Shown: positions 1 to 64,000 of the stretch, one piece after another
Layout: the number at the start of each line of letters is the position of its first letter
Numbering within the stretch: position 1 is the first letter of the stretch
NCBI GenBank assembly: GCA_016187925.1
Contig: JACPIS010000024.1
Coordinates: forward strand, 1-64,000
Source: Opitutia bacterium
GTDB lineage: Bacteria > Verrucomicrobiota > Verrucomicrobiia > Opitutales > Opitutaceae
Length of the DNA stretch: 64,000 nt
Direction: 5' to 3'
Position numbers and translations under genes: made by a program
The notes under the pieces: generated by a model
Seen by the model: the letters and a program-made list of their open reading frames with translations, nothing else
What the model was told of the DNA's origin: nothing
The model's database searches: none

Positions 1-157
1 GATCTATCGGGAGCGCAATCACGTCGAACGACTCTTCCGCCGACTCAAGGGCTTCCGCCGCATCTTCACCCGCTACGACAAACTCGATGTAATTTTCCGC
101 TCTTTCGTCACCTTCGCTCTCATCTGGTTGGCGCTAGCGTAATGTTAACAGGCCCTA
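1..157 (+). mobile_element. right end of a truncated IS5-family insertion sequence
   Basis: The window opens inside a transposase reading frame that stops at 140-142. It is followed by GTTAACAGGCCC (144-155), which has the look of an IS terminal inverted repeat and would read GGGCCTGTTAAC from outside. The other end lies before the window, so the element cannot be checked for completeness. The IS sits just upstream of the arsenosugar region and could mark an island edge, which is inference. Confidence 0.6.
2..142 (+). CDS. IS5-family transposase, C-terminal fragment
   Basis: An open frame runs from the window edge to TAA at 140-142 and gives 46 residues. It contains the pattern ERNHVERLFRRLKGFRR followed by TRYDKL. 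This is the region around the catalytic glutamate of the DDE domain in IS5-family (IS427-like) transposases, where the conserved form is R-N-x-V-E-R-x-F-x-x-L-K and then T-R-Y-D-K. The C-terminal hydrophobic run FVTFALIWLALA is also typical of this group. Only the last part is visible, so activity cannot be judged. Confidence 0.8.
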   Translation: MYRERNHVERLFRRLKGFRRIFTRYDKLDVIFRSFVTFALIWLALA

Positions 158-222
158 GCGCGTCGCTTGCTTCACCATCCACGCACTACTCCTGCGGCTA
201 GTCTGCGTATTCCCTAAACACG

Positions 223-247
223 GGAATTTCACGCGCCCTTGCGCGTC
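223..247 (+). promoter_or_regulatory. candidate ECF sigma promoter before the AhpD-like gene
   Basis: GGAAT (223-227), 16 bases, then CGTC (244-247), followed by AAACC. The boxes and the spacing are identical to those before the ECF sigma gene (1117-1141) and before arsS (6383-6407). Here the leader to the ATG at 358 would be about 100 bases, unlike the other two sites, so this copy is the weakest of the three. Confidence 0.4.
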
Positions 248-357
248 AAACCCTCCCCTTCACTCCACATGCGCATCTTACTCCGTCCAGCGGGCGCTCC
301 GCGTCGATCCAATGACCGCGCGGCGCTCCGAGTTCTCTGAACCGCACTCGTGCCGCC

Positions 358-930
358 ATGATCTTGCCGGGGGAAATCGTATCTGAATCTGTGCGCCCGG
401 CTGGCGGAACGACGCTTACCGAGCGCCTGGCGGTGAGTGTGGAACTCGAGGCCTTGCGCCGGGAGCTCGGTTTTGTCCCGAATTTCTTCTCCGTGCTCTC
501 GCACTCGCCGCTGGCTTTTCTCGCGGTCCGCGAGATGCAGGCGCTGATGGACCGCCATGCGGTGCTGTCCCCCGCGGAGCGGCACCTCGTAATGCTCGCG
601 ATCAGCAGCGAGCACGCCTGTGAGTATTGCGCCAGGTACCATTACCTCATGTCGGCCTCGGTGGGAGGCGCGACGGAGGCAATCTGTGCGGTGCGCGACC
701 GCCTCGTTCCCACCGAGCCGCGGATTTGCGCGCTGGTTGAATTTTCCCGGGAAATCGTTCGTACAGGAGGAAAGGTGGACGAACATCGCCGCGCCGAGTT
801 CGTCGCCGCGGGCGGCTCACTGGCTGACGCTCTCGACATTCTCACGCTCGTCGCTTTCACGACGCTCACGAACTACACGAATCACATCGCGCGCACGCCG
901 GTTGATCCGGCATTCCGGGCAATGCGCTGA
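358..930 (+). CDS. AhpD-like / carboxymuconolactone decarboxylase family protein
   Basis: 190 residues. The AhpD/CMD signature E-H-A-C-E-Y-C-A-R-Y-H lies near residues 82-92: an acidic residue, a CxxC redox pair and a histidine, as in alkylhydroperoxidase-like proteins. In AhpD the two cysteines and the histidine carry out thiol peroxidase chemistry; the substrate of this paralogue is unknown. ATG 358 is the only plausible start, because the frame is closed by a stop at 313 and no other start codon lies between. The gene precedes an ECF sigma gene and carries a similar candidate promoter, so it may belong to the same oxidative or arsenic stress response (inference). Confidence 0.8.
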   Translation: MILPGEIVSESVRPAGGTTLTERLAVSVELEALRRELGFVPNFFSVLSHSPLAFLAVREMQALMDRHAVLSPAERHLVMLAISSEHACEYCARYHYLMSASVGGATEAICAVRDRLVPTEPRICALVEFSREIVRTGGKVDEHRRAEFVAAGGSLADALDILTLVAFTTLTNYTNHIARTPVDPAFRAMR

Positions 931-1031
931 TCCAGCACCGGAGCAAACGGTGGGCGCCGGTGGAGCGCTGGTGACCGCCCTGTTGTGGCGCGGAATAAAC
1001 CCAGCTTCGCCCCGTCCTAATTGAACAACCC

Positions 1032-1103
1032 ATGATTATCGCAACCGTCATACTCGCCGCACTCACCCTGCTGGTGGCCACCGAAGATTCCGGGGTGGGC
1101 TGA
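1032..1103 (+). CDS. possible 23-residue hydrophobic small protein
   Basis: ATG at 1032 opens a 23-codon frame ending in TGA at 1101-1103. The product begins MIIATVILAALTLLVA, a single membrane-spanning stretch followed by a short polar tail. It lies in the gap between the AhpD-like gene and the sigma factor gene. No clear ribosome binding site is seen and a short hydrophobic frame can arise by chance, so this is a candidate only. Confidence 0.25.
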   Translation: MIIATVILAALTLLVATEDSGVG

Positions 1104-1116
1104 CGCCACTTTGTCG

Positions 1117-1141
1117 GGAATAATTTACGCGCCGGCCCGTC
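1117..1141 (+). promoter_or_regulatory. candidate ECF autoregulatory promoter of the sigma/anti-sigma/arsM operon
   Basis: GGAATAA begins at 1117 and CGTC occupies 1138-1141, with 16 bases between GGAAT and CGTC. This matches the GGAAC/T plus CGTC architecture common to ECF sigma factors. The ATG of the sigma gene (1152) lies 10 bases after CGTC. Exactly the same boxes, spacing and distance to ATG are found before arsS (6383-6407). If transcription starts about 7 bases past the -10 box, the mRNA would be almost leaderless. Confidence 0.6.
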
Positions 1142-1151
1142 AAAACCGTCA

Positions 1152-1703
1152 ATGGACGCCTCTTTTTTCCAGCAATTGGTCGATACTTGGTATGATCCGC
1201 TCTACCGGTTCGCCCTCAGCCTGTCCCGCAACGGCGACGAGGCGCTGGATCTGACGCAGCAGACTTTTGCCCGCTGGGCGGAGAAGGGGCACTCCCTGCG
1301 CGATGCGAATAAGGCGAAGTCGTGGCTCTTCACGGTGCTCTACCGCGAGTTCCTCACCAACCGCCGGTCGCAACTCCGCGAGAGCCCGCCCGCCGACGAG
1401 GAGTTCTTCGACACCCTCGCGGCCGAGGATACTCCGCCGGTATGCTCCATCGACGGCCAGCAGGCGCTCGCCGCCCTGCGGGAGATCGATGAAGTCTTTC
1501 GCGCTCCGCTCGTCCTTTTCTATCTCGAAAACCACGCCTACCGGGAAATCGCCGAGATTCTCGACGTGCCGATCGGCACCGTCATGTCTCGCATCGCGCG
1601 GGGCAAGGAACAACTCCGCCGCAGGCTCCACAGCCACGAGGCCAGACAGCCGGCGAAAGTCGTTCCGATGCCGTCCTCCACGAAAGGAACGCACCATGGA
1701 TAA
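1152..1703 (+). CDS. ECF-type RNA polymerase sigma factor
   Basis: 183 residues, the usual size of an extracytoplasmic-function sigma factor. Region 2 is visible at about residues 10-75 (YRFALSLSRNGDEALDLTQQ, then WLFTVLYREFLTNRR). Region 4 lies at about 120-165 (LVLFYLENHAYREIAEIL, then IGTVMSRIARGKEQLRRRL), a helix-turn-helix for the -35 box. No C-terminal extension is present, so it is not of the ECF41 type despite the neighbouring CMD-family gene. It overlaps the anti-sigma gene by 8 bases, and that gene ends 15 bases before arsM, so the three are probably co-transcribed. The ECF-like promoter in front suggests positive autoregulation. Confidence 0.92.
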   Translation: MDASFFQQLVDTWYDPLYRFALSLSRNGDEALDLTQQTFARWAEKGHSLRDANKAKSWLFTVLYREFLTNRRSQLRESPPADEEFFDTLAAEDTPPVCSIDGQQALAALREIDEVFRAPLVLFYLENHAYREIAEILDVPIGTVMSRIARGKEQLRRRLHSHEARQPAKVVPMPSSTKGTHHG

Positions 1704-2451
1704 CAAACACGCCCAAATCATTCTCAGTGTCTACCGTCCCCACGGACAGGACGCGAAAGACCCTTTTTTCGCCGAGGCTCTGCGCCAGGCGGATCGCGAT
1801 CCGTCGGTGAACACCTGGTTCAAGCACCAGCAACGCTTCGACGCCGACTTCGCCGCCACCCTCGGCTCGATCGCCGCCCCCTCCGACGCGAAGGCGATGA
1901 TCAAGGCCACGATGGGCGCCTCCGCCGGCCGGCGCCGCACCTGGTGGCCGCTCGCTCTCGCCGCCAGTGTGGCGCTCCTCCTCGGCGCCACCTTGGCCGT
2001 CCAGCAACTCCGCCGCCCGTCCGGCCTGCCGTTGCCGGAGAATGCGACGCTCGAGCAGCTCGCCACCAACCTGGCCGAACACCACGCGACGATCGGGCTC
2101 ATGTCGGGCGACATGGCGCGCATCCAGCAATGGCTCATCGACCGCCGCGGTCCGCAACCCGACGTCCTGCCTCAGGGTCTCGCCGGGATGAAGATTTTCG
2201 GTTGCGAGACGTGGGATACCACGCGCGGCAAGGTTTCGCTGCTCTGCTTCATGGGCGACGGCGCGAAGACGGTGCACCTCTACGTGTTCGAGAACGCCGA
2301 CGCATTTCCGAATCTTCCGAACAGTGACCGCCCCCGCTTCGAGAAACAAGGAAAGTGGTCGCTCGCGCTATGGCAGCACAATGGCCGCGCCTACGTCCTC
2401 GGTGCGCCGAGCGACAGCGGCTACTCCGTTGAACTTCTGTCCAAATCCTGA
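1696..2451 (+). CDS. membrane-anchored anti-sigma factor (putative)
   Basis: 251 residues. The ATG at 1696 lies inside the last codons of the sigma gene. An N-terminal cytoplasmic part (1-82) is followed by one transmembrane helix (about 84-103, WWPLALAASVALLLGATLAV) and a periplasmic C-terminal domain of about 145 residues with two cysteines. This topology and the overlap with the ECF gene identify it as the cognate anti-sigma factor. No zinc-binding HxxxCxxC (ZAS) motif is visible, so the sigma-binding part is of an unrecognised type. The periplasmic domain is the likely signal receiver; the signal is unknown. Confidence 0.7.
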   Translation: MDNKHAQIILSVYRPHGQDAKDPFFAEALRQADRDPSVNTWFKHQQRFDADFAATLGSIAAPSDAKAMIKATMGASAGRRRTWWPLALAASVALLLGATLAVQQLRRPSGLPLPENATLEQLATNLAEHHATIGLMSGDMARIQQWLIDRRGPQPDVLPQGLAGMKIFGCETWDTTRGKVSLLCFMGDGAKTVHLYVFENADAFPNLPNSDRPRFEKQGKWSLALWQHNGRAYVLGAPSDSGYSVELLSKS

Positions 2452-2466
2452 GCCAACCTTCCTCGT

Positions 2467-3627
2467 ATGCAGGTAGAATCCGCCGTCCGCGAGCGCTACA
2501 GTGGCGCCGCCCGTCAAGCCGAGGCCGCCCTGTGCTGCCCCGTCAACTACGACCCGCAATACCTCAAGGTCATCCCGGCCGAGGTCATCGAGCGCGACTA
2601 CGGTTGCGGCGATCCGTCGCGCTGGGTGCAGGAGGGCGACACCGTCCTCGATCTCGGCTCGGGCACGGGGAAGATTTGTTTCATCGCCGCGCAGGTGGTC
2701 GGGCCCAGGGGCCGCGTCATCGGGGTGGATATGACCGACGACATGCTCGGGGTCGCCCGCCGCAATACGCCCGTCGTCGCCGGGCGCATCGGCTACGCCA
2801 ACGTCGAATTCCGCAAGGGCCGCATCCAGGACCTCGCGCTCGACCTGGAGCGGCTTGATGCCGAACTCCGCCTCGCCCCCGCGGCCGACGCCAACGGCTG
2901 GCTCGCCGCGGAGACGGCCGCCGCCCGCTTGCGCCGTGAGCACCCGCTCGTGCCCGACGGGAGCATCGACGTCGTCGTGTCCAATTGCGTGCTCAACCTC
3001 GTCGAGCCGCACCTCAAGGCGCAGATGTTCGCCGAGCTGTTCCGCGTGCTGCGCCCCGGTGGACGCGCCGTCATCTCCGACATCGTGAGCGACGAGGCCG
3101 TGCCCGACGCCCTGCAACGCGACCCGGAACTGTGGAGCGGCTGCATCTCGGGCGCGTTCACCGAGCGCGAGTTTCTCGGCGCCTTCGAGCAGGCCGGCTT
3201 CCACGGCATCGAACTCGTCAAATACGACTCCGCGCCGTGGCGCACCGTCCAAGGAATCGAGTTCCGCTCCGTCACGGTGCGCGCCTACAAGGGCAAGCAG
3301 GGCGCCTGCCGCGAACGCCTCCAGGCCGTCATCTACAAGGGGCCGGGCAAGGAGTTCCTCGACGACGACGGCCACCGTTTCCGGCGCGGAGTGCGCGAGG
3401 CCGTCTGCGAAAAAACTTTCGAACTCATCCGAGCCGGCCACTACGGCCCGGGTTTCGAGCTGATCGAGCCGCGCGTCGCCGTGCCGGCGGGCACGGCCAA
3501 ATCCTACGCCTCGTGCGGTCAGCGCGTGCGTGATCCGCGCGAGACCAAGGGCCGGGATTATACCGCGACCACCGACGCCTCCGCCTGCTGCGTCCCGACC
3601 GACACCACCGCCTCCGTCGGCTGCTGA
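2467..3627 (+). CDS. arsM: arsenite methyltransferase ArsM, arsenosugar-type
   Basis: 386 residues. A class I SAM methyltransferase fold with motif I VLDLGSGTGK at 60-69 and an acidic GVDMTDDM loop at 86-93. Cysteines sit where ArsM enzymes bind As(III): C23/C24 (ALCCPVNY), C174 (SNCVLNL) and C226 (SGCISGAF). The C-terminal domain (about 275-386) ends in a cysteine-rich tail with C350, C374, C375 and C386. Known ArsM enzymes methylate arsenite stepwise with SAM; in arsenosugar clusters the dimethyl product feeds ArsS. The gene follows the sigma/anti-sigma pair by 15 bases, and its stop codon overlaps the start of the PiT transporter gene by one base. Substrate assignment rests on the motifs and on the nearby arsS. 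Confidence 0.85.
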   Translation: MQVESAVRERYSGAARQAEAALCCPVNYDPQYLKVIPAEVIERDYGCGDPSRWVQEGDTVLDLGSGTGKICFIAAQVVGPRGRVIGVDMTDDMLGVARRNTPVVAGRIGYANVEFRKGRIQDLALDLERLDAELRLAPAADANGWLAAETAAARLRREHPLVPDGSIDVVVSNCVLNLVEPHLKAQMFAELFRVLRPGGRAVISDIVSDEAVPDALQRDPELWSGCISGAFTEREFLGAFEQAGFHGIELVKYDSAPWRTVQGIEFRSVTVRAYKGKQGACRERLQAVIYKGPGKEFLDDDGHRFRRGVREAVCEKTFELIRAGHYGPGFELIEPRVAVPAGTAKSYASCGQRVRDPRETKGRDYTATTDASACCVPTDTTASVGC

Positions 3628-4730
3628 TGTTCGCCGCGCTTATCATCCTCGCGACGCTGGCCGTCGGATACTTCAACGGCGCCAACGATGTCTCCAAATC
3701 GATCGCGACCCTGGTCGGCAGCGGAGTCACCCGTTACCGCACGGCGGTGCTGTGGGGCGGCGTCTGGACTTTTGTTGGAGCAGAAACAGCAGCGTGGGCG
3801 TCCCGGGGGTTGGTCGCGGCGTTCAGCGGCAAGGGGGTCCTTGCTGCCCAGGCAGCGGGTGAACCGCTGTTGCTCGCGACCGCCCTTGGGGCGCTTGGGT
3901 GGATCTGGCTCGCCACGCGCGGCGGATTGCCGGTCTCGACCACGCACGCCCTGACCGGAGCGTTGGTCGGCGCCGGCGTGGCCGCGTTCGGCTGGTCCGG
4001 GATCAATGGTGGCTTCCTGCTGGCCAAATTTGCGCTCCCCCTCGTGGTCGGCCCCGTGCTGGCCACGGCCCTCGTGTGGGTCGCCTTTCCCTTGCTCCAC
4101 CGCACCCTCGTGCGCTGGCAGGGCTACTGTGTCTGTGTGCAGAAGCCGCAGCTCGTCGCCTGTGGCGAGGGAGTGGCCTGCGTCAGCCCGGCGCCGCCGG
4201 CGCTGGTGACAGGCGCGAGCGAGGACTGCGGGCGCACCCCGGCGATCGTCGCCAATCTGACCCTCGCCGACGGGCTCCATTGGCTGTCCGCGGGCGCCAC
4301 GGCTTTCGCGCGCGGATTGAACGATGCGCCCAAGGTGCTCGGCCTCGGGATCGCCGCGGCGATGCTCCTGTCGATCCCGATTCCGGTGGCATTCACCGCC
4401 GTCGCCGCAGCCATGACCGCCGGCAGCCTGTTGCGCGGCCTCCGGGTGACGGAGACGCTGGCGCAAAAGGTCACGCGGATGGATCCGCTGGAGGGTCTGA
4501 CGGCCAACCTGGTGACGGCGGGCCTCGTGGTCTTCGCCTCGCACCTGGCTTTGCCGGTCTCCACCACCCACGTCAGCACCGGCGCGATCATCGGCCTGGG
4601 GCTGAAGCAGGACGCACGGCGCATCCAGTGGAAGACGGTGCGCGAGCTGGGGCTCGCGTGGATTCTCACCCTGCCGTTCGCCGCGCTGGTCGCCGCGCTG
4701 AGCTACTGGCTCCTGCGGCAGGCGGCCTGA
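3627..4730 (+). CDS. PiT-family inorganic phosphate (probably also arsenate) transporter
   Basis: 367 residues, mostly hydrophobic. It carries the two internally repeated PiT signatures: GYFNGANDVSKSIATLVGS at the N-terminus and ARGLNDAPKVLGLGIAAAM in the second half. Each is paired with an LPVSTTH motif (GLPVSTTHALTG and ALPVSTTHVSTG). PiT carriers take up phosphate with H+ or Na+ and do not exclude arsenate well. The start overlaps the arsM stop (TGATG), so the two are translationally coupled. In this context the carrier may bring arsenate in, or rescue phosphate uptake, as part of arsenosugar synthesis (inference). A central cysteine-rich loop (about 168-200, with VCVQKPQLVACGEGVACVS) is unusual and might sense or bind As(III). 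Confidence 0.9.
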   Translation: MFAALIILATLAVGYFNGANDVSKSIATLVGSGVTRYRTAVLWGGVWTFVGAETAAWASRGLVAAFSGKGVLAAQAAGEPLLLATALGALGWIWLATRGGLPVSTTHALTGALVGAGVAAFGWSGINGGFLLAKFALPLVVGPVLATALVWVAFPLLHRTLVRWQGYCVCVQKPQLVACGEGVACVSPAPPALVTGASEDCGRTPAIVANLTLADGLHWLSAGATAFARGLNDAPKVLGLGIAAAMLLSIPIPVAFTAVAAAMTAGSLLRGLRVTETLAQKVTRMDPLEGLTANLVTAGLVVFASHLALPVSTTHVSTGAIIGLGLKQDARRIQWKTVRELGLAWILTLPFAALVAALSYWLLRQAA

Positions 4731-5700
4731 GGCGCGCCGCCGTTCCCGGCTTCGGATCCAGCCAGGGTGAGTTGCGAAAGGCTCCGGGGGCCATGCCGAA
4801 GAGCCGCTTGAAAGCCTTGCTGAGCGAGAATTCCGACTGGTAGCCCACCAAATCGGCAATCTGCGCGACCGACAGGGATGACTCGCGCAGCAGCCCGCGC
4901 GCTTTGAGCATGCGCCAGCGCGCGAGGTAAAGCATCGGACTGGTGCCGACCAGAACCTTGAATCGCTCCGTAAAGACGGAGCGCGAGACCCCGGCCTCCC
5001 GCGACAGCTCCTCCAGAGTCCAGTCGCGGGTGATCACGGTGTGCATCAAATTCAAGGCGCGGCCGATGCTCCGGTCCTGGATGGCGGCCAGAAAACTGCG
5101 CGATTCCATCGGGTCCAGTTGGGCGACGAAGCCCAGCAGGGATTGAATCAGCAACGCCTCCGCCAAGCGGTCGACGACCGCTGCGGCGCCGGGCCGGTTG
5201 GCGGAGGATTCGGCGGCCGCCAGCTCACCGGCAGTGGCGAGCCAGCGCGCGCCGGCCGAGGCGGATCCCCTGACGTGCACGATCGGGGGCAGGGTCTCGA
5301 AAAGCGGGTGGGGGCACTGCCTGTCGTAGGCGAAGTGTCCGCACACGAGCCGGGTCGTCACCGCGCCCCCGCCGCCGAATTCCGGGGTCGCTTCGGGGTG
5401 TTCCTTGTCAGCGGGCTGACCCAGCAACCGGCGGGCCGGCACGGGAGTGGCATCGGGCGCATGCAGCAGGGCGTGGGGGCTTCCGTGCGGAAAAACCACC
5501 ACGTCGCCCATTTCGAGCAAGGTGCACGTCTGCGTGCCGGCCGGGCCGTGGCGCAGCCAACATTGCCCGGCGGCCACAATGTGGAAGTTGGCGAATTCCC
5601 CGCCTTGGATATCCAGCCCCCAGGGCTCCCGGAAATCGGCGCGAAAGTAGACCGTGCCGTGCAGATGTTGCGCGCGGAGGACTTCGGACAGGATATCCAT
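4666..5700 (-). CDS. AraC-family regulator with N-terminal cupin domain
   Basis: 344 residues. Residues 1-190 form a cupin_6-like ligand-binding domain (ILSEVLRAQHLHGTVYFRADF, then GDVVVFPHGSPH). Two helix-turn-helix repeats follow at about 215-310 (WTLEELSREAGVSRSVFTERF and LSVAQIADLVGYQSEFSLSKAF), the AraC signature. Its 3' end overlaps the convergent PiT gene by 65 bases. It lies 18 bases downstream of the YHS gene on the same strand and is probably co-transcribed with it. It may control the YHS gene or the arsenosugar genes; no operator was identified. Confidence 0.9.
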   Translation of the reverse strand: MDILSEVLRAQHLHGTVYFRADFREPWGLDIQGGEFANFHIVAAGQCWLRHGPAGTQTCTLLEMGDVVVFPHGSPHALLHAPDATPVPARRLLGQPADKEHPEATPEFGGGGAVTTRLVCGHFAYDRQCPHPLFETLPPIVHVRGSASAGARWLATAGELAAAESSANRPGAAAVVDRLAEALLIQSLLGFVAQLDPMESRSFLAAIQDRSIGRALNLMHTVITRDWTLEELSREAGVSRSVFTERFKVLVGTSPMLYLARWRMLKARGLLRESSLSVAQIADLVGYQSEFSLSKAFKRLFGMAPGAFRNSPWLDPKPGTAARLRPPAAGASSSARRPARRTAG

Positions 5701-5718
5701 GGCAAGGAGTGGGCTGGT

Positions 5719-6195
5719 CTATCGTTGCGCCGGCGCCCAGTTGGCTTCGGCCCGGGAGAGGAACTCGCGCTCGTTCTCGTTCCACGGCACGATGGTGTTG
5801 AACCGTTTGCCCTCATAGAGGTCGTCGAAGAACAGGTAGAGTGCGCCGTCGCGCAGTTTGAAGGTGCGCGGGTTGGCTTTGACGGTCGTCTTGCCGTTGG
5901 CCACGGCGAAGGCGCAGAAGCCTCCGAACTTCGGCAGATAACGGGCGGGGGCGGCCTTGAAGGCGTCCAGATGCCCCTGTGTCGCGAAGTGGAAGATCGC
6001 TCCTTCGTGGCGGGTGGAGAAACGCAGATCGCCCACGGTCGCCTCATGCGCGGTGAAGTAGGCGACGACATCGTAGCCGCCGAGAAACACGCCGTGGTCG
6101 TCCACGTTCAAGGTGGCGGCCTTGCCCGGGGTGACCAGGGATAGGAGTAGGGTGGAGAAGATGGCCCAAGGGAACATTTTGACCGGAAGGTGCAT
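5719..6195 (-). CDS. secreted YHS-domain protein
   Basis: 158 residues with a signal peptide (about 1-26, hydrophobic FPWAIFSTLLLSLVTPGKAA). A YHS-type core follows: VFLGGYDVVAYFT, then GAIFHFATQGHLDAFKAAPARYLPKFGGFCAFAVANG. YHS domains are small, often metal-associated modules found in exported proteins and heavy-metal enzymes. The only cysteine in the core is in GGFCAFA. The gene is divergent from arsS across 222 bases and leads the small operon with the AraC gene. A role in handling a metal or arsenic species in the periplasm is possible but not shown. Confidence 0.8.
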   Translation of the reverse strand: MHLPVKMFPWAIFSTLLLSLVTPGKAATLNVDDHGVFLGGYDVVAYFTAHEATVGDLRFSTRHEGAIFHFATQGHLDAFKAAPARYLPKFGGFCAFAVANGKTTVKANPRTFKLRDGALYLFFDDLYEGKRFNTIVPWNENEREFLSRAEANWAPAQR

Positions 6196-6382
6196 GGTAG
6201 ACTGTGTAGAAATGCCAGTGAATCAAGGAGCGGCAGACGTTTCTGGCCCCGCCTGCCGCCTGTCCCGCATTGGCGGGGCATGTCTGGATCCTAGCACCGG
6301 CGCCCCGGCAGGAACATCGGCGCGGCGCCGGATTCCATGTCCGATCCGCCGCACTTTCTGCCCGCCCAAGGCAAGAGTGGCA

Positions 6383-6407
6383 GGAATAAATCAGCGGATC
6401 GTCCGTC
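6383..6407 (+). promoter_or_regulatory. candidate ECF promoter of the arsS operon
   Basis: GGAATAA begins at 6383 and CGTC lies at 6404-6407, with 16 bases between GGAAT and CGTC. The arsS ATG (6418) is 10 bases beyond. This is the same geometry as the promoter of the ECF sigma gene (1117-1141), base for base in box sequence, spacer length and distance to the start codon. Upstream at 6245-6278 is a GC-rich hairpin (GCCCCGCC paired with GGCGGGGC) that could separate the divergent transcription units. Confidence 0.6.
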
Positions 6408-6417
6408 AGAATGACAG

Positions 6418-7401
6418 ATGCGCACCTCTTTTGATGCCCACCTCCACAAGCACGGCACGCCGCTGCACCGCGCCGCGCCTCGCGTCCTTCAGATCAACGT
6501 CGGCAAGCTCTGCAACCTGACCTGCGTCCACTGCCATGTGAACGCCGGCCCCGGGCGCAAGGAGGTCGTCACCCGGGACACCTTGGATCGGATCCTCGCC
6601 TGGCAGGAGCGGGCCCGGCTGCCGATCGTCGACCTGACCGGCGGCGCACCGGAGATGATTCCCGACTTCCGCTACCTCGTGCAGCGCCTGCGCGCGATGC
6701 CGTGGGTCGAGAAGATCATCGACCGCTGCAATCTCACGATCCTGCTCGAGCCGGGTTACGAGGGCGTGGCGGAGTTTCTCGCCGCGCACCGCATCGAGAT
6801 CGTCGCGTCGATGCCGTGCTATTCGCCGGAAAACGTGAACGCCCAGCGCGGCGACGGCGTGTTCGACGCCAGCATCACGGCGCTCCAGCGGCTGAACTCG
6901 CTTGGCTACGGCATCGACCCCGTATTGCCGCTGCATCTGGTCTTCAACCCCAACGGCGCGCGGCTGCCCGGGGCGCAGGCCGGGCTCGAGGCCGACTACA
7001 AGCGCGAGTTGCGCACCCACTTCGGCATCGAGTTCAACTCCCTCTACACCATCACCAACCTGCCGGTCTCCCGCTTCGCCGCCTGGCTCCGGCACAACGG
7101 CAAATACGAGGAGTATCTGAACCTGCTCATCGAGTCCTTCAACCCGGCGACCGTCGCCGGCCTGATGTGCCGCGACACGATCAACGTGAGCTGGCAGGGC
7201 GAAGTCTTCGACTGCGACTTCAACCAGATGCTGAAACTGCCGCTGGGCGGCCACGCCGCGCGCCACCTTTGGGATCTGGCCCCGTCCGCGCTCGAGCGCG
7301 CGCCCGTCGCCACCGGGCCGCACTGCTTCGGCTGCACGGCCGGCGCCGGGTCGAGCTGCGGCGGCGCCATCGAGCATCCCGCGGAGTCTGCACTGGCATG
7401 A
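6418..7401 (+). CDS. arsS: arsenosugar biosynthesis radical SAM protein ArsS
   Basis: 327 residues. The radical SAM CxxxCxxC cluster is C32-x3-C36-x2-C39 in QINVGKLCNLTCVHCHVNAG, a very characteristic start for the ArsS family (radical SAM plus DUF3641, TIGR04167). The C-terminal half is cysteine-rich (MCRDTINVSWQGEVFDCDF; CFGCTAGAGSSCGG), as expected for auxiliary cluster binding. In characterised systems ArsS moves a 5'-deoxyadenosyl group onto dimethylarsenite, forming the C-As bond of the arsenosugar precursor. It is the first gene of an operon: its TGA overlaps the ATG of the DUF547 gene by 4 bases. ATG 6418 is chosen because it is in frame and fits the promoter spacing. Confidence 0.9.
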   Translation: MRTSFDAHLHKHGTPLHRAAPRVLQINVGKLCNLTCVHCHVNAGPGRKEVVTRDTLDRILAWQERARLPIVDLTGGAPEMIPDFRYLVQRLRAMPWVEKIIDRCNLTILLEPGYEGVAEFLAAHRIEIVASMPCYSPENVNAQRGDGVFDASITALQRLNSLGYGIDPVLPLHLVFNPNGARLPGAQAGLEADYKRELRTHFGIEFNSLYTITNLPVSRFAAWLRHNGKYEEYLNLLIESFNPATVAGLMCRDTINVSWQGEVFDCDFNQMLKLPLGGHAARHLWDLAPSALERAPVATGPHCFGCTAGAGSSCGGAIEHPAESALA

Positions 7402-8225
7402 CCTCGCGGCCGCTCCGTTTTCTTCGCGCCGGCTTCGCGCTCGCGGCGACCTTGCTCGCTCTCGGCACGACCGAGGCGTCCGCGACCACAATCCGAGTGC
7501 CGGCCGGGATCGACTCCGCCGGCTGGGACCGTCTGCTGGCCAAATATGTCGACGCCCGGGGCCTCGTCGCCTATGGCGCTTGGAAGGCGAACACCGCCGA
7601 CGTCCAGCGACTCGACGACTTCATCGCGGTTCATGCCCGCTCGGACGGGGCGGAGGCGCAGGGAGACGAGGCCGTCGCGACGCTGATCAATGCCTACAAC
7701 GCCTTCACGATCCGCTGGATTCTCCAGCACTATCCCACCGAGAGCATCCGTGAACTCGACGGCTCGTGGAACAAGGCGCGTTGGAACATCAGCGGCCGGA
7801 CGGTCTCACTCGACGAGATCGAACACCAAAACCTGCGCCCGCTCTACGGCTGGAAGGTGCACGCCATGATCGTCTGCGCGGCGCGCAGCTGCCCGCCCTT
7901 GCAGGCGCGCGCCTACACCAAGGAAAATCTCGCAACACTGACCGCCGAAGCCTACCAGGCCTGGCTCGCCCGCGAGGACCTCAACCAGTTCGAGCCCGCG
8001 GTGCGGATCGTGCGCGTTTCCCCCATTTTCAAATGGTTCAAGTCGGATTTCGCGGAGCGCGGTTCGCTGGACATCGTCCTTGAGCGCTTCGGTCCCGAGC
8101 GATTCCGCAAGTTTCTCGTCTCGCGTTGTTACGCCGTCGAGTATCGCGACTACGACTGGGGTTTGAACGATCAGGGTGATCGTGGCCGCAACTACCGTCC
8201 CGGCATCTTGGGAAGACTCTTCTAG
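7398..8225 (+). CDS. DUF547 protein of the arsenosugar operon, exported
   Basis: 275 residues. A signal peptide (about 1-28, FALAATLLALGTTEASA) precedes a DUF547 domain recognisable by LINAYNAFTIRWILQHYP and KVHAMIVCAARSCPPL, which holds the conserved Cys-Ala-Ala-x-Ser-Cys-Pro core. DUF547 resembles cysteine-protease or transglutaminase-like folds but has no settled function. The start codon overlaps the arsS stop (ATGA) and the next gene starts 7 bases after its end, so it is firmly part of the operon. Such genes often accompany arsS in bacterial genomes; a hydrolytic step on a nucleoside-like intermediate is speculation. Confidence 0.85.
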   Translation: MTSRPLRFLRAGFALAATLLALGTTEASATTIRVPAGIDSAGWDRLLAKYVDARGLVAYGAWKANTADVQRLDDFIAVHARSDGAEAQGDEAVATLINAYNAFTIRWILQHYPTESIRELDGSWNKARWNISGRTVSLDEIEHQNLRPLYGWKVHAMIVCAARSCPPLQARAYTKENLATLTAEAYQAWLAREDLNQFEPAVRIVRVSPIFKWFKSDFAERGSLDIVLERFGPERFRKFLVSRCYAVEYRDYDWGLNDQGDRGRNYRPGILGRLF

Positions 8226-8232
8226 TCGCAGC

Positions 8233-8847
8233 ATGAACGCTCTGGTGATGGCCTTCTTCAAGGCGCCGCGCCCCGGTACGGTGAAAACCCGCCTTGGGCG
8301 GGAAATCGGACACGAGCCGGCGACCGCGCTGTATCGGCGCATGGCGGAGGAGCAGCTCGCCCGCATCCCCGCCGAGATGCGCGCCGAAGTGCACTACGCG
8401 CCGCGCGGCGCGAAGCCGGACATGACGGAGTGGCTGGGCAAGCGGCACTATCGGGCCCAAGCGGGCGGCGATCTCGGCGCGCGGCTGAACCATGCGTTTC
8501 TCACGGGCTTCAGGCGCGGCTATCGGCCGGTGCTCGCGATCGGGGCGGATTGCCCGGATCTCGACGCCGCGTGCCTGCGCCGCGCCGTCCTCCTGCTGGG
8601 GAGTCACGACGTCGTGCTCGGTCCCGCCACCGATGGCGGCTATTACCTGATCGGCCTGCGGGCTCCCGCTCCCCGTCTCTTCGCCGACATCGAATGGAGC
8701 ACGTCCACCGTGCTGGCGGACACGGTGCAACGGGCGAAAGCGGGCGGCCTGAGCGTCGCGCAGCTCGAAGAGCGGCTCGACATCGACGATCTGGCGTCGC
8801 TCAAGCAACACCTCGGCACCGGTCTTCCACCTGTTGTCGCATTGTGA
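8233..8847 (+). CDS. TIGR04282-family arsenosugar biosynthesis glycosyltransferase
   Basis: 204 residues from ATG 8233. The N-terminal MAFFKAPRPGTVKTRLG is the F-x-K-x-P-x-P-G-x-V-K-T-R-L signature of the DUF2064/TIGR04282 glycosyltransferases. GADCPDLDAACLRRA and ATDGGYYLIGLR form the nucleotide-sugar and metal-binding region. The family name derives from its consistent pairing with ArsS. The most likely role is to transfer or exchange the sugar aglycone once the deoxyadenosyl-arsenic compound has lost its base. An upstream start (8176) would overlap the DUF547 gene; ATG 8233 lies 7 bases after that gene and is preferred. Confidence 0.88.
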   Translation: MNALVMAFFKAPRPGTVKTRLGREIGHEPATALYRRMAEEQLARIPAEMRAEVHYAPRGAKPDMTEWLGKRHYRAQAGGDLGARLNHAFLTGFRRGYRPVLAIGADCPDLDAACLRRAVLLLGSHDVVLGPATDGGYYLIGLRAPAPRLFADIEWSTSTVLADTVQRAKAGGLSVAQLEERLDIDDLASLKQHLGTGLPPVVAL

Positions 8848-8848
8848 C

Positions 8849-9250
8849 ATGAGGCTGGCGGCCTATTTCGCGGGGCTGGATCGGGCGCGCACGCTTCTGT
8901 GGGCCGCCTTTCTCTGGTATCTCACCCAAATGGGGCGGCATCCGTCGCTGCCGCTCCGCGGCTGGATCAACGCTGCGGGCATCGCTGCCGCCGTCGGCGC
9001 CGTGTTGCTGGCCAATACCTGGTCGGACGCCGGGGTGCGTCCACGGCTCGGCGCGTGGCAGGGGGCGCGTTTTTTCATGATCCCGTTCTGTGTTTCGAGC
9101 TACTCGACCGCCCTGCGCGACGTGGAGCTCGTCCTGATCTTCCCCGCCAATCTGGCCGACAACGCCGCCGGGCTCGGGGTGATCGCGCTGGTTTTTGCCG
9201 GGGCTCACGCGTTTCGCCGTCTGGCGGATCTCGGCGCACGAGGAAAATAG
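8849..9250 (+). CDS. small membrane protein at the end of the arsS operon
   Basis: 133 residues from ATG 8849, which follows the glycosyltransferase TGA by one base. About three hydrophobic segments are visible: residues near 10-25, 40-58 (AAGIAAAVGAVLLANTW) and 95-118 (ANLADNAAGLGVIALVFAGAHAF). No family is recognised. A TTG at 8834 would add five residues, but the ATG is the better start. Tight spacing makes it a member of the arsenosugar operon; export or membrane anchoring of a late intermediate is only a guess. Confidence 0.7.
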   Translation: MRLAAYFAGLDRARTLLWAAFLWYLTQMGRHPSLPLRGWINAAGIAAAVGAVLLANTWSDAGVRPRLGAWQGARFFMIPFCVSSYSTALRDVELVLIFPANLADNAAGLGVIALVFAGAHAFRRLADLGARGK

Positions 9251-9292
9251 GCGCGACTCGGAGGCCAGGATCGGTGTGATGCCGGGACACAC

Positions 9293-10372
9293 ATGCGCCA
9301 ACACGACTTTTTCTCAGTTGCCGGTGCGCGAGCCGGCGGAGGCAAAGCCGCCCGCCGGCTCGGCTGGTTCGCCGCCACCTGCCTGCTGGCGACCGGGGCG
9401 GCAGCAAAGCCCCTCGTGCCGCCCGAGGTGGCCAAGCGCGACACCTTCACTCCGCTGGTGCAGCTGGCACCGTTCGTCGTGCACGGGCAGCAACTCGCGG
9501 TCTCGATCCACGCCCGCTCGGCGCGCGACCGGCGCTATGCGGAAGATTTCGCCGAGGAGGTCTTGAAGGTCGTCTACGAAAGCGTGACCGAATCCCCCGG
9601 AAAGGGCTTGGTGATCATCGGCAAGAAGGGCGAACCGCACCCGATTTTCCTGTTTCGGAAATTTCTCAGCCTGGCGGAGGCCGGGAAGCTGGATCCCGTA
9701 ATCGCGGCGCGCGGCCCCGAGCTGTTCGCGACGCTGAACCACTGGCAGCACCAGGCCGAGGAGGGCCACGCGGCCGGGGCAAAGCCGGACGGTCCGGTGG
9801 ACATGGAATTCGAGCAGATCGTCACGGCCCTGCCGCTGCCGCTCGAGGGAGTGGGGGCGGAACTCTACCAGCTGGCGTGGGCCGAGAATTTCGACGACGC
9901 CAGGGTGGAGGCAAGGTTGCGGGCGCTGCGCCCCGCCGATCTCGGGCACAAGCTGTTCACACGCTTCGACTGGGTTTTCTATCTGCCGCCGAAAGGGGCG
10001 TTCGACCGGGTGCTCGACGGGCTCATCGCCGATGGCCTCAAGGAGGACGACTCCGGTCTGGTCGCGCGCATGGCGGTGAAAGCCGCGCTGTTGGTGGTGA
10101 AGCCGAAGATCAGGCAGGCGATCGAGTCGCTGCGCCGCGGCATGATGCTCGCGACGGTCGCGCAGGCGCGCACGCCGCTCGATGACGCGGGTGGCTCGGC
10201 GCTGATGCAGGCCTATATTGAAGTCACGATGCCTTGGGAGAAGGAGGGCGACCTCTCCGACCACGAGCGCGCCGTCCGGGCCGTGCGCAAGACGATGCAA
10301 CAATTGCAGGGAAAACCGCCGGGAGGCGCCGGCGTCGCGGAAGCGGAAACGCCGCCGGCTGCAGCCCGCTGA
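9293..10372 (+). CDS. uncharacterised exported protein
   Basis: 359 residues. The N-terminus has a short basic stretch and a hydrophobic core (LGWFAATCLLATGAAA) ending in an Ala-x-Ala-like cleavage site, so export is likely. No domain is recognised. The body is rich in charged helices, with repeated phrases such as LVVKPKIRQAIESLRRGMML and a low-complexity tail rich in Gly, Ala and Pro. It starts 42 bases after the membrane protein gene and could be the last gene of the arsS operon or a separate unit. It reads like a lineage-specific Opitutaceae protein. Confidence 0.6.
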   Translation: MRQHDFFSVAGARAGGGKAARRLGWFAATCLLATGAAAKPLVPPEVAKRDTFTPLVQLAPFVVHGQQLAVSIHARSARDRRYAEDFAEEVLKVVYESVTESPGKGLVIIGKKGEPHPIFLFRKFLSLAEAGKLDPVIAARGPELFATLNHWQHQAEEGHAAGAKPDGPVDMEFEQIVTALPLPLEGVGAELYQLAWAENFDDARVEARLRALRPADLGHKLFTRFDWVFYLPPKGAFDRVLDGLIADGLKEDDSGLVARMAVKAALLVVKPKIRQAIESLRRGMMLATVAQARTPLDDAGGSALMQAYIEVTMPWEKEGDLSDHERAVRAVRKTMQQLQGKPPGGAGVAEAETPPAAAR

Positions 10373-10643
10373 AAACGAGGCGCAGCAGCGTAGTCCCGGA
10401 CCCCGCGCCCGGAATTCGGGCGCTTGCACGAGCCGGCGAACCGGACAAAACCAAGCCCGACTAGCCGATTCGCCCGGAGTGGGTGGTCGGTGCGGTGTGG
10501 CGAGCGCTATGAGATAAAGGCCCCGGAGGCGTATTTCTGCAGACTGCGGAATGCCCGCACCCCGCCGGACCATGAGACAAAGGGACAGACGGGATGCCGG
10601 GCTGAACGTGTGCTGGCATTGCGCCCCCTTTGCAAAGGCCGCC

Positions 10644-11252
10644 TCACATGCCGCTGCGGAAGGTCTTATGGTCGATCACGCTGCTGGCACGGACGCCCTG
10701 CAGCGCCCGGCCGTATTCAGCGAGCACCCGCAACGCGTACTGCAGGCGCTGCCGGATCGTGGCGTCTTCCTTGGTCAGTCCGTCCGTGCCGTCGGGCGCG
10801 TTCAGGTTGGCCTCCGCGTGCTGGACGATCACGTGCTCGGGAATCCACGCGAGGCGGTTGTTCTTGGTGCCGCTCATGCGCAGTTCCGCGACGGGATAAC
10901 TGCCGCCGCGGCTGGCGGACACGGTGACGATCAGGCCGGGCTTGTGACCGATCTCGTCGGCCGTGCAGTTGAGCAGGAAATTCTTCACGCCCGGCGTGGC
11001 CATGCCGCTCCACTCGGGGGTGACGACCACGAGCGCGGCGGCGGCCTTCAGCTCCCGCGAGATCGGATCCCAGATCCCGTCCGGCGCGCCGCCGCTGGCC
11101 TCGTCCCACAACGGCAGCGGATTGCCGCTCAGGCTGTAGAGAAACACCTCGGCGCCGGGGTGCTCCTTGAGCAGCGCGGCCTTGATATAATTCGCGACTT
11201 TGAGGGACTGCGCCTCGGCCCGGTGGCTGCCGCTGAGCACGAAAAATTTCAT
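10644..11252 (-). CDS. NADPH-dependent FMN reductase family protein
   Basis: 202 residues. The flavodoxin-like pattern starts [23 protein letters not shown], with phosphate loop S-G-S-H-R-x-x-S. The [21 protein letters not shown] segment corresponds to the family P-E-Y-N-x-S-x-P-G-x-L-K-N motif, here [13 protein letters not shown]. Such enzymes reduce FMN, quinones or metals with NAD(P)H. ATG at 11252 is chosen over 11270 because the family begins directly with the first beta strand. The gene is divergent from aroC with about 60 bases between the starts. A redox role next to the arsenic island is possible but unsupported. Confidence 0.88.
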
Positions 11253-11312
11253 GACCCGCACGATGCCCACCGCGGGCTTGCTTGCAAGCGGTGTTCACTT
11301 AACTGTCCGGGC

Positions 11313-12404
11313 GTGCCCAATTCCTTCGGCAAACTCTTCACGATTTCCACCTGGGGCGAGAGCCATGGCCCGACGGTGGGAGTGGTCATCGACGGCTGCC
11401 CGCCGCGCCTGCCGCTGACCGAGGCCGAGGTGCAGGCCGAGCTGGACCGCCGCCGCCCCGGGCAGAGCGACATCACCACGCCCCGCAAGGAAGAGGACAA
11501 AGTCGAGTTCCTGTCCGGCCTGTTCGACGGCCGCACGACCGGCCAGCCGCTGGCCATGCTGGTGCGCAACGCCGACGCGCGGCCCGAGGCCTACGCGGAG
11601 ATGAAGGAGAAATTCCGGCCTTCCCACGCCGATTACACTTACCAGACCAAGTACGGCGTCCGCGACCATCGCGGCGGCGGCCGTTCCTCGGCGCGCGAGA
11701 CCATCGGCCGCGTGGCCGCCGGCGCCGTGGCGAAGAAGATTCTCCAACTGGCCGGGCCGGTCGAGATCCGCGCCTTCGTCACGCACATCCACCATATCGC
11801 GGCGCCGTCCTTGGCGCATTTCCCGACGCTGGCCGAGGTGGAGGCCTCGCCGGTGCGCTGCCCGCATCCCGAGACCGCCGCGAAAATGATCGAGCGCATC
11901 AAGGAGGTCCGCGCGGCGGGCGACTCCGTGGGCGGCATGATCGAGTGCCGCGTGCGCGGCGTGCCCGCCGGGCTCGGCGAGCCGGTGTTCGACCGGCTCG
12001 AGGCCGACCTCGGCAAGGCCATGCTCTCGTTGCCCGCGACCAAGGGCTTCGAGATCGGCAGCGGCTTCACCGGCACGCTGCTCAAGGGTTCGCAGCACAA
12101 CGACGCCTTCGTTGCCCAGCGCGGCCGCGTCCACACCGCCACCAACAACTCCGGCGGCGTGCAGGGCGGCATCAGCAACGGCGAGGAGATCGTCTTCCGC
12201 GTGGCCTTCAAGCCCACCGCCACGATCATGCAGGCGCAGCAGACCGTCGACCTGCAGGGCAAAGCGACCGAGCTGACCGGCCGCGGCCGGCACGATCCGT
12301 GCGTCGTGCCGCGCGCCGTCGTGATCGTCGAGGCGATGGCCGCCCTCGTGCTGGTCGATCACTGGATGCGCCACGCCGCGCAGAACCGCACCTTCAAGTT
12401 TTGA
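11313..12404 (+). CDS. aroC: chorismate synthase
   Basis: 363 residues from a GTG start at 11313, beginning [21 protein letters not shown], the canonical N-terminus. Further signatures are [35 protein letters not shown] and [14 protein letters not shown]. The enzyme converts 5-enolpyruvylshikimate 3-phosphate to chorismate using reduced FMN. An NADPH-FMN reductase gene lies divergently next to it. The open frame extends far upstream, but that part runs antisense to the reductase and is not coding. The next gene follows after 13 bases. Confidence 0.97.
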
Positions 12405-12417
12405 GGAGTCGACGCCC

Positions 12418-13212
12418 ATGAGCGCGAGTCAACCGCCCTTGGTTTACTTCATCCTCGGCACGCCCGACTCCGGGCGCCGCGAGATCGTCCGCGATCTCAT
12501 CGACAACGGCCTCGAGGTCGGGGAGGCGGCGCTCGTGCTGGTCGCCGAGGGCGAGCCCGCAGATACGGCCGATGCCAAGCTCGCGGCGCGCAGCGCCACG
12601 CAGGTGCAGCGCTGGAAATACGTCCCGCCCGCTCCGTCGGCCACACCGGCGCCGCCCGAGCTGCCCGACGTGAAACTGGCCGGGGCGCGGAGCGTGTTCT
12701 TTCTCGCCGACTCGCACGCCGACCCCATCACGCAGCTTGAGGCGCTGAAGCCCTGGCTCGCCCGCCACGGTGCGCAGCTCGCGCGCATCCTCTGCGTGGT
12801 CGACTGTCAGTTCGCCGAGAAACAGTCTCCGCTGCGCGCGTGGTACGCGGCTTGCATCCATTTTTCCGACGTGGTTTTCCTGACCAAGCGCGAGGGCGTG
12901 GCCAACAAGTGGCTGAGCGATTTCCTCCGGCATTATCAGGACGAGTACGTGCCGGCGCATTTCATCCAGCTGAAGAAAACCGGCGTCGCCAATCCCGCGC
13001 TCGTGCTCGATCCGTCGCCGCGCCGCGTCTCGCAGTATTTCGACGAGGCGGAGGACTTCTCCGGGCTCGTCATCGAGACGGACGACGAAGAAGACGAGGG
13101 GGGCGACGGCGAGGACGGCCTGCCGGAGCCCGAGCCGTATTTCGAGCGCCAGCGCAGCGGCCGGCGCGTGAAGGAGCTGCCCGACATCCGCGACTACCTG
13201 CCCGCAAAATAG
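12418..13212 (+). CDS. CobW-like P-loop protein with degenerate nucleotide site
   Basis: 264 residues. The start VYFILGTPDSGRREIVRDLI aligns by eye with the Walker A region of CobW/HypB-type GTPases, but the Lys-Ser/Thr pair is replaced by Arg-Arg (GTPDSGRR). The middle holds a hydrophobic strand and ILCVVDCQ in place of Walker B, then VVFLTKREGV in place of N/TKxD. The C-terminal third is highly acidic (TDDEEDEGGDGED) followed by a basic stretch. It is probably co-transcribed with aroC. Loss of the key lysine argues against GTP hydrolysis; the function is unknown. Confidence 0.55.
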   Translation: MSASQPPLVYFILGTPDSGRREIVRDLIDNGLEVGEAALVLVAEGEPADTADAKLAARSATQVQRWKYVPPAPSATPAPPELPDVKLAGARSVFFLADSHADPITQLEALKPWLARHGAQLARILCVVDCQFAEKQSPLRAWYAACIHFSDVVFLTKREGVANKWLSDFLRHYQDEYVPAHFIQLKKTGVANPALVLDPSPRRVSQYFDEAEDFSGLVIETDDEEDEGGDGEDGLPEPEPYFERQRSGRRVKELPDIRDYLPAK

Positions 13213-13252
13213 GTCGCCCGAAAAACGGCCGCGGCGCCGGGCGGATTCCGGC

Positions 13253-13258
13253 TATAGT
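13253..13258 (+). promoter_or_regulatory. -10-like TATAGT placed 12 bases before the ada ATG
   Basis: TATAGT starts 12 bases before ATG 13265, so a transcript starting in the normal place would begin at or next to the A of the ATG. No -35 box is obvious. Either the mRNA is leaderless or translation starts at ATG 13403. Confidence 0.35.
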
Positions 13259-13264
13259 GGCCGC

Positions 13265-14437
13265 ATGATTTCCCGAGACCATCAAAGCATAGCCGATACC
13301 TCGACTCTCCACCCGCAGGCCGGGATAAACGCTCCCGGAATTCCACCCGAACTTTCCCTCTCCGAGCCCGTGGCCGACAAGCACCTCCCGACGCCCCGCA
13401 CCATGTACCGCGCGCTCTCCCGGCGCGACGCGGCCTACGAGGGTGTTTTCTTCACCGGCGTGAAAACCACGGGCATCTTCTGCCGGCCCACCTGCCGCGC
13501 CAAGAAACCGAAGCCCGAGAACGTCGAATTCTTTCCGTCGGTCAACGAGGCGCTGCATGGCGGCTACCGTCCGTGCCGGCTGTGCCGCCCGATGGATTCC
13601 ACCAAGCCCGTGCCGCCGCTCGTCGAGCGCCTGCGCCGCGCCGTCGAGGAATCGGCCGACGGCCGCGTGACGGACAAGGATCTCGTCGCGATGGGCGTCG
13701 AGCCCTCGACCGCGCGCCGGCAGTTCAAGGCCTACCACGGCATGACGTTTCATGCCTACCAACGCGCCCGGCGCATGGGCCTGGCGCTGCGCGACGTGAA
13801 GTCGGGCAAGCCGGTCATCGACGTGCAGCTCGAGCGCGGCTACGAGTCGACCAGCGGTTTCCGCGAGGCCTTCGCGCGGGTCTTCGGCGCGCCGCCGCGC
13901 GGCGCCAAGGCCGGCGACTGCCTGCTTGCCCGCCGGATCGAGACGCCGCTCGGCACCATGCTCGCGCTGGCCGACGACCAGGGCCTGCGCCTGCTGGAGT
14001 TCGTCGATCGCCGGGGCTTGGAGCGCGAGCTCGTGATGCTGCGCCGCCGGCTCAAGGCCGCCGTCGTGCCGGGCAACAACGCCACGCTCGATGCCACCGC
14101 CGCGCAGCTCGGCGAGTATTTCGCGGGCACGCGCCTGAAGTTCGACCTGCCGTTCGTGCCGGTCGGTTCGGAGTTTCAGCGCCGGGTCTGGGCGGAGCTA
14201 CAGCGCATCGCGCCCGGCCGCACCCGGAGTTATGCCGAGATGGCCGCCAAGCTGGGCATGCCGAAGGCCCCGCGCGCCATCGGCCGGGCCAACGGCTCCA
14301 ACATGCTCGCCCTCGTCATTCCCTGCCACCGCGTCATCAACTCCGACGGCTCGCTCAACGGCTATGCCGGCGGGCTCTGGCGCAAGCAGCGGCTGCTCGA
14401 ACACGAGCGCAAGTTTGCCCCGGCCGGAGCGCGCTGA
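13265..14437 (+). CDS. ada: Ada: bifunctional DNA repair methyltransferase and transcription regulator
   Basis: 390 residues. The N-terminal zinc/methylphosphotriester domain has all four cysteines (C73, C77, C104, C107 in GIFCRPTCRAK and YRPCRLCRPM). An AraC-type HTH follows (about 125-205, VIDVQLERGYESTSGFREAF). The C-terminal O6-alkylguanine methyltransferase domain has the PCHRVI active-site motif. The protein accepts methyl groups from damaged DNA and, when methylated, activates repair genes. The first 46 residues have no counterpart in usual Ada proteins, and ATG 13403 (MYRALSRRDAAYEG) would give the standard length. The start is therefore uncertain; 13265 is kept because a -10-like box sits just before it. 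Confidence 0.93.
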   Translation: MISRDHQSIADTSTLHPQAGINAPGIPPELSLSEPVADKHLPTPRTMYRALSRRDAAYEGVFFTGVKTTGIFCRPTCRAKKPKPENVEFFPSVNEALHGGYRPCRLCRPMDSTKPVPPLVERLRRAVEESADGRVTDKDLVAMGVEPSTARRQFKAYHGMTFHAYQRARRMGLALRDVKSGKPVIDVQLERGYESTSGFREAFARVFGAPPRGAKAGDCLLARRIETPLGTMLALADDQGLRLLEFVDRRGLERELVMLRRRLKAAVVPGNNATLDATAAQLGEYFAGTRLKFDLPFVPVGSEFQRRVWAELQRIAPGRTRSYAEMAAKLGMPKAPRAIGRANGSNMLALVIPCHRVINSDGSLNGYAGGLWRKQRLLEHERKFAPAGAR

Positions 14438-14541
14438 CCCAACGCGCCTGCCAAAACGCGTTGGCGTCAACGCGTTCCGCCGCTGCAACAAAATCCTTGC
14501 ACCACCCGGCCCGGAACGTATCCATGACCGTTCTGTTTTTT

Positions 14542-14626
14542 GCTCGGGTGGTGGAATTGGTAGACACGCAGGTCTCAGAAGCCTGTGCCTAACCGCATGG
14601 GGGTTCGAGTCCCCCCCCGAGCACCA
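14542..14626 (+). tRNA. tRNA-Leu (anticodon CAG)
   Basis: Acceptor stem GCTCGGG (14542-14548) pairs with CCCGAGC (14616-14622), discriminator A, encoded CCA (14624-14626). The anticodon loop CTCAGAA gives anticodon CAG for Leu CUG codons. The long variable arm and the TGGTGGAATTGGTAGAC D-arm region are typical of class II leucine tRNAs. The T-loop GTTCGAGTC is intact. Confidence 0.95.
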
Positions 14627-14712
14627 GCCTTCGCCCGTTTGGGCTACGGCTGGCGAGCCAGCCCCAAGCGAGGGTGGCTCGCGGCGGCATCGGCGGGACG
14701 TTTGGCGAAGGC
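14627..14712 (+). repeat. nested palindrome immediately after tRNA-Leu
   Basis: Outer arms GCCTTCGCC (14627-14635) and GGCGAAGGC (14704-14712) enclose a perfect inner hairpin GGCTGGC-GA-GCCAGCC (14648-14663). It abuts the tRNA CCA end. There is no T-run, so it is a repeat element more than a classical terminator. Confidence 0.55.
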
Positions 14713-14804
14713 GGACGCCAAGCCGCGAAACAAGACGATGGCCAGCGCGCCATCCCGGCTTTTCATGTTTGCGAAGACCGTCTCCTTGTACACCTGTGCA
14801 ACCC

Positions 14805-15584
14805 ATGCCGCCTCGCGAGGCCACGAAGGTTTTTGCCCAGCTGCCGTGTGCGGCGCTGCGACCGTTCGTGCGGCGTTTTCTCGTGGTCGAGCACACGGGG
14901 CCGCGGGCGGACTCGCATCTGCCCGGCACGGGACTCGTCGCGGCGTTCCAGATTCGCGGTCAGTGCCGGCTCGGCACCGGCGAAGACGCGCCGTCGGCGG
15001 CGGTGACCGGCCTGTTCGATCAGGTGCGGCATCATGCGCACAGTCGCGGCAACACGGTAGTGCTGACCGCCTTCACGTCCACCGGCGCGGCGGTCTTTCT
15101 GCGTCACTCGCTGGATGAATTGGCCAACACCACAGCCCCGCTGGGTAAGTTCATCGGCGACGCCGCTTCGCTGGCGCACCTCAACGAGCAACTCGCGGAG
15201 GCGCCCAATCATGCCCGGCGCGTGCGACGGCTGGAGGATTTTCTGCTCACGCGCATCGATCCGGCCCGGGCCGATCCGCTCGTGCGCGCGGCAGTCGCGT
15301 GGATCGAGCGTGCCCCGCCGTCCGCGCGCATCGGCGAACTTGTCCGCTACATCGGACTGAGCCAAAGCGCGCTGGAGCGGCGGTTCCGCCGGATCGTGGG
15401 CGCCACGCCCAAACGGTTCGCTTCGCTCGTGCGCCTGCAGCGCATCCAGCGGCTCCGCTCCGCCGGCGGCTCGCTCACGACGCTGGCGCACGCGGCGGGA
15501 TATTTCGACCAGGCGCATTTCACCCACGACTTCAGGCGCATGACCGGAGTCGCCCCGGAGGCGTATTTCGCCGCGGCCGGCTGA
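14805..15584 (+). CDS. AraC-family transcriptional regulator
   Basis: 259 residues. The N-terminal domain (about 1-150) resembles the DUF6597-type sensor: LPCAALRPFVRRFLVVEH, then HLPGTGLVAAFQIRG. Two HTH motifs occupy about 175-255 (RIGELVRYIGLSQSALERRFRRIVGATPK and LTTLAHAAGYFDQAHFTHDFRRMTGVAPEAYF). The ATG at 14805 follows the tRNA-associated repeat. The effector is unknown. The next gene, a YCII protein, starts 50 bases downstream and has its own candidate promoter, so it may be a target. Confidence 0.9.
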   Translation: MPPREATKVFAQLPCAALRPFVRRFLVVEHTGPRADSHLPGTGLVAAFQIRGQCRLGTGEDAPSAAVTGLFDQVRHHAHSRGNTVVLTAFTSTGAAVFLRHSLDELANTTAPLGKFIGDAASLAHLNEQLAEAPNHARRVRRLEDFLLTRIDPARADPLVRAAVAWIERAPPSARIGELVRYIGLSQSALERRFRRIVGATPKRFASLVRLQRIQRLRSAGGSLTTLAHAAGYFDQAHFTHDFRRMTGVAPEAYFAAAG

Positions 15585-15623
15585 AACGCCGAATTCTTAC
15601 AAGTCGCGGCCGACGGTCCGGGC

Positions 15624-15629
15624 TAGAGT
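15624..15629 (+). promoter_or_regulatory. -10-like TAGAGT directly before the YCII gene
   Basis: TAGAGT begins 11 bases before ATG 15635 with no Shine-Dalgarno between. Position and sequence resemble the sites before ada and the DUF1304 gene. Confidence 0.3.
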
Positions 15630-15634
15630 GCGGC

Positions 15635-16126
15635 ATGGAAAACTCCGCCGCTCTCCCGTCGCGCCGCCGGTTTCTTCTCGGAGCCTGCGCCCTCCTGCTG
15701 TCGCTGGCGGCGCTGCCCGCCCTCCGCACCGAGCCCGCGGCAAACGCTCTTTCCGCCAACTCCCAACCTCCCGTCAAAATGAAACAGTTCGTCATTATTT
15801 TCCGCCAAGGTCCGCGCACGTTGACCGAAGCCGATCTGGCCCGCCGCCAGAGCGAAGTCTCGGCGTGGGCCCGGGTGCAGAACGCCGCCGGCCACAAGCT
15901 CGAGCCGCGCATCCTCGCGCCCGATGGGCTGCGTCCCTGGGCCGCGGACACGGCCGGTGAGCACGCCGGGTTCGGCGAATGGCCGCTGACGGCGCTGCTT
16001 TTCCTCGTGGCCCGCGATCTGGCCGAAGCCGCGCAGGTCGCCGCCTCGCATCCGGCCAAGAACTTCGGCGCCCATGTCGAGGTCCGGCCCTGGGCTCCAC
16101 CGGTCCTGCCCGCGCCGGCCCGTTGA
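15635..16126 (+). CDS. exported YCII-related protein
   Basis: 163 residues. A signal sequence with an arginine cluster (SRRRFLLGACALLLSLAALPA) precedes a YCII-like ferredoxin-fold domain (about 50-150: MKQFVIIFRQGPRTLTEADLA, then HPAKNFGAHVEVRPW). Family members are small, often act in isomerase or dehydrogenase-like roles, and are usually cytoplasmic, so the exported form is unusual. ATG at M49 (MKQFVIIF) could produce a cytoplasmic version. The arginines and the cysteine in the signal peptide leave Tat export or lipidation possible. Confidence 0.65.
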   Translation: MENSAALPSRRRFLLGACALLLSLAALPALRTEPAANALSANSQPPVKMKQFVIIFRQGPRTLTEADLARRQSEVSAWARVQNAAGHKLEPRILAPDGLRPWAADTAGEHAGFGEWPLTALLFLVARDLAEAAQVAASHPAKNFGAHVEVRPWAPPVLPAPAR

Positions 16127-16214
16127 CCGCCGATGGGCATGCGCGCCGGATGACAAGGAGTGATTAGCGGCGGTCCGGCTTTGGGGTTATCATGGCGGCA
16201 AATCCCCCGTCGCC

Positions 16215-17042
16215 ATGAAAACCAAGGCCAGGCTCTCTTCCCGGATGCCCGGGGTGTGGCCCCGCATCAGCATCGCGGCGCTCGCCCTCACGTTGTCGGC
16301 GGCGCTCGCGGCCGGCGCCATGAACCGGCGCGAACTCAACCGGCTGCGCGAACTCGCGGAGCACGGTGACGCGAACGCCCAATACAACCTCGGGGTCGCC
16401 TACGCCTACGGGGACGGGGTGACGAAGGATTCCGCCGAGGCGATCCGCTGGTACCGCCTGGCGGCCGAGCAGAATCTGCCCCAGGCCCTGTGCAACCTCG
16501 GCGTGATGTATTCCCGCGGCGAGGGCGTGCTGCCCGACGAGGTCGAGGCGGTGCGCTGGTACCGCAAGGCCGCCGAGCTGGGCGACGTGAACGCGCAATA
16601 CAACCTCGGTTCGCACTACCTCACCGGCGAAGGCGTGCCCAAGGACGAGATCGAGGCGGCGGTTTGGTTCCGCCGCGCGGCCGATCAGGGCGAGGCGACG
16701 GCCCAATACAATCTCGGCATGATGTACGCCACCGGCCAGGGCCGGCCGAAGGATTCGGTCGAGGCGGTCAGATGGCTGCGCAAGGCCGCCGAACAAAACG
16801 TGATCGAGGCGCAGTTCAACCTGGGTGTGCTCTTCGCCACCGGCACCGGTGTCATCAAGGATCCGGTGCAGGCGCACGCGTGGTGGAACGTGGCCGCCGC
16901 CAACGGCCACGAGGAGGCCCGCACGCTGATGGCGCAGGTGGAACGGGATTTTCTGCCCGAAGAGAAAGCCGAGGCGACCCGGCTCGCGCGCGAGCTGTTC
17001 GAGAAAACCCGCGCCGCCGCGGAAAAGGCCGCGAAGAAGTAG
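16215..17042 (+). CDS. Sel1-repeat (TPR-like) exported protein
   Basis: 275 residues. An N-terminal hydrophobic segment (about 18-37, ISIAALALTLSAALAAGAM) is a signal or anchor. Five to six Sel1-like repeats of 36 residues follow, each with the pattern A-Q-Y-N-L-G-x-x-Y-x-x-G-x-G-V-x-K-D-x-x-E-A-x-x-W-Y/L-R-K-A-A. These form helical solenoids that bind partner proteins. The last repeat ends in AWWNVAAANGHEEA, and the tail is coiled and charged. A TATCAT box at 16188-16193 may be its -10 element. No partner is suggested by the neighbours. Confidence 0.88.
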   Translation: MKTKARLSSRMPGVWPRISIAALALTLSAALAAGAMNRRELNRLRELAEHGDANAQYNLGVAYAYGDGVTKDSAEAIRWYRLAAEQNLPQALCNLGVMYSRGEGVLPDEVEAVRWYRKAAELGDVNAQYNLGSHYLTGEGVPKDEIEAAVWFRRAADQGEATAQYNLGMMYATGQGRPKDSVEAVRWLRKAAEQNVIEAQFNLGVLFATGTGVIKDPVQAHAWWNVAAANGHEEARTLMAQVERDFLPEEKAEATRLARELFEKTRAAAEKAAKK

Positions 17043-17052
17043 CCGCTTAGCA

Positions 17053-17167
17053 CCTATCCGAATATCGGCCGGTTTTGCGGTAGGGCGCACCGGCCCGGTG
17101 CGCCGCGGCGGGGCGGGCCGCCCCGCCCTACCCAGGCGCAGGCCAAAACAGGTGTTATTCGGATAGG
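17053..17167. repeat. composite palindromic element (GGTAGGG family inside an outer inverted repeat)
   Basis: Outer 12-base arms CCTATCCGAATA (17053-17064) and TATTCGGATAGG (17156-17167) are perfect inverted copies. Inside, GGTAGGGCG (17079-17087) pairs with CGCCCTACC (17124-17132) and encloses two further GC-rich hairpins. It separates the Sel1 gene from the lower-GC accessory patch. Confidence 0.8.
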
Positions 17168-17170
17168 CTC

Positions 17171-17581
17171 TTACGGCTTGAGCTCCACCTTTGTCGGCGG
17201 GGCTTGTTTCTTCGGCACCGCATGCGTGGCCGGTCCGGCCTTGGCGCGCTGGCTCATGGCCAGATCGATGACCGCCTTGGCCGCGGCCGGGCCGACGCGA
17301 AAATCCCCGGAGAATTGCTTGCCGCTAAAGCGGAATTTCTCGCCGTGCGGCACCTGCAGGGTCGCGAACAACTGGTCGCCCACCATAAGGTTTTTGTCGC
17401 GAGGGCTGCGTGGTTCAACCTCGGGGATAAAATTTACGGACGCGAAATGGGGACGAGACTCATTGGATTTCCACAAATCGAGGGATGTCGTCTCTGGGGG
17501 TGGAGCTTCCGTTTCACGGGAAAGTGGAAAAGAAGTGGCTGTGCGGTTACGTGGGAAGTGGATTGTTAGGGGGCCGGCCAC
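17171..17581 (-). CDS. orphan protein downstream of the ImmA gene
   Basis: 136 residues, no family recognised. The start overlaps the end of the ImmA gene by 16 bases, so it is probably the third gene of the XRE-ImmA operon. The first half is polar with low complexity. The second half (from about residue 66, MVGDQLFATLQVPHGEKFRFSG) looks like a folded beta-rich unit, with a Lys/Pro-rich tail. The stop codon lies 4 bases from the edge of the palindromic repeat at 17053-17167. A regulator substrate or toxin-like partner of ImmA is conceivable only by position. Confidence 0.45.
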   Translation of the reverse strand: MAGPLTIHFPRNRTATSFPLSRETEAPPPETTSLDLWKSNESRPHFASVNFIPEVEPRSPRDKNLMVGDQLFATLQVPHGEKFRFSGKQFSGDFRVGPAAAKAVIDLAMSQRAKAGPATHAVPKKQAPPTKVELKP

Positions 17582-18177
17582 AGTCCTTCCCGGTCGAGCC
17601 GGGTAAGGATGGACTGAGCGTGGACGCCGAATTTCGGTGCCACCTGTTCGGCGAACTTGATCCGCAGATCCTCCGACTGAAGCCAGGCGGGCATGATGCC
17701 CGCGATCTGCCGGGCAAACTGGTCGAAAAGCTCGCGCAGGCGCTCCACCGGCACGAGCAGCCGGCCGGCGAATTCGTTGGCTTCCTGTTCCAGCCAGTAG
17801 CGGGCCGGGTCGTCACCCTTGAAGTGCCGGGCGAAGTGATCGAACGAACCGAACTTGATCTTGGCCGCGTAATCGCGGTGCAGCACCAGATGACCGATCT
17901 CGTGCGCCACCGTGAAACGCAGACGGTTTTGCTTCCAGACCGGGCCGCGCTCCCAGAAGACATAGCTCTCGGCATCCACATACATGCCGATGAAATCCTG
18001 CGTGAGGGCGGCATCGATCCGGTATTTGGCCTGCAAGTCGTCGAAGGGGATCACGTCCAGCCGGAGTTGCAGTTCCACCAGGGAAAAAACGTCCACGGGC
18101 AGGGTGCCGCCGGCCCGCGCCAAGTGCTGCCGGCGAAACGCCTCGGCGGCCTCCCAGACCTTGTCCTGGCCGTTCAT
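17566..18177 (-). CDS. ImmA/IrrE-family metallo-endopeptidase
   Basis: 203 residues. The zinc-protease motif AHEIGHLVLH is at 91-100 (HEIGH 92-96), with a downstream acidic ligand region LEQEANEFAGRLLVP near 128-143, as in COG2856 proteins. These peptidases cleave a partner XRE repressor to relieve repression, as in ICEBs1 ImmA and the radiation-response protein IrrE. The gene's start overlaps the end of the XRE gene by 4 bases, the normal arrangement. Confidence 0.9.
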   Translation of the reverse strand: MNGQDKVWEAAEAFRRQHLARAGGTLPVDVFSLVELQLRLDVIPFDDLQAKYRIDAALTQDFIGMYVDAESYVFWERGPVWKQNRLRFTVAHEIGHLVLHRDYAAKIKFGSFDHFARHFKGDDPARYWLEQEANEFAGRLLVPVERLRELFDQFARQIAGIMPAWLQSEDLRIKFAEQVAPKFGVHAQSILTRLDREGLWPAP

Positions 18178-18551
18178 TTCTTGGGCTTGGCGCTATGCAG
18201 GGCCCGCACGTCCTCGACGAACTGCTTGAGTGCGGCGTCATCCAGTTCGGAGCCGCGGGCGGCGCGGAAAAAGGCGGGCAGGGCGGCCATCACCTTTTCA
18301 TCGGACGCAATGTCCGCGGGCAGTTCGCTCCGCGACAGTGCCGCCGTGTCGAGAAACTGTTGCTTGGCTTCGCCGGTCAGTTCCAGCGAGTCGGCCCAGG
18401 CCTCTAGAATAGCGGGGTCTTTCGGGGCCGGCGTGATGCCGCGCTCCAACTTGCTCCAGTTACTCGGATCGACGCCGAGTTGTTCGCAGCATTGGCGGAG
18501 GGTCAGGCCCTTCGCGATGCGGGTGTCCTTGAGTAATGCGCCGAAGTTCAT
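18174..18551 (-). CDS. XRE-family HTH repressor, partner of ImmA
   Basis: 125 residues from ATG 18551. The helix-turn-helix lies at about 5-60 (LKDTRIAKGLTLRQCCEQLG, then SNWSKLERGITPAP). The C-terminal region is helical and ends KPKK, and is the likely cleavage target of the adjacent ImmA. An upstream in-frame start at 18626 would run through the palindromic operator and is rejected. It very probably represses its own operon through the 21-base palindrome 13 bases upstream of its start. Confidence 0.85.
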   Translation of the reverse strand: MNFGALLKDTRIAKGLTLRQCCEQLGVDPSNWSKLERGITPAPKDPAILEAWADSLELTGEAKQQFLDTAALSRSELPADIASDEKVMAALPAFFRAARGSELDDAALKQFVEDVRALHSAKPKK

Positions 18552-18563
18552 GAGGAGGGTGTT

Positions 18564-18584
18564 TGTGGTGTAGTTTACACCACA
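18564..18584 (-). promoter_or_regulatory. perfect palindromic operator of the XRE/ImmA operon
   Basis: TGTGGTGTA-GTT-TACACCACA: 9-base perfect arms around a 3-base centre, located 13 bases before the XRE start codon. The core resembles the GTAGTTTAC-type operators of XRE repressors and fits autoregulation. Confidence 0.75.
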
Positions 18585-18933
18585 TGTCAAATCGGCTTCC
18601 GAGTAAGACGAACCCGCTGCCGTCACGTCGTGACTTGTGACCGACCGAGTTGCGATCTCGGCGGCGTCGCACTCGTCAGAAGTCGAGTTGACGTCTTATG
18701 GTTGAATTCAATCCGAGCGCATTTTAGCTAGGCAAGGGAATAGCGTCTAGCGGCCTGACCCCGTTTTGCTCGCGCCGTTTTGCTCGCGGCGCACCAGCTC
18801 AAGGACATTGCCCACGACTGGGACGATTGGATTCCGGCGAAGATTCGGAATTCATTCCGAGGTGGCGGTTGAGCTTCCGGACCATACCCTCAGCGGTGAA
18901 CCGGAAAAACACGCCATTGTTCGCATATGCGAC
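18585..18933. other. lower-GC intergenic stretch with a possible gene remnant
   Basis: About 350 bases with no convincing gene. From about 18772, a short duplicated phrase GTTTTGCTCGC precedes a frame reading LKDIAHDWDDWIPAKIRNS and a stop at about 18870. It looks like the C-terminus of a lost gene. The phrase CGGCCTGACCCCGTTTTG (18750-18767) resembles flanks of REP-associated transposase units. Both points are tentative. Confidence 0.25.
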
Positions 18934-19809
18934 CTAATGACGGTCGAGGGGAATTTCGACGCTCACGGAGAGCTCGTCCGCCGGCGCCGCGCGATCAATC
19001 TTGATCCGGCTGGCATTGCGCACCCTCAGAAAGCCTGCCAACCGCAGGTCATCGATGCGCTCGATCATCCGGTCCGCCGGGAACGTCTCGCCCTTATTCT
19101 CAAACGTCAGCGCCGGCACGGGCCAGAGCAGGGCGCCATTCGAGACATGGGCCGGGTAAACTCCATCGGGCGCAATCGAGGAAGAATTGATGCCCACCAG
19201 GCAGCCGGTCTCATCGAAGATCGGCCCCCCACTCATGCTGTGATCCACTTGCGCGTCGAACCGAAACGACGGAAAATTGATCATGCCACGGTCACGCATC
19301 AACGGGTAGATTTCCTCCACGACTCCGGAGGACCGCGCCAGCTGGGTCCACCATCTTGTAATATTGGGATTCGCTTCATCAACCTGGGCCACGGGATCGA
19401 CGTGGCCCCACGACCAAACCTTCGTTCCTCGCTTGGGCGGCAGAAGGTCCAGGGTAATTCGCGGCCACGCATAATTCGTATTCTGGCCGGCGGCCAAGGA
19501 AAGGTAGAGGGCGGTGATATCGGTCCCGAGGCAATTGAACGTGCGCTGCACATCGAACATGTGCCACCCTTTGGCTGAAAAAGCCCGGGCCGTGATATGA
19601 TAACTGGCTTTAGGCACGGGCTCCCTCTGTCCTTCATACCGGGTCGCAAAATCGTCGGTGACGTGCCGGGCCGTCAGCGCCAGATGCGGTGCGACCAAAA
19701 CAGCCGACCCCTGCGCGAAAACGTTGTTGCCCGGCCCCCGTGCCATCAGGGTCAGGACATGGCCGGACTCGACGCAGGGCCGCCGGACGCGTTCAAAGAC
19801 GTTTTGCAT
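18934..19809 (-). CDS. trypsin-like serine protease
   Basis: 291 residues from ATG 19809 (a TTG at 19821 would add four). The catalytic triad can be read: H49 in LALTARHVTDD, D97 in GTDITALYL and S193 in DHSMSGGPIFD, followed by GCLVGIN. This is the S1C/trypsin-like (HtrA-type) core without a PDZ domain or an obvious signal peptide, so it may act in the cytoplasm. The gene stands alone in a patch of lower GC with the XRE/ImmA pair, which suggests acquisition by transfer. Stand-alone trypsin-like proteases occur in some phage defence and stress modules, but nothing here proves such a role. Confidence 0.8.
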   Translation of the reverse strand: MQNVFERVRRPCVESGHVLTLMARGPGNNVFAQGSAVLVAPHLALTARHVTDDFATRYEGQREPVPKASYHITARAFSAKGWHMFDVQRTFNCLGTDITALYLSLAAGQNTNYAWPRITLDLLPPKRGTKVWSWGHVDPVAQVDEANPNITRWWTQLARSSGVVEEIYPLMRDRGMINFPSFRFDAQVDHSMSGGPIFDETGCLVGINSSSIAPDGVYPAHVSNGALLWPVPALTFENKGETFPADRMIERIDDLRLAGFLRVRNASRIKIDRAAPADELSVSVEIPLDRH

Positions 19810-19985
19810 CGGTCCGGGCAAGCTACAGGCGGCCGCGGCGAACGTCGATCACGACCTGCGATTTCCATTGTAGGCAAATGGTCTTGAAAATATCGGTAAC
19901 CTCATGGCGGTCCGACGGAGTGGCGATCCTACGGGGTTAGTTCCTATTCGAAACCGAAATCACGCGATTCGTCTTAGCGATTGCG

Positions 19986-21311
19986 TCAAGTAATCAGGTC
20001 TTGGATCAGCGGTTCGAGCGGCGGCTGGGTCGGCGTGAACTTGACGGCTTCGCGGATGAGGGCCTCGGCGCGGGTGCCGCGGGCGTCGTCGTTGATGTGC
20101 AGCGTGCAGAGGCGCGTGCCGGGGGCGACCGGCTCGCCGATCTTGATGAGGTCCGCGAGGCCGACGGCGTGGTCGACCTTGTCGGTGACGGCGGCGCGGC
20201 CGCCGCCGAGCGCCATGATGGCGTGGCCGCACTTGAGCGCGTCGACTTCGCTGACGAAGCCGCTCGCGCCGACGGGCGCCTTGACCTCGAGGAGCTTCTT
20301 CGCCGTCGGGAGAATCGAGTAATCGTCCACCACGCGCGGGTCGCCGCCCTGCGCGACGCACATCTCGCGGAATTTCTGCAGCGCGGAGCCGTTGGCGATG
20401 GCGGCGGCCATCTGTTTTTTCGCCGCGGCCATGTCCGGCGCGACACCGCCGAGCACGAGCATGTGGCCGGTGAGCGCGAGGGTGACTTCCATGAGGTCGG
20501 CGGGGCCGCGGCCCTTGAGGCACTCGATGGACTCGATGACCTCGGTCGTGTGGCCGGCGGCGCGGCCGAGCGGCTGGTTCATGGCGGTGAGCTGGGCCCA
20601 GACGGGTTTGCCGCCGGCCTTGCCGACCGCGACCATCGCGCGGGCGAGCGTGAGGGCGTCCTCCTTTTTCTTCATGAACGCGCCCTTGCCGAATTTCACG
20701 TCGAGCACAAGCGAGTCGATGCCCTCCGCGAGTTTCTTCGACATGATGCTGGCGCAGATGAGCGGGATGCACTCGACGGTGCCGGTGACGTCGCGCAGCG
20801 AGTAGAGCTTGCGGTCGGCGGGGACGACCTGCGGGGTCTGGCCGATCATGGCCAGGCCCACTTTTTGGAGAATGGCGCGGAACTCCGGCACATCGAGCAT
20901 GACGCGGAAGCCGGGAATGGCTTCGAGTTTGTCGAGCGTGCCGCCGGTGTGGCCGAGGCCGCGGCCGCTCATCATCGGGACCTTGAGGCCGCAGGCGGCG
21001 GCGAGCGGGGCGAGGATGAGCGAGACCTTGTCGCCCACGCCGCCGGTGGAGTGCTTGTCGACCTTGGCGCCGGGCAGGTCGCGCAGGTCGATGACGTCGC
21101 CGGAGCGCATCATGGCGTCGGTGAGCCACGCGGTTTCCTGCGGCGTCATGCCGCGCCAGAAGATCGCCATGAGCAGCGCAGTGGCTTGGTAGTCGGCGAA
21201 CTGGCCGTTGACCACGCCGCGGGCGAAGAACTCGATCTCGTCCTTCGTCAGCGCACCGCCGTCGCGTTTCCGGATGATGATGTCCTGGGGGAAGAAAGCA
21301 GGGGAGCTCAT
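19986..21311 (-). CDS. deoA: thymidine / pyrimidine-nucleoside phosphorylase
   Basis: 441 residues from ATG 21311. Conserved blocks are IIRKRDGGALTKDEIEFF, DKHSTGGVGDKVSLILAPL, SGRGLGHTGGTLDKLEAIPG and DVKFGKGAFMK, the signature of nucleoside phosphorylase family 2. It splits thymidine or uridine with phosphate to the base and (deoxy)ribose 1-phosphate for salvage. The open frame continues upstream into the hybrid kinase region but only in a wrong frame, so ATG 21311 is secure. Confidence 0.95.
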   Translation of the reverse strand: MSSPAFFPQDIIIRKRDGGALTKDEIEFFARGVVNGQFADYQATALLMAIFWRGMTPQETAWLTDAMMRSGDVIDLRDLPGAKVDKHSTGGVGDKVSLILAPLAAACGLKVPMMSGRGLGHTGGTLDKLEAIPGFRVMLDVPEFRAILQKVGLAMIGQTPQVVPADRKLYSLRDVTGTVECIPLICASIMSKKLAEGIDSLVLDVKFGKGAFMKKKEDALTLARAMVAVGKAGGKPVWAQLTAMNQPLGRAAGHTTEVIESIECLKGRGPADLMEVTLALTGHMLVLGGVAPDMAAAKKQMAAAIANGSALQKFREMCVAQGGDPRVVDDYSILPTAKKLLEVKAPVGASGFVSEVDALKCGHAIMALGGGRAAVTDKVDHAVGLADLIKIGEPVAPGTRLCTLHINDDARGTRAEALIREAVKFTPTQPPLEPLIQDLIT

Positions 21312-21394
21312 GGGGCGCGGATTCAACCCGCTGGCGCGCGCGGCGTCGAGGGGGTTTTGCGCTGGGCGCCGCGGACGCAGGAGCGCGCGCAGGC

Positions 21395-24300
21395 TTACAC
21401 GCCGGCCAGATCGAGCCGGCTCAGGAGCGACGTGTGGCTGAAAGGCTTGGGCAAAAACCCGAGGACGCCGCGGCCCTGCAGGCGGCGCGAGCTTTCCTGT
21501 TCGCTGTAGCCGCTCATCACGATGACGGCGGCGGTGGGCTTCACGCGCTGCAGCTCGGTGAGCGTCTGGCTGCCGTCCATGCCCGGCATCGTCAGGTCGA
21601 GCAGCACGAATTTGAAAGTGTCGGGCGCGGCGGTGAAGGCGGCGACGGCTTGCGGTCCGTCGCCGGCCTCGACGGTCTGGTAACCGAGGCGTTGCAGCAG
21701 GCTGGCGGCGGTCTGGCGGACGTGGGCCTCGTCGTCGACGACGAGCACGGTGCCGCTGCGCCCGCCGGACATCGGCGGGGTCGTGCCACCGGAGGACGCC
21801 GGGGTGTGGTTCACCGTGGCCCGGGCCGGGGGAAACAGGATGCGGAACGCCGAGCCGGCGCCGGGCTGGCTGGTAACATGCAAGGCGCCGTGGTGTCCCT
21901 GCACGATGCCGAGCACGGCGGCGAGGCCGAGGCCGCGCCCGGTGAACTTGGTGGTGAAGAACGGATCGAAGATGTGCGCGAGCGTCTCGGGCGACATGCC
22001 CTGGCCGGTATCGACCACCTCGAGAAAATAGTAGGAGCCCGGCCGCGCGTCGGTCGACGAGTGGGCGGCGGCGAGGTAGGCGGCGTCGGCGCTCATCGGA
22101 CCGCTGCGCAGCGTGATGATGCCGCCGCCTTCCCCCATGGCCTCGGCGGAGTTGATGATGAGATTCATCAGGACCTGGCGGACCTGCGTGATGTCGGCGA
22201 GCACCGGGAGCGGCTGGGCGGCGAGGTCCAGTTGGAGCCGGGCGCGCTTGCTGATGGAGAGCTGCAGCAACGGCACGGTGTCGCGGGCCAGCTGGTTGAG
22301 ATCGGCCTGGTCGATGACGAACTGGCCGCGGCCGGCGTAGGCGAGCATCTGCCGGCAGAGGTCGGCGGCGCGGTGCGAGGCGGACTCGATCTGGCCGAGC
22401 ATGGGCGCGGCCTCGGAACCGGCCGGCAGCACGAGCTTGGCGAGGCTGGCGTTGCCGAGGATGGCGGTGAGCAGGTTGTTGAAATCGTGCGCGATGCCGC
22501 CGGCGAGCACGCCGAGGCTCTCGAGCTTCTGGGTCTCGCGCAGCTTGCGCTCGATGCGCTCGCGCTCGAGGTCGGCCTGGCGCTGCTCGGTGACGTCGCG
22601 CACGATGCAGAGGAACTTGTCGCCCTCGGCCCGGACGATGCGCCGTTCGAAGTGCCGGGGCCCCGTCGGCAGCGCGAGGGTGTATTGCAACAGCACCGGC
22701 TGGCCGGTGGCCGCGACCTGATCGAAGCCGCTGCGGATGAGCGCGGCCACATCGGGCGGGAAAACCTCCGGGAGCGCGCGGCCGAGAAATCCCTCCGGCT
22801 CCATCCACAACCGGGAGCGGTCGTTGGCGTGGTAGTCGAGGAAGACTCCCTGCCGGTCGTGGAGGTAGTAGGAGTCGGGCATGGCCCGGAGGAGCGCCTG
22901 ATGGCGGGCGATGCTGGTGGCCAGTTCGTCGCGCAGCTGGTCGCGGCGGATGGCGATGCCGATGTTGGTGGCGACGCTGCGCAGGATGGCCACTTCCTGC
23001 GCGGACCAGAGCCGCGGGTGATGGGTGTCGGCGAAGCCGATGAAGCCCCAGCAGTGGTGGTCGATCAGCACCGGGGCGACGGCGACCGAGACGATGCCGA
23101 GATGGGCGAGGATGGCGGCTTCGGCGGCGGGCAGCTCGGATTTGATGCCAACCATCACCTGCCCCTGAACCAGGGCCCGGCCCCAGCGCTCCGCCCCCTG
23201 CGCGGCAAAATCGAAATCCTTCAGCGCCGGCAACCCGTCCGGCGGGGCGCTCCCGGGCGCGCACCATTGCCGGAACGCGCTGGTGGCGACCCGGCCGGCG
23301 CCGTCGTCATGTATGTGATAGAGGCTGGCGCGGTCGACCCGCGCGGCCTGCCCGAGTGTGGCGAGCACCTGGGGCGCGGCATCCGTCCAGGCGACGCTGG
23401 CCAGCAGCTGCTGGTTGGCTTCCGCCAGACCCTGAAACAACTGCTCGTGCTGCCGCAGCTCGTTGGTCCGGCGCCGCTGATCGGTCGTCGCGGCGCCGAC
23501 GAACAGCGCGGTGAGCGCCAGCATGCCCTCGAACATCATGAGCAGCGCGGTCGAGTCGCGCAGATCCTGCGCCACGAACACGCCGAGGCGTTGCGCCGTG
23601 GACGTTACGGCGAGGCCGGCGACCAGCAGGGTGGCCAGCGTGCCGCCGCGCAGCCCGAAGCGCATGCCCGCCAGCACGACGAACGGGAAGGTCAGGAACG
23701 CCAGCGGCACGCGCGAGGCGGCGGCTTCGGGCGGCTGGAAAAACAATTGCACACTGACGAGGGCCAGCCCCGTGGCGAGCAGCAGCGCCTCGGCCAGCCG
23801 CCGCGGCGGAAGCCGCAGCCGGTCGGTCCCGGACCAGACCAGCAGCGGCGGGGCCACGAGCAGCACGCCGAGGAAATTGCCAAAGACCCACACGGCGCTC
23901 TTTTGCATCCAGGCGTGCCAGGGGATCGCGCCGACCGTGCCCAGCACGGCCACGCCGATGCCGGCGGACAGTACGCAGAACGGCACGGAGACGGCCGCGA
24001 GCAGCACCACGTCGCGCGGATGGGAGAGGGAGGGGCGGAAATTCAACCGGCGCAGCACCCAGGCGGCGCCGGTCGCCTCGATGGCGTTGGCGACCGACAG
24101 CGGCAGGTAGACGGTCGCCGGCACGCGGGCGGCGATGCTGATGAGGACCGAGCCCAGGGCCACGGCGGGCCAGTAGCGCGGTCCCCACAACACGAGGGCG
24201 GCCAAGCCCAGCCCGCTGGCCGGCCAGACCGGGGTGGCGCCAAACCGGTCGTAACACAGCATGCCGGCCGACCCCATCAACGTCCACGCCACGAGCAGGA

Positions 24301-24433
24301 GCAGGCTTTTCGCCAGGTAGTCGATGGAGGACGGGACGCGCAAGGGGAGTGGGTTGGGGTAGATGGGCGGGCCGTTGTTTTCCGCAGGCCCCCACGGCCG
24401 CCCTCCTTGGCTTGAACTGCAATGAAGGCACAC
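21395..24433 (-). CDS. MASE1 hybrid sensor histidine kinase with receiver domain
   Basis: 1012 residues. Order by eye: MASE1-like membrane region with about eight to ten helices (38-320); GAF domain (about 355-510); PAS/PAC domain (about 525-640); histidine kinase with H-box LGVLAGGIAHDFNNLL, N-box LMNLIINSAEAM, DTGQGM and GRGLGLAAV (about 650-880); receiver domain with VLVVDDE and phospho-acceptor LLDLTMPGMDG (about 895-1010). It senses through the membrane and GAF/PAS modules and relays phosphate internally. No separate response regulator lies beside it. The start is the first ATG; about 36 residues precede the first helix. Confidence 0.92.
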   Translation of the reverse strand: MCLHCSSSQGGRPWGPAENNGPPIYPNPLPLRVPSSIDYLAKSLLLLVAWTLMGSAGMLCYDRFGATPVWPASGLGLAALVLWGPRYWPAVALGSVLISIAARVPATVYLPLSVANAIEATGAAWVLRRLNFRPSLSHPRDVVLLAAVSVPFCVLSAGIGVAVLGTVGAIPWHAWMQKSAVWVFGNFLGVLLVAPPLLVWSGTDRLRLPPRRLAEALLLATGLALVSVQLFFQPPEAAASRVPLAFLTFPFVVLAGMRFGLRGGTLATLLVAGLAVTSTAQRLGVFVAQDLRDSTALLMMFEGMLALTALFVGAATTDQRRRTNELRQHEQLFQGLAEANQQLLASVAWTDAAPQVLATLGQAARVDRASLYHIHDDGAGRVATSAFRQWCAPGSAPPDGLPALKDFDFAAQGAERWGRALVQGQVMVGIKSELPAAEAAILAHLGIVSVAVAPVLIDHHCWGFIGFADTHHPRLWSAQEVAILRSVATNIGIAIRRDQLRDELATSIARHQALLRAMPDSYYLHDRQGVFLDYHANDRSRLWMEPEGFLGRALPEVFPPDVAALIRSGFDQVAATGQPVLLQYTLALPTGPRHFERRIVRAEGDKFLCIVRDVTEQRQADLERERIERKLRETQKLESLGVLAGGIAHDFNNLLTAILGNASLAKLVLPAGSEAAPMLGQIESASHRAADLCRQMLAYAGRGQFVIDQADLNQLARDTVPLLQLSISKRARLQLDLAAQPLPVLADITQVRQVLMNLIINSAEAMGEGGGIITLRSGPMSADAAYLAAAHSSTDARPGSYYFLEVVDTGQGMSPETLAHIFDPFFTTKFTGRGLGLAAVLGIVQGHHGALHVTSQPGAGSAFRILFPPARATVNHTPASSGGTTPPMSGGRSGTVLVVDDEAHVRQTAASLLQRLGYQTVEAGDGPQAVAAFTAAPDTFKFVLLDLTMPGMDGSQTLTELQRVKPTAAVIVMSGYSEQESSRRLQGRGVLGFLPKPFSHTSLLSRLDLAGV

Positions 24434-24461
24434 TGACGCCGCCTGCGCGGGCAGGCAAGCC

Positions 24462-24995
24462 TCAGCCGGACGCGGGCGGACGTGCCGCCAGCGCTTCTTC
24501 GATTAACGGCACTTTGCGCCGATAATAAAGGGTCATTCCGCCCTGATAGAGCACGGTCAGCAGCAGCAGTGCGCCGTAAAAAACCCTGAAGGTCGTCCGG
24601 ACGAGCGGGATGATGTCCGCCATCTCCAGGCCCGCCTCCTTCAACACGGCCTGCTGGTCGGGCGTGATGCTCTCCCGCACGCTCTCGGCGTCGAAGCTCA
24701 GCAGCCGGCCCGCCGCGTAGGTGGCGATGATGGCGAGCAGGAACAGCTCGGCGCGCACCAGCCAGCGTGTGCCGCCGGCGTCGCCGCGCTTGAGCCGGCG
24801 GTGGCCGCGCACCTCCATGGCCCCCGCGCCGGTCGCCAGCAAGCCGAGGCCGGCGCCGACGAGGTCGCCGAAAGCCAGCGAGACCAGCGTGCCGAGTCCG
24901 GAGAGAATCGTGATGCTCCAACCGTTGAGCCGGGAAATCTTCAAGACCCGGGCAAGGGCCTGTTCGCTGGGCAGGGGCGGCGGGGCGGGGTTCAT
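24462..24995 (-). CDS. membrane protein of unknown function
   Basis: 177 residues. About four transmembrane segments are visible: two close together at 27-60 (GWSITILSGLGTLVSLAFG, then LVGAGLGLLATGAGAM), one at 82-100 (ELFLLAIIATYAAGRLL) and one at about 140-160. A Pro-rich start and a charged loop lie between the second and fourth helices. No family is recognised. It is divergent from hrpA, with 39 bases between the two starts, so they share a promoter region. It lies 28 bases upstream of the hybrid kinase on the same strand and may be co-transcribed with it. Confidence 0.65.
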   Translation of the reverse strand: MNPAPPPLPSEQALARVLKISRLNGWSITILSGLGTLVSLAFGDLVGAGLGLLATGAGAMEVRGHRRLKRGDAGGTRWLVRAELFLLAIIATYAAGRLLSFDAESVRESITPDQQAVLKEAGLEMADIIPLVRTTFRVFYGALLLLTVLYQGGMTLYYRRKVPLIEEALAARPPASG

Positions 24996-25034
24996 TTTGT
25001 CGTTTCAGAAACCGGAATCTTCGCTTCGCTGACA

Positions 25035-28000
25035 ATGACCGTCCGCCGCATGTCGTCACGTCCCAAACCGCCGCCGCGCTTCCGCATCGAGTTCCCGCCC
25101 GAACTGCCGATCAGCGCGCGCGCGGACGAGATCATCGGCCTGCTGCAGAAGCACCAGGTGCTGGTGCTCGCGGGCGAGACCGGCTCGGGCAAGACGACGC
25201 AGATCCCCAAGATGTGCCTCGCCGCCGGCAGCGGCACGCGCGGCCGCATCGCCTGCACGCAGCCGCGCCGCGTCGCGGCCTCGTCCGTCTCGCGCCGCGT
25301 GGCCGAGGAGCTGAACGTGCCGTGGGGCCGCGAGGTCGGCTGCAAGATCCGCTTCGCCGACCAGACGTCCGACGCGACCCTCATCAAGTTCATGACCGAC
25401 GGCATGCTGCTTGCCGAGCTGCAGGGCGACCCCGAGCTGCGCGAATACGACACCATCATCGTCGACGAGGCGCACGAACGCTCGCTCAACATCGATTTCA
25501 TCCTCGGCCACCTGCGGCGCCTGCGCACGCGCCGGCCCGACCTGCGCATCGTCATCACCTCGGCCACCATCGACACCGAGGCGTTCTCCCAGGCGTTCGA
25601 CGGCGCGCCCATCGTCGAGGTGTCCGGCCGTGTCTATCCCGTCGAGGTCATCTATGCGCCGTTGGAGGAATGGGTAGGGGCCGTTGCCCCCAACGGCCCA
25701 TCCGGTGACGAGCCAAGGGCGATTGAGGGCAATCGCCCCTACCGACAGAACCGCAACGACGAATACACCTACCTCGACGCCGCCGAGGAGGCGGTCGAGC
25801 GCGTGCTCCAGGAAAGCACGCACGGCGACATCCTCGTCTTCCTGCCCACGGAGCGCGACATCCGCGAGGTGCGCGATCTGCTCGAGGGCCGCCACCTGCG
25901 CGACGTCGAGGTCGTGCCGCTCTTCGGCCGGCTGACCAACGCCGAGCAGCAACGCGTGTTCGCGCCGACGCAGCGCCGCAAGATCGTCGTCGCGACGAAC
26001 ATCGCCGAGACCTCGCTCACGATCCCCGGCATCCGCTTCGTCATCGACTCCGGGCTCGCGCGCGTCAGCCGCTACGTGCCGCAGAGCCGCACGCGCCGGC
26101 TGCCGGTCGAGCCGGTGGCGCAGAGCAGCGCCGACCAGCGCAAGGGCCGGTGCGGCCGCGTGAGCGACGGCGTGTGCATCCGCCTCTACGCCGAGCAGGA
26201 TTTCAACGACCGCCCGCGCTTCGCCCAGCCGGAGATCCAGCGCAGCAACCTCGCCGACGTCATCCTGCGCATGAAGGCCTTCGGGCTCGGCGACATCGAG
26301 GAGTTTCCGTTCCTCAACGCCCCGCCGGCGAAGGGCATCCGCGCCGGCTACGCCCTGCTGGAGGAACTGGGGGCGATCATTTCCGAGGGTAGGGCGGGAC
26401 CGCTGGGCCCGCCGGGGAACGCGGCTAGTGTCTCAAGCCCGGCGCGCCCGGCGGTCGCGCCCTACCAAGAATGGCAGCTCACCGATCTCGGTCGCGAGCT
26501 CGCGCACCTGCCGGTCGACCCGACGGTCGGCCGCATGATCCTGCAGGCGCGCACCGAGAAGGCGCTGCGCGAGGTGCTCATCATCGCCGCCGCGCTCAGC
26601 ATCCAGGACCCGCGCGAGCGGCCGCTCGACGCGCAGGCGAAGGCCGACGCCGCGCACCGGCGCTTCACGCATCCCGATTCGGATTTTCTCACGCTGCTCG
26701 CCATCTGGGAGGATTACCACGACGAGTTCGAAAAGATGACCCTCGGCAAGCTGCGCAAGTTCTGCACGGCGCACTTCCTGTCGTTCATGCGCATGCGCGA
26801 GTGGCGCGACGTCCATGCGCAGCTGGTCGACACGATCGAGGGCCGCGAGGGCTTCGTGGACACCTCGGTCTTCGACGGGCTCACGCCGGGCAAGGAAGTG
26901 CCGCTCACGATGGGCACGCCGGGTTATCGCGCCATCCACCGCTCGATCCTGTCCGGCCTGCTCGGCAACATCGCCACGCGCACCGACGAGGGCACCTATC
27001 ACGCCACGCACGACCGCAAGGTGGCGGTGTTTCCCGGCTCGGCGCTGTTCGAGCGGCCGGAGCGGTCCGGCGTGCGGTCCGCCTTCGCCAAGGCTTCGGC
27101 GGACGAGCCGCGCGGCAAGCGCACGGCTCGCTGGCTCATGGCCGCCGAGATCATGGAGACGGGCAAGGTTTACGCCCGCACCTGCGCGCGCATCGACCCG
27201 CACTGGGCGCTCGACCTCGCCGCGCACATCATCCGCGCGTCGCACAGCGAGCCGTTCTGGAATCCCGATGCCGGCCGCGTGCTCGTGAAGGAGCGCCGCC
27301 GCCTCTACAACCTCGAGCTGGAGACGCGCTCGGTCGGCTACGGCAAGCTCGACCCGGTCCACGCCACGGAGATTTTCATCCGCGAGGGCCTCGTGGGCGA
27401 CAGCATCACGTGGCCCTTCGACTTTCTCACCCACAACCGGAAGCTGCGCGAGAAGACCGAGACGATCCTCACGCGCACGCGCAGCGCCGGCTATCTCGAC
27501 CTCGACGAGGCGGCGTATCGCTTCTACGCGGCGCGGCTGCTGCCGGAGGGTAGGGCGCGACCGCCGGGCGCGCCGAAGGATGATGCCGGAGCGGCGGGCC
27601 CAGCGGCGACGAGTGCGGCGGCCTCGGCGGTCCCGCCCTGCCTTGCGAGCCCAAATGAGGGTGGGGCGGGCAGTCCCTTGCCCGCCGAGGATGCGCGGCG
27701 CGGAGTGGAGTCCGCGCCCTTCCTCGGCATCAGCAGCGTGCCGGAGCTCATCGATCTCGTGCGCCACCGGCAGATGACCGAGCCGAAATTCCTTTGCATG
27801 GCGGAGGACGACATCAAGCCGCCCGCCGAACTTACGCGCGAGGCCGCGGCGTTCCCCGAGGCGCTGCCGCTGCTGAACCGCGCGCTGCCGCTCAATTACC
27901 TTTATCGGCCCGGCAAGGAAGACGACGGCGTGACCCTGCGCGTCAGCCCGGCCGAGGCGGAGACGCTCACGCCCGCCACGCTCGACTGGGCGGTGCCCGG

Positions 28001-29447
28001 CCATCTGCGCGAAAAAATCGAGCTGCTGCTCAAGACGCTGCCCAAGGAGCAGCGCCGCACGCTTATCCCGCTGACGGAGACGGCGGAGAAGATTGCCGCG
28101 GAGATCGGGCTGATTGCCGGCCGCACGCCGCAGCCGACGCTCACGGTCGCGCTGGCCGAAGTGCTGACCGCGCGGCTGGGCGTGCGGATCGACGCGAAGA
28201 TTTTCGGCGGCAAGCCGCTGCCCGACCACCTGCGCGTGCGCGTCGAGGTGGTGGACAAGAACGGCGCCGCGCTCGGCGCCAGCCGCGAGCTCTCCGACCT
28301 GCAGCAGCAGCTCGGCGCGCAGCAGCGGCAGGCGAGCCAGCAGGCCGCGACGGGCGACACGGCCGCGTGGCGCGCCGCGCGGGCCAAGTGGGAGACACCC
28401 GCGGCGCTGGAGTGGAAATTCGGCGACCTGCCGGAGTCGGTCGTGATCGCCGAGCACGCCGGCGTGCCGGTGCGGGCGTATCCGGGCCTGCAGGCGGTCG
28501 AGGCCGGTGTCGCGGTGCGGTTGTTCGCCACGACCGAGGAGGCGCAGGCGGCGTCGCGCGGCGGCCTGGCGAAATTGTTCGAGACGCAGCTGCGCTACGA
28601 ACTCGGCTGGCTCGAAAAGGATCTGCGCGACCTGCGCGCGCTCGGGATGCTGGTCGCGACGCTGACCACGGTGGAGGCGTTGCAGCAGGATGCGCTCGTC
28701 TCGATCCGGCGCTGGGTGACCGATGGGGCGCGGGTGGGTAGGGCGGGCCCGCTGGGCCCGCCGAAGGATGATCGCGAAGCGGCGGGCCCAGCGGTCCCGC
28801 CCTACCTCACGAAGGGGGCATTCGAGCGCGCGCTCCACGAGGCCAAGGCCGACCTGCGCGGGCTCGTGCCGAAGCTCGGCGACTGGCTGAAGGAAATTTT
28901 CACGCTGCGGCTGGCGCTGCAGACGCACAAGACGCCGTATCCGGGGCTGGAGACCGACCTCGGCAACCTGCTGCCGCCGGACTTCCTGCGGCGGACGCCG
29001 TTCGCACGCGTGAAACATCTGCCGCGCTATCTCAAGGCCATGCAGGCGCGCGCCGACCGCTGGAAGCGCGACCCGGCCAAGGACTCTTCCCGCGCGCGCG
29101 AGTTGCAGCCGTTCGTGCAGGCTGTAGCGGCGCTCTATGAGCGCCGGCCCGGCGGGGTCGAGGGCGCACGCGCCGGCGGTCATAGACCGCCGCTACAGGA
29201 GGAAGCGAAAGAGGCCTTCCGCTGGTTGGTGGAGGAGTTTCGCGTGAGCCTGTTCGCGCAGGAGCTGGGCACGGTCGAGGCGGTGTCGGCGGTGCGGCTC
29301 GAACGGGCGTTGCAGGAAGTCACCGCCGGCAAAAGCGTGACGGCGGAAGAACCGCCGGTTCACGCGCCGCGGAAGGCGCTGCCGTTGCCGGTCAAGGGCA
29401 AGACGACGCTGAAGAGCCTCGACGCCCTCGGCAATCTGCCGCGCTGA
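25035..29447 (+). CDS. hrpA: ATP-dependent RNA helicase HrpA, with in-frame palindromic repeat insertions
   Basis: 1470 residues. DEAH-box helicase: Walker A GETGSGKTTQ, motif II DEAH, motif III SAT and C-terminal motifs QRKGRCGRVSDG. The HA2, OB-fold and long C-terminal HrpA domains (DUF3418) follow. HrpA acts on mRNA and stalled ribosomes. The frame contains six palindromic repeats that look inserted at about residues 213-237, 452-478, 681-690, 839-885, 1235-1258 and 1363-1388. They fall at loops between conserved blocks and encode low-complexity Gly/Ala/Pro/Arg phrases such as GRAGPLGPPKDD. The remainder matches HrpA closely (for example FPGSALF...RWLMAAEIMET), so the protein is probably active. 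ATG 25050 is an alternative start. Confidence 0.94.
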   Translation: MTVRRMSSRPKPPPRFRIEFPPELPISARADEIIGLLQKHQVLVLAGETGSGKTTQIPKMCLAAGSGTRGRIACTQPRRVAASSVSRRVAEELNVPWGREVGCKIRFADQTSDATLIKFMTDGMLLAELQGDPELREYDTIIVDEAHERSLNIDFILGHLRRLRTRRPDLRIVITSATIDTEAFSQAFDGAPIVEVSGRVYPVEVIYAPLEEWVGAVAPNGPSGDEPRAIEGNRPYRQNRNDEYTYLDAAEEAVERVLQESTHGDILVFLPTERDIREVRDLLEGRHLRDVEVVPLFGRLTNAEQQRVFAPTQRRKIVVATNIAETSLTIPGIRFVIDSGLARVSRYVPQSRTRRLPVEPVAQSSADQRKGRCGRVSDGVCIRLYAEQDFNDRPRFAQPEIQRSNLADVILRMKAFGLGDIEEFPFLNAPPAKGIRAGYALLEELGAIISEGRAGPLGPPGNAASVSSPARPAVAPYQEWQLTDLGRELAHLPVDPTVGRMILQARTEKALREVLIIAAALSIQDPRERPLDAQAKADAAHRRFTHPDSDFLTLLAIWEDYHDEFEKMTLGKLRKFCTAHFLSFMRMREWRDVHAQLVDTIEGREGFVDTSVFDGLTPGKEVPLTMGTPGYRAIHRSILSGLLGNIATRTDEGTYHATHDRKVAVFPGSALFERPERSGVRSAFAKASADEPRGKRTARWLMAAEIMETGKVYARTCARIDPHWALDLAAHIIRASHSEPFWNPDAGRVLVKERRRLYNLELETRSVGYGKLDPVHATEIFIREGLVGDSITWPFDFLTHNRKLREKTETILTRTRSAGYLDLDEAAYRFYAARLLPEGRARPPGAPKDDAGAAGPAATSAAASAVPPCLASPNEGGAGSPLPAEDARRGVESAPFLGISSVPELIDLVRHRQMTEPKFLCMAEDDIKPPAELTREAAAFPEALPLLNRALPLNYLYRPGKEDDGVTLRVSPAEAETLTPATLDWAVPGHLREKIELLLKTLPKEQRRTLIPLTETAEKIAAEIGLIAGRTPQPTLTVALAEVLTARLGVRIDAKIFGGKPLPDHLRVRVEVVDKNGAALGASRELSDLQQQLGAQQRQASQQAATGDTAAWRAARAKWETPAALEWKFGDLPESVVIAEHAGVPVRAYPGLQAVEAGVAVRLFATTEEAQAASRGGLAKLFETQLRYELGWLEKDLRDLRALGMLVATLTTVEALQQDALVSIRRWVTDGARVGRAGPLGPPKDDREAAGPAVPPYLTKGAFERALHEAKADLRGLVPKLGDWLKEIFTLRLALQTHKTPYPGLETDLGNLLPPDFLRRTPFARVKHLPRYLKAMQARADRWKRDPAKDSSRARELQPFVQAVAALYERRPGGVEGARAGGHRPPLQEEAKEAFRWLVEEFRVSLFAQELGTVEAVSAVRLERALQEVTAGKSVTAEEPPVHAPRKALPLPVKGKTTLKSLDALGNLPR
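25673..25743 (+). repeat. GGTAGGG-type palindrome inside hrpA (copy 1)
   Basis: GGTAGGGGC at the left end pairs with GCCCCTACC at the right. Two inner hairpins are built from GGGCCGTTG/CAACGGCCC and GGGCGATTG/CAATCGCCC. It is read in a different frame from the other hrpA copies (VGAVAPNGPSGDEPRAIEGN). Confidence 0.85.
26388..26466 (+). repeat. GGTAGGG-type palindrome inside hrpA (copy 2)
   Basis: 79 bases. Arms GGTAGGGCGGGACCGC and GCGGTCGCGCCCTACC match at 15 of 16 positions. Encodes GRAGPLGPPGN... and ends ...APY. It lies between the winged-helix and HA2 parts of the helicase. Confidence 0.88.
27077..27104 (+). repeat. GTCCGCC...GGCGGAC palindrome inside hrpA (copy 3)
   Basis: 28 bases with arms GTCCGCC and GGCGGAC around TTCGCCAAGGCTTC. 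Encodes SAFAKASADE. This phrase interrupts the conserved FPGSALFE...RWLMAAE block. Confidence 0.8.
27549..27642 (+). repeat. GGTAGGG-type palindrome inside hrpA (copy 4), with adjoining hairpin
   Basis: 94 bases, GGTAGGGCGCGACCGCC to GGCGGTCCCGCCCTGCC. The centre, GCCGAAGGATGAT...AGCGGCGGGCCCAGCGG, is nearly the same as in copy 5. A further hairpin GGGCGGGCA/TTGCCCGCC follows at 27664-27686, so two elements may lie in tandem. Confidence 0.85.
28737..28806 (+). repeat. GGTAGGG-type palindrome inside hrpA (copy 5)
   Basis: 70 bases, GGTAGGGCGGGCCCGCTGGG to AGCGGTCCCGCCCTACC. Read in the same frame as copies 2 and 4 (GRAGPLGPPKDD ... PPYL). Confidence 0.88.
29122..29198 (+). repeat. CTGTAGCGGCG-type palindrome inside hrpA (copy 6)
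   Basis: CTGTAGCGGCG (29122-29132) pairs with CGCCGCTACAG (29188-29198), with inner GCGGTC/GACCGC-like arms. It belongs to the same family as the intergenic copies at 44998-45076 and 45249-45276. The frame stays open through it (LYERRPGGVEGARAGGHRPP). Confidence 0.85.
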
Positions 29448-29461
29448 ACGCGGCACCAGTT

Positions 29462-30733
29462 TCAGCGCGCCACCGGTGCAGCGGGCGCGGCCGGGGCGGG
29501 GTTGAGTCCGAGGGCGCGCACGTAGCCGGCGTTGATGTGGCAGTGCTCGAAGCGGATGTTTTCGAGCAGCTCCGCCAGCGCGCGGCGTCCGGTCTCGAGC
29601 GGCGGGAGCGCCTTGCGGATGGCGTCGAAATCTTCGCCGCGCGGCGTGTTGACGTATTTGACGATGGTTTTCCAGTCGGCCGGGGCGGGCGCGGTCGCGA
29701 CAGTCTCGCCGGCGCCGATCTTCTTGTAGGTCCAGAAACACCAGCCGATGTCGTGCTTCTCGAGCACGAGGCGGAATTTTTCGACCCAGTCGTCGGATTC
29801 CTCGCCCGACTCGCCGAGCCACAGGGGGACGTTGGTCTTCTCGCGCCAGGCGAGGTAGCGCTGGATGGATTTTTCCACGGGGGCGTCCTGGTAGAGATGG
29901 AAAGTGTAGGCGAGGTTCGGCGCGAAAGGCGGGCCGAGGACCTCGAACTGGGTGTTCCACTGCGCGCCGCCGAGGAAGATGATGTGATGCGGGTCGACCT
30001 CGCGCACGGCGGGCACGAGCCGGCGGTAGAACTCGGCGAGCAGCGGATTGTATTTCTTGGGGTTGTGGTAGTCGGCGATGGGCTCGTTGAGCAGGTCGTA
30101 GCCGAGTACGGTGGTCTCGGCGCGGTAACGGGCGGCGAGGGCGCGCCAGAGGTCGATGGTCAGTTGTTGGGCGGCGGGGTCCTCGAAGAGCAAGGGGCGG
30201 GCGCGGCTGTCGTCGATGTTGGCGCCGGTCTGACCGCCGGGCGCGCCGTGCAGGTCGATGATGGTGTAGAGACCCTCCTCGCGGCACCAACCGATCACGC
30301 GGTCGAGCAGGGCCCAGCCCGGACCCTCGAAGCGGAAGGGCGCGTGCTCCGTGACGAACAGCCGCCAGTTGAGCGGGAGGCGCACGGTGTTGAAGCCCGC
30401 GGCGCGGAGAAAGCGGACGTCGTCGCGCGTGACGTAGTTGTCGCGCCACTGGCGCCAGAACTTGGCGGCGGAGACATCGCCCACGAGTTCGGCGACGGCG
30501 TTCTCGATGAGGCGCGGCGAGCCGGCGTTGTGGAAGCCCCACATGTAGCCCTCGGGGAGGAGCCAGTTGCCGAAATTGGTGCCGCGCATGCGGAACACCT
30601 CGCCTGCCGGGGTGATGAAATCGCGGCCGCGCACCTGCACGAAGGCCGAGGCGGGCGGCGGCTCGGCGGCGAAAACGGTCAGGGCGGAGAGGAGCAGGCC
30701 GAGCAGCCAGACGGGGCGGGGAAAACAAAGCAT
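29462..30733 (-). CDS. secreted glycoside hydrolase, family 5 type
   Basis: 423 residues from ATG 30733, which starts a clean signal peptide (FPRPVWLLGLLLSALTVFAA); 60 upstream codons in frame are not needed. A (beta/alpha)8 glycosidase of GH5 type: early RGTNFGNWLLPEGYMWG, NTVRLPLNW, YTIIDLHGAPG, acid/base glutamate in YDLLNEPIADYH and nucleophile glutamate in PLWLGESGEESDDW. It most likely cuts beta-1,4- or beta-1,3-glucans or mannans outside the cytoplasm; the exact substrate cannot be read off. Convergent with hrpA. Confidence 0.9.
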   Translation of the reverse strand: MLCFPRPVWLLGLLLSALTVFAAEPPPASAFVQVRGRDFITPAGEVFRMRGTNFGNWLLPEGYMWGFHNAGSPRLIENAVAELVGDVSAAKFWRQWRDNYVTRDDVRFLRAAGFNTVRLPLNWRLFVTEHAPFRFEGPGWALLDRVIGWCREEGLYTIIDLHGAPGGQTGANIDDSRARPLLFEDPAAQQLTIDLWRALAARYRAETTVLGYDLLNEPIADYHNPKKYNPLLAEFYRRLVPAVREVDPHHIIFLGGAQWNTQFEVLGPPFAPNLAYTFHLYQDAPVEKSIQRYLAWREKTNVPLWLGESGEESDDWVEKFRLVLEKHDIGWCFWTYKKIGAGETVATAPAPADWKTIVKYVNTPRGEDFDAIRKALPPLETGRRALAELLENIRFEHCHINAGYVRALGLNPAPAAPAAPVAR

Positions 30734-30900
30734 CCGGCACTTTGAAATCCGGAATGTGCCGCGGTCAAATGGATTGGGGCGGCAGGCGGGAATTCGTGAC
30801 CGGCGGTGATAATTTTCCTTAAAGCCAAAATATGCCCGGCTTTCAGGGTTGTCGGCGGACGATGCGTGGATAGGTTGAGGGCAACCCCAGTTCTTACCCC

Positions 30901-31347
30901 ATGAACAACACATCGATCGCTACCCTGCTGGAGCAGAAAGGCGGCGCGGTGCACACGGTGCCGACCACCGTGACCGTGCTGGAAGCCGTGCAGGAAATGA
31001 ACCGCCACAAGGTCGGCTCCGTGCTCGTGATGAACGGCCTGCGGCTGGCCGGCATCTTCACCGAGCGCGACGTGCTGCGCCGCGTCGTCGGCGCCGAGTT
31101 GGATCCCCTGACCACGCCCATCACGAAGGTCATGACCACGGACGTGCTCACCATCGTGCCCGAGACATCGGTGCAGGATGTCATGAATCTCTTCACGGAA
31201 AAACACTGCCGCCATCTGCCGGTCGTCAAGGCCGGGCAGTTGCTCGGCCTGATTTCCATCGGCGACGTGTCGCGCTGGGTGGCCAACGCGGACCGCGCGG
31301 AGGCGGAGTCGCTCCGGCAATACATCGGCGGCGGACTGTCGGCGTGA
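30901..31347 (+). CDS. protein with paired CBS domains
   Basis: 148 residues made almost entirely of two CBS motifs: about 8-62 (TVTVLEAVQEMNRHKVGSVLV, then GIFTERDVLRRVV) and 75-130 (MTTDVLTIVPETSVQDVMNLF, then CRHLPVV and GLISIGDVSRWV). CBS pairs bind adenine nucleotides and act as energy sensors or regulatory subunits. The stop overlaps the GTG start of the following lipoprotein gene, so both are on one transcript. Confidence 0.93.
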   Translation: MNNTSIATLLEQKGGAVHTVPTTVTVLEAVQEMNRHKVGSVLVMNGLRLAGIFTERDVLRRVVGAELDPLTTPITKVMTTDVLTIVPETSVQDVMNLFTEKHCRHLPVVKAGQLLGLISIGDVSRWVANADRAEAESLRQYIGGGLSA

Positions 31348-31808
31348 GGCGCGCCGCGGTCCTGCTTCTCGCGCTGCACATCCTGCTGGGCGGAGGCTGC
31401 GCCGTGGTCGTCACCACGGCGATGGTGGCGGGCAGCGTCGCCGCGGCCACGGTGGCGACCGCGGGCAAGGTGACCGTCGCCACGGTGAAAACCACCGGCA
31501 AGGTCGCGGCGTCGGCCGTGACCTCCTCGGGCGACGTGGCCGCCTTGAGCATGGAATCCGCGGCACGGCTGGCGCGGGCCGGCATGGTGGTCGTGGTCGA
31601 CGGCGCCAGCGGTGCCGTGACGGAGATGCCGTGGCGCGAGGGCCTGCGGCTGGCGCAGGCGGTAGAGGCCGGCCGGTTCTCGAGCGGCCTGCGGGTGGCG
31701 AACATTTTCCGGCGGAGTGGCGTGGTCGCGGCCGACCTCGCGCGTGTGCGGGCCGGCCGGGAGGATCATGCGCTGCTCTCGGGCGATGTGCTGGAGTTGC
31801 GCCGCTAG
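31344..31808 (+). CDS. small putative lipoprotein
   Basis: 154 residues from GTG 31344 (GTGA overlap with the CBS gene). The leader RRAAVLLLALHILLGGGC is a lipoprotein signal with Cys at the expected position. A low-complexity Val/Ala/Thr stretch follows (TTAMVAGSVAAATVATAGK and similar), often seen in glycine-zipper-like membrane-associated proteins. A folded C-terminal part ends with ALLSGDVLELRR. No family recognised. Confidence 0.6.
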   Translation: MRRAAVLLLALHILLGGGCAVVVTTAMVAGSVAAATVATAGKVTVATVKTTGKVAASAVTSSGDVAALSMESAARLARAGMVVVVDGASGAVTEMPWREGLRLAQAVEAGRFSSGLRVANIFRRSGVVAADLARVRAGREDHALLSGDVLELRR

Positions 31809-31903
31809 GTCTGTGCCCGTCCGGCCGGACTCGTGCCTAGGGGAATGCGCTCAGGCAAATACCCTTGCTAGCCCGGTGACGGGGGAGTTTTAAGTTGGGG
31901 TGC

Positions 31904-33315
<1,412 letters not shown>

Positions 33316-33325
<10 letters not shown>

Positions 33326-33560
33326 TCGAGGACGACTGGGGCAACCAGCGCGTGATCGCGACCATGCCCGGCGGATGGGCTTGCAGACGCACATCGTCGG
33401 CACCGGGGCGGGCGGGGTGAAAGCGGCCGTCGCGGATGATGGAGCGCTTGTGTTGTTGGACATGCGGATGCCGGACATGGACGGCGTCGAAGCGGTCCGG
33501 CGGATCCGGGCGCAACTGGCGGGCCGCACGCCGCCGTGTGAGGCCCCGGCGCGCGCGCCG
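33316..33560 (+). pseudogene. frameshifted and truncated receiver domain remnant
   Basis: Immediately after the kinase, one frame reads [18 protein letters not shown] and a second, starting near 33367, continues [13 protein letters not shown], then ALVLLDMRMPDMDGVEAVRRI. This includes the phospho-acceptor aspartate and ends at GRTPP near 33535. Two frame changes separate these pieces from the kinase and from each other, and the last third of the domain (the conserved Thr/Ser and Lys) is missing. It is a decayed C-terminal domain of the preceding kinase. Confidence 0.8.
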
Positions 33561-33596
33561 CTTGCGCTTGGGCGTGGTTTGTCTAGTTTCCGGTCC

Positions 33597-34382
33597 ATGT
33601 TACTCCGCAAACTGACCGCACTCCTCCTCGCCGCGGCTCTCGCCGCCGGCGCCTCGGCCAAGATTGTCACCAAGTCCGTGCCGTACGAGCACGCGGGCGT
33701 GAAGCTCGAGGGCTATCTCGCCTATGACGACAGCATCACGGGCAAGCGCCCCGGCGTGCTGGTGGTGCACGAATGGTGGGGCCTCAACGATTACGTGAAG
33801 GGCCGCGTCGAGCAGCTCGCCGCGCTGGGCTATGTCGCCTTCGCCCTCGACATGTACGGCGCCGGTGTCGTCACGACCGACGCGAAGAAGGCGCAGGAGC
33901 TGGTCAGCCAATTTTACGGCAAAGCGCTGATGGCCGAGCGGGCCCGCGCCGGCCTCGACCAGCTGCTCGCCACCGGCCTGGTGGCCGAGGGCAAGACGGC
34001 CGCCATCGGGTTCTGCTTCGGCGGTTCGACGAGCCTGGTCCTGGCCTACAGCGGAGCGCCGCTGGCCGGCGTCGTGAGTTTCCATGGCAGCCCGATCCCG
34101 GCCGGCCCGGGAGCCAGCAACAAGGCGAAGATTCTCATGCTGCACGGCGCGGCGGACGGCTTCGTGCCGGCCGAGGAAATCACCGCCTTTGAAAAGTCGA
34201 TGAACGAAGGCCATTTCGACTGGCAGTGGATCAATTACGCCTACGCCGTGCATGCGTTCAGCAATCCGGGCGCCGACCAGCTCGGGGCCGCCAACGGCAT
34301 TCCCATCGCCTACAACGAGCCGGCGGCTCGCCGCTCGTGGCAGCACATGCAGCTGTTCTTCAAGGAACTGTTCGGCCGGTAG
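33597..34382 (+). CDS. exported dienelactone hydrolase family protein
   Basis: 261 residues. Signal peptide (LTALLLAAALAAGASA) followed by the DLH alpha/beta hydrolase fold: GVLVVHEWWGLNDYVKGRVEQLA, nucleophile Cys in AIGFCFGGS, Asp in HGAADGFVP and His in YAVHAFSNPG. Such enzymes open lactone rings or hydrolyse related esters. TTGCGC (33562-33567) and TAGTTT (33584-33589), 16 bases apart, may form its promoter. A strong terminator follows the gene. Confidence 0.92.
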   Translation: MLLRKLTALLLAAALAAGASAKIVTKSVPYEHAGVKLEGYLAYDDSITGKRPGVLVVHEWWGLNDYVKGRVEQLAALGYVAFALDMYGAGVVTTDAKKAQELVSQFYGKALMAERARAGLDQLLATGLVAEGKTAAIGFCFGGSTSLVLAYSGAPLAGVVSFHGSPIPAGPGASNKAKILMLHGAADGFVPAEEITAFEKSMNEGHFDWQWINYAYAVHAFSNPGADQLGAANGIPIAYNEPAARRSWQHMQLFFKELFGR

Positions 34383-34407
34383 CGCGCGGTCAGTCTGAAG
34401 CATTCCG

Positions 34408-34437
34408 GCCCCGGGCTCTCCGCTCGGGGCTTTTTTT
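34408..34437 (+). terminator. intrinsic terminator after the dienelactone hydrolase gene
   Basis: Stem GCCCCG (34408-34413) pairs with CGGGGC (34425-34430) and is followed by seven T. Classic rho-independent form, 26 bases after the stop codon. Confidence 0.9.
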
Positions 34438-34501
34438 CGGCCGCTGAACCTGAATTCCTGTAACTTCGGGCGGTGGGTCGTGTTTTCTTGCACACGACCC
34501 T

Positions 34502-35515
34502 ATGAAAAAACTGCTTTCCCTGCTCGCGCTCGGCGCGTTGCTGGCGGCCCCGGCCGCTTTGTCCGCGAAAATCATCCGGACCGTCGAAAAGACTTTCACC
34601 GTCCAGCCCGGCGGCAACCTCAAGGCCCTGACCCAGGGCGGCGACATCGTCGTCCAGACCGCCGACATCAACGAGGTCCGCATCACGGCCCGCGAGACCA
34701 TCCGCGCCGGCACCGAGCAGGAGGCGGACGACATGCTCAAGAAGCTCACGCTCACCCTCGAGCAACACGGCAACGACGTCACCGCCGAAGCCAAGTACGC
34801 CGAGCGCCCCTTCGGGTTTCATTTCGGCAGCTGGCCGCCCGTGCAGGTGGACTTTACCGTGACGCTGCCCAAGCGCTTCAACGCCGACTTGGAGACTTCG
34901 CCAGCGGACAAGCAAGGACGCGTGAGCGCCGGTCTGATCAAGGCGAGCATCAACCTCGACCTCCACACTTCCGGGGGCGACATCACGGTCGGCGACCTCA
35001 ACGGCAACGTCCGCGCCCGCACCTCCGGAGGCGATCTGAAGTTCGCCCGCATCGATGGCGAACTCGATGGCGGCACCAGCGGCGGCAACATCACGCTCCG
35101 GGAGGGCACGGCCCGCGCCAAACTCAGCTCCTCCGGCGGCGACATCGAGGTCGAGCGTGCCGGCGGCCCCACGGAAGTCACCACGTCCGGCGGCAACATC
35201 CGTCTTGATTCCGTCGAGAATCTCGTCAGCGCCCACACCGCGGGCGGCGATGTGATTGCGACGATCACCGGTCCCATCAAGCAGGACACCGTGATCGGCA
35301 CCTCCGGTGGCGAAGTCGAGGTGCACGTCGTCAAGAGTGCCGCTTTCAATCTCGATGCCAGCACGTCGGGCGGCGATGTCGACGCTTCCGGCCTCACGCT
35401 CACCATCGACCGGGGCGGCGTCGGCAAGAGCCGGCTCGTCGGCTCGGTCAACGGCGGTGGACCGCGCCTCAAGCTCCGCTCGAGCGGCGGCGATATCAAG
35501 CTGCGCGCCGATTGA
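34502..35515 (+). CDS. exported DUF4097-type beta-solenoid protein
   Basis: 337 residues. Signal peptide (LLSLLALGALLAAPAALSA), then a repeated beta pattern in which S-G-G-D/N-I/V recurs about every 18-20 residues (TSGGDITVGDLNGNVRARTSGGDLKF, written here as adjoining repeats). This makes an adhesin-like DUF4097 right-handed beta structure. The family is exported and common in genomes with many ECF/anti-sigma systems; the function is unknown. ATG 34502 follows an unrelated terminator, so the gene has its own promoter. Confidence 0.85.
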   Translation: MKKLLSLLALGALLAAPAALSAKIIRTVEKTFTVQPGGNLKALTQGGDIVVQTADINEVRITARETIRAGTEQEADDMLKKLTLTLEQHGNDVTAEAKYAERPFGFHFGSWPPVQVDFTVTLPKRFNADLETSPADKQGRVSAGLIKASINLDLHTSGGDITVGDLNGNVRARTSGGDLKFARIDGELDGGTSGGNITLREGTARAKLSSSGGDIEVERAGGPTEVTTSGGNIRLDSVENLVSAHTAGGDVIATITGPIKQDTVIGTSGGEVEVHVVKSAAFNLDASTSGGDVDASGLTLTIDRGGVGKSRLVGSVNGGGPRLKLRSSGGDIKLRAD

Positions 35516-35595
35516 TTTTTCGTCAGGCAAGCCGTCAGTGTGTGTGCAAGGAAGCCAGCGCGAAAGCGCTGGCTTCTCGCTTTTGACGGCGTTCA

Positions 35596-36483
35596 ATGCC
35601 GGCGATGGATCTGATCGATACGCATACGCACCTCGAATCCTTTGCCCGGCGCGGAGACCTGCCAGCCGTGCTCGCGCGGGCGCGCGAGGTGGGTGTGACG
35701 TCGATGGTCGCCATCGGCACGGACGCCGACGATTGGTCGCTCTACCGCGATTTGGCCAGGGCCCATCCCGGGCAAGTGCATTACTCCGTGGGCATCCATC
35801 CGTGCAGCGTCGACGAGGGTTGGGCGGCGCGCTTTGCCCAGCTGGAGGGTTTCTGGGGTGGGGCGAGCTTGGGTAGGGCGAGTCCTCCAAACGAGCCGTC
35901 AGACGCTCCCGGCGTGTTTGCGGCTCGTTTGGAGAACTCGCCCTACCCGGTGGCGCTGGGTGAGATCGGTCTGGATCGTTTTCATCTGCCCAAGGACGAC
36001 TCGGCCGCGGCGGAGCGCATCTTTGCCTGGCAGCGGGAGGCGTTTGCCGCCGGGCTCGCGCTGGCCAAGCTGCTCAACTGTCCGGTGGTCGTGCACTCGC
36101 GCGGAGCTTTTCGCGAGTGCGTGGAGATGATCGATGCGAGCGGCGTCGACTGGCGCCGCGTGGTCTTTCACTGTTTCACCGAAGGCGTGGCCGAGATGGC
36201 CGAGCTGACCCGGCGCGGCGGCTTCGGATCGTTCACCGGCGTCATCACCTACAAGTCGGCCGAGAACGTGCGCGCAGCGGCGCTGGCCCAAGGGCTGGAC
36301 CGGCTGATGTTGGAGACGGACGCGCCTTACCTGACGCCCATGCCGCACCGGGGAAAACCCAACGAGCCGGCCTATCTGCGGCACACGGCGGAATTTTGCG
36401 CCGGGCTGTTCGGAGTCAGCCTCGAGCGGCTGGCGGAGGTCACCACCGCGAACGCCCGGAAATTCTTTGGTTTGTCATCCTGA
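35596..36483 (+). CDS. tatD: TatD-family deoxyribonuclease / metal-dependent hydrolase
   Basis: 295 residues. Amidohydrolase fold with metal ligands in LIDTHTHLESF, GEIGLDRF, VVHSRGAF, HCFTEG and ETDAPYL, the TatD signature. TatD proteins act as 3'-5' exonucleases in DNA repair or turnover. Residues 93-117 (GRASPPNEPSDAPG...SPYP) come from an in-frame palindromic repeat. The last three codons and the stop TGA are supplied by another repeat that starts at 36473. Both insertions leave the catalytic residues untouched. Confidence 0.92.
   Translation: MPAMDLIDTHTHLESFARRGDLPAVLARAREVGVTSMVAIGTDADDWSLYRDLARAHPGQVHYSVGIHPCSVDEGWAARFAQLEGFWGGASLGRASPPNEPSDAPGVFAARLENSPYPVALGEIGLDRFHLPKDDSAAAERIFAWQREAFAAGLALAKLLNCPVVVHSRGAFRECVEMIDASGVDWRRVVFHCFTEGVAEMAELTRRGGFGSFTGVITYKSAENVRAAALAQGLDRLMLETDAPYLTPMPHRGKPNEPAYLRHTAEFCAGLFGVSLERLAEVTTANARKFFGLSS
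35872..35947 (+). repeat. GGTAGGG-type palindrome inside tatD
   Basis: 76 bases. Left arm GGTAGGGCGAGT-CCTCCAAACGAGCCG and right arm CGGCTCGTTTGGAG-AACTCGCCCTACC are inverted copies with one mismatch. Frame as in the hrpA copies (GRA ... SPY). A near-perfect long hairpin in coding sequence. Confidence 0.92.
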
Positions 36484-36556
36484 GCGCAGCGAAGGATCCA
36501 ATGTGACAATCGCCAGCGGTAATCCCGCTGGATTCTTCGCTGCGCTCAGAATGACA
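36473..36556. repeat. TGTCATCCTGAG palindromic repeat, copy 1
   Basis: TGTCATCCTGAGCGCAGCGA at the left end is inverted as TCGCTGCGCTCAGAATGACA at the right end, around a variable centre. The same element lies at 45102-45189 and 49159-49246. The left arm supplies the stop codon of tatD. Confidence 0.9.
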
Positions 36557-36561
36557 GGCAT

Positions 36562-36587
36562 GAAAAAGGCCGGTCAGAGACCGGCCT
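36562..36587 (-). terminator. intrinsic terminator of the HPr gene
   Basis: Perfect 9-base stem AGGCCGGTC/GACCGGCCT (36567-36575 and 36579-36587) with loop AGA. On the minus strand it is followed by TTTTT (AAAAA at 36563-36567 on the plus strand). It lies 40 bases past the HPr stop. Confidence 0.85.
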
Positions 36588-36627
36588 GCCTATTTCGTGT
36601 ATTTGGGGTGTTTCGTGGTGATCTGCC

Positions 36628-36924
36628 TTACGCCTCGTCGAACTTGCGGGCGAAGAGTTGTTCGAGCTCCTCCAGCATCTGGGGAGCATCGTCGCCCGTG
36701 GCGAGGAACTTGACCTTCGAGCCCTTGGCCGCGGCCAGCATCATGAGGCCCATGATGCTCTTGCCGTTGACCTGCTCCTCGTCTTTTTCGACGAAGATCT
36801 CCGCTTTGTACTTGTTGGTGACGCGCACGATCATGGCGGCCGGACGGGCGTGAATGCCCATCTTGTTCTGCACAAGAAGTTCCTTCACGTGGGAGGCGGC
36901 GGATGTGGTATCACTCTTTTCCAT
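36628..36924 (-). CDS. HPr-family phosphocarrier protein
   Basis: 98 residues. The active-site His is H25 in NKMGIHARPAAMIV. The regulatory serine site is S56 in NGKSIMGLMMLAAAKGS, followed by ATGDDAPQMLEELEQLF. Compared with standard HPr (about 88 residues) there is a short acidic N-terminal addition. HPr takes phosphate from Enzyme I and passes it to PTS EIIA domains or acts in regulation. No PTS permease is near, so a regulatory or incomplete-PTS role is likely. Divergent from kdsB across about 80 bases. Confidence 0.95.
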   Translation of the reverse strand: MEKSDTTSAASHVKELLVQNKMGIHARPAAMIVRVTNKYKAEIFVEKDEEQVNGKSIMGLMMLAAAKGSKVKFLATGDDAPQMLEELEQLFARKFDEA

Positions 36925-37004
36925 TGCGGGAGACGTAGTTGGTCGGATTAAAGGGAAACCGAAAAAGCCGGTCGCGTGCCGGCTTGCAACTACAAAGACC
37001 CCGC

Positions 37005-37757
37005 ATGCCGGCCTTCGCCATCATCGTTCCCTGCCGTTTGGAGTCGACGCGCTTCCCGCGGAAGCTGCTGCATCTCATTAAAGGCAAGCCGCTTGTGCTG
37101 TGGGTGGCGGAGCGCATCACCGAGCAGGCGCCGGACCTGCCGCTGTGGTTTGCGGTGGACCATGAATTGCTGGCTGAATGCATTGAAGGCGCGGGCTTTA
37201 GGGCGATTATGACCGACGCCAAGCACCCGAGCGGCACGGACCGTATTGCCCAGGCCAACCGCCGCGTCCGGGCGAGCTACGTCATCAACGTCCAAGCCGA
37301 CGAGCCGCTGGTCTCCAACAACCAGATCCATGCGCTCGCCAAAATGATCCAGGGTGACTGCCCGATGGCGACCCTCTGCACGGAATTCCGGCGGGCGGAG
37401 GATTTTTTCAACCCCAACCAGGTCAAGGTCGTGGTCAGTCCGCGCACTGGCCGGGCGCTGTACTTCTCGCGGTCGCCCATCCCCTATGCCCGCGACCTCG
37501 GCGGCAAGGTCGACGACGCTTGGGTGGCGGCCAACCACTGCCACCGGCACCTCGGGCTCTACGCCTACAAGGCGGACTTCCTCGAAAAATTCGTGGGTAT
37601 GCCGCCTGGCCGGCTGGAGCAGATCGAGAAACTTGAGCAGCTCCGCGCCCTCGAGGCGGGTCATCCCATCGCCATCGACCTCACCGCCGACCCGACCATC
37701 GGCGTCGACACGCCGGAGGACGCGGCGCGCTTCGAGCAGGCGCTCGAGGCGAAGTGA
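37005..37757 (+). CDS. kdsB: 3-deoxy-manno-octulosonate cytidylyltransferase (CMP-Kdo synthetase)
   Basis: 250 residues from ATG 37005, beginning FAIIVPCRLESTRFPRKLL, the nucleotide-binding start (usually PARLxSTRLPxKxL). Other blocks are HPSGTDRIAQA, VINVQADEPLV, SRSPIPYARD, HLGLYAYKADFL and GVDTPEDAARFE. It activates Kdo with CTP for LPS inner-core assembly, showing a Gram-negative envelope. Upstream in-frame codons (36939 onward) lie in the shared promoter region with the HPr gene and are not used. Confidence 0.95.
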   Translation: MPAFAIIVPCRLESTRFPRKLLHLIKGKPLVLWVAERITEQAPDLPLWFAVDHELLAECIEGAGFRAIMTDAKHPSGTDRIAQANRRVRASYVINVQADEPLVSNNQIHALAKMIQGDCPMATLCTEFRRAEDFFNPNQVKVVVSPRTGRALYFSRSPIPYARDLGGKVDDAWVAANHCHRHLGLYAYKADFLEKFVGMPPGRLEQIEKLEQLRALEAGHPIAIDLTADPTIGVDTPEDAARFEQALEAK

Positions 37758-37849
37758 CAAGGATCAAGTAGCATGTGCCAAGAAGGTCGGCCCGACCGGT
37801 TCTTGATCCTTGGACCTTGGTTACTTGTCCCTTGCCGCCTCCGGCGGCC

Positions 37850-39022
37850 TCAGATCTTCCCGGCCTTCCGCTGCTCGACCAGGCGATAGAAGTCGGTGAA
37901 GAGCGGGTCGGCGTCGTTCGGGCCGGGGGCGGCCTCGGGGTGATACTGCACGGAGAACACGGGCAGCTCCTTGTGGCGGAGGCCCTCGACCGTCTGGTCG
38001 TTGAGATTGATCTCGGTGACCACGGCGCCGGTCATTTCCAGCGACTTGGGGTCGGTGGCGAAGCCGTGGTTCTGCGCCGTGATGGAAACCTTGCCGGTCT
38101 CGAGGTTTTTCACGGGCTGGTTGCCGCCGCGGTGGCCGAACTTGAGCTTGAAGGTCGAGCCGCCGAGCGCGTGCGTGACCATCTGGTGGCCGAGGCAGAT
38201 GCCGAAGAGGGGGAAGTCCGGCAGGAGGCCGCTCACGGTCTTGTGGATGTAGGGCAGGGCGGCCGGGTCGCCGGGGCCGTTGGAGAGGAACACGCAGTCG
38301 ACACCGGCCTCGCGCACCTGCTCGTGCGTGGCCGTGGCGGGGAAGACGTGCACCTCGAAGCCGTGGCGGACGAGCTTGCGGAAGATCGTGTATTTCGCGC
38401 CGTAGTCGAACGCGGCAACCTTGAACTTCTTCGCCGGCGTGACCGTGGCGCCGCTGGTGGTGCCGACCGGGAGATACTGGGCGTTGTGCCGCGAAGCGTC
38501 GTCGGCGCCCCAGAGGTAGGGCGCCCGGCAGGTCGTGTCCTTCACGTAGTCGCTGCCGGCCATGTCGTGCCAGGCGCGGGCGCGCTTGACCGCCTCCTCG
38601 TCGCTCAGGGGCAGCGTGCTCAGGCAGCATTTCATCGCGCCGTCGACCCGGAGCTTCTTGGTGAGCGCGCGGGTGTCGATCTCGCTGATGCCGGGGATGC
38701 CGTATTTCTTCAGGTAGGCGTCGAGCGACATCTGGCTGCGCCAGTTGCTCACCACGGGCGAGACCTCGCGCACGACGAAGCCCGAGCACTTCGGCGCGGC
38801 GGACTCCTCGTCGGCGTCGTTGATGCCGTAGTTGCCGATCTGCACGGCCGTCATGGTGACGATCTGGCCGAAGTAGGAGGGATCGGTGAGGATTTCCTGG
38901 TAACCGGTCAGCGACGTGTTGAACACGCACTCGCCGGCGATGGTGGCCTCGGCGCCAAAGGCGGCGCCACGGAACACACTGCCATCTTCAAGGGCCAGGA
39001 TCGCGGGTTTGGGAGCGGACAT
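37850..39022 (-). CDS. carA: carbamoyl-phosphate synthase small subunit
   Basis: 390 residues. Residues 1-150 form the CarA N-terminal domain (LALEDGSVFRGAAFG, then VFNTSLTGYQEILTDPSYFGQIV). The glutamine amidotransferase part has the nucleophile cysteine in LFGICLGHQMVTHALG and the His-Glu pair in VQYHPEAAPGPNDADPLF. It supplies ammonia from glutamine to CarB for carbamoyl phosphate, the entry to pyrimidine and arginine synthesis. carB is not in the window. A promoter with 17-base spacing lies upstream. Confidence 0.97.
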   Translation of the reverse strand: MSAPKPAILALEDGSVFRGAAFGAEATIAGECVFNTSLTGYQEILTDPSYFGQIVTMTAVQIGNYGINDADEESAAPKCSGFVVREVSPVVSNWRSQMSLDAYLKKYGIPGISEIDTRALTKKLRVDGAMKCCLSTLPLSDEEAVKRARAWHDMAGSDYVKDTTCRAPYLWGADDASRHNAQYLPVGTTSGATVTPAKKFKVAAFDYGAKYTIFRKLVRHGFEVHVFPATATHEQVREAGVDCVFLSNGPGDPAALPYIHKTVSGLLPDFPLFGICLGHQMVTHALGGSTFKLKFGHRGGNQPVKNLETGKVSITAQNHGFATDPKSLEMTGAVVTEINLNDQTVEGLRHKELPVFSVQYHPEAAPGPNDADPLFTDFYRLVEQRKAGKI

Positions 39023-39055
39023 TAAAGAGGCACGAAAAGGACTTCGTCCCCGCCT

Positions 39056-39084
39056 GTCTAGTGGTTTTCGTGACAGCGTCGCAA
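39056..39084 (-). promoter_or_regulatory. candidate carA promoter
   Basis: On the minus strand TTGCGA (39084-39079) and CTAGAC (39061-39056) are 17 bases apart, giving a leader of about 27 bases before the carA ATG. The box sequences are moderate matches to the general -35/-10 consensus. Confidence 0.4.
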
Positions 39085-39210
39085 AAAGCCGTGCTCACCC
39101 GCGGGCTGCGGTGCGGCAGTGTCCCCGCATCCCGGCTGGTCGCTGTGCCGGACAAGCCCAATTCCCCCGTTTGACACCCCGGCCAAACCGATTACCCCTT
39201 CTGCCGCATC

Positions 39211-40395
39211 ATGCCCTACTCAGAAGATCGCTCCTCGTGGTTTGCGGGCCAGGGGCTTTGGTCGCATGTGCCGGAGTCCGACTGGCGCGACTGGGCCTGG
39301 CAGCTCAAGAACCGCATCACGACCGTGGAGCAGCTCGAGCGCTACATGACGCTCACGCCGGAGGAGAAGGCTGGCTGCCTGTTCGCCAACCACAAGCTCG
39401 CCCTGGCGATCACGCCCTATTTTTTCAACCTCATCGACCGCGACGACCCGCACTGCCCGATCCGCCGGCAGGTCATCCCGCGCGGCGAGGAGATGGTCGT
39501 GTCCGCCGAGGAGATGCTCGACTCGCTCGGCGAGGACTCGCACTCGCCCGTGCCCGGCCTCGTGCACCGCTACCCGGACCGCGTGCTCTTCCTCGTGACC
39601 GACCGCTGCGCCTCCTACTGCCGCTATTGCACGCGCAGCCGGCTCGTGAGCAACGCGCAGGACTACAACTTCCATCCCGAGTACGAGCAGGCGCTCCGCT
39701 ACATCGAGGCGCATCCCGAGGTGCGCGACGTGCTGCTCTCCGGCGGCGACCCGCTGCTGCTCTCCGACAAGAAGCTCGACCACCTGCTCGGCCGCCTGCG
39801 CGCCATCAAGCATGTCGAGTTCATCCGCATCGGCTCGCGCATCCCGGTGTTCCTGCCGCAGCGCATCACGCCGGAGCTCTGCGAGATTTTCAAGAAGCAC
39901 GGTCCGATCTGGATGAGCATCCACGTCAACCACCCGCGCGAGGCCACGCAGGAGCTGAAGGACGCGTGCGAGCGCCTCTCCTACGCCGGCGTGCCGCTGG
40001 GCAACCAGAGCGTGCTGCTGCGCGGCGTGAACGACGATGCCGAGGTCATGCAGGCGCTCGTGCACCGGCTGCTCCGCATGCGCGTGCGGCCCTACTACCT
40101 CTACCAGATGGATCTCATCACCGGCGGCTCGCACTTCATGGCCGACGTGCGCAAGGGCATCGAGATCATCCAGGCGCTGCGCGGCCACACCACCGGTTAC
40201 GCCGTGCCGCAATACGTCATCGATGCGCCCGGCGGCGGCGGCAAGGTGCCGATCAACCCCGATTACCTTGAAAAACTCACCGCCGACGAGGTGGTCTTCC
40301 GGAATTTCGAGGGCAAACAGTTCCGCTATCCGCTCAAGCGCACCCCGGTGAAGGAAAACGTCGGCAAGGTGTTGCCGGCGGAAATCCACCTCTGA
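39211..40395 (+). CDS. kamA: lysine 2,3-aminomutase family radical SAM enzyme
   Basis: 394 residues. The radical SAM cluster is C133-x3-C137-x2-C140 in TDRCASYCRYCTRSR. SGGDPLLLSD binds SAM; the PLP lysine is in the glycine-rich VIDAPGGGGKVPINPDYL. The N-terminal region (LWSHVPESDWRDWAWQLKNRI) matches KamA, which interconverts alpha- and beta-lysine, better than the shorter EF-P-modifying EpmB. The role may be lysine catabolism, beta-lysine osmolyte synthesis or antibiotic-like products. No partner genes (kamD/E, ablB) are adjacent. ATG 39211. Confidence 0.92.
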   Translation: MPYSEDRSSWFAGQGLWSHVPESDWRDWAWQLKNRITTVEQLERYMTLTPEEKAGCLFANHKLALAITPYFFNLIDRDDPHCPIRRQVIPRGEEMVVSAEEMLDSLGEDSHSPVPGLVHRYPDRVLFLVTDRCASYCRYCTRSRLVSNAQDYNFHPEYEQALRYIEAHPEVRDVLLSGGDPLLLSDKKLDHLLGRLRAIKHVEFIRIGSRIPVFLPQRITPELCEIFKKHGPIWMSIHVNHPREATQELKDACERLSYAGVPLGNQSVLLRGVNDDAEVMQALVHRLLRMRVRPYYLYQMDLITGGSHFMADVRKGIEIIQALRGHTTGYAVPQYVIDAPGGGGKVPINPDYLEKLTADEVVFRNFEGKQFRYPLKRTPVKENVGKVLPAEIHL

Positions 40396-40674
40396 AAAAC
40401 GTCCCGGCGCGGGCATCCGGCGGAACGCGGGGCAGTGATATTTTATGACAGGTGATGTCCAGGCGGCGACGCATCCGCGGCCAATCGCGCTGCGCAACCA
40501 CTTGCACCAGAGGCTGAAATAAATCCGATCGCTCGGTCGGATGCCGGCCCGAAATTCTCGCAAAAAATATTCAACGTTTTCGAACCACCCGCGTCTATCT
40601 CCGTGACATCAGTGCGTCGTTCTTAACGAAACATTGTTTGTAGTTCTTACGGTTTGCTTGGTGTTAGGTCATGC
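40396..40674. other. gene-free stretch before dctA
   Basis: About 280 bases with no gene. A small hairpin ATCCGA/TCGGAT is at 40523-40542. The part from about 40560 is unusually AT-rich for this genome (AAAAAATATTCAACG; GAAACATTGTTTG) and leads into the hairpin at 40675-40698. A promoter for a short RNA or a long dctA leader is possible but not demonstrated. Confidence 0.3.
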
Positions 40675-40708
40675 AGGGCGCCTCGTAAGGGGCGCCCTTC
40701 ATGTTTTT
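40675..40708 (+). terminator. terminator-like hairpin between kamA and the dicarboxylate carrier
   Basis: AGGGCGCC (40675-40682) pairs with GGCGCCCT (40691-40698), followed after TCATG by TTTTT. It could end an unannotated small RNA from the AT-rich region just upstream, or act as an attenuator in the leader of the next gene. Confidence 0.55.
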
Positions 40709-40796
40709 CGGGATAAGACTGCGGAGCAGGGGGCGGGCGGCCGGTTCAGTCTGGATTTGGCGCTCGCGACCGCGATACTCCGCGCACCCCGCCCCC

Positions 40797-42050
40797 ATGA
40801 AGAGAGCTTTCTCTCATCTCTACGTTCAGGTGTTGCTCGCGATCGTGGCGGGGGTGCTGCTCGGGCACTTCAATCCCGGGTTGGGCGCGGCGCTGAAGCC
40901 GCTGGGCGATGCGTTCATCAAACTCATCAAGATGCTCATCGGCCCGATCATCTTCACCACGGTCGTTTCGGGCATCGGCGGCATGGGCAACCTGCGCCAG
41001 GTCGGCCGTGTCGGCCTGAAGGCGCTGATCTACTTCGAGGTCGTCACGACGCTGGCGCTCGGGATCGGGCTGGTGGTCGCCAACGTCTTCGCGCCCGGCG
41101 CGGGCGTGCACGCCACGGCCGCCTCGCTGAACGCGTCCGAGGTCGCCCAATACACGAAGGCCGCGGCCCAGCTCGGCTTCGTCGACACCGTGCTCCACAT
41201 CATTCCCGCGACGTTTATGGGAGCCTTCGTCGACGGCGACATCCTGCAGGTGCTGCTCGTGGCGTTGCTCTTCGGTTCCGCGCTGGCGCACCTCGGTGAA
41301 AAGGGGAGAGCCATCCACGGCCTGCTGCACGAAGGGGCGAACATCTTTTTCCTGATGGTGAACATCGTCTCGCGCGCGGCGCCGGTCGCGGCGTTCGGCG
41401 CGATGGCGTTCACCGTCGGCAAATACGGCCTCGGTTCGCTCAAGTCGCTCGCGGGCCTGATGGGCTGCGTCTATCTCACCTGCGGGCTGTTCATCGCCGT
41501 CGTGCTCGGGCTCATCGCGCGCTTTTCGGGTTTTTCCCTCTGGAAAATTCTCAAGTTCATCCGCGACGAGATCCTGATCGTCATCGGCACCTCGTCGTCC
41601 GAGACGGCGTTGCCCGGCCTGATGACGAAGATGGAGCGCGCCGGCTGCCGCGAGTCCGTCGTCGGCATCGTCGTGCCCGCCGGCTACTCGTTCAACCTCG
41701 ATGGCACCTGCATCTACCTGACGATGGCCGCGCTGTTCATCGCGCAGGCCACCGACACGCCGCTGGACCTCGGGCACCAGCTCGCCTTGCTGGGCGTGCT
41801 GCTGCTGACCTCGAAGGGCGCGGCCGGCGTCACGGGCAGCGGCTTCATCACGCTCGCCGCGACGCTCGCGGCCACCGGCACCGTGCCTGTGGCGGGCATG
41901 GCGCTGATCCTCGGCGTCGACCGCTTCATGTCCGAGGCGCGGGCCGTCACCAATTTCATCGGCAACACCGTCGCCACGCTCGTGATCGCGAAATGGGACG
42001 GCAGTTACGACGAGAGCGGTCCGGAAGCGTTCCAAGTGCGGCGCTCCTGA
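40797..42050 (+). CDS. dicarboxylate/amino acid:cation symporter (DAACS family)
   Basis: 417 residues from ATG 40797; the frame extends upstream but without a credible start. About eight helices, the Ser-rich hairpin [17 protein letters not shown], the motif [24 protein letters not shown] and the C-terminal [17 protein letters not shown] are hallmarks of GltP/DctA carriers. It imports C4-dicarboxylates or glutamate with H+ or Na+. It stands alone with a long leader containing a hairpin. Confidence 0.95.
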
Positions 42051-42114
42051 GCGGTTGGGAGCATGACCGAAGATTGTCTTGCCCTGCCGCGGCGCGGGCC
42101 TATCGCTGGCCGTT

Positions 42115-42214
42115 GCCTGTAGGGGTGTCTTCCGCGGAAGGCTGAGATTGCGGTGCGAACGGCCGCTCGACCCTGGAACCTGAACGGATCATGCCGACGA
42201 AGGAAACAGCAGGC
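42115..42214 (+). promoter_or_regulatory. TPP riboswitch (THI element) before the TonB-dependent receptor
   Basis: Conserved parts are in the right order: GGGGTGTC (42122-42129), GGCTGAGATT (42140-42149), CGACCCTGGAACCTGAACGG (42168-42187) and ATGCCGACGAAGGAAACA (42191-42208). A closing stem from GCCTG (42115-42119) and CAGGC (42210-42214) is possible. Just downstream GGGCGC-ACG-GCGCCC (near 42233-42247) forms a hairpin that could terminate transcription or mask translation when TPP is bound. Confidence 0.9.
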
Positions 42215-42285
42215 GCCGCGAAGAGCGCCATTGGGCGCACGGCGCCCCTTCAACGGGAGTCCGATTTGGGTCGGGCATCAAACCG

Positions 42286-44475
42286 ATGCAAATCCCGACA
42301 CGAATCCAAACCCGACGCCCGCGCGGCGGGTTTGCCCTGAGCCTGGTCGAAGGGCTCCTCCTCACCACCCTCGCGGGGGCGGCCACTCTGGCCGCCGCCG
42401 CCCAGACCGCGCCCGTCACGCCGCCCCCGGTCGCCGACACCACGCCGGTCAAACTCGAGCCGCTTCGCGTCACCGCGGACCTCTGGCAATCACCCCTCGC
42501 GCAAATCCCCGCGAGCGTCTCCGTCTACGACGCCGACGCCTTGCGCACCGGCGCCGTGCGCCACTTCGGCGATCTGGTGGACCAGATCCCGAACCTCACC
42601 TACACCGGCGGCACGTCGCGCCCGCGGTATTTCCAGATCCGCGGCATCGGCGAGAATTCGCAGTTCGAGGGCGAGACGCCCGACTCGGCCGTGCGCTTTC
42701 TCGTCGACGACTTCGATTTCACCGGCCTCGGCACCGTCGCGAGCACCTTCGACGTGCAGCAGGTCGAGGTGCTGCGCGGTCCGCAGGCCGGCGCGTTCGG
42801 CGCCAACGCCGCAGGCGGCCTCGTCCGCCTCGTGACCAACGCCCCCACGCCGTACTGGACCGGCGCCGCCGAGGCCACCGCCGGCGGCGACGGCTTGCGC
42901 AGCGGCGCGTTCGCGGCCGGCGGTCCGCTCATCGCCGCCCGGCCCGAGGAACTCATGGCGCGCCTCGCCGTTCAGCGGACGCGCGCGAACGGTTTCCGCC
43001 GCAACGTCACGCTCCACGCCGACACCAACGCCCGCGACGAGACCACGGCGCGCTTCCGCCTGACCTGGGATCCGAACGATCTCTGGCGCTGGGACGCGGC
43101 GCTCTTCGCGGCCGATTTCGACAACGGCTACGACGAATTCGCGCTGAACAACAACGGCCGCCTCACCTACAGCGACCAGCCCGGACGCGACGAGCAGCGC
43201 TCGCTCGCCGCCAGCCTGCGCGGCACGTTCCGCGGCCTCGAGGGCGCACGGTTCACCACCGTCACCAGCGTCGCGCGCACGCGCTCGCGTTACGCCTACG
43301 ACGACGACTGGACCGCCGCTTCCTACATGGGATTCTCCGACCTGCACCGCTCGCGCTGGGTCGTGAACCAGGAACTGCGCCTCGATTCCGAGCCGAGCCA
43401 CGCGCTGAGCGTGATCGACCGCTGGACCGCCGGCGTGTTCTACTCCGACACCGACGAGCGCTCGCGCTACGCCGACTCGTATCCATGGGAGGTCAACGGC
43501 CTGAAGACGACCTATCGCAGCCGGAACACCGCGCTCTTCGGCCAGGTTGGCCATGACTTCTCACCGCAGACGCGTCTCGTCGTCGGTCTGCGCGGCGAGC
43601 GCCTCTCGCTCGACGGCACCGGCATCAAGTCGCACCTCGACACCGCGACCAACGCCACCGACTCGGTTGTCACTGTCCGCCCCGGCTTCAGCGACACGCT
43701 GCTCGGCGGCAAGATCACGCTCGAGCACGACCTCGACGAACACACGCTCGCGTTCGTCTCGCTCACGCGCGGCTACAAGGCCGGCGGCATCAACGTTGAC
43801 GCGCGCATCGACGTCGGCGCCGACCCGCTCACCTACGGCACGGAGACGCTGTGGAACTGGGAGGCCGGCCTGCGCGGCAACTGGCTCGGGCAAAAACTCA
43901 CCGGCGAGGTCACCGCGTTCTACCTCGCGCGCCACCACGCCCAGGTGCGCGACTCCGCGGGCTTCGGCGGCAGCTACCGCTTTTTCACCGACAACGGCGG
44001 CGAGGCGCACGTCACCGGCCTCGAGGCCGCCGGCAGCTACGCGCTCGCGCGCGACTGGACCGTGCGCGGTTCGCTCGCGCTCATGCGCTCCGAGCTGGAA
44101 CCCTTCACGCTCGCCAACGGCAACACCGGCGGCGGCCGCGACCTCGCGAACACGCCGCACTACGGCTACACGCTCGGCACGCGCTACGGCGCCGCGACGG
44201 GCTTCTTCGCCCGCGCCGAGCTCGTCGGTCGCGCGGAGCAGTTCGACTCGAACAGCCAGAACGAGGCGCGCCGCGCCTTCCGCGTCGTCAACGCCAGCCT
44301 CGGCTACGCCTGGCGCGAGTGGACCGTGACGCTCTGGGCCCGGAACCTCCTCGACGCGACCTACGACAAGCGCGTCTACTTCTTCGGCAACGAGGACCCC
44401 GACTATATTCCGACACGCTACGAAGACCGCGCCGACCCGCGCCAGATCGGCGTCACGGCGTCGTATCGCTTCTAA
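42286..44475 (+). CDS. TonB-dependent receptor under TPP control, probable thiamine-compound uptake
   Basis: 729 residues. N-terminal signal region, then a plug domain (about 60-170: PASVSVYDADALRTGAVRHF; VEVLRGPQAGAFGANAAGG) and a 22-strand barrel ending ADPRQIGVTASYRF with terminal aromatic Phe. It transports a ligand across the outer membrane using TonB energy. The TPP riboswitch in the leader indicates repression when thiamine pyrophosphate is plentiful, so thiamine or a precursor is the likely ligand, as for TPP-regulated receptors of Bacteroidota. The signal peptide is odd: ALSLVEGLL is encoded by a palindromic repeat (42334-42355). Confidence 0.9.
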   Translation: MQIPTRIQTRRPRGGFALSLVEGLLLTTLAGAATLAAAAQTAPVTPPPVADTTPVKLEPLRVTADLWQSPLAQIPASVSVYDADALRTGAVRHFGDLVDQIPNLTYTGGTSRPRYFQIRGIGENSQFEGETPDSAVRFLVDDFDFTGLGTVASTFDVQQVEVLRGPQAGAFGANAAGGLVRLVTNAPTPYWTGAAEATAGGDGLRSGAFAAGGPLIAARPEELMARLAVQRTRANGFRRNVTLHADTNARDETTARFRLTWDPNDLWRWDAALFAADFDNGYDEFALNNNGRLTYSDQPGRDEQRSLAASLRGTFRGLEGARFTTVTSVARTRSRYAYDDDWTAASYMGFSDLHRSRWVVNQELRLDSEPSHALSVIDRWTAGVFYSDTDERSRYADSYPWEVNGLKTTYRSRNTALFGQVGHDFSPQTRLVVGLRGERLSLDGTGIKSHLDTATNATDSVVTVRPGFSDTLLGGKITLEHDLDEHTLAFVSLTRGYKAGGINVDARIDVGADPLTYGTETLWNWEAGLRGNWLGQKLTGEVTAFYLARHHAQVRDSAGFGGSYRFFTDNGGEAHVTGLEAAGSYALARDWTVRGSLALMRSELEPFTLANGNTGGGRDLANTPHYGYTLGTRYGAATGFFARAELVGRAEQFDSNSQNEARRAFRVVNASLGYAWREWTVTLWARNLLDATYDKRVYFFGNEDPDYIPTRYEDRADPRQIGVTASYRF
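42334..42355 (+). repeat. CCCTGAGC...GAAGGGC palindrome in the receptor signal sequence
   Basis: GCCCTGAGCCTGGTCGAAGGGC, an imperfect palindrome of a kind often dispersed in bacterial genomes (CCCTGAGCxxGTCGAAGGG). Here it encodes ALSLVEG in the hydrophobic leader of the receptor. Confidence 0.55.
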
Positions 44476-44607
44476 GCGCTGGCCTCTCGCCTGCCGCCGG
44501 GTCTGCGCCGGCGGCAGCACCTGGATTCGGCTCGCCAGCCGCCCGACGGAGCGGCAGAGATTTCCGCGTAGCGAACGGCTACCCCGAACTCCGCGCAAAA
44601 CAGACCT

Positions 44608-44988
44608 ATGAGCGACTCCGGCAAAGCTCCCTCTGCTCCCTGGTCCTGGCCGGACGAACTCGATGCGCTCGTGGCGGCGCCGAAACATCACCGCGTGCTG
44701 TTGGAGAACGCGCAGGTGCGCGTGCTCGATACGCGGATCGCGCCCGGCGAAATCGTGCCTTTGCACACGCATCGGTGGCCGGCCACCTATCACGTGATCA
44801 GTTGGGGCGACTTTGTCCGGCGCGACGCCGAGGGCAAGGTCCAGGTCGACACTCGCGGCCGCCCGCCGGTCGCCGCGGGCGCGGCGCTGTGGTCCGAACC
44901 GCTTGGCCCGCACACGCTGGAGAATGTCGGGGTCACGGACATTCACGTGGTCAGCATCGAGCTGAAAACCGCCTCCGCGGCGCGCTAA
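44608..44988 (+). CDS. small cupin-like protein
   Basis: 126 residues. Residues 35-120 have the cupin pattern: VLDTRIAPGEIVPLHTHRWPATYHVISWG (G-x5-H-x-H-type first motif, with LHTHRW) and LWSEPLGPHTLENVGVTDIHVVSIELK (second motif with PHTLEN). Such proteins bind a metal and act as isomerases, dioxygenases or sensors; no substrate can be inferred. ATG 44608 follows the TonB receptor by 130 bases, and co-transcription is possible. Confidence 0.7.
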   Translation: MSDSGKAPSAPWSWPDELDALVAAPKHHRVLLENAQVRVLDTRIAPGEIVPLHTHRWPATYHVISWGDFVRRDAEGKVQVDTRGRPPVAAGAALWSEPLGPHTLENVGVTDIHVVSIELKTASAAR

Positions 44989-44997
44989 CCTGTCTTG

Positions 44998-45276
44998 CTG
45001 TGGCGGCGGTCTGTGACCGCCGAATTGCTCGCGACGTGATTTTCGCCGGCGGTCACGGACCGTCGCCGTCCCACAAGAACTCGTTTCGGTCCTCCTTTGC
45101 ATGTCATCCTGAGCGAAGCGAAGGATCCACGTGCTCGGGCGCGATGCAGGATTCGCACGCGTGGATTCTTCGCTGCGCTCAGAATGACAGGATACGAAGT
45201 TGGCAGGATACGAAGTTGGCGCCGGAAGTCGGGTGCGCTGTGGGATGTCTGTGGTCACGGACCGCCGCTACAAGAA
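44998..45276. repeat. cluster of palindromic repeats between the cupin and DUF4286 genes
   Basis: Three elements fill this gap. 44998-45076: CTGTGGCGGCGGTCTGTGAC paired with GGCGGTCACGGACCGTCG, the family also found inside hrpA. 45102-45189: TGTCATCCTGAG...CTCAGAATGACA, copy 2. 45249-45276: half of another GTGGTCACGGACCGCCGCTA element. Between them a 16-base direct repeat AGGATACGAAGTTGGC occurs twice in tandem (45189-45204, 45205-45220). Confidence 0.85.
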
Positions 45277-45298
45277 AACCATGAGCCCCAAGGTTGGT

Positions 45299-45628
45299 CT
45301 ATTCGCCGAACTCCGCCGCCACCTCGGCGATCTGGCGGGCGTAGGAGACGCCGCCCTCGGGCGGGAAATGCTTCAGACCGTCGGCGCGGAGCGCAGGGGC
45401 GTGGTCGCGCAGGTAGGCTTCGAAAGCCTTGCGCGAAGGGAAGACGTATTGCGTCTCGACGACGGCCGGCGCCGAGTCGCTCTCGCGGTCGGGGAGCACG
45501 ATGCGCACGGCGGTCGCGCCGCCCTTCATGACTTCGAGGACGTGATTCGGCGAGAGCCAGGCGAGGAAACGGCCGCGGACTTGGAGGCTCGGGCAGGTCG
45601 CCCGCACGGTGTAGAGGATTTGGGCCAT
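45299..45628 (-). CDS. DUF4286 family protein
   Basis: 109 residues from ATG 45628. The beta-alpha pattern AQILYTVRATCPSLQVRGRFLAWLS, then HVLEVMKGGATAVRIVL, ETQYVFPSRKAFEAYLRDHAP and ARQIAEVA matches DUF4286, a small ferredoxin-fold (dabb-like) family without known function. An in-frame start 17 codons upstream (45679) is less likely. It stands between the repeat cluster and the divergent S9 peptidase gene. Confidence 0.75.
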   Translation of the reverse strand: MAQILYTVRATCPSLQVRGRFLAWLSPNHVLEVMKGGATAVRIVLPDRESDSAPAVVETQYVFPSRKAFEAYLRDHAPALRADGLKHFPPEGGVSYARQIAEVAAEFGE

Positions 45629-45777
45629 GGGGTCGTGGTGACTGGCGGGATAGCGAAGGCGCAAAGCGGCCGACGGCAAAAAGAAAACGCGCGACTGTTC
45701 GGGCCGGCGAACAAACTAGGACTTCCCCTTGTCGAAAGTTGGCGCTTACCTGCTCCCTTCCAAAACCCCAGTCCGCC

Positions 45778-47856
45778 ATGATCTCACCCCGTTCCCTCCG
45801 CCTGGCCGCGCTGACCTGCGCCGCCGCCTTCACCCTCACGGCCGCGTCGTTGTTCGCGCGGCCGCTCGAACTCGAGGACATGTTCCGGTTCCACCGCGTG
45901 TCCGACCCGCAGGTCTCGCCCGACGGCTCGCAGGTGCTCTTCACCGTCACCGACCCGCTCAAGGCCGAGAACCGCACCAACAGCGACATCTGGGCCGTGT
46001 CCACCGCCGGCGGCGAGCCGCGCAAGCTCACCAGCTCGCCCAAGCACGACCGGCACGCGCGCTGGTCGCCCGACGGCAAGTGGATCGCCTTCGAGTCGAA
46101 CCGCGACGGCAGCTTCCAGATCTGGCTCATGCCCGCGGCGGGCGGCGAGGCGCGCAAGCTCACGAGCCTCTCGACCGAGGCGACGCAGCCCGTCTGGTCG
46201 CCCACCGGTGACAAGCTGGCGTTTGTCTCCGCGGTGTTCGCGGAGTTTTCCGCCCAACCCTTCGCCGAGTCCAACCGGCTGAACAAGGAGAAGCTCGATG
46301 CGCGCGAGAAGAATCCGGTCAAGGGCCGCACGTTCGACAAGCTGCTCTTCCGCCACTGGGACTCGTGGGTCGATGACAAGCGCCAGCATGTCTTCGTGGT
46401 CGGTGTGCAGGACGGCGCCGCCCGCGGCGAGCCGCGCGACGTGACGCCCGGCGACAACGACGGCGTCCCGACCTCCAGCACCTTCTCCGAGGGCGACGAG
46501 TTCGCCTTCTCGGCCGACGGCCGCGCGCTCGCCTTCACCGCGCCGCCCGTGCCGGTGAACACCCAGGCTTGGAGCACCAACCACGACATCTTCCTTGTCG
46601 ACCTCGCCACCGGCCAGAAGCGCCAGCTCACGACCAATGCCGCCGCCGACTGCACGCCGCAGTTCTCCCCTGACGGCAAGTTCCTCGCCTACCGCGCGCA
46701 GGCGCGGCCGGGCTTCGAGGCCGACCGCTGGCAGCTCATGCGGCTCGAGCTGGCGACCGGCGAGAGCCACAGCCTCACGGCCGGGCTCGACCGCTCCGTC
46801 GACAGCTTCATGTGGGCGCCGGACAGCACCAAGCTTTACTTCAACTCCGCCGACAACGGCGGCGTGACCATCTGGAGCGTCGGCGCGAAGGGCGGCGAGG
46901 CCGCCCGCCTGCTCACGGGCGGCACCAACGGCGATGCCACCCTGTCGCGCGACGGTCATCTGCTGGCCTACACCCATGCGCGGTTCAACCAGCCGCCGGA
47001 GGTCATGCTCTGGCAGGTGGGGCAGGGCGCGCCGGCGCAGCTCACGCACGTGAACGACGCGCTGCTCCAAGGCATCGAGCTGGCCGAGCCGGAATCCGTC
47101 ACCGTGTCCGGCGCGGGCGGCACGCCCGTCCAGATGTGGATCATCAAGCCGCCGCACTTCGATCCGACGGAGAAATATCCGCTGGTCTTCTGGGTGCACG
47201 GCGGGCCGCAGAGCGCGTTCGGCGACGCGTGGTCCACGCGCTGGAATCCCGAGTTGTGGGCCGCGCAGGGCTACGTCGTCTCACTGGCCAACCCGCGCGG
47301 CAGCGTCGGTTTCGGCCAGCAGTTCACCGACGAGATTTCGCACGACTGGAACGGCAAGGTCATCCAGGACCTCGCCGCCTGCCTCGCCCATCTCGAGCAG
47401 CAGCCGTGGATCGACACCACGCGCATGGCCACGGCCGGCGCCAGCTACGGCGGCTACGTGATGAACTGGTACGCCGGCCACACCGACAAATTCAAGACCA
47501 TCGTCTGCCACGACGGCGTGTACAACTTCGAGTCGATGTATGGCACGACCGAGGAAGTCTGGTTCGACGAGTGGGAGCACGGCAAGCCGTGGGAGGCCGC
47601 CGAGCACGACCGCCTCGCCTCGCCGCACCTCTCCGCGGGCAACTTCAAGACGCCGATGCTCATCATCCACGGCGAACTCGATTTCCGCGTGCCGCTCGGC
47701 GAGGGTCTGCAGCTCTTCACCGCACTCCAGCGTCAGGGCGTGCCGTCGAAGTTTCTCTACTTCCCCGACGAGGGCCACTGGGTGCTCAAGCCCGGCAACA
47801 GCGAGCTCTGGCACCAGACGATCTTCAGCTGGCTCGCGGATTACCTGAAGAAGTGA
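45778..47856 (+). CDS. exported S9-family (prolyl oligopeptidase-type) dipeptidyl/acylaminoacyl peptidase
   Basis: 692 residues from ATG 45778. Signal peptide (LAALTCAAAFTLTAASLFA), then a beta-propeller of WD40/PD40 repeats with recurrent W-S-P-D-G-K and S-P-D-G-S (about 30-420). The C-terminal hydrolase domain has the catalytic Ser in TAGASYGGYVMNWYAGH, Asp in IIHGELDFRVPLGEG and His in FPDEGHWVLKPGN. It removes dipeptides or acylated residues from peptides, most likely in the periplasm. It has its own promoter region and is followed by repeats. Confidence 0.95.
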   Translation: MISPRSLRLAALTCAAAFTLTAASLFARPLELEDMFRFHRVSDPQVSPDGSQVLFTVTDPLKAENRTNSDIWAVSTAGGEPRKLTSSPKHDRHARWSPDGKWIAFESNRDGSFQIWLMPAAGGEARKLTSLSTEATQPVWSPTGDKLAFVSAVFAEFSAQPFAESNRLNKEKLDAREKNPVKGRTFDKLLFRHWDSWVDDKRQHVFVVGVQDGAARGEPRDVTPGDNDGVPTSSTFSEGDEFAFSADGRALAFTAPPVPVNTQAWSTNHDIFLVDLATGQKRQLTTNAAADCTPQFSPDGKFLAYRAQARPGFEADRWQLMRLELATGESHSLTAGLDRSVDSFMWAPDSTKLYFNSADNGGVTIWSVGAKGGEAARLLTGGTNGDATLSRDGHLLAYTHARFNQPPEVMLWQVGQGAPAQLTHVNDALLQGIELAEPESVTVSGAGGTPVQMWIIKPPHFDPTEKYPLVFWVHGGPQSAFGDAWSTRWNPELWAAQGYVVSLANPRGSVGFGQQFTDEISHDWNGKVIQDLAACLAHLEQQPWIDTTRMATAGASYGGYVMNWYAGHTDKFKTIVCHDGVYNFESMYGTTEEVWFDEWEHGKPWEAAEHDRLASPHLSAGNFKTPMLIIHGELDFRVPLGEGLQLFTALQRQGVPSKFLYFPDEGHWVLKPGNSELWHQTIFSWLADYLKK

Positions 47857-47911
47857 GACGGAGCTTCTTAACCACGCATGAACACGGATGGGCACAGATA
47901 AGGACCGAACC

Positions 47912-48290
47912 GGGTAGGACCTGACCTCGTGTCAGGCCTATTGAGCCTCGGGTATCAGACTGACAGGTAGGGCGCACCGCCAAGGCTGACGCACTTGTCG
48001 CCGCCAAGGCTGCGCACTTGTCGCCGGCCCGGTGCGCCGGGAACGTGATATCACCCTCGCGGCGGAGCGGGCCGCTCCGCCCTACCTTTCGTTTCGTGGG
48101 TGGCAGTCTATTGCGCGGGCCTCAATAGGCTCGACACAAGGTCGAGCCCTACGGTTGGTTTGGATGGCGACGTTTTTATGTTCTCCGTCCCGTTGAAGCG
48201 CCTTTTCACCGTGCGTCCACCGGCCGCACGCCGACGGGTAGGGCCTGACCTTGCGTCAGGCCTTGGCTCGATACGAGGTCGAGCCCTACG
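47912..48290. repeat. tandem array of GGTAGGG-type palindromes, about 380 bases, no gene
   Basis: At least four palindromic units. 47912-47940: GGTAGGACCTGACC with GTCAGGCC. 47966-48086: GGTAGGGCGCACCG to GAGCGGGCCGCTCCGCCCTACC, containing a 23-24-base tandem CCGCCAAGGCTG...GCACTTGTCG. 48117-48153: GGCTCGACACAAGGTCGAGCC. 48237-48290: GGTAGGGCCTGACC...GAGCCCTAC. The TGACC/GGTCA and CTCGAC/GTCGAG hairpins match the element inside recD2. Confidence 0.85.
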
Positions 48291-48325
48291 ATTTGGGTGA
48301 ACCTGTGGTCGACAAACCTTCTTCC

Positions 48326-49129
48326 ATGTTCTCCCGTTTTCTCCGCCGCTTCGCCACCACCTGCCCGCCGGCCGCGCGCCGGCTCGGGTTGGCGCGCGAG
48401 CATCTCGACATCGCGGAGCGTCACGCCCGCGTGCGGGCCGCGTGGGCTTCGCATCTTGCCGCCAGCCGCGCGCTCATCCTCGAAGTCGCGGCGCGCGGCG
48501 CACGACGCGACCGGGCGCTGGTCATCGGCGCGGGCGACTGCCTCGACGTGCCCGTGGCGGAGCTGGCCGATTTATTCAAGGAGGTCGTGTTGGCCGACAT
48601 CGTGATCGGCCGCGAGGCGCGGCGCTGGACGAAGAAGCTGCCGGACCGTGTCCGCTGCGTGAGCTGGGACGCCAGCGGTGCGCTGGCCGCGCTCGCCGCC
48701 GTGCGCGATACGGTGGCGGCGTCCGACGCGCCGGGCTATTTCGCCTGCGCCGATCCCGGCCCGCCTCCGGGCGGCGAGGCGGATTTCACCGTCTCGGCCA
48801 ACTGCATCTCGCAGCTCGGCCTCGTGCCGGGGCACTCGTTGGCCGCTTACGAAAAGGATGAGGACCTGCCCGAGCGCTGCGCCCGAGCGGCGGCCAAGCG
48901 CCACCTCGCGTGGCTGCAGGAGCGTCCGGGCATACGGCTGCTCATCGCCGATGCGGCGCGGCTGGACGTCGGCCCCGACGGCCGGCAGCTCAAGCGCGAG
49001 ACGTTGCACGAGCGCTTCGGCCTGCCCAAGCCCGACCGGTCGTGGCGTTGGGACCTCGCGCCCATCCCCGAGTGGTCGCCGGATTTCCACCGCGTCCACG
49101 AAGTCGGCGCGTGGGTCTACGCGAGCTGA
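48326..49129 (+). CDS. uncharacterised protein with Rossmann-like region
   Basis: 267 residues from ATG 48326, just after the repeat array; the open frame extends into the repeat (48251) but that part is not credible. DRALVIGAGDCLDVPVAELAD, followed 16 residues later by VLADIVIG and then VRCVSWDASG, resembles the glycine loop and acidic strand end of SAM-dependent methyltransferases. However, the glycine motif is GAGDCLD instead of GxGxG. FTVSANCISQLGLVPG and WRWDLAPIPEWSPDFHRVHEVGAWVY look conserved. Possibly a methyltransferase-like protein; the reaction is unknown. Confidence 0.6.
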   Translation: MFSRFLRRFATTCPPAARRLGLAREHLDIAERHARVRAAWASHLAASRALILEVAARGARRDRALVIGAGDCLDVPVAELADLFKEVVLADIVIGREARRWTKKLPDRVRCVSWDASGALAALAAVRDTVAASDAPGYFACADPGPPPGGEADFTVSANCISQLGLVPGHSLAAYEKDEDLPERCARAAAKRHLAWLQERPGIRLLIADAARLDVGPDGRQLKRETLHERFGLPKPDRSWRWDLAPIPEWSPDFHRVHEVGAWVYAS

Positions 49130-49158
49130 TGTTCCAGGGCGTGTATTCAAACCCGATT

Positions 49159-49246
49159 TGTCATCCTGAGCGAAGCGAAGGATCCACGGCATCGAAGGCC
49201 AGATCGCGAGCGAAAGGATGGATTCTTCACTTCGTTCAGAATGACA
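49159..49246. repeat. TGTCATCCTGAG palindromic repeat, copy 3
   Basis: TGTCATCCTGAGCGAAGCGA at the left and TTCGTTCAGAATGACA at the right. The right arm has diverged (TTCACTTCGTTCAG) compared with copies 1 and 2. It fills the gap before the convergent recD2 gene. Confidence 0.88.
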
Positions 49247-49378
49247 GGTTGAGTTGATGGGTGGGGTTTGAAGACACACCCTCGTCCGACCTATTGGAAA
49301 TCACCCTTTGAAGTTCCAACTTTCGGCAATGCGGCCGGGTGATACGCCGATCTCGCCTTGGTGCGCCGGCAAATCAGT

Positions 49379-51688
49379 TCAGTTTGCGGCGAGGATTTTT
49401 TCCCGGAGGTGCGTGCAGCGCAGTTTGGACTCGGCGTTGCGCACGGCCATGGAGTAGGCGGCGGGCTCGCCGACGAGGAAGACCTTTTTCCGGCCGCGCG
49501 TGATGGCGGTGTAGACGAGGTTGCGCTGCAGCATCATGAAGTGCGCCTTGAGCAGCGGCACGATGACGACCGGATACTCGCTGCCCTGCGACTTGTGGAT
49601 GCTGATGGCGTAGGCGAGGGCGACGTCGCCGAACTCGCCGCGCTCGAACGGGTGCTGCTCGCCGTCGAAGTCGGCGATGAGCGAGCCCTTGGCGGGATCG
49701 ACCGACACGACGGAGCCGATGTCGCCGTTGAAGAGGTTTTTGTCGTAGTTGTTTCGCAGCTGGATGAGCTTGTCGCCCGGGCGGTATTCGCCGCTGACGG
49801 TCTTGAGGCCCTGGGCGCGCGGGTTGAGCGCGGCCTGCAGGCGGGCGTTGAGGTTGGCGACGCCGACCACGCCCTTGTGCATCGGCGCGAGCACCTGCAC
49901 GTCCTGCACGGGGTGGAACCATTTGAAGTGCGCCGGGATGAACTGCGTGCACAGCTCGATGACCTTCGCGAGGCAGTCCTCCGGGCTGGAGGCGGCGATG
50001 AAGTTGAGATCGCTCCACGCCTGCGCCTTGGCGACCTCGCTCAGGACCGGCGGCGGCGTGTTCGTGCCGCTGTTGATGGCGTGGGCGGTCGTGACGATGA
50101 GGCTCTCCTTCTGCTGGCGGTAGACGAAGGACAGGCGCGTGACGGGGAGCGCGGCGGCGGGCGCCGTTTGGAGGGCTCGACCTCGGGCCGAGCCTTGGCC
50201 TGACGCAAGGTCAGGCCCTACGGCGATCAGATCCTTGAGCACGTTGCCGGCGCCGACGCTCGGCAACTGGTCGATGTCGCCCACGAGCAGCAGGTGCGCG
50301 CGCACCGGCACGGCCTGCAGCAGCGCGGCGGCGAGGCGCACGTCGAGCATCGAGGCCTCGTCGACGATGAGAAAATCCGTGGCGAGCGGGTGCGCCTCGT
50401 TGACGGTGAAGCCGCCGTTCTCGAAGCGCAGCAACCGGTGGATGGTCGACGCGAAGCCGCCGGTCGTCTCCGCCAGCCGCTGCGCCGCGCGGCCGGTCGG
50501 CGCGGCGAGCGTCACGCGCACCTTCTTGGCCTTCAGGATGTCGACCAGCGCGCGGAGGATGGTCGTCTTACCCGTGCCCGGTCCGCCGGTGAGGATGCTG
50601 AACTTGTGGGTGAGCGCGTTTTGCAGGGCGGATTTTTGCAGGCCGTGGAATTCGAAGCCGGCCTTGTCCTGCGCCCACGTGATGGCGGCGTCGATCTTGA
50701 TGGACGGCAGGCCGGACGGTACGGAGGCGAGCCGGCCGACGACCTCGGCGATCTTGCGCTCGGCACGGTCGGTGTTGGGCAGCTGGATGAGGCCGTCGGG
50801 TTGGCGGACGAGGTCCTTCGCCGCGACGAGCGCCTCGATGCGCGCCTTCACGCGGTCGGCCGAGGTCTCAAGCATCGTGGCGGCGTGGGTGATGAGGTCC
50901 TCCTGCGGGAACGCCGTGTGGCCCTCCTCCTCGAGCGTCTGCAACGCGTAGATGAGGCCGGCGTCGAGGCGCGGCGCGGCGTCGTTGGCGAAGCCGAGGT
51001 TGATGGCGATGCGGTCGGCCGTCTTGAAGCCGATGCCGTCGATCTCGCGCGCCAGCCGGTAGGGTTCGTTGCGGACGATGGCCTGGGCCGACGGGCCGAA
51101 TTTTTTCACGATGCGCACGCACTGCGAGGTGGTGACGCCGTAGGTCTGGAGAAAGATGTGCACCTCGCGCAGCGTCTTCTGGTCCTCCCATGCGGCCTTG
51201 ATGGAGGCGGCGCGGACCTTGCCGATGCCCTCGACCTTGCGCAGCTTGCCCGACTCCTCGCTGAGGATGCGGAACGTGTCGGTGCCGAACGCGTCGACGA
51301 TCTTGTTGGCGTAGACCTTGCCGATGCCGGGCACGAGGCCGCTGCCGAGGTATTTGCGGATGCCGTAGACGGAGGACGGCAGCTCGCTCTTGAACGACAC
51401 GATCTTGAACTGCGCGCCGTGCTGCGCGTGCTTCGTCCACTCGCCGGCGAGCTGGAGGGTCTCGCCGCACTGCACGCCCGGCAGCGGGCCGACAATCGTG
51501 ACCAGACTCGGAGAACTCTTCTCGGTCGGCGCCGCCGGTCGCGCCGAGGAAGCCTTGGCGGCGGCCGGGTCGGGCCGCAGCTCGGCGATGGTGTAGTGGT
51601 TCTCCTCGTTGAAAAAGATGATGCGTTCGAGGACGCCGGTGAGGGATTCGCTGGGGACGGGAGCAGCCACGGGTTTACGGATAAGCAC
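49379..51688 (-). CDS. recD2: RecD2-type ATP-dependent DNA helicase
   Basis: 769 residues. The N-terminal OB/HhH region (SLTGVLERIIFFNEENHYTIAEL; FRILSEESGKLRKVEGIGKVRA) is typical of RecD2, which lacks RecBC partners. Superfamily 1 helicase motifs follow: Walker A GGPGTGKTTILRAL, Q-motif and APTGRAAQRLAE, DEASMLD, GDIDQLPSVGAGNVL, then the C-terminal UvrD-like ALAYAISIHKSQGSEYP and AITRGRKKVFLVGE. It unwinds DNA 5'-3' in repair. Residues about 489-507 (LASGQGSARGRALQTAPA) derive from a palindromic repeat in frame (50170-50222), between motif III and the VTRLSFVYRQQ segment. Confidence 0.94.
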   Translation of the reverse strand: MLIRKPVAAPVPSESLTGVLERIIFFNEENHYTIAELRPDPAAAKASSARPAAPTEKSSPSLVTIVGPLPGVQCGETLQLAGEWTKHAQHGAQFKIVSFKSELPSSVYGIRKYLGSGLVPGIGKVYANKIVDAFGTDTFRILSEESGKLRKVEGIGKVRAASIKAAWEDQKTLREVHIFLQTYGVTTSQCVRIVKKFGPSAQAIVRNEPYRLAREIDGIGFKTADRIAINLGFANDAAPRLDAGLIYALQTLEEEGHTAFPQEDLITHAATMLETSADRVKARIEALVAAKDLVRQPDGLIQLPNTDRAERKIAEVVGRLASVPSGLPSIKIDAAITWAQDKAGFEFHGLQKSALQNALTHKFSILTGGPGTGKTTILRALVDILKAKKVRVTLAAPTGRAAQRLAETTGGFASTIHRLLRFENGGFTVNEAHPLATDFLIVDEASMLDVRLAAALLQAVPVRAHLLLVGDIDQLPSVGAGNVLKDLIAVGPDLASGQGSARGRALQTAPAAALPVTRLSFVYRQQKESLIVTTAHAINSGTNTPPPVLSEVAKAQAWSDLNFIAASSPEDCLAKVIELCTQFIPAHFKWFHPVQDVQVLAPMHKGVVGVANLNARLQAALNPRAQGLKTVSGEYRPGDKLIQLRNNYDKNLFNGDIGSVVSVDPAKGSLIADFDGEQHPFERGEFGDVALAYAISIHKSQGSEYPVVIVPLLKAHFMMLQRNLVYTAITRGRKKVFLVGEPAAYSMAVRNAESKLRCTHLREKILAAN
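50170..50222 (-). repeat. palindromic repeat inside recD2
   Basis: Two neighbouring hairpins, GGCTCG-ACCTCGGGC-CGAGCC and GGCCTGAC-GCAAG-GTCAGGCC, ending CCTACGG. The same pair of hairpins occurs in intergenic copies at 48117-48153 and 48237-48290. The helicase frame remains open. Confidence 0.85.
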
Positions 51689-51722
51689 GGATGCGGGGAA
51701 GGGAAGCGCGAAGGCTTCAGCC

Positions 51723-51750
51723 TTGTTGATCGCGCGGCGGCCGCTAGAGA
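51723..51750 (+). promoter_or_regulatory. candidate promoter abutting the DUF1304 start
   Basis: TTGTTG (51723-51728), 16 bases, TAGAGA (51745-51750). The -10-like box starts 12 bases before ATG 51757, so the transcript would start at the ATG or within a base or two of it. Confidence 0.4.
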
Positions 51751-51756
51751 AGAGCC

Positions 51757-52116
51757 ATGCTCCCCGCCGCCCACGCCCTCGCCGCGCTCGTCGCGTTGCT
51801 GCACGTCTATTTCCTAGTGCTCGAAATGTTCCTTTGGACGAAACCCTATGGCCGGCGCGTGTTCGCGCTGACGCCCGAGAAGGCCGAGCTGACCAGGATG
51901 CTCGCGATGAATCAGGGACTCTACAACGGCTTCCTCGCCGCCGGTCTGGTCTGGGGGCTTGTGCGCGGCGGCGTGGCGGGCGCGGAGATCCTGACGTTCT
52001 TCCTCGGCTGCGTGATCGTGGCGGGGGTCTTCGGCGCAGCGACCGTGAGCCGGCGCATCCTGTTCGTGCAGGCGCTGCCCGCGGCGGTGGCGCTGGGGCT
52101 GCTTTGTCTGGCCTGA
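51757..52116 (+). CDS. DUF1304 family membrane protein
   Basis: 119 residues with four predicted helices. Signatures are HVYFLVLEMFLWTKPYGRRVF, LAMNQGLYNGFLAAGLVWG, FFLGCVIVAGVFGAATVSRRILFVQALPA and an aliphatic C-terminus. DUF1304 proteins are small integral membrane proteins with no established role. Divergent from recD2. The next gene (DUF2721) starts 51 bases downstream. Confidence 0.9.
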   Translation: MLPAAHALAALVALLHVYFLVLEMFLWTKPYGRRVFALTPEKAELTRMLAMNQGLYNGFLAAGLVWGLVRGGVAGAEILTFFLGCVIVAGVFGAATVSRRILFVQALPAAVALGLLCLA

Positions 52117-52167
52117 CCCGGAGAGCGGGATTGCGCGGAGCCCGGCTTCGATCATCCTGCCCGCACC

Positions 52168-52626
52168 ATGGAGCTTCCCGCCCCGAACGCGTTGCTGCCG
52201 GTCATCCAGCTGGCCATCACGCCCGTCATCCTCATCTCCGGCATGGGCGCGCTCATGCTCACCCTGACTGGGCGCATGGGGCGCATCGTGGACCGCACGC
52301 GCCAGCTCGCCGAGCAGGTGCGCGCCGCCGAGGGTCCCGAGCGGGGGCACCTCGAGAGCCAGCTCGACATCATGTGGCGGCGGGCGCGGCTGATCCGGCT
52401 GGCCGTGACCTTCAACGGACTCTCGATGCTCGTGGCCTGCGTGCTCGTCATGGCCATCTTCCTCGATGCGATGGTCTGGCACGTCCTGGCGCCGCTCATG
52501 ATCAGTCTCTTTGCCGCGAGCATTCTCCTGCTCAGTGCCGCGCTGGTGACGTTCCTGCGCGACATCTTTGTCGCCTTGGACGCGCTGCATCTGGAAGTGG
52601 AGCGCGCGCGGTCCACGCAGACCTGA
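52168..52626 (+). CDS. DUF2721 family membrane protein
   Basis: 152 residues. Three hydrophobic segments: IQLAITPVILISGMGALML near 14-32, VTFNGLSMLVACVLVMAIFL near 79-98 and LMISLFAASILLLSAALVTFL near 108-128. The loop with TGRMGRIVDRTRQL is characteristic of DUF2721. Function unknown. Probably co-transcribed with the DUF1304 gene. Confidence 0.88.
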   Translation: MELPAPNALLPVIQLAITPVILISGMGALMLTLTGRMGRIVDRTRQLAEQVRAAEGPERGHLESQLDIMWRRARLIRLAVTFNGLSMLVACVLVMAIFLDAMVWHVLAPLMISLFAASILLLSAALVTFLRDIFVALDALHLEVERARSTQT

Positions 52627-52730
52627 GACCGGGCGCACGGGCTGTCTGGCCGGAATTGCCGTCGTTTGTGCCGGCCGGAATGCGGCAACCGGGTTGTGTG
52701 CGGACCGGGCGTGGGCAAACTCACGGCGTC

Positions 52731-54080
52731 ATGAACGAACTGCTCCACTCCGCCCTGACGCGCGCCACACGTTATCTGGAATCCCTGCCCGAGCGTCGCG
52801 TCGCGCCGACACCGGAGGCGCTTGCCGCGTTGAGCGGCTTTGAGCGTTCACTGCCGGACGATCCGACCGATCCGGCCGCGGTGCTGGCGGAGCTCGACGA
52901 ACTCGGCTCGCCTGCGACCGTCGCCTCGGCCGGCGGACGCTACTTCGGCTTTGTGGTCGGCGGCTCACTGCCGGTCACGACCGCCGCCAACTGGCTGGCG
53001 GCGGCGTGGGACCAGAACGTCGCCATGGACGTGCTTTCTCCGGTCGGCGTGCGGCTGGAGGAGGTCGCGTTGCAGTGGCTGGTCGACCTGCTCGGCCTGC
53101 CGGCGGGCGCAGGGGTGAGTTTCGTGAACGGTGCATCGCAGGCGAGTTTCACCGCGCTGGCCGCGGCGCGCCACGCGTTGCTCGCCCGGCAGGGTTGGAA
53201 CGTGGAGGCGCGCGGACTCTACGGCGCGCCGGAGCTGAAGGTCGTGGTTTCCGACGAGACGCACGTGACGGTGTTCAAGGCGCTCGCGCTGCTCGGGCTC
53301 GGCCGCGAGCGGCTGATCCGCGTGCCGGTGGACAACCAGGGTCGGATGCGCGTGGAGCAACTGCCGCCGCTCGACGGCATGACATTGGTCTGTGCGCAGG
53401 CCGGCAACGTGAACACCGGTTCGTTCGACGACTTCAAGGCGATCGCGGCCCGGACGCGGGCGGCGGGCGCTTGGCTGCACATCGACGGCGCGTTCGGCCT
53501 CTGGGCCGCGGCGGCGCCGGAGCGGCGGCAGCTCGTGGCCGGCGCCGGGCTGGCCGACTCGTGGGCGGTCGATGCGCACAAGTGGCTGAACACGCCCTAC
53601 GACGCGGCGATGGCGTTCGTGCGCGACCCGGCGATGTTGCAGGCGGCGATGGCCTACCAAGCCGCCTACCTCAAGGCCGGCGACCGGCGCGAGCCCTACC
53701 ACAACGGCCCGGAGCTCTCGCGCCGCGCGCGCGGCGTGGAGATCTGGGCGGCGTTGCGCTCGCTCGGCCGCTCGGGCGTGGCCGACCTCATCGAGCGGAC
53801 GTGCCGCCACGCGGCGCGGTTCGCCGAGGGATTGCGCGCGGCAGGATTCACCGTGCTGAACGACGTGGTGATCAACCAGGTGCTGGTCTCGTTCGGCGAC
53901 GCCGAGCGGACGAAGCGCGTGATCGCGGCGATCCAGGCCGACGGGACGCTGTGGTGCGGCGGCACGGTCTGGCAGGGACACACCGCCATGCGCATCAGCG
54001 TCTCGTCGTGGGCCACGACGACGGACGACGTCGAGCGCAGTCTGGCGGCGATCATCCGGATCGCGCGGGCGACAACCTGA
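52731..54080 (+). CDS. PLP-dependent group II amino acid decarboxylase
   Basis: 449 residues from ATG 52731. Family features are FVNGASQASFTALAAARHALL (PLP phosphate region), DETHVTVFKALALLGLG, WLHIDGAFGLWAAA (Asp for pyridine N) and the Schiff-base lysine in SWAVDAHKWLNTPYD. It decarboxylates an aromatic or acidic amino acid; the phrase order resembles bacterial aromatic-L-amino-acid/tyrosine decarboxylase-like proteins, but the substrate cannot be assigned. Some relatives of this group act as aldehyde synthases. The upstream open frame crosses two other genes and is not coding. Confidence 0.92.
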   Translation: MNELLHSALTRATRYLESLPERRVAPTPEALAALSGFERSLPDDPTDPAAVLAELDELGSPATVASAGGRYFGFVVGGSLPVTTAANWLAAAWDQNVAMDVLSPVGVRLEEVALQWLVDLLGLPAGAGVSFVNGASQASFTALAAARHALLARQGWNVEARGLYGAPELKVVVSDETHVTVFKALALLGLGRERLIRVPVDNQGRMRVEQLPPLDGMTLVCAQAGNVNTGSFDDFKAIAARTRAAGAWLHIDGAFGLWAAAAPERRQLVAGAGLADSWAVDAHKWLNTPYDAAMAFVRDPAMLQAAMAYQAAYLKAGDRREPYHNGPELSRRARGVEIWAALRSLGRSGVADLIERTCRHAARFAEGLRAAGFTVLNDVVINQVLVSFGDAERTKRVIAAIQADGTLWCGGTVWQGHTAMRISVSSWATTTDDVERSLAAIIRIARATT

Positions 54081-54092
54081 GGGCGCCGCGAC

Positions 54093-54728
54093 TCAGGCGG
54101 CGGCCGGGCCGCCGGCCGTGAGCATGTTCAGCTGCTTTTGCATCGTCTCGGTGGCCGCGGGCGACATGCCGTGGGTCACCGGGATGGAGAGCGACTCCTG
54201 CAGAAACTCCTCCAACGACACCCAGCGTCCGGCGTGGTGGATGCGCTTGGTCCAGGCGCACATCGTCACCATCTCCTCGCGGAGCCGGCGGAGTGTTTCG
54301 GTGGAATTCTTCAATTCCTCGAGCAGGCGGCGCTGCTCCAGCTCGGCCTCCTTCAAATGGGTGACATCCTCGGCGAGGCCGACGAACTGGACGACGCGGC
54401 CCGCGGCGTCGCGCACCGGCCGGCGGCGGCCGCGGATCCAGCGGACGGCGCCGTCGCCGCGCACGATGCGGTATTCGAACTCCCGCGGAGTTTCCAGCGG
54501 CTGGGACATTTCCGCGCGCACGAACGCACGATCTTCGGGAAAGACAATCTCCAGCATGGCCTCGGCGTAGGTGCGCGGGCCGGAGAGCAGGACGGCGCGG
54601 TCGAGTCCGCAAATCCGCTCGAAGGCCGGGTTTACGTAGAGCATCTTCCGCCAGTCGGCCGTGGCCAGCCACACCACTTCGTGCAGATGGTCGAAGATGT
54701 CGTGGGCCTGTTGGAGGGTGATGCTCAT
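54093..54728 (-). CDS. PAS/PAC domain protein without output domain
   Basis: 211 residues. A single PAS/PAC module at about 10-130 (IFDHLHEVVWLATADWRKMLYVNPAFERICGL, then FEYRIVRGDGAVRWIRGRRRPVRDAAGRVVQFVGLAEDVT). A coiled coil (130-160, KEAELEQRRLLEELKNSTET) and a conserved-looking tail (MCAWTKRIHHAGRWVSLEEFLQESL, then VTHGMSPAA) follow. The tail resembles the conserved segment next to the kinase in some sensor proteins, but no kinase or cyclase follows. It may interact with a kinase encoded elsewhere. Confidence 0.85.
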   Translation of the reverse strand: MSITLQQAHDIFDHLHEVVWLATADWRKMLYVNPAFERICGLDRAVLLSGPRTYAEAMLEIVFPEDRAFVRAEMSQPLETPREFEYRIVRGDGAVRWIRGRRRPVRDAAGRVVQFVGLAEDVTHLKEAELEQRRLLEELKNSTETLRRLREEMVTMCAWTKRIHHAGRWVSLEEFLQESLSIPVTHGMSPAATETMQKQLNMLTAGGPAAA

Positions 54729-55071
54729 GGGGTCGAGCGGCGACGAAAATGAGAGCCGGGACGCGCCGGGATATTCCGGGGGAAGGGGAGGGATATTGCG
54801 CCACGGGGCAGGCCGGAGGGTGACGGAAAGCAGCGGGGCGGCGGCATGGATCGGGGGTTTGATGGGGTTGATATCGGCGCAAAGCGAGAGGCTCTATCCT
54901 CGCCTTTCGGCTAGTCGGCGCAGCTAGCGCCCCCGCGGGATGGCGGCAAGGGCGGCTGGCCCAAGCATGCGGGCGCCTCGTCCAATCCTGCGGGTGATGC
55001 GGCCAGTCCGTCGGGATGAGGCGATAAAAAATCCTCGTCCCCGGGGCGTCGGGCGCTGAGAGTCGACAGGC
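54729..55071. other. gene-free interval between the divergent PAS and Mla genes
   Basis: 343 bases. No gene, tRNA or strong repeat is seen. It must hold the promoters of the PAS gene (leftward) and the mla operon (rightward). A short stem GCGAG...CTCGC near 54881-54903 is the only structure noticed. Confidence 0.4.
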
Positions 55072-56196
55072 ATGAGCGAAGTCACTCCCACCGCCCGGGC
55101 CGAGGCGGCCCTCGAGGGCGACGCCCTGGTCGTACAAGTGGGCGGGGAGTGGCGCATCACGGAGCACTGCCCCGGCTGGCTCGAACTTTTGCGCGACCAC
55201 CGGCCGCGCCACATCCGGCTCGCCGCGCGCGAACTGGGTACCTGGGACAGCTCGCTGGCGTTGTTCGTGCACGAGGCCCGGACGTGGGCGGAGACGCACA
55301 GCGTGCCCTTTCAGACGGAAGGCCTGCCGGCGGGCCTGGAAAAACTCACTGCGTTGCTCGGCACCAAGCCGGCCCGGCCCGGCACGCCGCACCGGGGGTT
55401 GCTCAACCTGCCGGCGGCGCTGGGCCTCGCCACGGTCGCGTTGTGGCGGGAACTGAAGGACATCGCGTGGCTGGTGGGCGAGTGCGCATTCAGCGTCGGG
55501 CGGTTCTTCCGCGGGCAGGCGCAGTTCCGCTGGCAGGATTGCTTCGCCGAGATGCAGCAATGCGGCGCGATGGCACTGCCGATTGTCAGCCTGATCAGTT
55601 TCCTCGTCGGCGTCATCATGGCCTACCAGGGCGCCGTGCAGCTCCGGCAGTTCGGCGCCGACATCTATGTGGCGGACATGGTGGGGCTGTCGGTCGTGCG
55701 CGAGATGGGGCCGATGATGGCGGCCGTCGTGCTGGCCGGCCGTACCGGCGCGGCCTTTGCCGCCACGCTGGGCAACATGAAGGCCAACGAGGAGATCGAC
55801 GCCCTCGAGACGCTCGGGGTCTCGCCGGTGGATTTTCTGGTGATGCCGCGCCTGACGGCCTTGCTGCTCATGATGCCGCTGCTCGCGCTCTATTCGAACT
55901 GCCTCGGCATCCTCGGCGGTCTGGTCATCTCGGCCGGCATTCTCGACATCCCGTCCAGTCTCTACTGGGCGGAGACGAAGACCATCATCGACCTGTCCGA
56001 CCTCAGCACCGGCGTCATCAAGGCGGCGAGCTTCGGCGTGCTGATCGGCCTGTCCGGCTGCCTGCGCGGCATGCAGGCCGACCGCAGCGCCGCGGGCGTG
56101 GGCACGGCGGCGACCCGCGCCGTGGTGACCGGCATCCTGCTCATCATCGTGGCCGACTCGCTGTTTGCGGTGGCCTTCAACATCCTCGGCTGGTGA
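55072..56196 (+). CDS. mlaE: MlaE-type ABC transporter permease with fused STAS (MlaB-like) domain
   Basis: 374 residues. Residues 8-100 form a STAS-like domain (ALVVQVGGEWRITEHCPGWLELL, then ELGTWDSSLALFVHEA). Residues 110-374 are the permease with conserved GALALP-like, SFLVGVIMAYQGAVQLRQFG, REMGPMMAAVVLAGRTGAAFAATLG and EEIDALETLGVSPVDFLVMPR. MlaE moves phospholipids between membranes. In Escherichia coli MlaB is a separate STAS protein; here it is fused. First gene of a four-gene operon. Confidence 0.94.
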   Translation: MSEVTPTARAEAALEGDALVVQVGGEWRITEHCPGWLELLRDHRPRHIRLAARELGTWDSSLALFVHEARTWAETHSVPFQTEGLPAGLEKLTALLGTKPARPGTPHRGLLNLPAALGLATVALWRELKDIAWLVGECAFSVGRFFRGQAQFRWQDCFAEMQQCGAMALPIVSLISFLVGVIMAYQGAVQLRQFGADIYVADMVGLSVVREMGPMMAAVVLAGRTGAAFAATLGNMKANEEIDALETLGVSPVDFLVMPRLTALLLMMPLLALYSNCLGILGGLVISAGILDIPSSLYWAETKTIIDLSDLSTGVIKAASFGVLIGLSGCLRGMQADRSAAGVGTAATRAVVTGILLIIVADSLFAVAFNILGW

Positions 56197-56203
56197 ACCG
56201 CCC

Positions 56204-57007
56204 ATGAACCCGCCCGCCGCACCCAGTTCCGGCAGTTTCGCCATCGAGGTCGAGGGCCTCGAGTGCCGTTACGACGAGCGCGTCGTGCTGGAGAACGTCT
56301 CGTTCGCCGTGAAGCGCGGGGAGATTTTCTTCGTCATCGGCGGCAGCGGCTGCGGCAAAAGCACGCTGCTGCGGCACCTCATCGGCCTGCGGCAGCCGGC
56401 GCGCGGCACCGTGAAGTATTTCGGGCGCGACTTCACCCACGCCCGCCCGGCCGAGCGCAAGGCGCTGCTCCGCACCTTCGGTGTGCTTTACCAGAGCGGC
56501 GCGCTCTGGAGCTCGATGACGTTGCGCGAAAACGTCGCGCTGCCGCTCGAACTCTACACCGGGCTGTCACACAAGGAGCGCGACGAGATCGTGGCCTTGA
56601 AGCTCGCCCAGGTCGGCCTGGCCGGCTACGAGGAATATTTCCCGGCGGAGCTGAGCGGCGGCATGAAGAAACGCGCCGGCCTCGCCCGGGCCCTGGCGCT
56701 CGATCCGGCGGTCGTGTTCTTCGACGAACCGTCGGCCGGCCTCGACCCCATCACCTCGCTCAAGCTCGACGAGCTGGTGAAGCAGATCCGCGACACGCTC
56801 GGCACCACCATCGTCATCGTCTCGCACGAGCTCGCCAGCATCTTCGACATCGCCGACCGCGTGGTCATGCTCGACCGCACGGCGCGCGGCGTCATTGCCG
56901 AGGGCGACCCCCGCACCCTGCGCGACCGGAGCGAGGATTCGCGCGTCCGGGAGTTTTTGAATAGACGCGAGGAGACGGTTGGAGCAGAAGGAGGAGCTAC
57001 CGCGTGA
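56204..57007 (+). CDS. mlaF: MlaF-type ABC transporter ATP-binding protein
   Basis: 267 residues from ATG 56204, 7 bases after mlaE. Walker A GGSGCGKSTLLRHL, Q-loop VLYQSGALWSSMTLRENV, signature AELSGGMKKRAGLARALALDP, Walker B VVFFDEPSAGLDPIT and H-switch VIVSHELASIFDIADRVVMLD. It drives lipid transport together with MlaE. The C-terminal extension overlaps the next gene's GTG start. Confidence 0.95.
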   Translation: MNPPAAPSSGSFAIEVEGLECRYDERVVLENVSFAVKRGEIFFVIGGSGCGKSTLLRHLIGLRQPARGTVKYFGRDFTHARPAERKALLRTFGVLYQSGALWSSMTLRENVALPLELYTGLSHKERDEIVALKLAQVGLAGYEEYFPAELSGGMKKRAGLARALALDPAVVFFDEPSAGLDPITSLKLDELVKQIRDTLGTTIVIVSHELASIFDIADRVVMLDRTARGVIAEGDPRTLRDRSEDSRVREFLNRREETVGAEGGATA

Positions 57008-57999
57008 AAACCAAACTCAGCCCCGCTGCCGTCGGCATGTTCATCCTGGGTGCGCTGCTGCTCGCCGTGGTGGGCTTTCTGTCCTTCGGCGGCACGAACG
57101 TCTTTTCCAAGCCCGCGCGCTTCATGGTCTATTTCGGCGAGTCGGTGAGCGGCCTCGATCCCGGCGCGCCGGTCAAGGTCAACGGCGTCCGCATGGGCCG
57201 CGTCGCCGCCATCACGGTCCAATACGACGCCGTCACCAAGCAGGCGCTCGTCCAGACCATCTGCGAGATCGACCGCAATGTCCTTACCGACAATGCCGGC
57301 CGCCAGATCGACCTGACCAACCCGGGCGAGCTGCAGAGCCTGATCGACCGCGGCTTCCGCGCGCGGCTCAACCTCACCGGCATCACCGGCCTGCTGTTCG
57401 TCGAGCTGGATTTCGAGGATCCCCGCCAATACCCCGCCGACCCGCACCACATGGTCGACCTCTACCCGGTGGTGCCCGCCATCCCGTCGCCCATCTCCGA
57501 GGTGCAGCAAAGCATCATCGAGATCGTGGCCAACGTGAAGAAGGTGGACTTCGCCGGCCTGAGCAAGGAACTCAAGACTCTGCTCGCCTCCACCAACCAG
57601 AAGGTCAACGACCTCGACGTGAAAGCGCTGAGCGACCGGGTCGGCCGCGCCGCCGATGCCGTGCAAGCCTTCGTCGGCTCGCCCGAAGCCAAGCAGGCCT
57701 TCGTCAATCTCAACGCCGCCATCGCCGACACCCGTGCCGTGCTCGCCAAGATCGATGCGCAGGCCGGCCCGGCCGGGGACGAGTTGAAGAAGACCCTCGC
57801 CGAGGCGCAGACCGCCCTCAAGTCGCTCACGAGCGCGGCCGACACGACCCGGCAGTTCGTGCAGGCGCAAAGCGGAGTGGGCGAGGAGGCCACGCACGCG
57901 CTGCAGCAGATCGGCGAGGCGGCCGACGCCCTGCAGCGGCTGGCCGATTTCCTTGAGCACAATCCCAACGCCTTGGTCGTGGGCCGAAAGAAACCCTGA
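57004..57999 (+). CDS. mlaD: MlaD-type MCE domain protein
   Basis: 331 residues from GTG 57004 (GTGA overlap). N-terminal membrane anchor (VGMFILGALLLAVVGFLSF), MCE domain at about 35-120 (FMVYFGESVSGLDPGAPVKVNGVRMGRV, then IDRGFRARLNLTGITGLLFVELDF) and a long helical region with coiled coil (about 160-320), as in PqiB/YebT-like or actinobacterial Mce proteins. It binds lipid and forms a hexameric periplasmic ring or tunnel. Confidence 0.94.
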   Translation: MKTKLSPAAVGMFILGALLLAVVGFLSFGGTNVFSKPARFMVYFGESVSGLDPGAPVKVNGVRMGRVAAITVQYDAVTKQALVQTICEIDRNVLTDNAGRQIDLTNPGELQSLIDRGFRARLNLTGITGLLFVELDFEDPRQYPADPHHMVDLYPVVPAIPSPISEVQQSIIEIVANVKKVDFAGLSKELKTLLASTNQKVNDLDVKALSDRVGRAADAVQAFVGSPEAKQAFVNLNAAIADTRAVLAKIDAQAGPAGDELKKTLAEAQTALKSLTSAADTTRQFVQAQSGVGEEATHALQQIGEAADALQRLADFLEHNPNALVVGRKKP

Positions 58000-58039
58000 G
58001 CCGCCGCTGGTGACCTGCGCCCGCAAAACCGCCCTGCCC

Positions 58040-58603
58040 ATGAAAACCACTCCGGGAAACCTTCTCCGCTCCCTGTCTTCCGTGCTCGGTCTGCTGGCGC
58101 TGGCCGGTTGTTCACTGCCCATCGAGCCCGCGCAGCCCGACACGACCCGGCATTTCACGCTGAGCAGTCCGGTCGCAGGCGCTCCGTCCGGCAGCCTCAA
58201 GGTCCTCCCGGTGCGCCTCGCCGGGCACCTGCAGACGCGCGACCTCGCCGTGCGCGTGGCGGAGAACGAAGTCGTTTATCTCGAGGACGCGCGCTGGGCC
58301 GAGTCGCCGGCGGACGGCATCACCGCACTGCTGCGCACCCGGCTGGCCGGCGTGGCCGCCGAGGGCGTCGTCAGTGTGCAGGTGCAACGCTGCGAGCCCG
58401 TGCGCTCCGAGGGCAACCGCGTCGAGCTCAACGCCACGTACACTTTCCAGCCGGCGGGCGGTGGCGCGGCCCGCTCGGGCGTGTTTACCGCGGCGCCGCG
58501 GACGTGGGACGGCAAGAAATACGGCGTGCTCGTGGGCTTGCTGCGCGACGAGGTCAACGAGCTGGGCGACGCCATCGCCGCGGCCGTGACGGAGAAGAAG
58601 TAG
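58040..58603 (+). CDS. ABC-type transport auxiliary lipoprotein (PqiC/DUF330-like)
   Basis: 187 residues from ATG 58040. Lipobox LLALAGC in the leader, then YxL-like HFTLSSPVAGAP, VLPVRLAGHLQTRDLAVRV and YLEDARWAESPADGITALLRTRLAG, the ABC-transport auxiliary pattern (PqiC, YmbA). It probably connects the MCE tunnel to the outer membrane. It lies 40 bases after mlaD and completes the operon mlaE-mlaF-mlaD-pqiC-like. Confidence 0.9.
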   Translation: MKTTPGNLLRSLSSVLGLLALAGCSLPIEPAQPDTTRHFTLSSPVAGAPSGSLKVLPVRLAGHLQTRDLAVRVAENEVVYLEDARWAESPADGITALLRTRLAGVAAEGVVSVQVQRCEPVRSEGNRVELNATYTFQPAGGGAARSGVFTAAPRTWDGKKYGVLVGLLRDEVNELGDAIAAAVTEKK

Positions 58604-58823
58604 GCGCAGCGCCGGCGTGTGACCGCACCGCATGTCTGGAGCCGCGGCGCCCTCGCCGCGGACATTTCGCCCGGTTGGCCGCGTTACGCGCCGATGGCGG
58701 CACGTCTGCATGGGGTGAAGAAGAAATCGCCTGCGCCGGCCGGTGACGCAAATTCCAGTTGCGGGCGGGGAGCGGTTCGCCATGTTCCCGGCAGGCGGAT
58801 ATGAACTACGATCTCACCGGAGC

Positions 58824-59129
58824 ATGAAAGGCGGCTACTCAGTGATGCGCTTCAGCCTGCAGCGCACGCCGGACGGCGCGCTGACCCAGCAGGTCCAGCG
58901 GTGCGGGGATTTCCAGTCGGTCGAGCGGGCGTTCGACACCGCGCGGATGGAAGCCATCCGCGAGTGGTATGAGGCCTGCGAGAACGAAGCCGCCGAAACC
59001 CCGGCCGTGCGCCAGATCCAGATCAAGGACACGGAGTGGGGCTACGAACTGAAGCGCGAGCACCTCGTGGTGACGCGCTACTGGGTGCACGACGGCAGCC
59101 CGGCGGAGTTGCCGGGGCTGGCGGGCTGA
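58824..59129 (+). CDS. small uncharacterised protein
   Basis: 101 residues from ATG 58824 (a GTG at 58743 would add 27). Acidic and soluble; the segment RFSLQRTPDGALTQQVQRCGDFQSVERAFDTARMEAIREWYEACENEA (given as adjoining parts) is a beta hairpin plus helix. It ends VVTRYWVHDGSPAELPGLAG. No family recognised; it may be a lineage-specific stress or regulatory protein. Convergent with the MarR-GNAT gene across 13 bases. Confidence 0.6.
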   Translation: MKGGYSVMRFSLQRTPDGALTQQVQRCGDFQSVERAFDTARMEAIREWYEACENEAAETPAVRQIQIKDTEWGYELKREHLVVTRYWVHDGSPAELPGLAG

Positions 59130-59142
59130 GGTGGCGGGGCGC

Positions 59143-60087
59143 TCAGTCGAGCGCGAGTACCCAGGTTTCCCCGACCAGATCGTGCCCGAAGCTGTGGTGT
59201 TTTTCGGAACGGGTGAGTTTGAAACCGGCCTTTTCGTAGATGCGGCGCGCGGCGTGCAGCACGCTGTTGGTCCAGAGAACGATTTTCCGGTAACCGGCGG
59301 CGCGGGCAAAGGCGATGCACTCGTCGACCAGCTTCCGGCCGACCCCGTGGCCACGGGCGCTCGGCTCGACCAGCAATAGCCGGAGTTTGGCGACCGAGTC
59401 CGACTGACGGACGAGGAAAATGCAGCCGACAGGATGGCCGTCGAGTTCGGCGATCCAGCAGCGCTCGCGCGCCTCGTCGTGCTTTTCCCCGAAGTCGGCG
59501 ACGATGCGGGCGACAAGCGCCTCGAACCGTTCGTCCCAACCGTATTCCTGCGCATAGAGTGCGCCATGGCGTTGCACGACCCAGCCGAGATCACCGGCCC
59601 GCGGGGCACGCAAAACCGGTTCGGCGGAACGTTCGGCGGGTGCGCTGAGCATGTGGCGGACGCCCTGCATAAGACCGACCAAGTGTTCCTGTTCGCCAGG
59701 CGGCAAATGGGTGAGGAGACCGTTGATTTGCGTGGAAGAGCGCGCATTCAGGCCGGCGAAAACCTTGCGCCCGTGCGCGGTGAGGCCGAGATGGGTCTGG
59801 CGTCCGTCCTGTTCGGAGCGAGTCCGGGTGATGAGCCGCTTCCGGGCGAAGCGCGCCAGCATCCGGCTGAGATAGCCGGCGTCGAGGTCCAGTTCGCGCT
59901 GCACGTCGGTTGCGGTGAGTTCCGGACGGTGGGCCAGTTCGTAGAGCACGCGCACCTCGGTGAGGGAGAAGGGGCTGTCGAGCAGGCCGTCGTGGAGCAC
60001 GCCGATTTTTCGGGTGTAGAAACGGTTGAAGTGGCGGACCGCATCGACGGCCTTTGCCGGGGCGGGAGCGAGGACAACGGGAGGCAT
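59143..60087 (-). CDS. MarR-GNAT fusion: regulator with acetyltransferase domain
   Basis: 314 residues. Residues 1-145 are a MarR winged helix (FSLTEVRVLYELAHRPELTATDVQRELDLDAGYLSRMLARFARKRLITRTRSEQDGR in adjoining parts). Residues 155-314 are a GNAT acetyltransferase (CWIAELDGHPVGCIFLV; LRLLLVEPSARGHGVGRKLVDECIAFARAAGYRKIVLWT) with the acetyl-CoA loop R-G-x-G-x-G-R/K. The DNA-binding and transferase modules are likely coupled. A perfect palindrome sits 22 bases before the start. Confidence 0.93.
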   Translation of the reverse strand: MPPVVLAPAPAKAVDAVRHFNRFYTRKIGVLHDGLLDSPFSLTEVRVLYELAHRPELTATDVQRELDLDAGYLSRMLARFARKRLITRTRSEQDGRQTHLGLTAHGRKVFAGLNARSSTQINGLLTHLPPGEQEHLVGLMQGVRHMLSAPAERSAEPVLRAPRAGDLGWVVQRHGALYAQEYGWDERFEALVARIVADFGEKHDEARERCWIAELDGHPVGCIFLVRQSDSVAKLRLLLVEPSARGHGVGRKLVDECIAFARAAGYRKIVLWTNSVLHAARRIYEKAGFKLTRSEKHHSFGHDLVGETWVLALD

Positions 60088-60109
60088 GAAGCGGAACGAA
60101 GCCAGATAA

Positions 60110-60122
60110 TTGACTTAGTCAA
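60110..60122 (-). promoter_or_regulatory. MarR-type palindromic operator
   Basis: TTGACT-T-AGTCAA, a 13-base perfect inverted repeat 22 bases before the MarR-GNAT start codon, in an AT-richer surround (ATAATTGACTTAGTCAAGTAT). It also lies close to the 3' end of the dapL gene. Position and symmetry fit autoregulation. Confidence 0.6.
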
Positions 60123-60196
60123 GTATCTGCATCGTCCCGCCCGGAAACCTCCGTGCCGCCGCAGGCTTGGAAAAATGAAGAACAAGCCGCGCGCGC

Positions 60197-61420
60197 TTAC
60201 TTCAGCGCGGCGGCGATGCGGGTGAGGGCGGTCTCGACGTTTGCGCGGGAGTTGAAGGCGCTGATGCGCACATGGCCCTCGCCGCACCGGCCGAAGCCGG
60301 CGCCGGGCGTGGTGACGACCTGGGCCTGGTTCAGCAGCAGGTCGAAGAACTCCCAGGAGTCGCGCTGCACGTTGACCCAGATGTAGGGGGCGTTGTCGCC
60401 GCCGATGCAGTTGAAGCCGAGCTTGGTCAGCGCTTCGCGGATGAGCTTGGCGTTGCCGAGGTAGTAGTCGGTGAGCGCGCGGGTCTGCTGCTTGCCGGCG
60501 TCGGAGTAGATGGCGGCGGCGGCGCGCTGCACGGGGTAGGAGACGCCGTTGGACTTGGTGGTGTGGCGGCGGTTCCACAGGGCGTGCAGCGCGTGCGGCT
60601 GGCCGGCCTGGTCGTAGCCCATGAGAGTCTTCGGGATGACGGTGAACGCGCAGCGCACGCCGGTGAAGCCGGCGGTCTTGGAGAAGCTGCGGAACTCGAT
60701 GGCGCAGTCGCGCGCGCCGGGGATCTCGTAGATCGAGCGCGGGATGGCGGGGTCGCGCACGAAGGCCTCGTAGGCGGCGTCGAAGAGGATGACGGCCTGG
60801 TGCTGCTTCGCGTAGTCGACCCAGGCGGTGAGCTGCGCGCGGGTGGCGACGGCGCCGGTCGGGTTGTTGGGGAAGCAGAGATAGATCAGGTCAACGGGGC
60901 CGGCCGGCGGCGCGGGCACGTAGCCGTTGGCGGCGTTGGACTCGAGGTAAACGAGGCCCTCGTAGCGGCCGTCGCGGTTGCCGCCGGTGCGGCCGGCCAT
61001 GACGTTGGTGTCGACGTAGGCGGGATAGACGGGGTCGGGGATGGCGACGCGGATGTCCTTGGCGAAAATCTCCTCGAGCTGGCCGAGGTCGCACTTCGAG
61101 CCGTCGCTGACGAAAATCTCGTCCGGCTCGACCTGCGCGCCGCGGGCTTGGAAGTCGTGCTGCGCGATGGCCTCGCGCAGGAAGGCGTAGCCCTGCTCCG
61201 GGCCGTAGCCGCGGAAGGTCTCGCGGCGGCCGAGTTCGTCAGTGGCGGCGTGGAGGGCGTCGCGGCAGACCTGCGGAAGGGGTTCGGTGACATCGCCGAT
61301 GCCGAGGCGGATGACGGGCCGGTCGGGATGCGCGGCGACGAAGGCGCTGACGCGGCGCGCGATGTCGGCGAACAGGTAGGAGGCCTTCAGCTTGGTGTAG
61401 TTTTCGTTGATGCGGATCAT
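60197..61420 (-). CDS. dapL: LL-diaminopimelate aminotransferase
   Basis: 407 residues. Begins [23 protein letters not shown], the usual DapL start. [59 protein letters not shown] and the Schiff-base lysine region [23 protein letters not shown] follow. It converts tetrahydrodipicolinate straight to LL-diaminopimelate for lysine and peptidoglycan, a route found in Verrucomicrobiota, Chlamydiae, plants and some other bacteria. Divergent from panC across about 170 bases. Confidence 0.96.
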
Positions 61421-61594
61421 GGCTCGGCGGGAAAGAGTAAGGAGGTGGGTGGTCGGGTCCGTCTTCGCCTGGCGGGTTTCGGCGCGACTCGCTGCGGCGG
61501 AGGGCGAGAGGCTGGCCGGCCGTAGCCTGGGCGAAGGTCGGAGGAGAGGCTTGATAAAGGGAGGGGCATTGGGTTATTCAAGCCCGTTCCCTGT

Positions 61595-62437
61595 ATGCTG
61601 AAAATCGAGACTGTTCAGGCGATGCGCGCCGCCGCGGCGGAGATGCGCGCGAAGGGCCGGCGCATCGCGTTGGTGCCCACGCTCGGTGCGCTGCATGCGG
61701 GGCAGGCGAGCCTCATCCGGCTGGCGCGCGCCCGGGGCGACGCCGTGGTGGTGTCGATTTTCGTCAACCCGTTGCAGTTCGGGCCGAGCGAGGACTTCGC
61801 CAAATACCCGCGCATGGCGGCGTCCGACGCGGCGCTGGCCGAGCGCGAAGGCGCGGAGGTGCTCTTCGCGCCGACCGCGGAGGAGATGTTTCCCCGCGGC
61901 TTCTCGACGCATGTTTCCGAGGACCATGTGAGCAAGCCGCTCTGCGGCGTGTCGCGCCCGGCGCTGTTCCGCGGGGTGCTGACGTGCTGGCTGAAACTCC
62001 TGAACATCGTGCAGCCCGCGGTGCTTGTGATGGGGGAGAAGGATCCCCAGCAGATCGCCGTGGTGCGCCAGACGGTGCGCGATCTGCTCGTGCCGGTCGA
62101 AATCCTGACCGGCCCGATGGTGCGCGACGCGGATGGACTCGCCCTCAGCGCCCGCAACGCCTACCTGACGCCCACGCAGCGCGACGAGGCCCTGTCCGTC
62201 CACCGGGCGCTGGTGCGCGCGAAGGAAATGGTCGATGCCGGCGTGAAGAGCGCCGACCGCATCGTGGCCGAGGCGACGCACATCATCGCGGCGAAGCGCC
62301 GGTTGCGCGTCATCTACATTTCCGTGGTCAATCACGACACGATGGAGCCCATGCGCGAGGTCGCACCGGGCCAGTGCCTGCTCGCGATCGCCTACTGGGT
62401 CGACGAGGTCCGCCTGACCGACAACATGCCCCTCTGA
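61595..62437 (+). CDS. panC: pantothenate synthetase with altered HxGH motif
   Basis: 280 residues. Adenylating fold of the PanC family: VPTLGALHAGQASLIRLARA, VVSIFVNPLQFGPSEDFAKYPR, VMGEKDPQQIAVVRQTVRDL and RDADGLALSARNAYL. It joins pantoate and beta-alanine with ATP. In the N-terminal nucleotide-binding motif, normally H-x-G-H, the first histidine is H34 but the second is replaced by Gln (Q37). That position is important for catalysis in studied enzymes, so activity should not be assumed. The other conserved residues are present. Confidence 0.93.
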   Translation: MLKIETVQAMRAAAAEMRAKGRRIALVPTLGALHAGQASLIRLARARGDAVVVSIFVNPLQFGPSEDFAKYPRMAASDAALAEREGAEVLFAPTAEEMFPRGFSTHVSEDHVSKPLCGVSRPALFRGVLTCWLKLLNIVQPAVLVMGEKDPQQIAVVRQTVRDLLVPVEILTGPMVRDADGLALSARNAYLTPTQRDEALSVHRALVRAKEMVDAGVKSADRIVAEATHIIAAKRRLRVIYISVVNHDTMEPMREVAPGQCLLAIAYWVDEVRLTDNMPL

Positions 62438-62904
62438 AAAGCCTGTCGGGAGGCTGTGAATAACTTGTCGGCAAGGAATGCACGCGATTAGGGACTGAAA
62501 CCTAGGGTTTCCTGAGTGAATGGGCCTTTGCCCGACGGCTCGTGGGGCGATGACCGAGATATCGGAGCGAAATCCCGCGCAGCGAAGGTTCGCTGGGCGT
62601 CCGCGTCATCGGACCAAGCCGACCGTGGCGCCCTGTAAGTTACTGCCAGCCTGAGTCAAGTGGACGTGCAAAATCGCTCTCTTGCCCGCGCGAGAGCGTG
62701 GATAAGGCCTCGGTGCCTTAAGCAGGCTGGAGCGAGAGCGCGCGTCGCCGGCTCATTTCGGTCCGTGCGCCGTGAGCGAAACCAGCGTCCGCGAGTGTCA
62801 CAGTCAGGTAAATTGCAGGTGTGAAGAAGCCGGTACGCGTGCGCGGTTGGTCCGGTGAGGGAAGGGTTGAATTTTTCCCCGTGACTTGCGACGAAAGAGC
62901 CCGC
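62438..62904. other. 467-base gene-free interval with palindromic structures before panE
   Basis: No gene fits on either strand. Visible structures are AGCCT/AGGCT (62441-62455) just after panC, GAAACC-TAG-GGTTTC (62497-62511) and CGCTCTC/GAGAGCG (62675-62681 and 62692-62698). RNase P, tmRNA and SRP RNA signatures were looked for and not found. It could be a long leader or regulatory RNA; an Arg-rich frame from 62667 has no protein character. Confidence 0.35.
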
Positions 62905-63861
62905 GTGAACACTCCCTTTCCTCAAAAACCCCGCATTGCCGTCGTTGGTGCCGGTGCTCTCGGCTGTTATTACGGTGCGCGTCTCGCCAAGGCCGGCGAA
63001 GACGTCCATTTCCTCATCCGCAGTGGCCGGGCGGCCATCATGGCCCGCGGCATCAAGGTCAAGACGCCCACCGAGCGCATCCACATCAAGAAGGCCCAGG
63101 TTTACGGCACGTCCGAGGAGATCGGTCCGTGCGATCTCGTGATCGTGGCGGTGAAAGCCACGGCCAACGACCAGCTCAAGAAGCTCCTGCCGCCGCTCAT
63201 CGGCGAGCACACCGTGGTGCTCACGCTGCAGAACGGCCTCGGCGTCGAGGAGCCCGTGGCGGACATCGTCGGCGCGCACCGGACGGCCGGAGCGATCTGC
63301 TACATCGGCAGCTATCGCACGTCCCCCGGCGTGATCGAGTGCACGTTCCCCGGCCTGATGATGGTCGGCGAGTTTGGCCGGCCCGCGGCCGACCGCACGC
63401 ACGCCATCGCGGCGCTGTTCAACCGCGCCGGCGTCAAGTGCGAGGCGCACAACAACCTGGAGGAGCAGCGCTGGCGGAAGCTCGTGTGGAACGTGCCGTT
63501 CAACGGCGTGGCCATCGTCGCCGGCGGCATCACGACCGACGTGATCATGGCCGACGAGGGCCTGTGCACGCTGGCGCGGCGCCTCATGGAGGAGATCATC
63601 GATGCTGCGGCCAAGTTCGGCCACAACATCCCGCGTTCGTTCCTGGAGCTGCAGTTCGAGCGCACCGTGAAGATCGGCAAATACCGCCCGTCGAGCCTCA
63701 TCGATTTCGAGGAGGGCCGCGAGGTCGAGCTGGAGGAAATCTGGGGCGAGCCCGTGCGCCGCGCGAAGTCCGTCGGCGCCGCCGTGCCGCGCCTCGAGAT
63801 GCTCTACTGGCTGCTCCGGCGGATGATCACGGCGCGCAAGGGCAAGTTCCGCCGCCGCTGA
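62905..63861 (+). CDS. panE: 2-dehydropantoate 2-reductase (ketopantoate reductase family)
   Basis: 318 residues from GTG 62905 (beginning NTPFPQKPRIAVVGAGALGCYYGARLAKAG); the frame also has a GTG at 62821, but 62905 starts just before the Rossmann strand. NADP loop GAGALGCYYG, catalytic lysine in VIVAVKATANDQ, NVPFNGVAIVAGG and the C-terminal helix with VELEEIWGEPVRRAKS. It reduces ketopantoate to pantoate, the step before PanC. Family paralogues with other substrates exist, but the nearby panC supports this role. Confidence 0.88.
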   Translation: MNTPFPQKPRIAVVGAGALGCYYGARLAKAGEDVHFLIRSGRAAIMARGIKVKTPTERIHIKKAQVYGTSEEIGPCDLVIVAVKATANDQLKKLLPPLIGEHTVVLTLQNGLGVEEPVADIVGAHRTAGAICYIGSYRTSPGVIECTFPGLMMVGEFGRPAADRTHAIAALFNRAGVKCEAHNNLEEQRWRKLVWNVPFNGVAIVAGGITTDVIMADEGLCTLARRLMEEIIDAAAKFGHNIPRSFLELQFERTVKIGKYRPSSLIDFEEGREVELEEIWGEPVRRAKSVGAAVPRLEMLYWLLRRMITARKGKFRRR

Positions 63862-63958
63862 CCCGGGGCGCCGCAGGTTTCCGCGCGGTTGTCGCTGATT
63901 CTCGCGTTTCGGCATGCCGAGGCTTGCGTGCCCCGGGCGGTCGCTTCCAAGGTGGGGC

Positions 63959-64000
63959 ATGCAAAAAGGTTCAGGTCTGCGCGAACTCACGATCCGGAGT
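63959..64000 (+). CDS. start of a gene cut by the window end (putative)
   Basis: ATG 63959, preceded by GGTGGGGC, opens a frame of 14 codons to the window edge (begins MQKGSGLRELTIRS). A purine-rich ribosome-binding-like sequence 5 bases before the ATG supports it, but the length is too short for any identification. A perfect palindrome TCGGCATGCCGA lies upstream at 63909-63920. Confidence 0.35.
   Translation, partial: MQKGSGLRELTIRS

Follow-up and report, generated by a model that had tools for sequence, protein, structure and literature searches.

An ECF sigma factor and its neighboring anti-sigma factor in all likelihood control a pathway of arsenosugar type in the 64,000-nucleotide stretch of Opitutia bacterium DNA analyzed here (the window). 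Judged by sequence, the pair would activate its own operon, which includes arsM and a PiT carrier gene, as well as a second operon formed by arsS, a DUF547 gene and a glycosyltransferase gene (Table 1). The ECF very probably switches the pathway on, because the same element precedes the ECF gene and arsenosugar-type genes and, in several relatives, is found almost exclusively at such genes. We infer the direction of control and the ECF reading of the element; the product would be an arsenosugar by family names only. How bacteria turn on arsenosugar synthesis is not described in the literature searched, among the matches listed, and the same holds for ECF-type control of this pathway. If the proposal is true, a membrane-held sigma factor ties the arsenosugar pathway to an envelope signal. 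The proposal also predicts a defined set of target genes, among them those for redoxins, TVP38, DUF547, PiT carriers and a MerA-like oxidoreductase.

We propose that the membrane anti-sigma factor holds the ECF until a putative envelope signal frees it. The ECF would read GGAATAA as the -35 and CGTC as the -10 box, 14 bases apart. Once freed, it would transcribe its own operon (ECF, anti-sigma, arsM and PiT carrier) from 1117 and perhaps also from 992; from 6383 it would transcribe the operon of arsS, DUF547 and the glycosyltransferase. Contig C29 of the source genome carries a further cluster that probably belongs to the regulon as well. An ATG followed by 120 open codons lies 8 to 12 nt downstream of 18 of 28 sites, versus 1.6% of positions. 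Since most sites stand at this distance from an ATG, leaderless mRNAs are predicted, with transcripts that would begin at the ATG or within a few bases of it.

Table 1. Features of the window, with the evidence for each (matrix ranks are those within the window)
Feature	Position	Strand	Evidence or remark
Candidate promoter GGAATTT-N14-CGTC	223..247	+	Lies 110 nt upstream of the AhpD-like ATG; weak; matrix score 19.1, rank 4
AhpD-like / carboxymuconolactone decarboxylase-family protein	358..930	+	PF02627 29.7 bits, cut-off 23
Strict element GGAATAA-N14-CGTC	992..1016	+	Before 23-aa ORF, upstream of ECF gene; matrix score 31.4, rank 1
Hydrophobic 23-aa ORF	1032..1103	+	Begins 15 nt past the 992 element; putative coding
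Strict element, predicted ECF promoter of ECF-anti-sigma-arsM-PiT operon	1117..1141	+	CGTC end 10 nt before ATG at 1152; matrix score 29.4, rank 2
ECF sigma factor, regions 2 and 4	1152..1703	+	PF04542 and PF08281 over cut-off; TIGR02937 56.9 vs 42.9
Membrane anti-sigma factor (putative)	1696..2451	+	Gene order beside ECF in relatives, conservation, structure model
ArsM-type methyltransferase	2467..3627	+	Best NF040538 344.4 bits, below cut-off 500
PHO4/PiT-family carrier	3627..4730	+	PF01384 213.9 vs cut-off 33.7
RclR-like AraC-type regulator	4666-5700	-	PF12852 and PF12833 over cut-off; between the two operons
Strict element, predicted ECF promoter of arsS operon	6383..6407	+	CGTC end 10 nt before ATG at 6418; matrix score 27.9, rank 3
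ArsS radical SAM protein	6418..7401	+	TIGR04167 423.7 vs cut-off 300
DUF547 protein	7398..8225	+	PF04784 63 vs cut-off 27; overlaps arsS end
TIGR04282-family glycosyltransferase	8233..8847	+	TIGR04282 197.3 vs cut-off 134
Small protein, possible last gene of arsS operon	8849..9250	+	Directly after glycosyltransferase; start codon uncertain

A sequence-only reading of the window had placed GGAAT-N16-CGTC at 223, 1117 and 6383 and had CGTC ending exactly 10 bases before the ATG of the ECF and arsS genes. All of this holds; the copy at 992 had been missed. The window contains five matches to this pattern where 0.82 would be expected, a count that none of 100 shuffles reached; the fifth match, at 52778, falls within an open frame and was rejected as a promoter. 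A weight matrix was trained on 25 sites, all of them in other genomes. By its scores over all window positions, the four upstream elements come first, followed by 54753 on the minus strand (16.1) and then by a score of 7.4; the core part of these scores is there by construction, since the training sites were picked for the same core letters. By sequence, the promoter upstream of the ECF gene at 1117-1141 fits the GGAA.../CGT type. The 992 element is perhaps an upstream or tandem promoter, predicted for either the ECF operon or the 23-aa ORF. The site before the AhpD-like gene is kept only as a weak candidate: it reads GGAATTT, without the AA that marks the strict sites, and is distant, and we do not count the gene as a firm regulon member.

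The strict pattern, GGAATAA-N14-CGTC, was derived from this window and then tested in other genomes. It has five matches in the whole 3,995,137-base source genome (G000), three of them in the window, all within one span of 5.4 kb, while the reversed control pattern has one. One of the other two lies in the arsenosugar-type cluster on C29. The other, on C22, overlaps the stop codon that ends a frame resembling aldehyde dehydrogenase (named by eye) and is taken as a chance match. Seven genomes combine strict sites with a family ECF located at arsenic genes; of their 34 strict sites, 31 fall in arsenosugar-type clusters (G000, 4/5; G003, 5/5; G042, 6/6; G043, 6/6; G058, 1/1; G291, 5/7; G163, 4/4). 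G163 belongs to another family of the same phylum, and its four sites, on four contigs, precede an ECF gene, an ArsS gene, a redoxin gene and a TVP38/TIGR04282-like pair. The clusters also carry PiT, DUF547, TVP38, redoxin and MerA-like genes. In stretches compared directly, 25 strict sites occur in 12 loci that are ECF+ars or ars-linked (195 kb). Two sets of controls hold none: 24 arsS loci whose stretch lacks a close family ECF (405 kb) and 27 loci of paralogue ECFs (443 kb). An equal frequency of the motif before unrelated genes, which would have counted against the earlier proposal, was looked for and not found. The concentration in clusters and the empty controls support the earlier proposal that the local pair also drives the arsS operon.

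Three facts would fit an origin of the shared elements as chance matches in GC-rich DNA: GGAAT-N16-CGTC is short, 86 of 150 family genomes contain strict sites, and those read outside the clusters in G127 (three), G291 (two) and G133 (one) lie within open frames. We nevertheless reject this exceedingly improbable origin on three grounds. The binomial probabilities of the clustering, for spans chosen after the sites were seen, are 2.5e-8 (G000), 1.6e-14 (G003), 1.9e-14 (G042), 4.3e-16 (G043) and 9e-4 (G058). In these five genomes, a gap of 14 yields 23 sites, whereas gaps of 11-13 and 15-17 yield 13, none of them in the islands. Finally, the control loci hold no strict site. It is also very unlikely that the RclR-like AraC regulator, or another arsenic regulator, is the main control of arsS and the element a minor or inactive promoter. 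The AraC-type gene does sit between the two operons, but such genes are inconstant, being matched only in L078 and L114 among the relatives' loci compared, whereas G043, G042, G003, G291 and G163 all have the element before arsS.

A further possibility is that the elements are ECF promoters read by the paralogue ECF encoded on C41 of the source genome (57% identical), or by both ECFs, which would place the arsenosugar genes in a wider ECF response. Paralogues share a GGAATAA-type -35: GGAAT-N17/18-CTC lies upstream of 21 of 27 paralogue ECF genes, versus 100 of 15,200 random windows, and GGAATA-N17/18-[CT]TC precedes arsS or the adjacent arsM in 7 of the 25 arsS loci that have no family ECF close by. 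However, clusters with the CGTC form were found only where an ars-linked ECF exists, strict sites are missing from the 27 paralogue loci, and the C41 paralogue has an N17-CTC promoter before its own gene (locus L058), which makes this reading unlikely. We therefore favor the local ECF/anti-sigma pair as the activator.

Other genomes give evidence both for and against this pair as the activator. In its favor, six of ten ars-linked ECFs have an own promoter of the strict type. Also in its favor, G133, of the same genus as the source organism, lacks an ECF at its anti-sigma-arsM genes; its arsS has no strict site but an upstream element of the paralogue type. Against it, the own promoter of the ECF in G058, G003 and G054 is of the N17-CTC/TTC type. 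G054 and G435 have an ECF and arsS close together, yet their whole genomes are free of strict sites. N15 variants occur in the clusters of G291, G163 and G133. The ECF gene of G127 has a strict site 9 nt upstream, but none of the window's ars proteins was matched in the 19.5 kb compared there. A quick tree (45 rows, long branches) did not show the ars-linked ECFs as a single clade. The CGTC and N17/18-CTC promoters are related types that sister sigma factors would use and that stand before the same gene in different genomes; they offer a natural experiment on how a sigma factor shifts its targets. Searching genome contigs for the ECF protein yielded only two matches, both distant.

The anti-sigma gene overlaps the ECF gene, in the same order in relatives. 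Its product is modeled (pLDDT 87.8, pTM 0.61) as a cytoplasmic part made of helices, a single transmembrane helix predicted at 84-106 and a beta domain with Cys170 and Cys184. The protein has no family over cut-off (DUF3379, PF11859, scored 23.7, below its gathering cut-off of 33.2), a Foldseek search with the model gave no match at E 0.001 or better, and tblastn against plasmids gave none. The best structural matches of the modeled beta domain are RseB (residues about 211-308) and MucB, six entries of which gave Z 7.2-7.9 (rmsd 2.7-3.5, 87-98 residues; next row 5.8), below the advised level of 8, so that the likeness may reflect only a common arrangement. The cysteine pair is kept in nearly all family members, paralogues included, and therefore cannot by itself mean arsenic sensing; we rejected it as an arsenic-specific feature.

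These observations permit a broader reading, which we regard as possible but rather doubtful: in much of the phylum, one ECF family may run arsenosugar synthesis as a regulon of the envelope-stress type. The sensor of arsenical or thiol stress would be a dedicated ECF/anti-sigma pair that arose by duplication and has a cross-strand cysteine pair in its RseB-like domain. This pair would have taken the pathway over from an ancestral paralogue through a change of the -10 (xCTC to CGTC) and of gap length at scattered leaderless promoters.

Systems of the RpoE-RseA type (sigmaE, AlgU) combine a small sigma factor with regions 2 and 4, an adjoining single-pass membrane anti-sigma factor and an own upstream promoter. 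The window pair has the same arrangement, its ECF (183 aa) containing sigma70 regions 2 and 4 only and its anti-sigma factor being a predicted single-pass protein, but its likely targets are arsM/arsS-type genes and the RseB-like domain lies within the anti-sigma protein itself. RpoE2, which we take to be an ECF-type factor, is likewise an alternative sigma factor tied to arsenic genes. According to excerpts of a review (PMC7533571), it influences aioXSR in an arsenite oxidizer, apparently Rhizobium sp. NT-26. That case differs in concerning sensing genes of arsenite oxidation under growth-phase control and not a dedicated linked pair, but it qualifies the earlier remark that no control of arsenic genes by an ECF is known to be described. 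Otherwise the remark agrees with the matches listed in the literature searched: none linked an ECF sigma factor to arsenosugars, and those on sigma factors and arsenosugars dealt with other matters. The same excerpts name ArsR, AioSR/RpoN and Pho as controls of arsenic genes, usually viewed as ArsR targets answering cytoplasmic arsenite. As in those systems, arsenic-metabolism genes would be regulated, often by a neighboring regulator; unlike in ArsR systems, the matches listed for ten proteins scanned from the window include no ArsR family.

The window, together with the C29 cluster, resembles the ArsM/ArsS arsenosugar pathway, for which an excerpt of PMC12159101 cites the ArsS enzymology of Cheng et al. 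2021, in having an ArsS over the TIGR04167 cut-off and glycosyltransferases of the TIGR04282 and TIGR04283 types. The latter, on C29, scored 180.7, just below the TIGR04283 cut-off of 182, in a frame that matches the profile only from position 30. The system differs from the known pathway in its likely ECF regulator and in the extra PiT, DUF547, TVP38, redoxin and MerA-like genes of the clusters. The ArsM-type protein is below the cut-off of every named family among the matches listed, including that of arsenosugar ArsM (NF038099, 128.4 vs 400), and the AhpD-like protein is below that of TIGR01926 (66.3 vs 81.8). A relative of the small protein encoded after the glycosyltransferase gene is present in locus L114. 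The Helicobacter protein named ArsS is unrelated to the radical SAM ArsS discussed here.

The element GGAAT-N16-CGTC, which the sequence-only reading had placed at positions 223, 1117 and 6383, was recovered at all three by motif search, with further matches at 992 and 52778. These five compare with 0.82 expected in the window, and none of 100 shuffles gave five or more. The strict form, GGAATAA-N14-CGTC, a proposed ECF promoter with GGAATAA as the -35 and CGTC as the -10 box, occurs five times in the 3,995,137-base genome (G000): at 992, 1117 and 6383 of the window (contig C39), at C29:3862, and at C22:81426, where it runs across a stop codon. The reversed control pattern has one match. Relaxing the form to GGAATA-N15-CGTC yields 16 matches versus 1 for the control, and 6 of the 16 lie inside C39:992-6407 or C29:3862-5277.

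The first 10 kb of the window hold two plus-strand gene runs (see the table). The ArsM-type protein falls under every named ArsM cut-off among the matches listed (best, 344.4 versus 500), and profile searches gave no family above cut-off for the anti-sigma factor. A second cluster, on C29, carries genes for TlpA-like and AhpD-like proteins, a TIGR04283-type glycosyltransferase (180.7 versus a cut-off of 182), a TVP38-type protein, recognized by its similarity to L115, which bears the VTT domain, and a MerA-like FAD oxidoreductase (NF004991, above cut-off).

Features of the window and of stretches read in G000 and its relatives (G, genome; L, stretch)
Feature	Position	Strand	Remarks
AhpD-like	window 358-930	+	run 1
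23-aa ORF	window 1032-1103	+	run 1
ECF sigma	window 1152-1703	+	run 1; sigma domains above curated cut-offs
Anti-sigma	window 1696-2451	+	run 1
ArsM-type methyltransferase	window 2467-3627	+	run 1
PiT carrier	window 3627-4730	+	run 1; above curated cut-off
AraC-type regulator and YHS protein	between the two runs	-	
ArsS	window 6418-7401	+	run 2; above curated cut-off
DUF547	window 7398-8225	+	run 2; above curated cut-off
TIGR04282 glycosyltransferase	window 8233-8847	+	run 2; above curated cut-off
Small protein	window 8849-9250	+	run 2
ORF	window 54093-54728	-	PAS-like by eye
GGAAT-N17-CTC	window 54753-54777	-	upstream of the preceding ORF; similar to the promoter type of paralogous ECFs
51-aa protein	G000:C29 3896-4051 (L117)		after the strict site; predicted hydrophobic, cysteine-rich tail
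PiT-type carrier	L048 6554-7657 (G043)		
PiT-type carrier	L080 7312-8427 (G003)		
pst set	L077 10749-14235 (G133)		PstC above cut-off; PstB, PstA, PstS below
Anti-sigma gene, then arsM	L077 16444-17400 (G133)		orphan of this family, no ECF ahead
Second ECF/anti-sigma pair	L114 5902-7197 (G043)		own strict site; same arsenosugar island as first pair
Histidine kinase gene, then DUF3179 and small protein	L114 8992-11908 (G043)		strict site before the kinase gene
ECF, split frame	L169 5297-5833 (G291)		mutation or assembly error

Relatives of the ECF were found in 93 of 150 family genomes (E 1e-15) and 69 of 387 phylum genomes (E 1e-30), and ArsS above cut-off in 17 and 21 genomes of these overlapping samples; stretches of up to 19.5 kb were read around arsS genes and a subset of the ECF matches. 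In G003, G042, G043, G058, G291 and G163, a family ECF stands at arsenosugar-type genes with strict sites upstream. Pooling these with G000, seven genomes picked because they combine strict sites with a family ECF at ars genes, 31 of 34 strict sites lie in arsenosugar-type clusters, a site being counted if it shares a short contig or island with such genes (G000, 4/5; G003, 5/5; G042, 6/6; G043, 6/6; G058, 1/1, by place; G291, 5/7; G163, 4/4). Two sites in clusters, L114:15946 and L169:8842, have no obvious adjoining start codon. The four of G163 are on four contigs, some of which might be chromosomal neighbours, and precede the ECF (with an ArsM-like gene, 35%, close by), ArsS, a redoxin with 54% to its G042 counterpart, and a TVP38/TIGR04282-like pair. 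Given the strict site before a histidine kinase gene in G043, the regulon may also include a two-component sensor.

In G000, G003, G042, G043 and G058, a gap of 14 gives 23 sites, 21 of them in islands proper (C29 counted outside), and the 13 sites with gaps of 11-13 or 15-17 all lie outside the islands; unlike this control, the clusters of G291, G163 and G133 do contain N15 sites. Twelve ECF-plus-ars or ars-linked loci (195 kb) hold 25 strict sites, three of the loci (L079, L165 and L077) having none. None was found in 24 arsS loci where the stretch lacks a close family ECF (405 kb; these include L172, with a distant ECF match of 27%, and L075 and L076, of only 3 and 5 kb), nor in 27 loci of paralogue ECFs, defined by the lack of arsM or arsS on the stretch read (443 kb; L082 of G133 and L118 of G127 included). 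Across the 150 family genomes, strict sites number at most four each, except in G000, G003, G042 and G043. Of 28 sites, 18 are followed 8-12 nt downstream by an ATG that opens at least 120 codons, compared with 4,412 of 275,586 positions. Since transcription from ECF promoters normally starts 6-8 nt past the -10 box, the mRNAs should be nearly leaderless.

The paralogue ECFs have the -35 in common with the strict type, but 21 of 27 carry GGAAT-N17/18-CTC before themselves (background, 100 of 15,200 random windows). Among the ars-linked ECFs, 6 of 10 have N16-CGTC before themselves (window, L048, L114, L071, L169 and L179); L049, L079 and L080 have N17-CTC/TTC, and L165 has neither type. In 7 of 25 arsS loci that lack a close local family ECF (L068, L069, L075, L077, L162, L163 and L167), GGAATA-N17/18-[CT]TC occurs within 180 nt before arsS or an arsM just upstream, with an ATG 8 nt past the element in L162, L163 and L167. 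This looser pattern was defined after some matches had been seen, and it has 25 matches in the 850 kb of strand of those arsS loci, the seven included, with totals of 10 to 20 at other spacings; only the position before arsS or arsM is therefore telling.

In G133, of the window's own genus, no ECF stands in front of the anti-sigma gene and arsM, the latter sharing 84% identity with the window's arsM; the arsS of G133 (76% to the window's) has the N18-CTC type upstream, and the single strict site of this genome is inside an open frame.

Several findings speak against the proposed ECF switch. In G127 a strict site lies 9 nt before the ATG of an ECF whose locus showed no match to the window ars proteins in the 19.5 kb read, and the other three are inside open frames. 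G054 and G435 have an ECF linked to arsS, yet no strict site genome-wide; in G054, as in G058, ECF and arsS share one gene run, so that one promoter would suffice. In a quick tree, the ars-linked ECFs are not all united.

The ECF/anti-sigma pair is most likely the switch for the arsM/PiT and arsS operons. We infer that the ECF recognizes these promoters and that control runs from it to the ars genes, whereas the positions of the elements, the gene families and the clustering are observed. The anti-sigma factor would keep the ECF at the membrane until an envelope signal releases it; the freed ECF would then transcribe its own operon, including arsM and the PiT carrier, as well as the arsS operon, whose product would be of arsenosugar type. 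In the predicted structure of the anti-sigma factor (pLDDT 87.8, pTM 0.61), helix 84-106, preceded by further helices, is taken as a membrane helix, and a beta domain (166-238) places Cys170 and Cys184 on neighbouring strands; in an alignment of 41 members, Cys170 is invariant and Cys184 is present in at least 90%. Structural comparison ranks RseB (residues about 211-308) and MucB highest, with Z of 7.2-7.9 (next, 5.8), values below 8 at which the likeness may be a common arrangement only. A histidine-rich stretch (such as GKHGGHG) occurs in many of the paralogue members and is missing from the window protein and its nearest relatives. A thiol or metal signal is therefore a guess.

ECF control of arsenosugar genes may be new: the open-licence literature searched, which did not include the large ECF classification paper, yielded no work joining the two. 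As far as the accessible parts of these sources go, those naming a sigma factor and arsenosugar together concern other matters, "arsen" is absent from the main text of an ECF review and an anti-sigma classification paper (PMC8103513 and PMC7406223), and none of the matches listed for ECF with arsenite describes such control.

Genes for phosphate uptake recur beside arsM and arsS, as PiT-type carriers in G000, G043 and G003 and as a pst set in G133, and a Porin_O_P protein adjoins arsS in G043.
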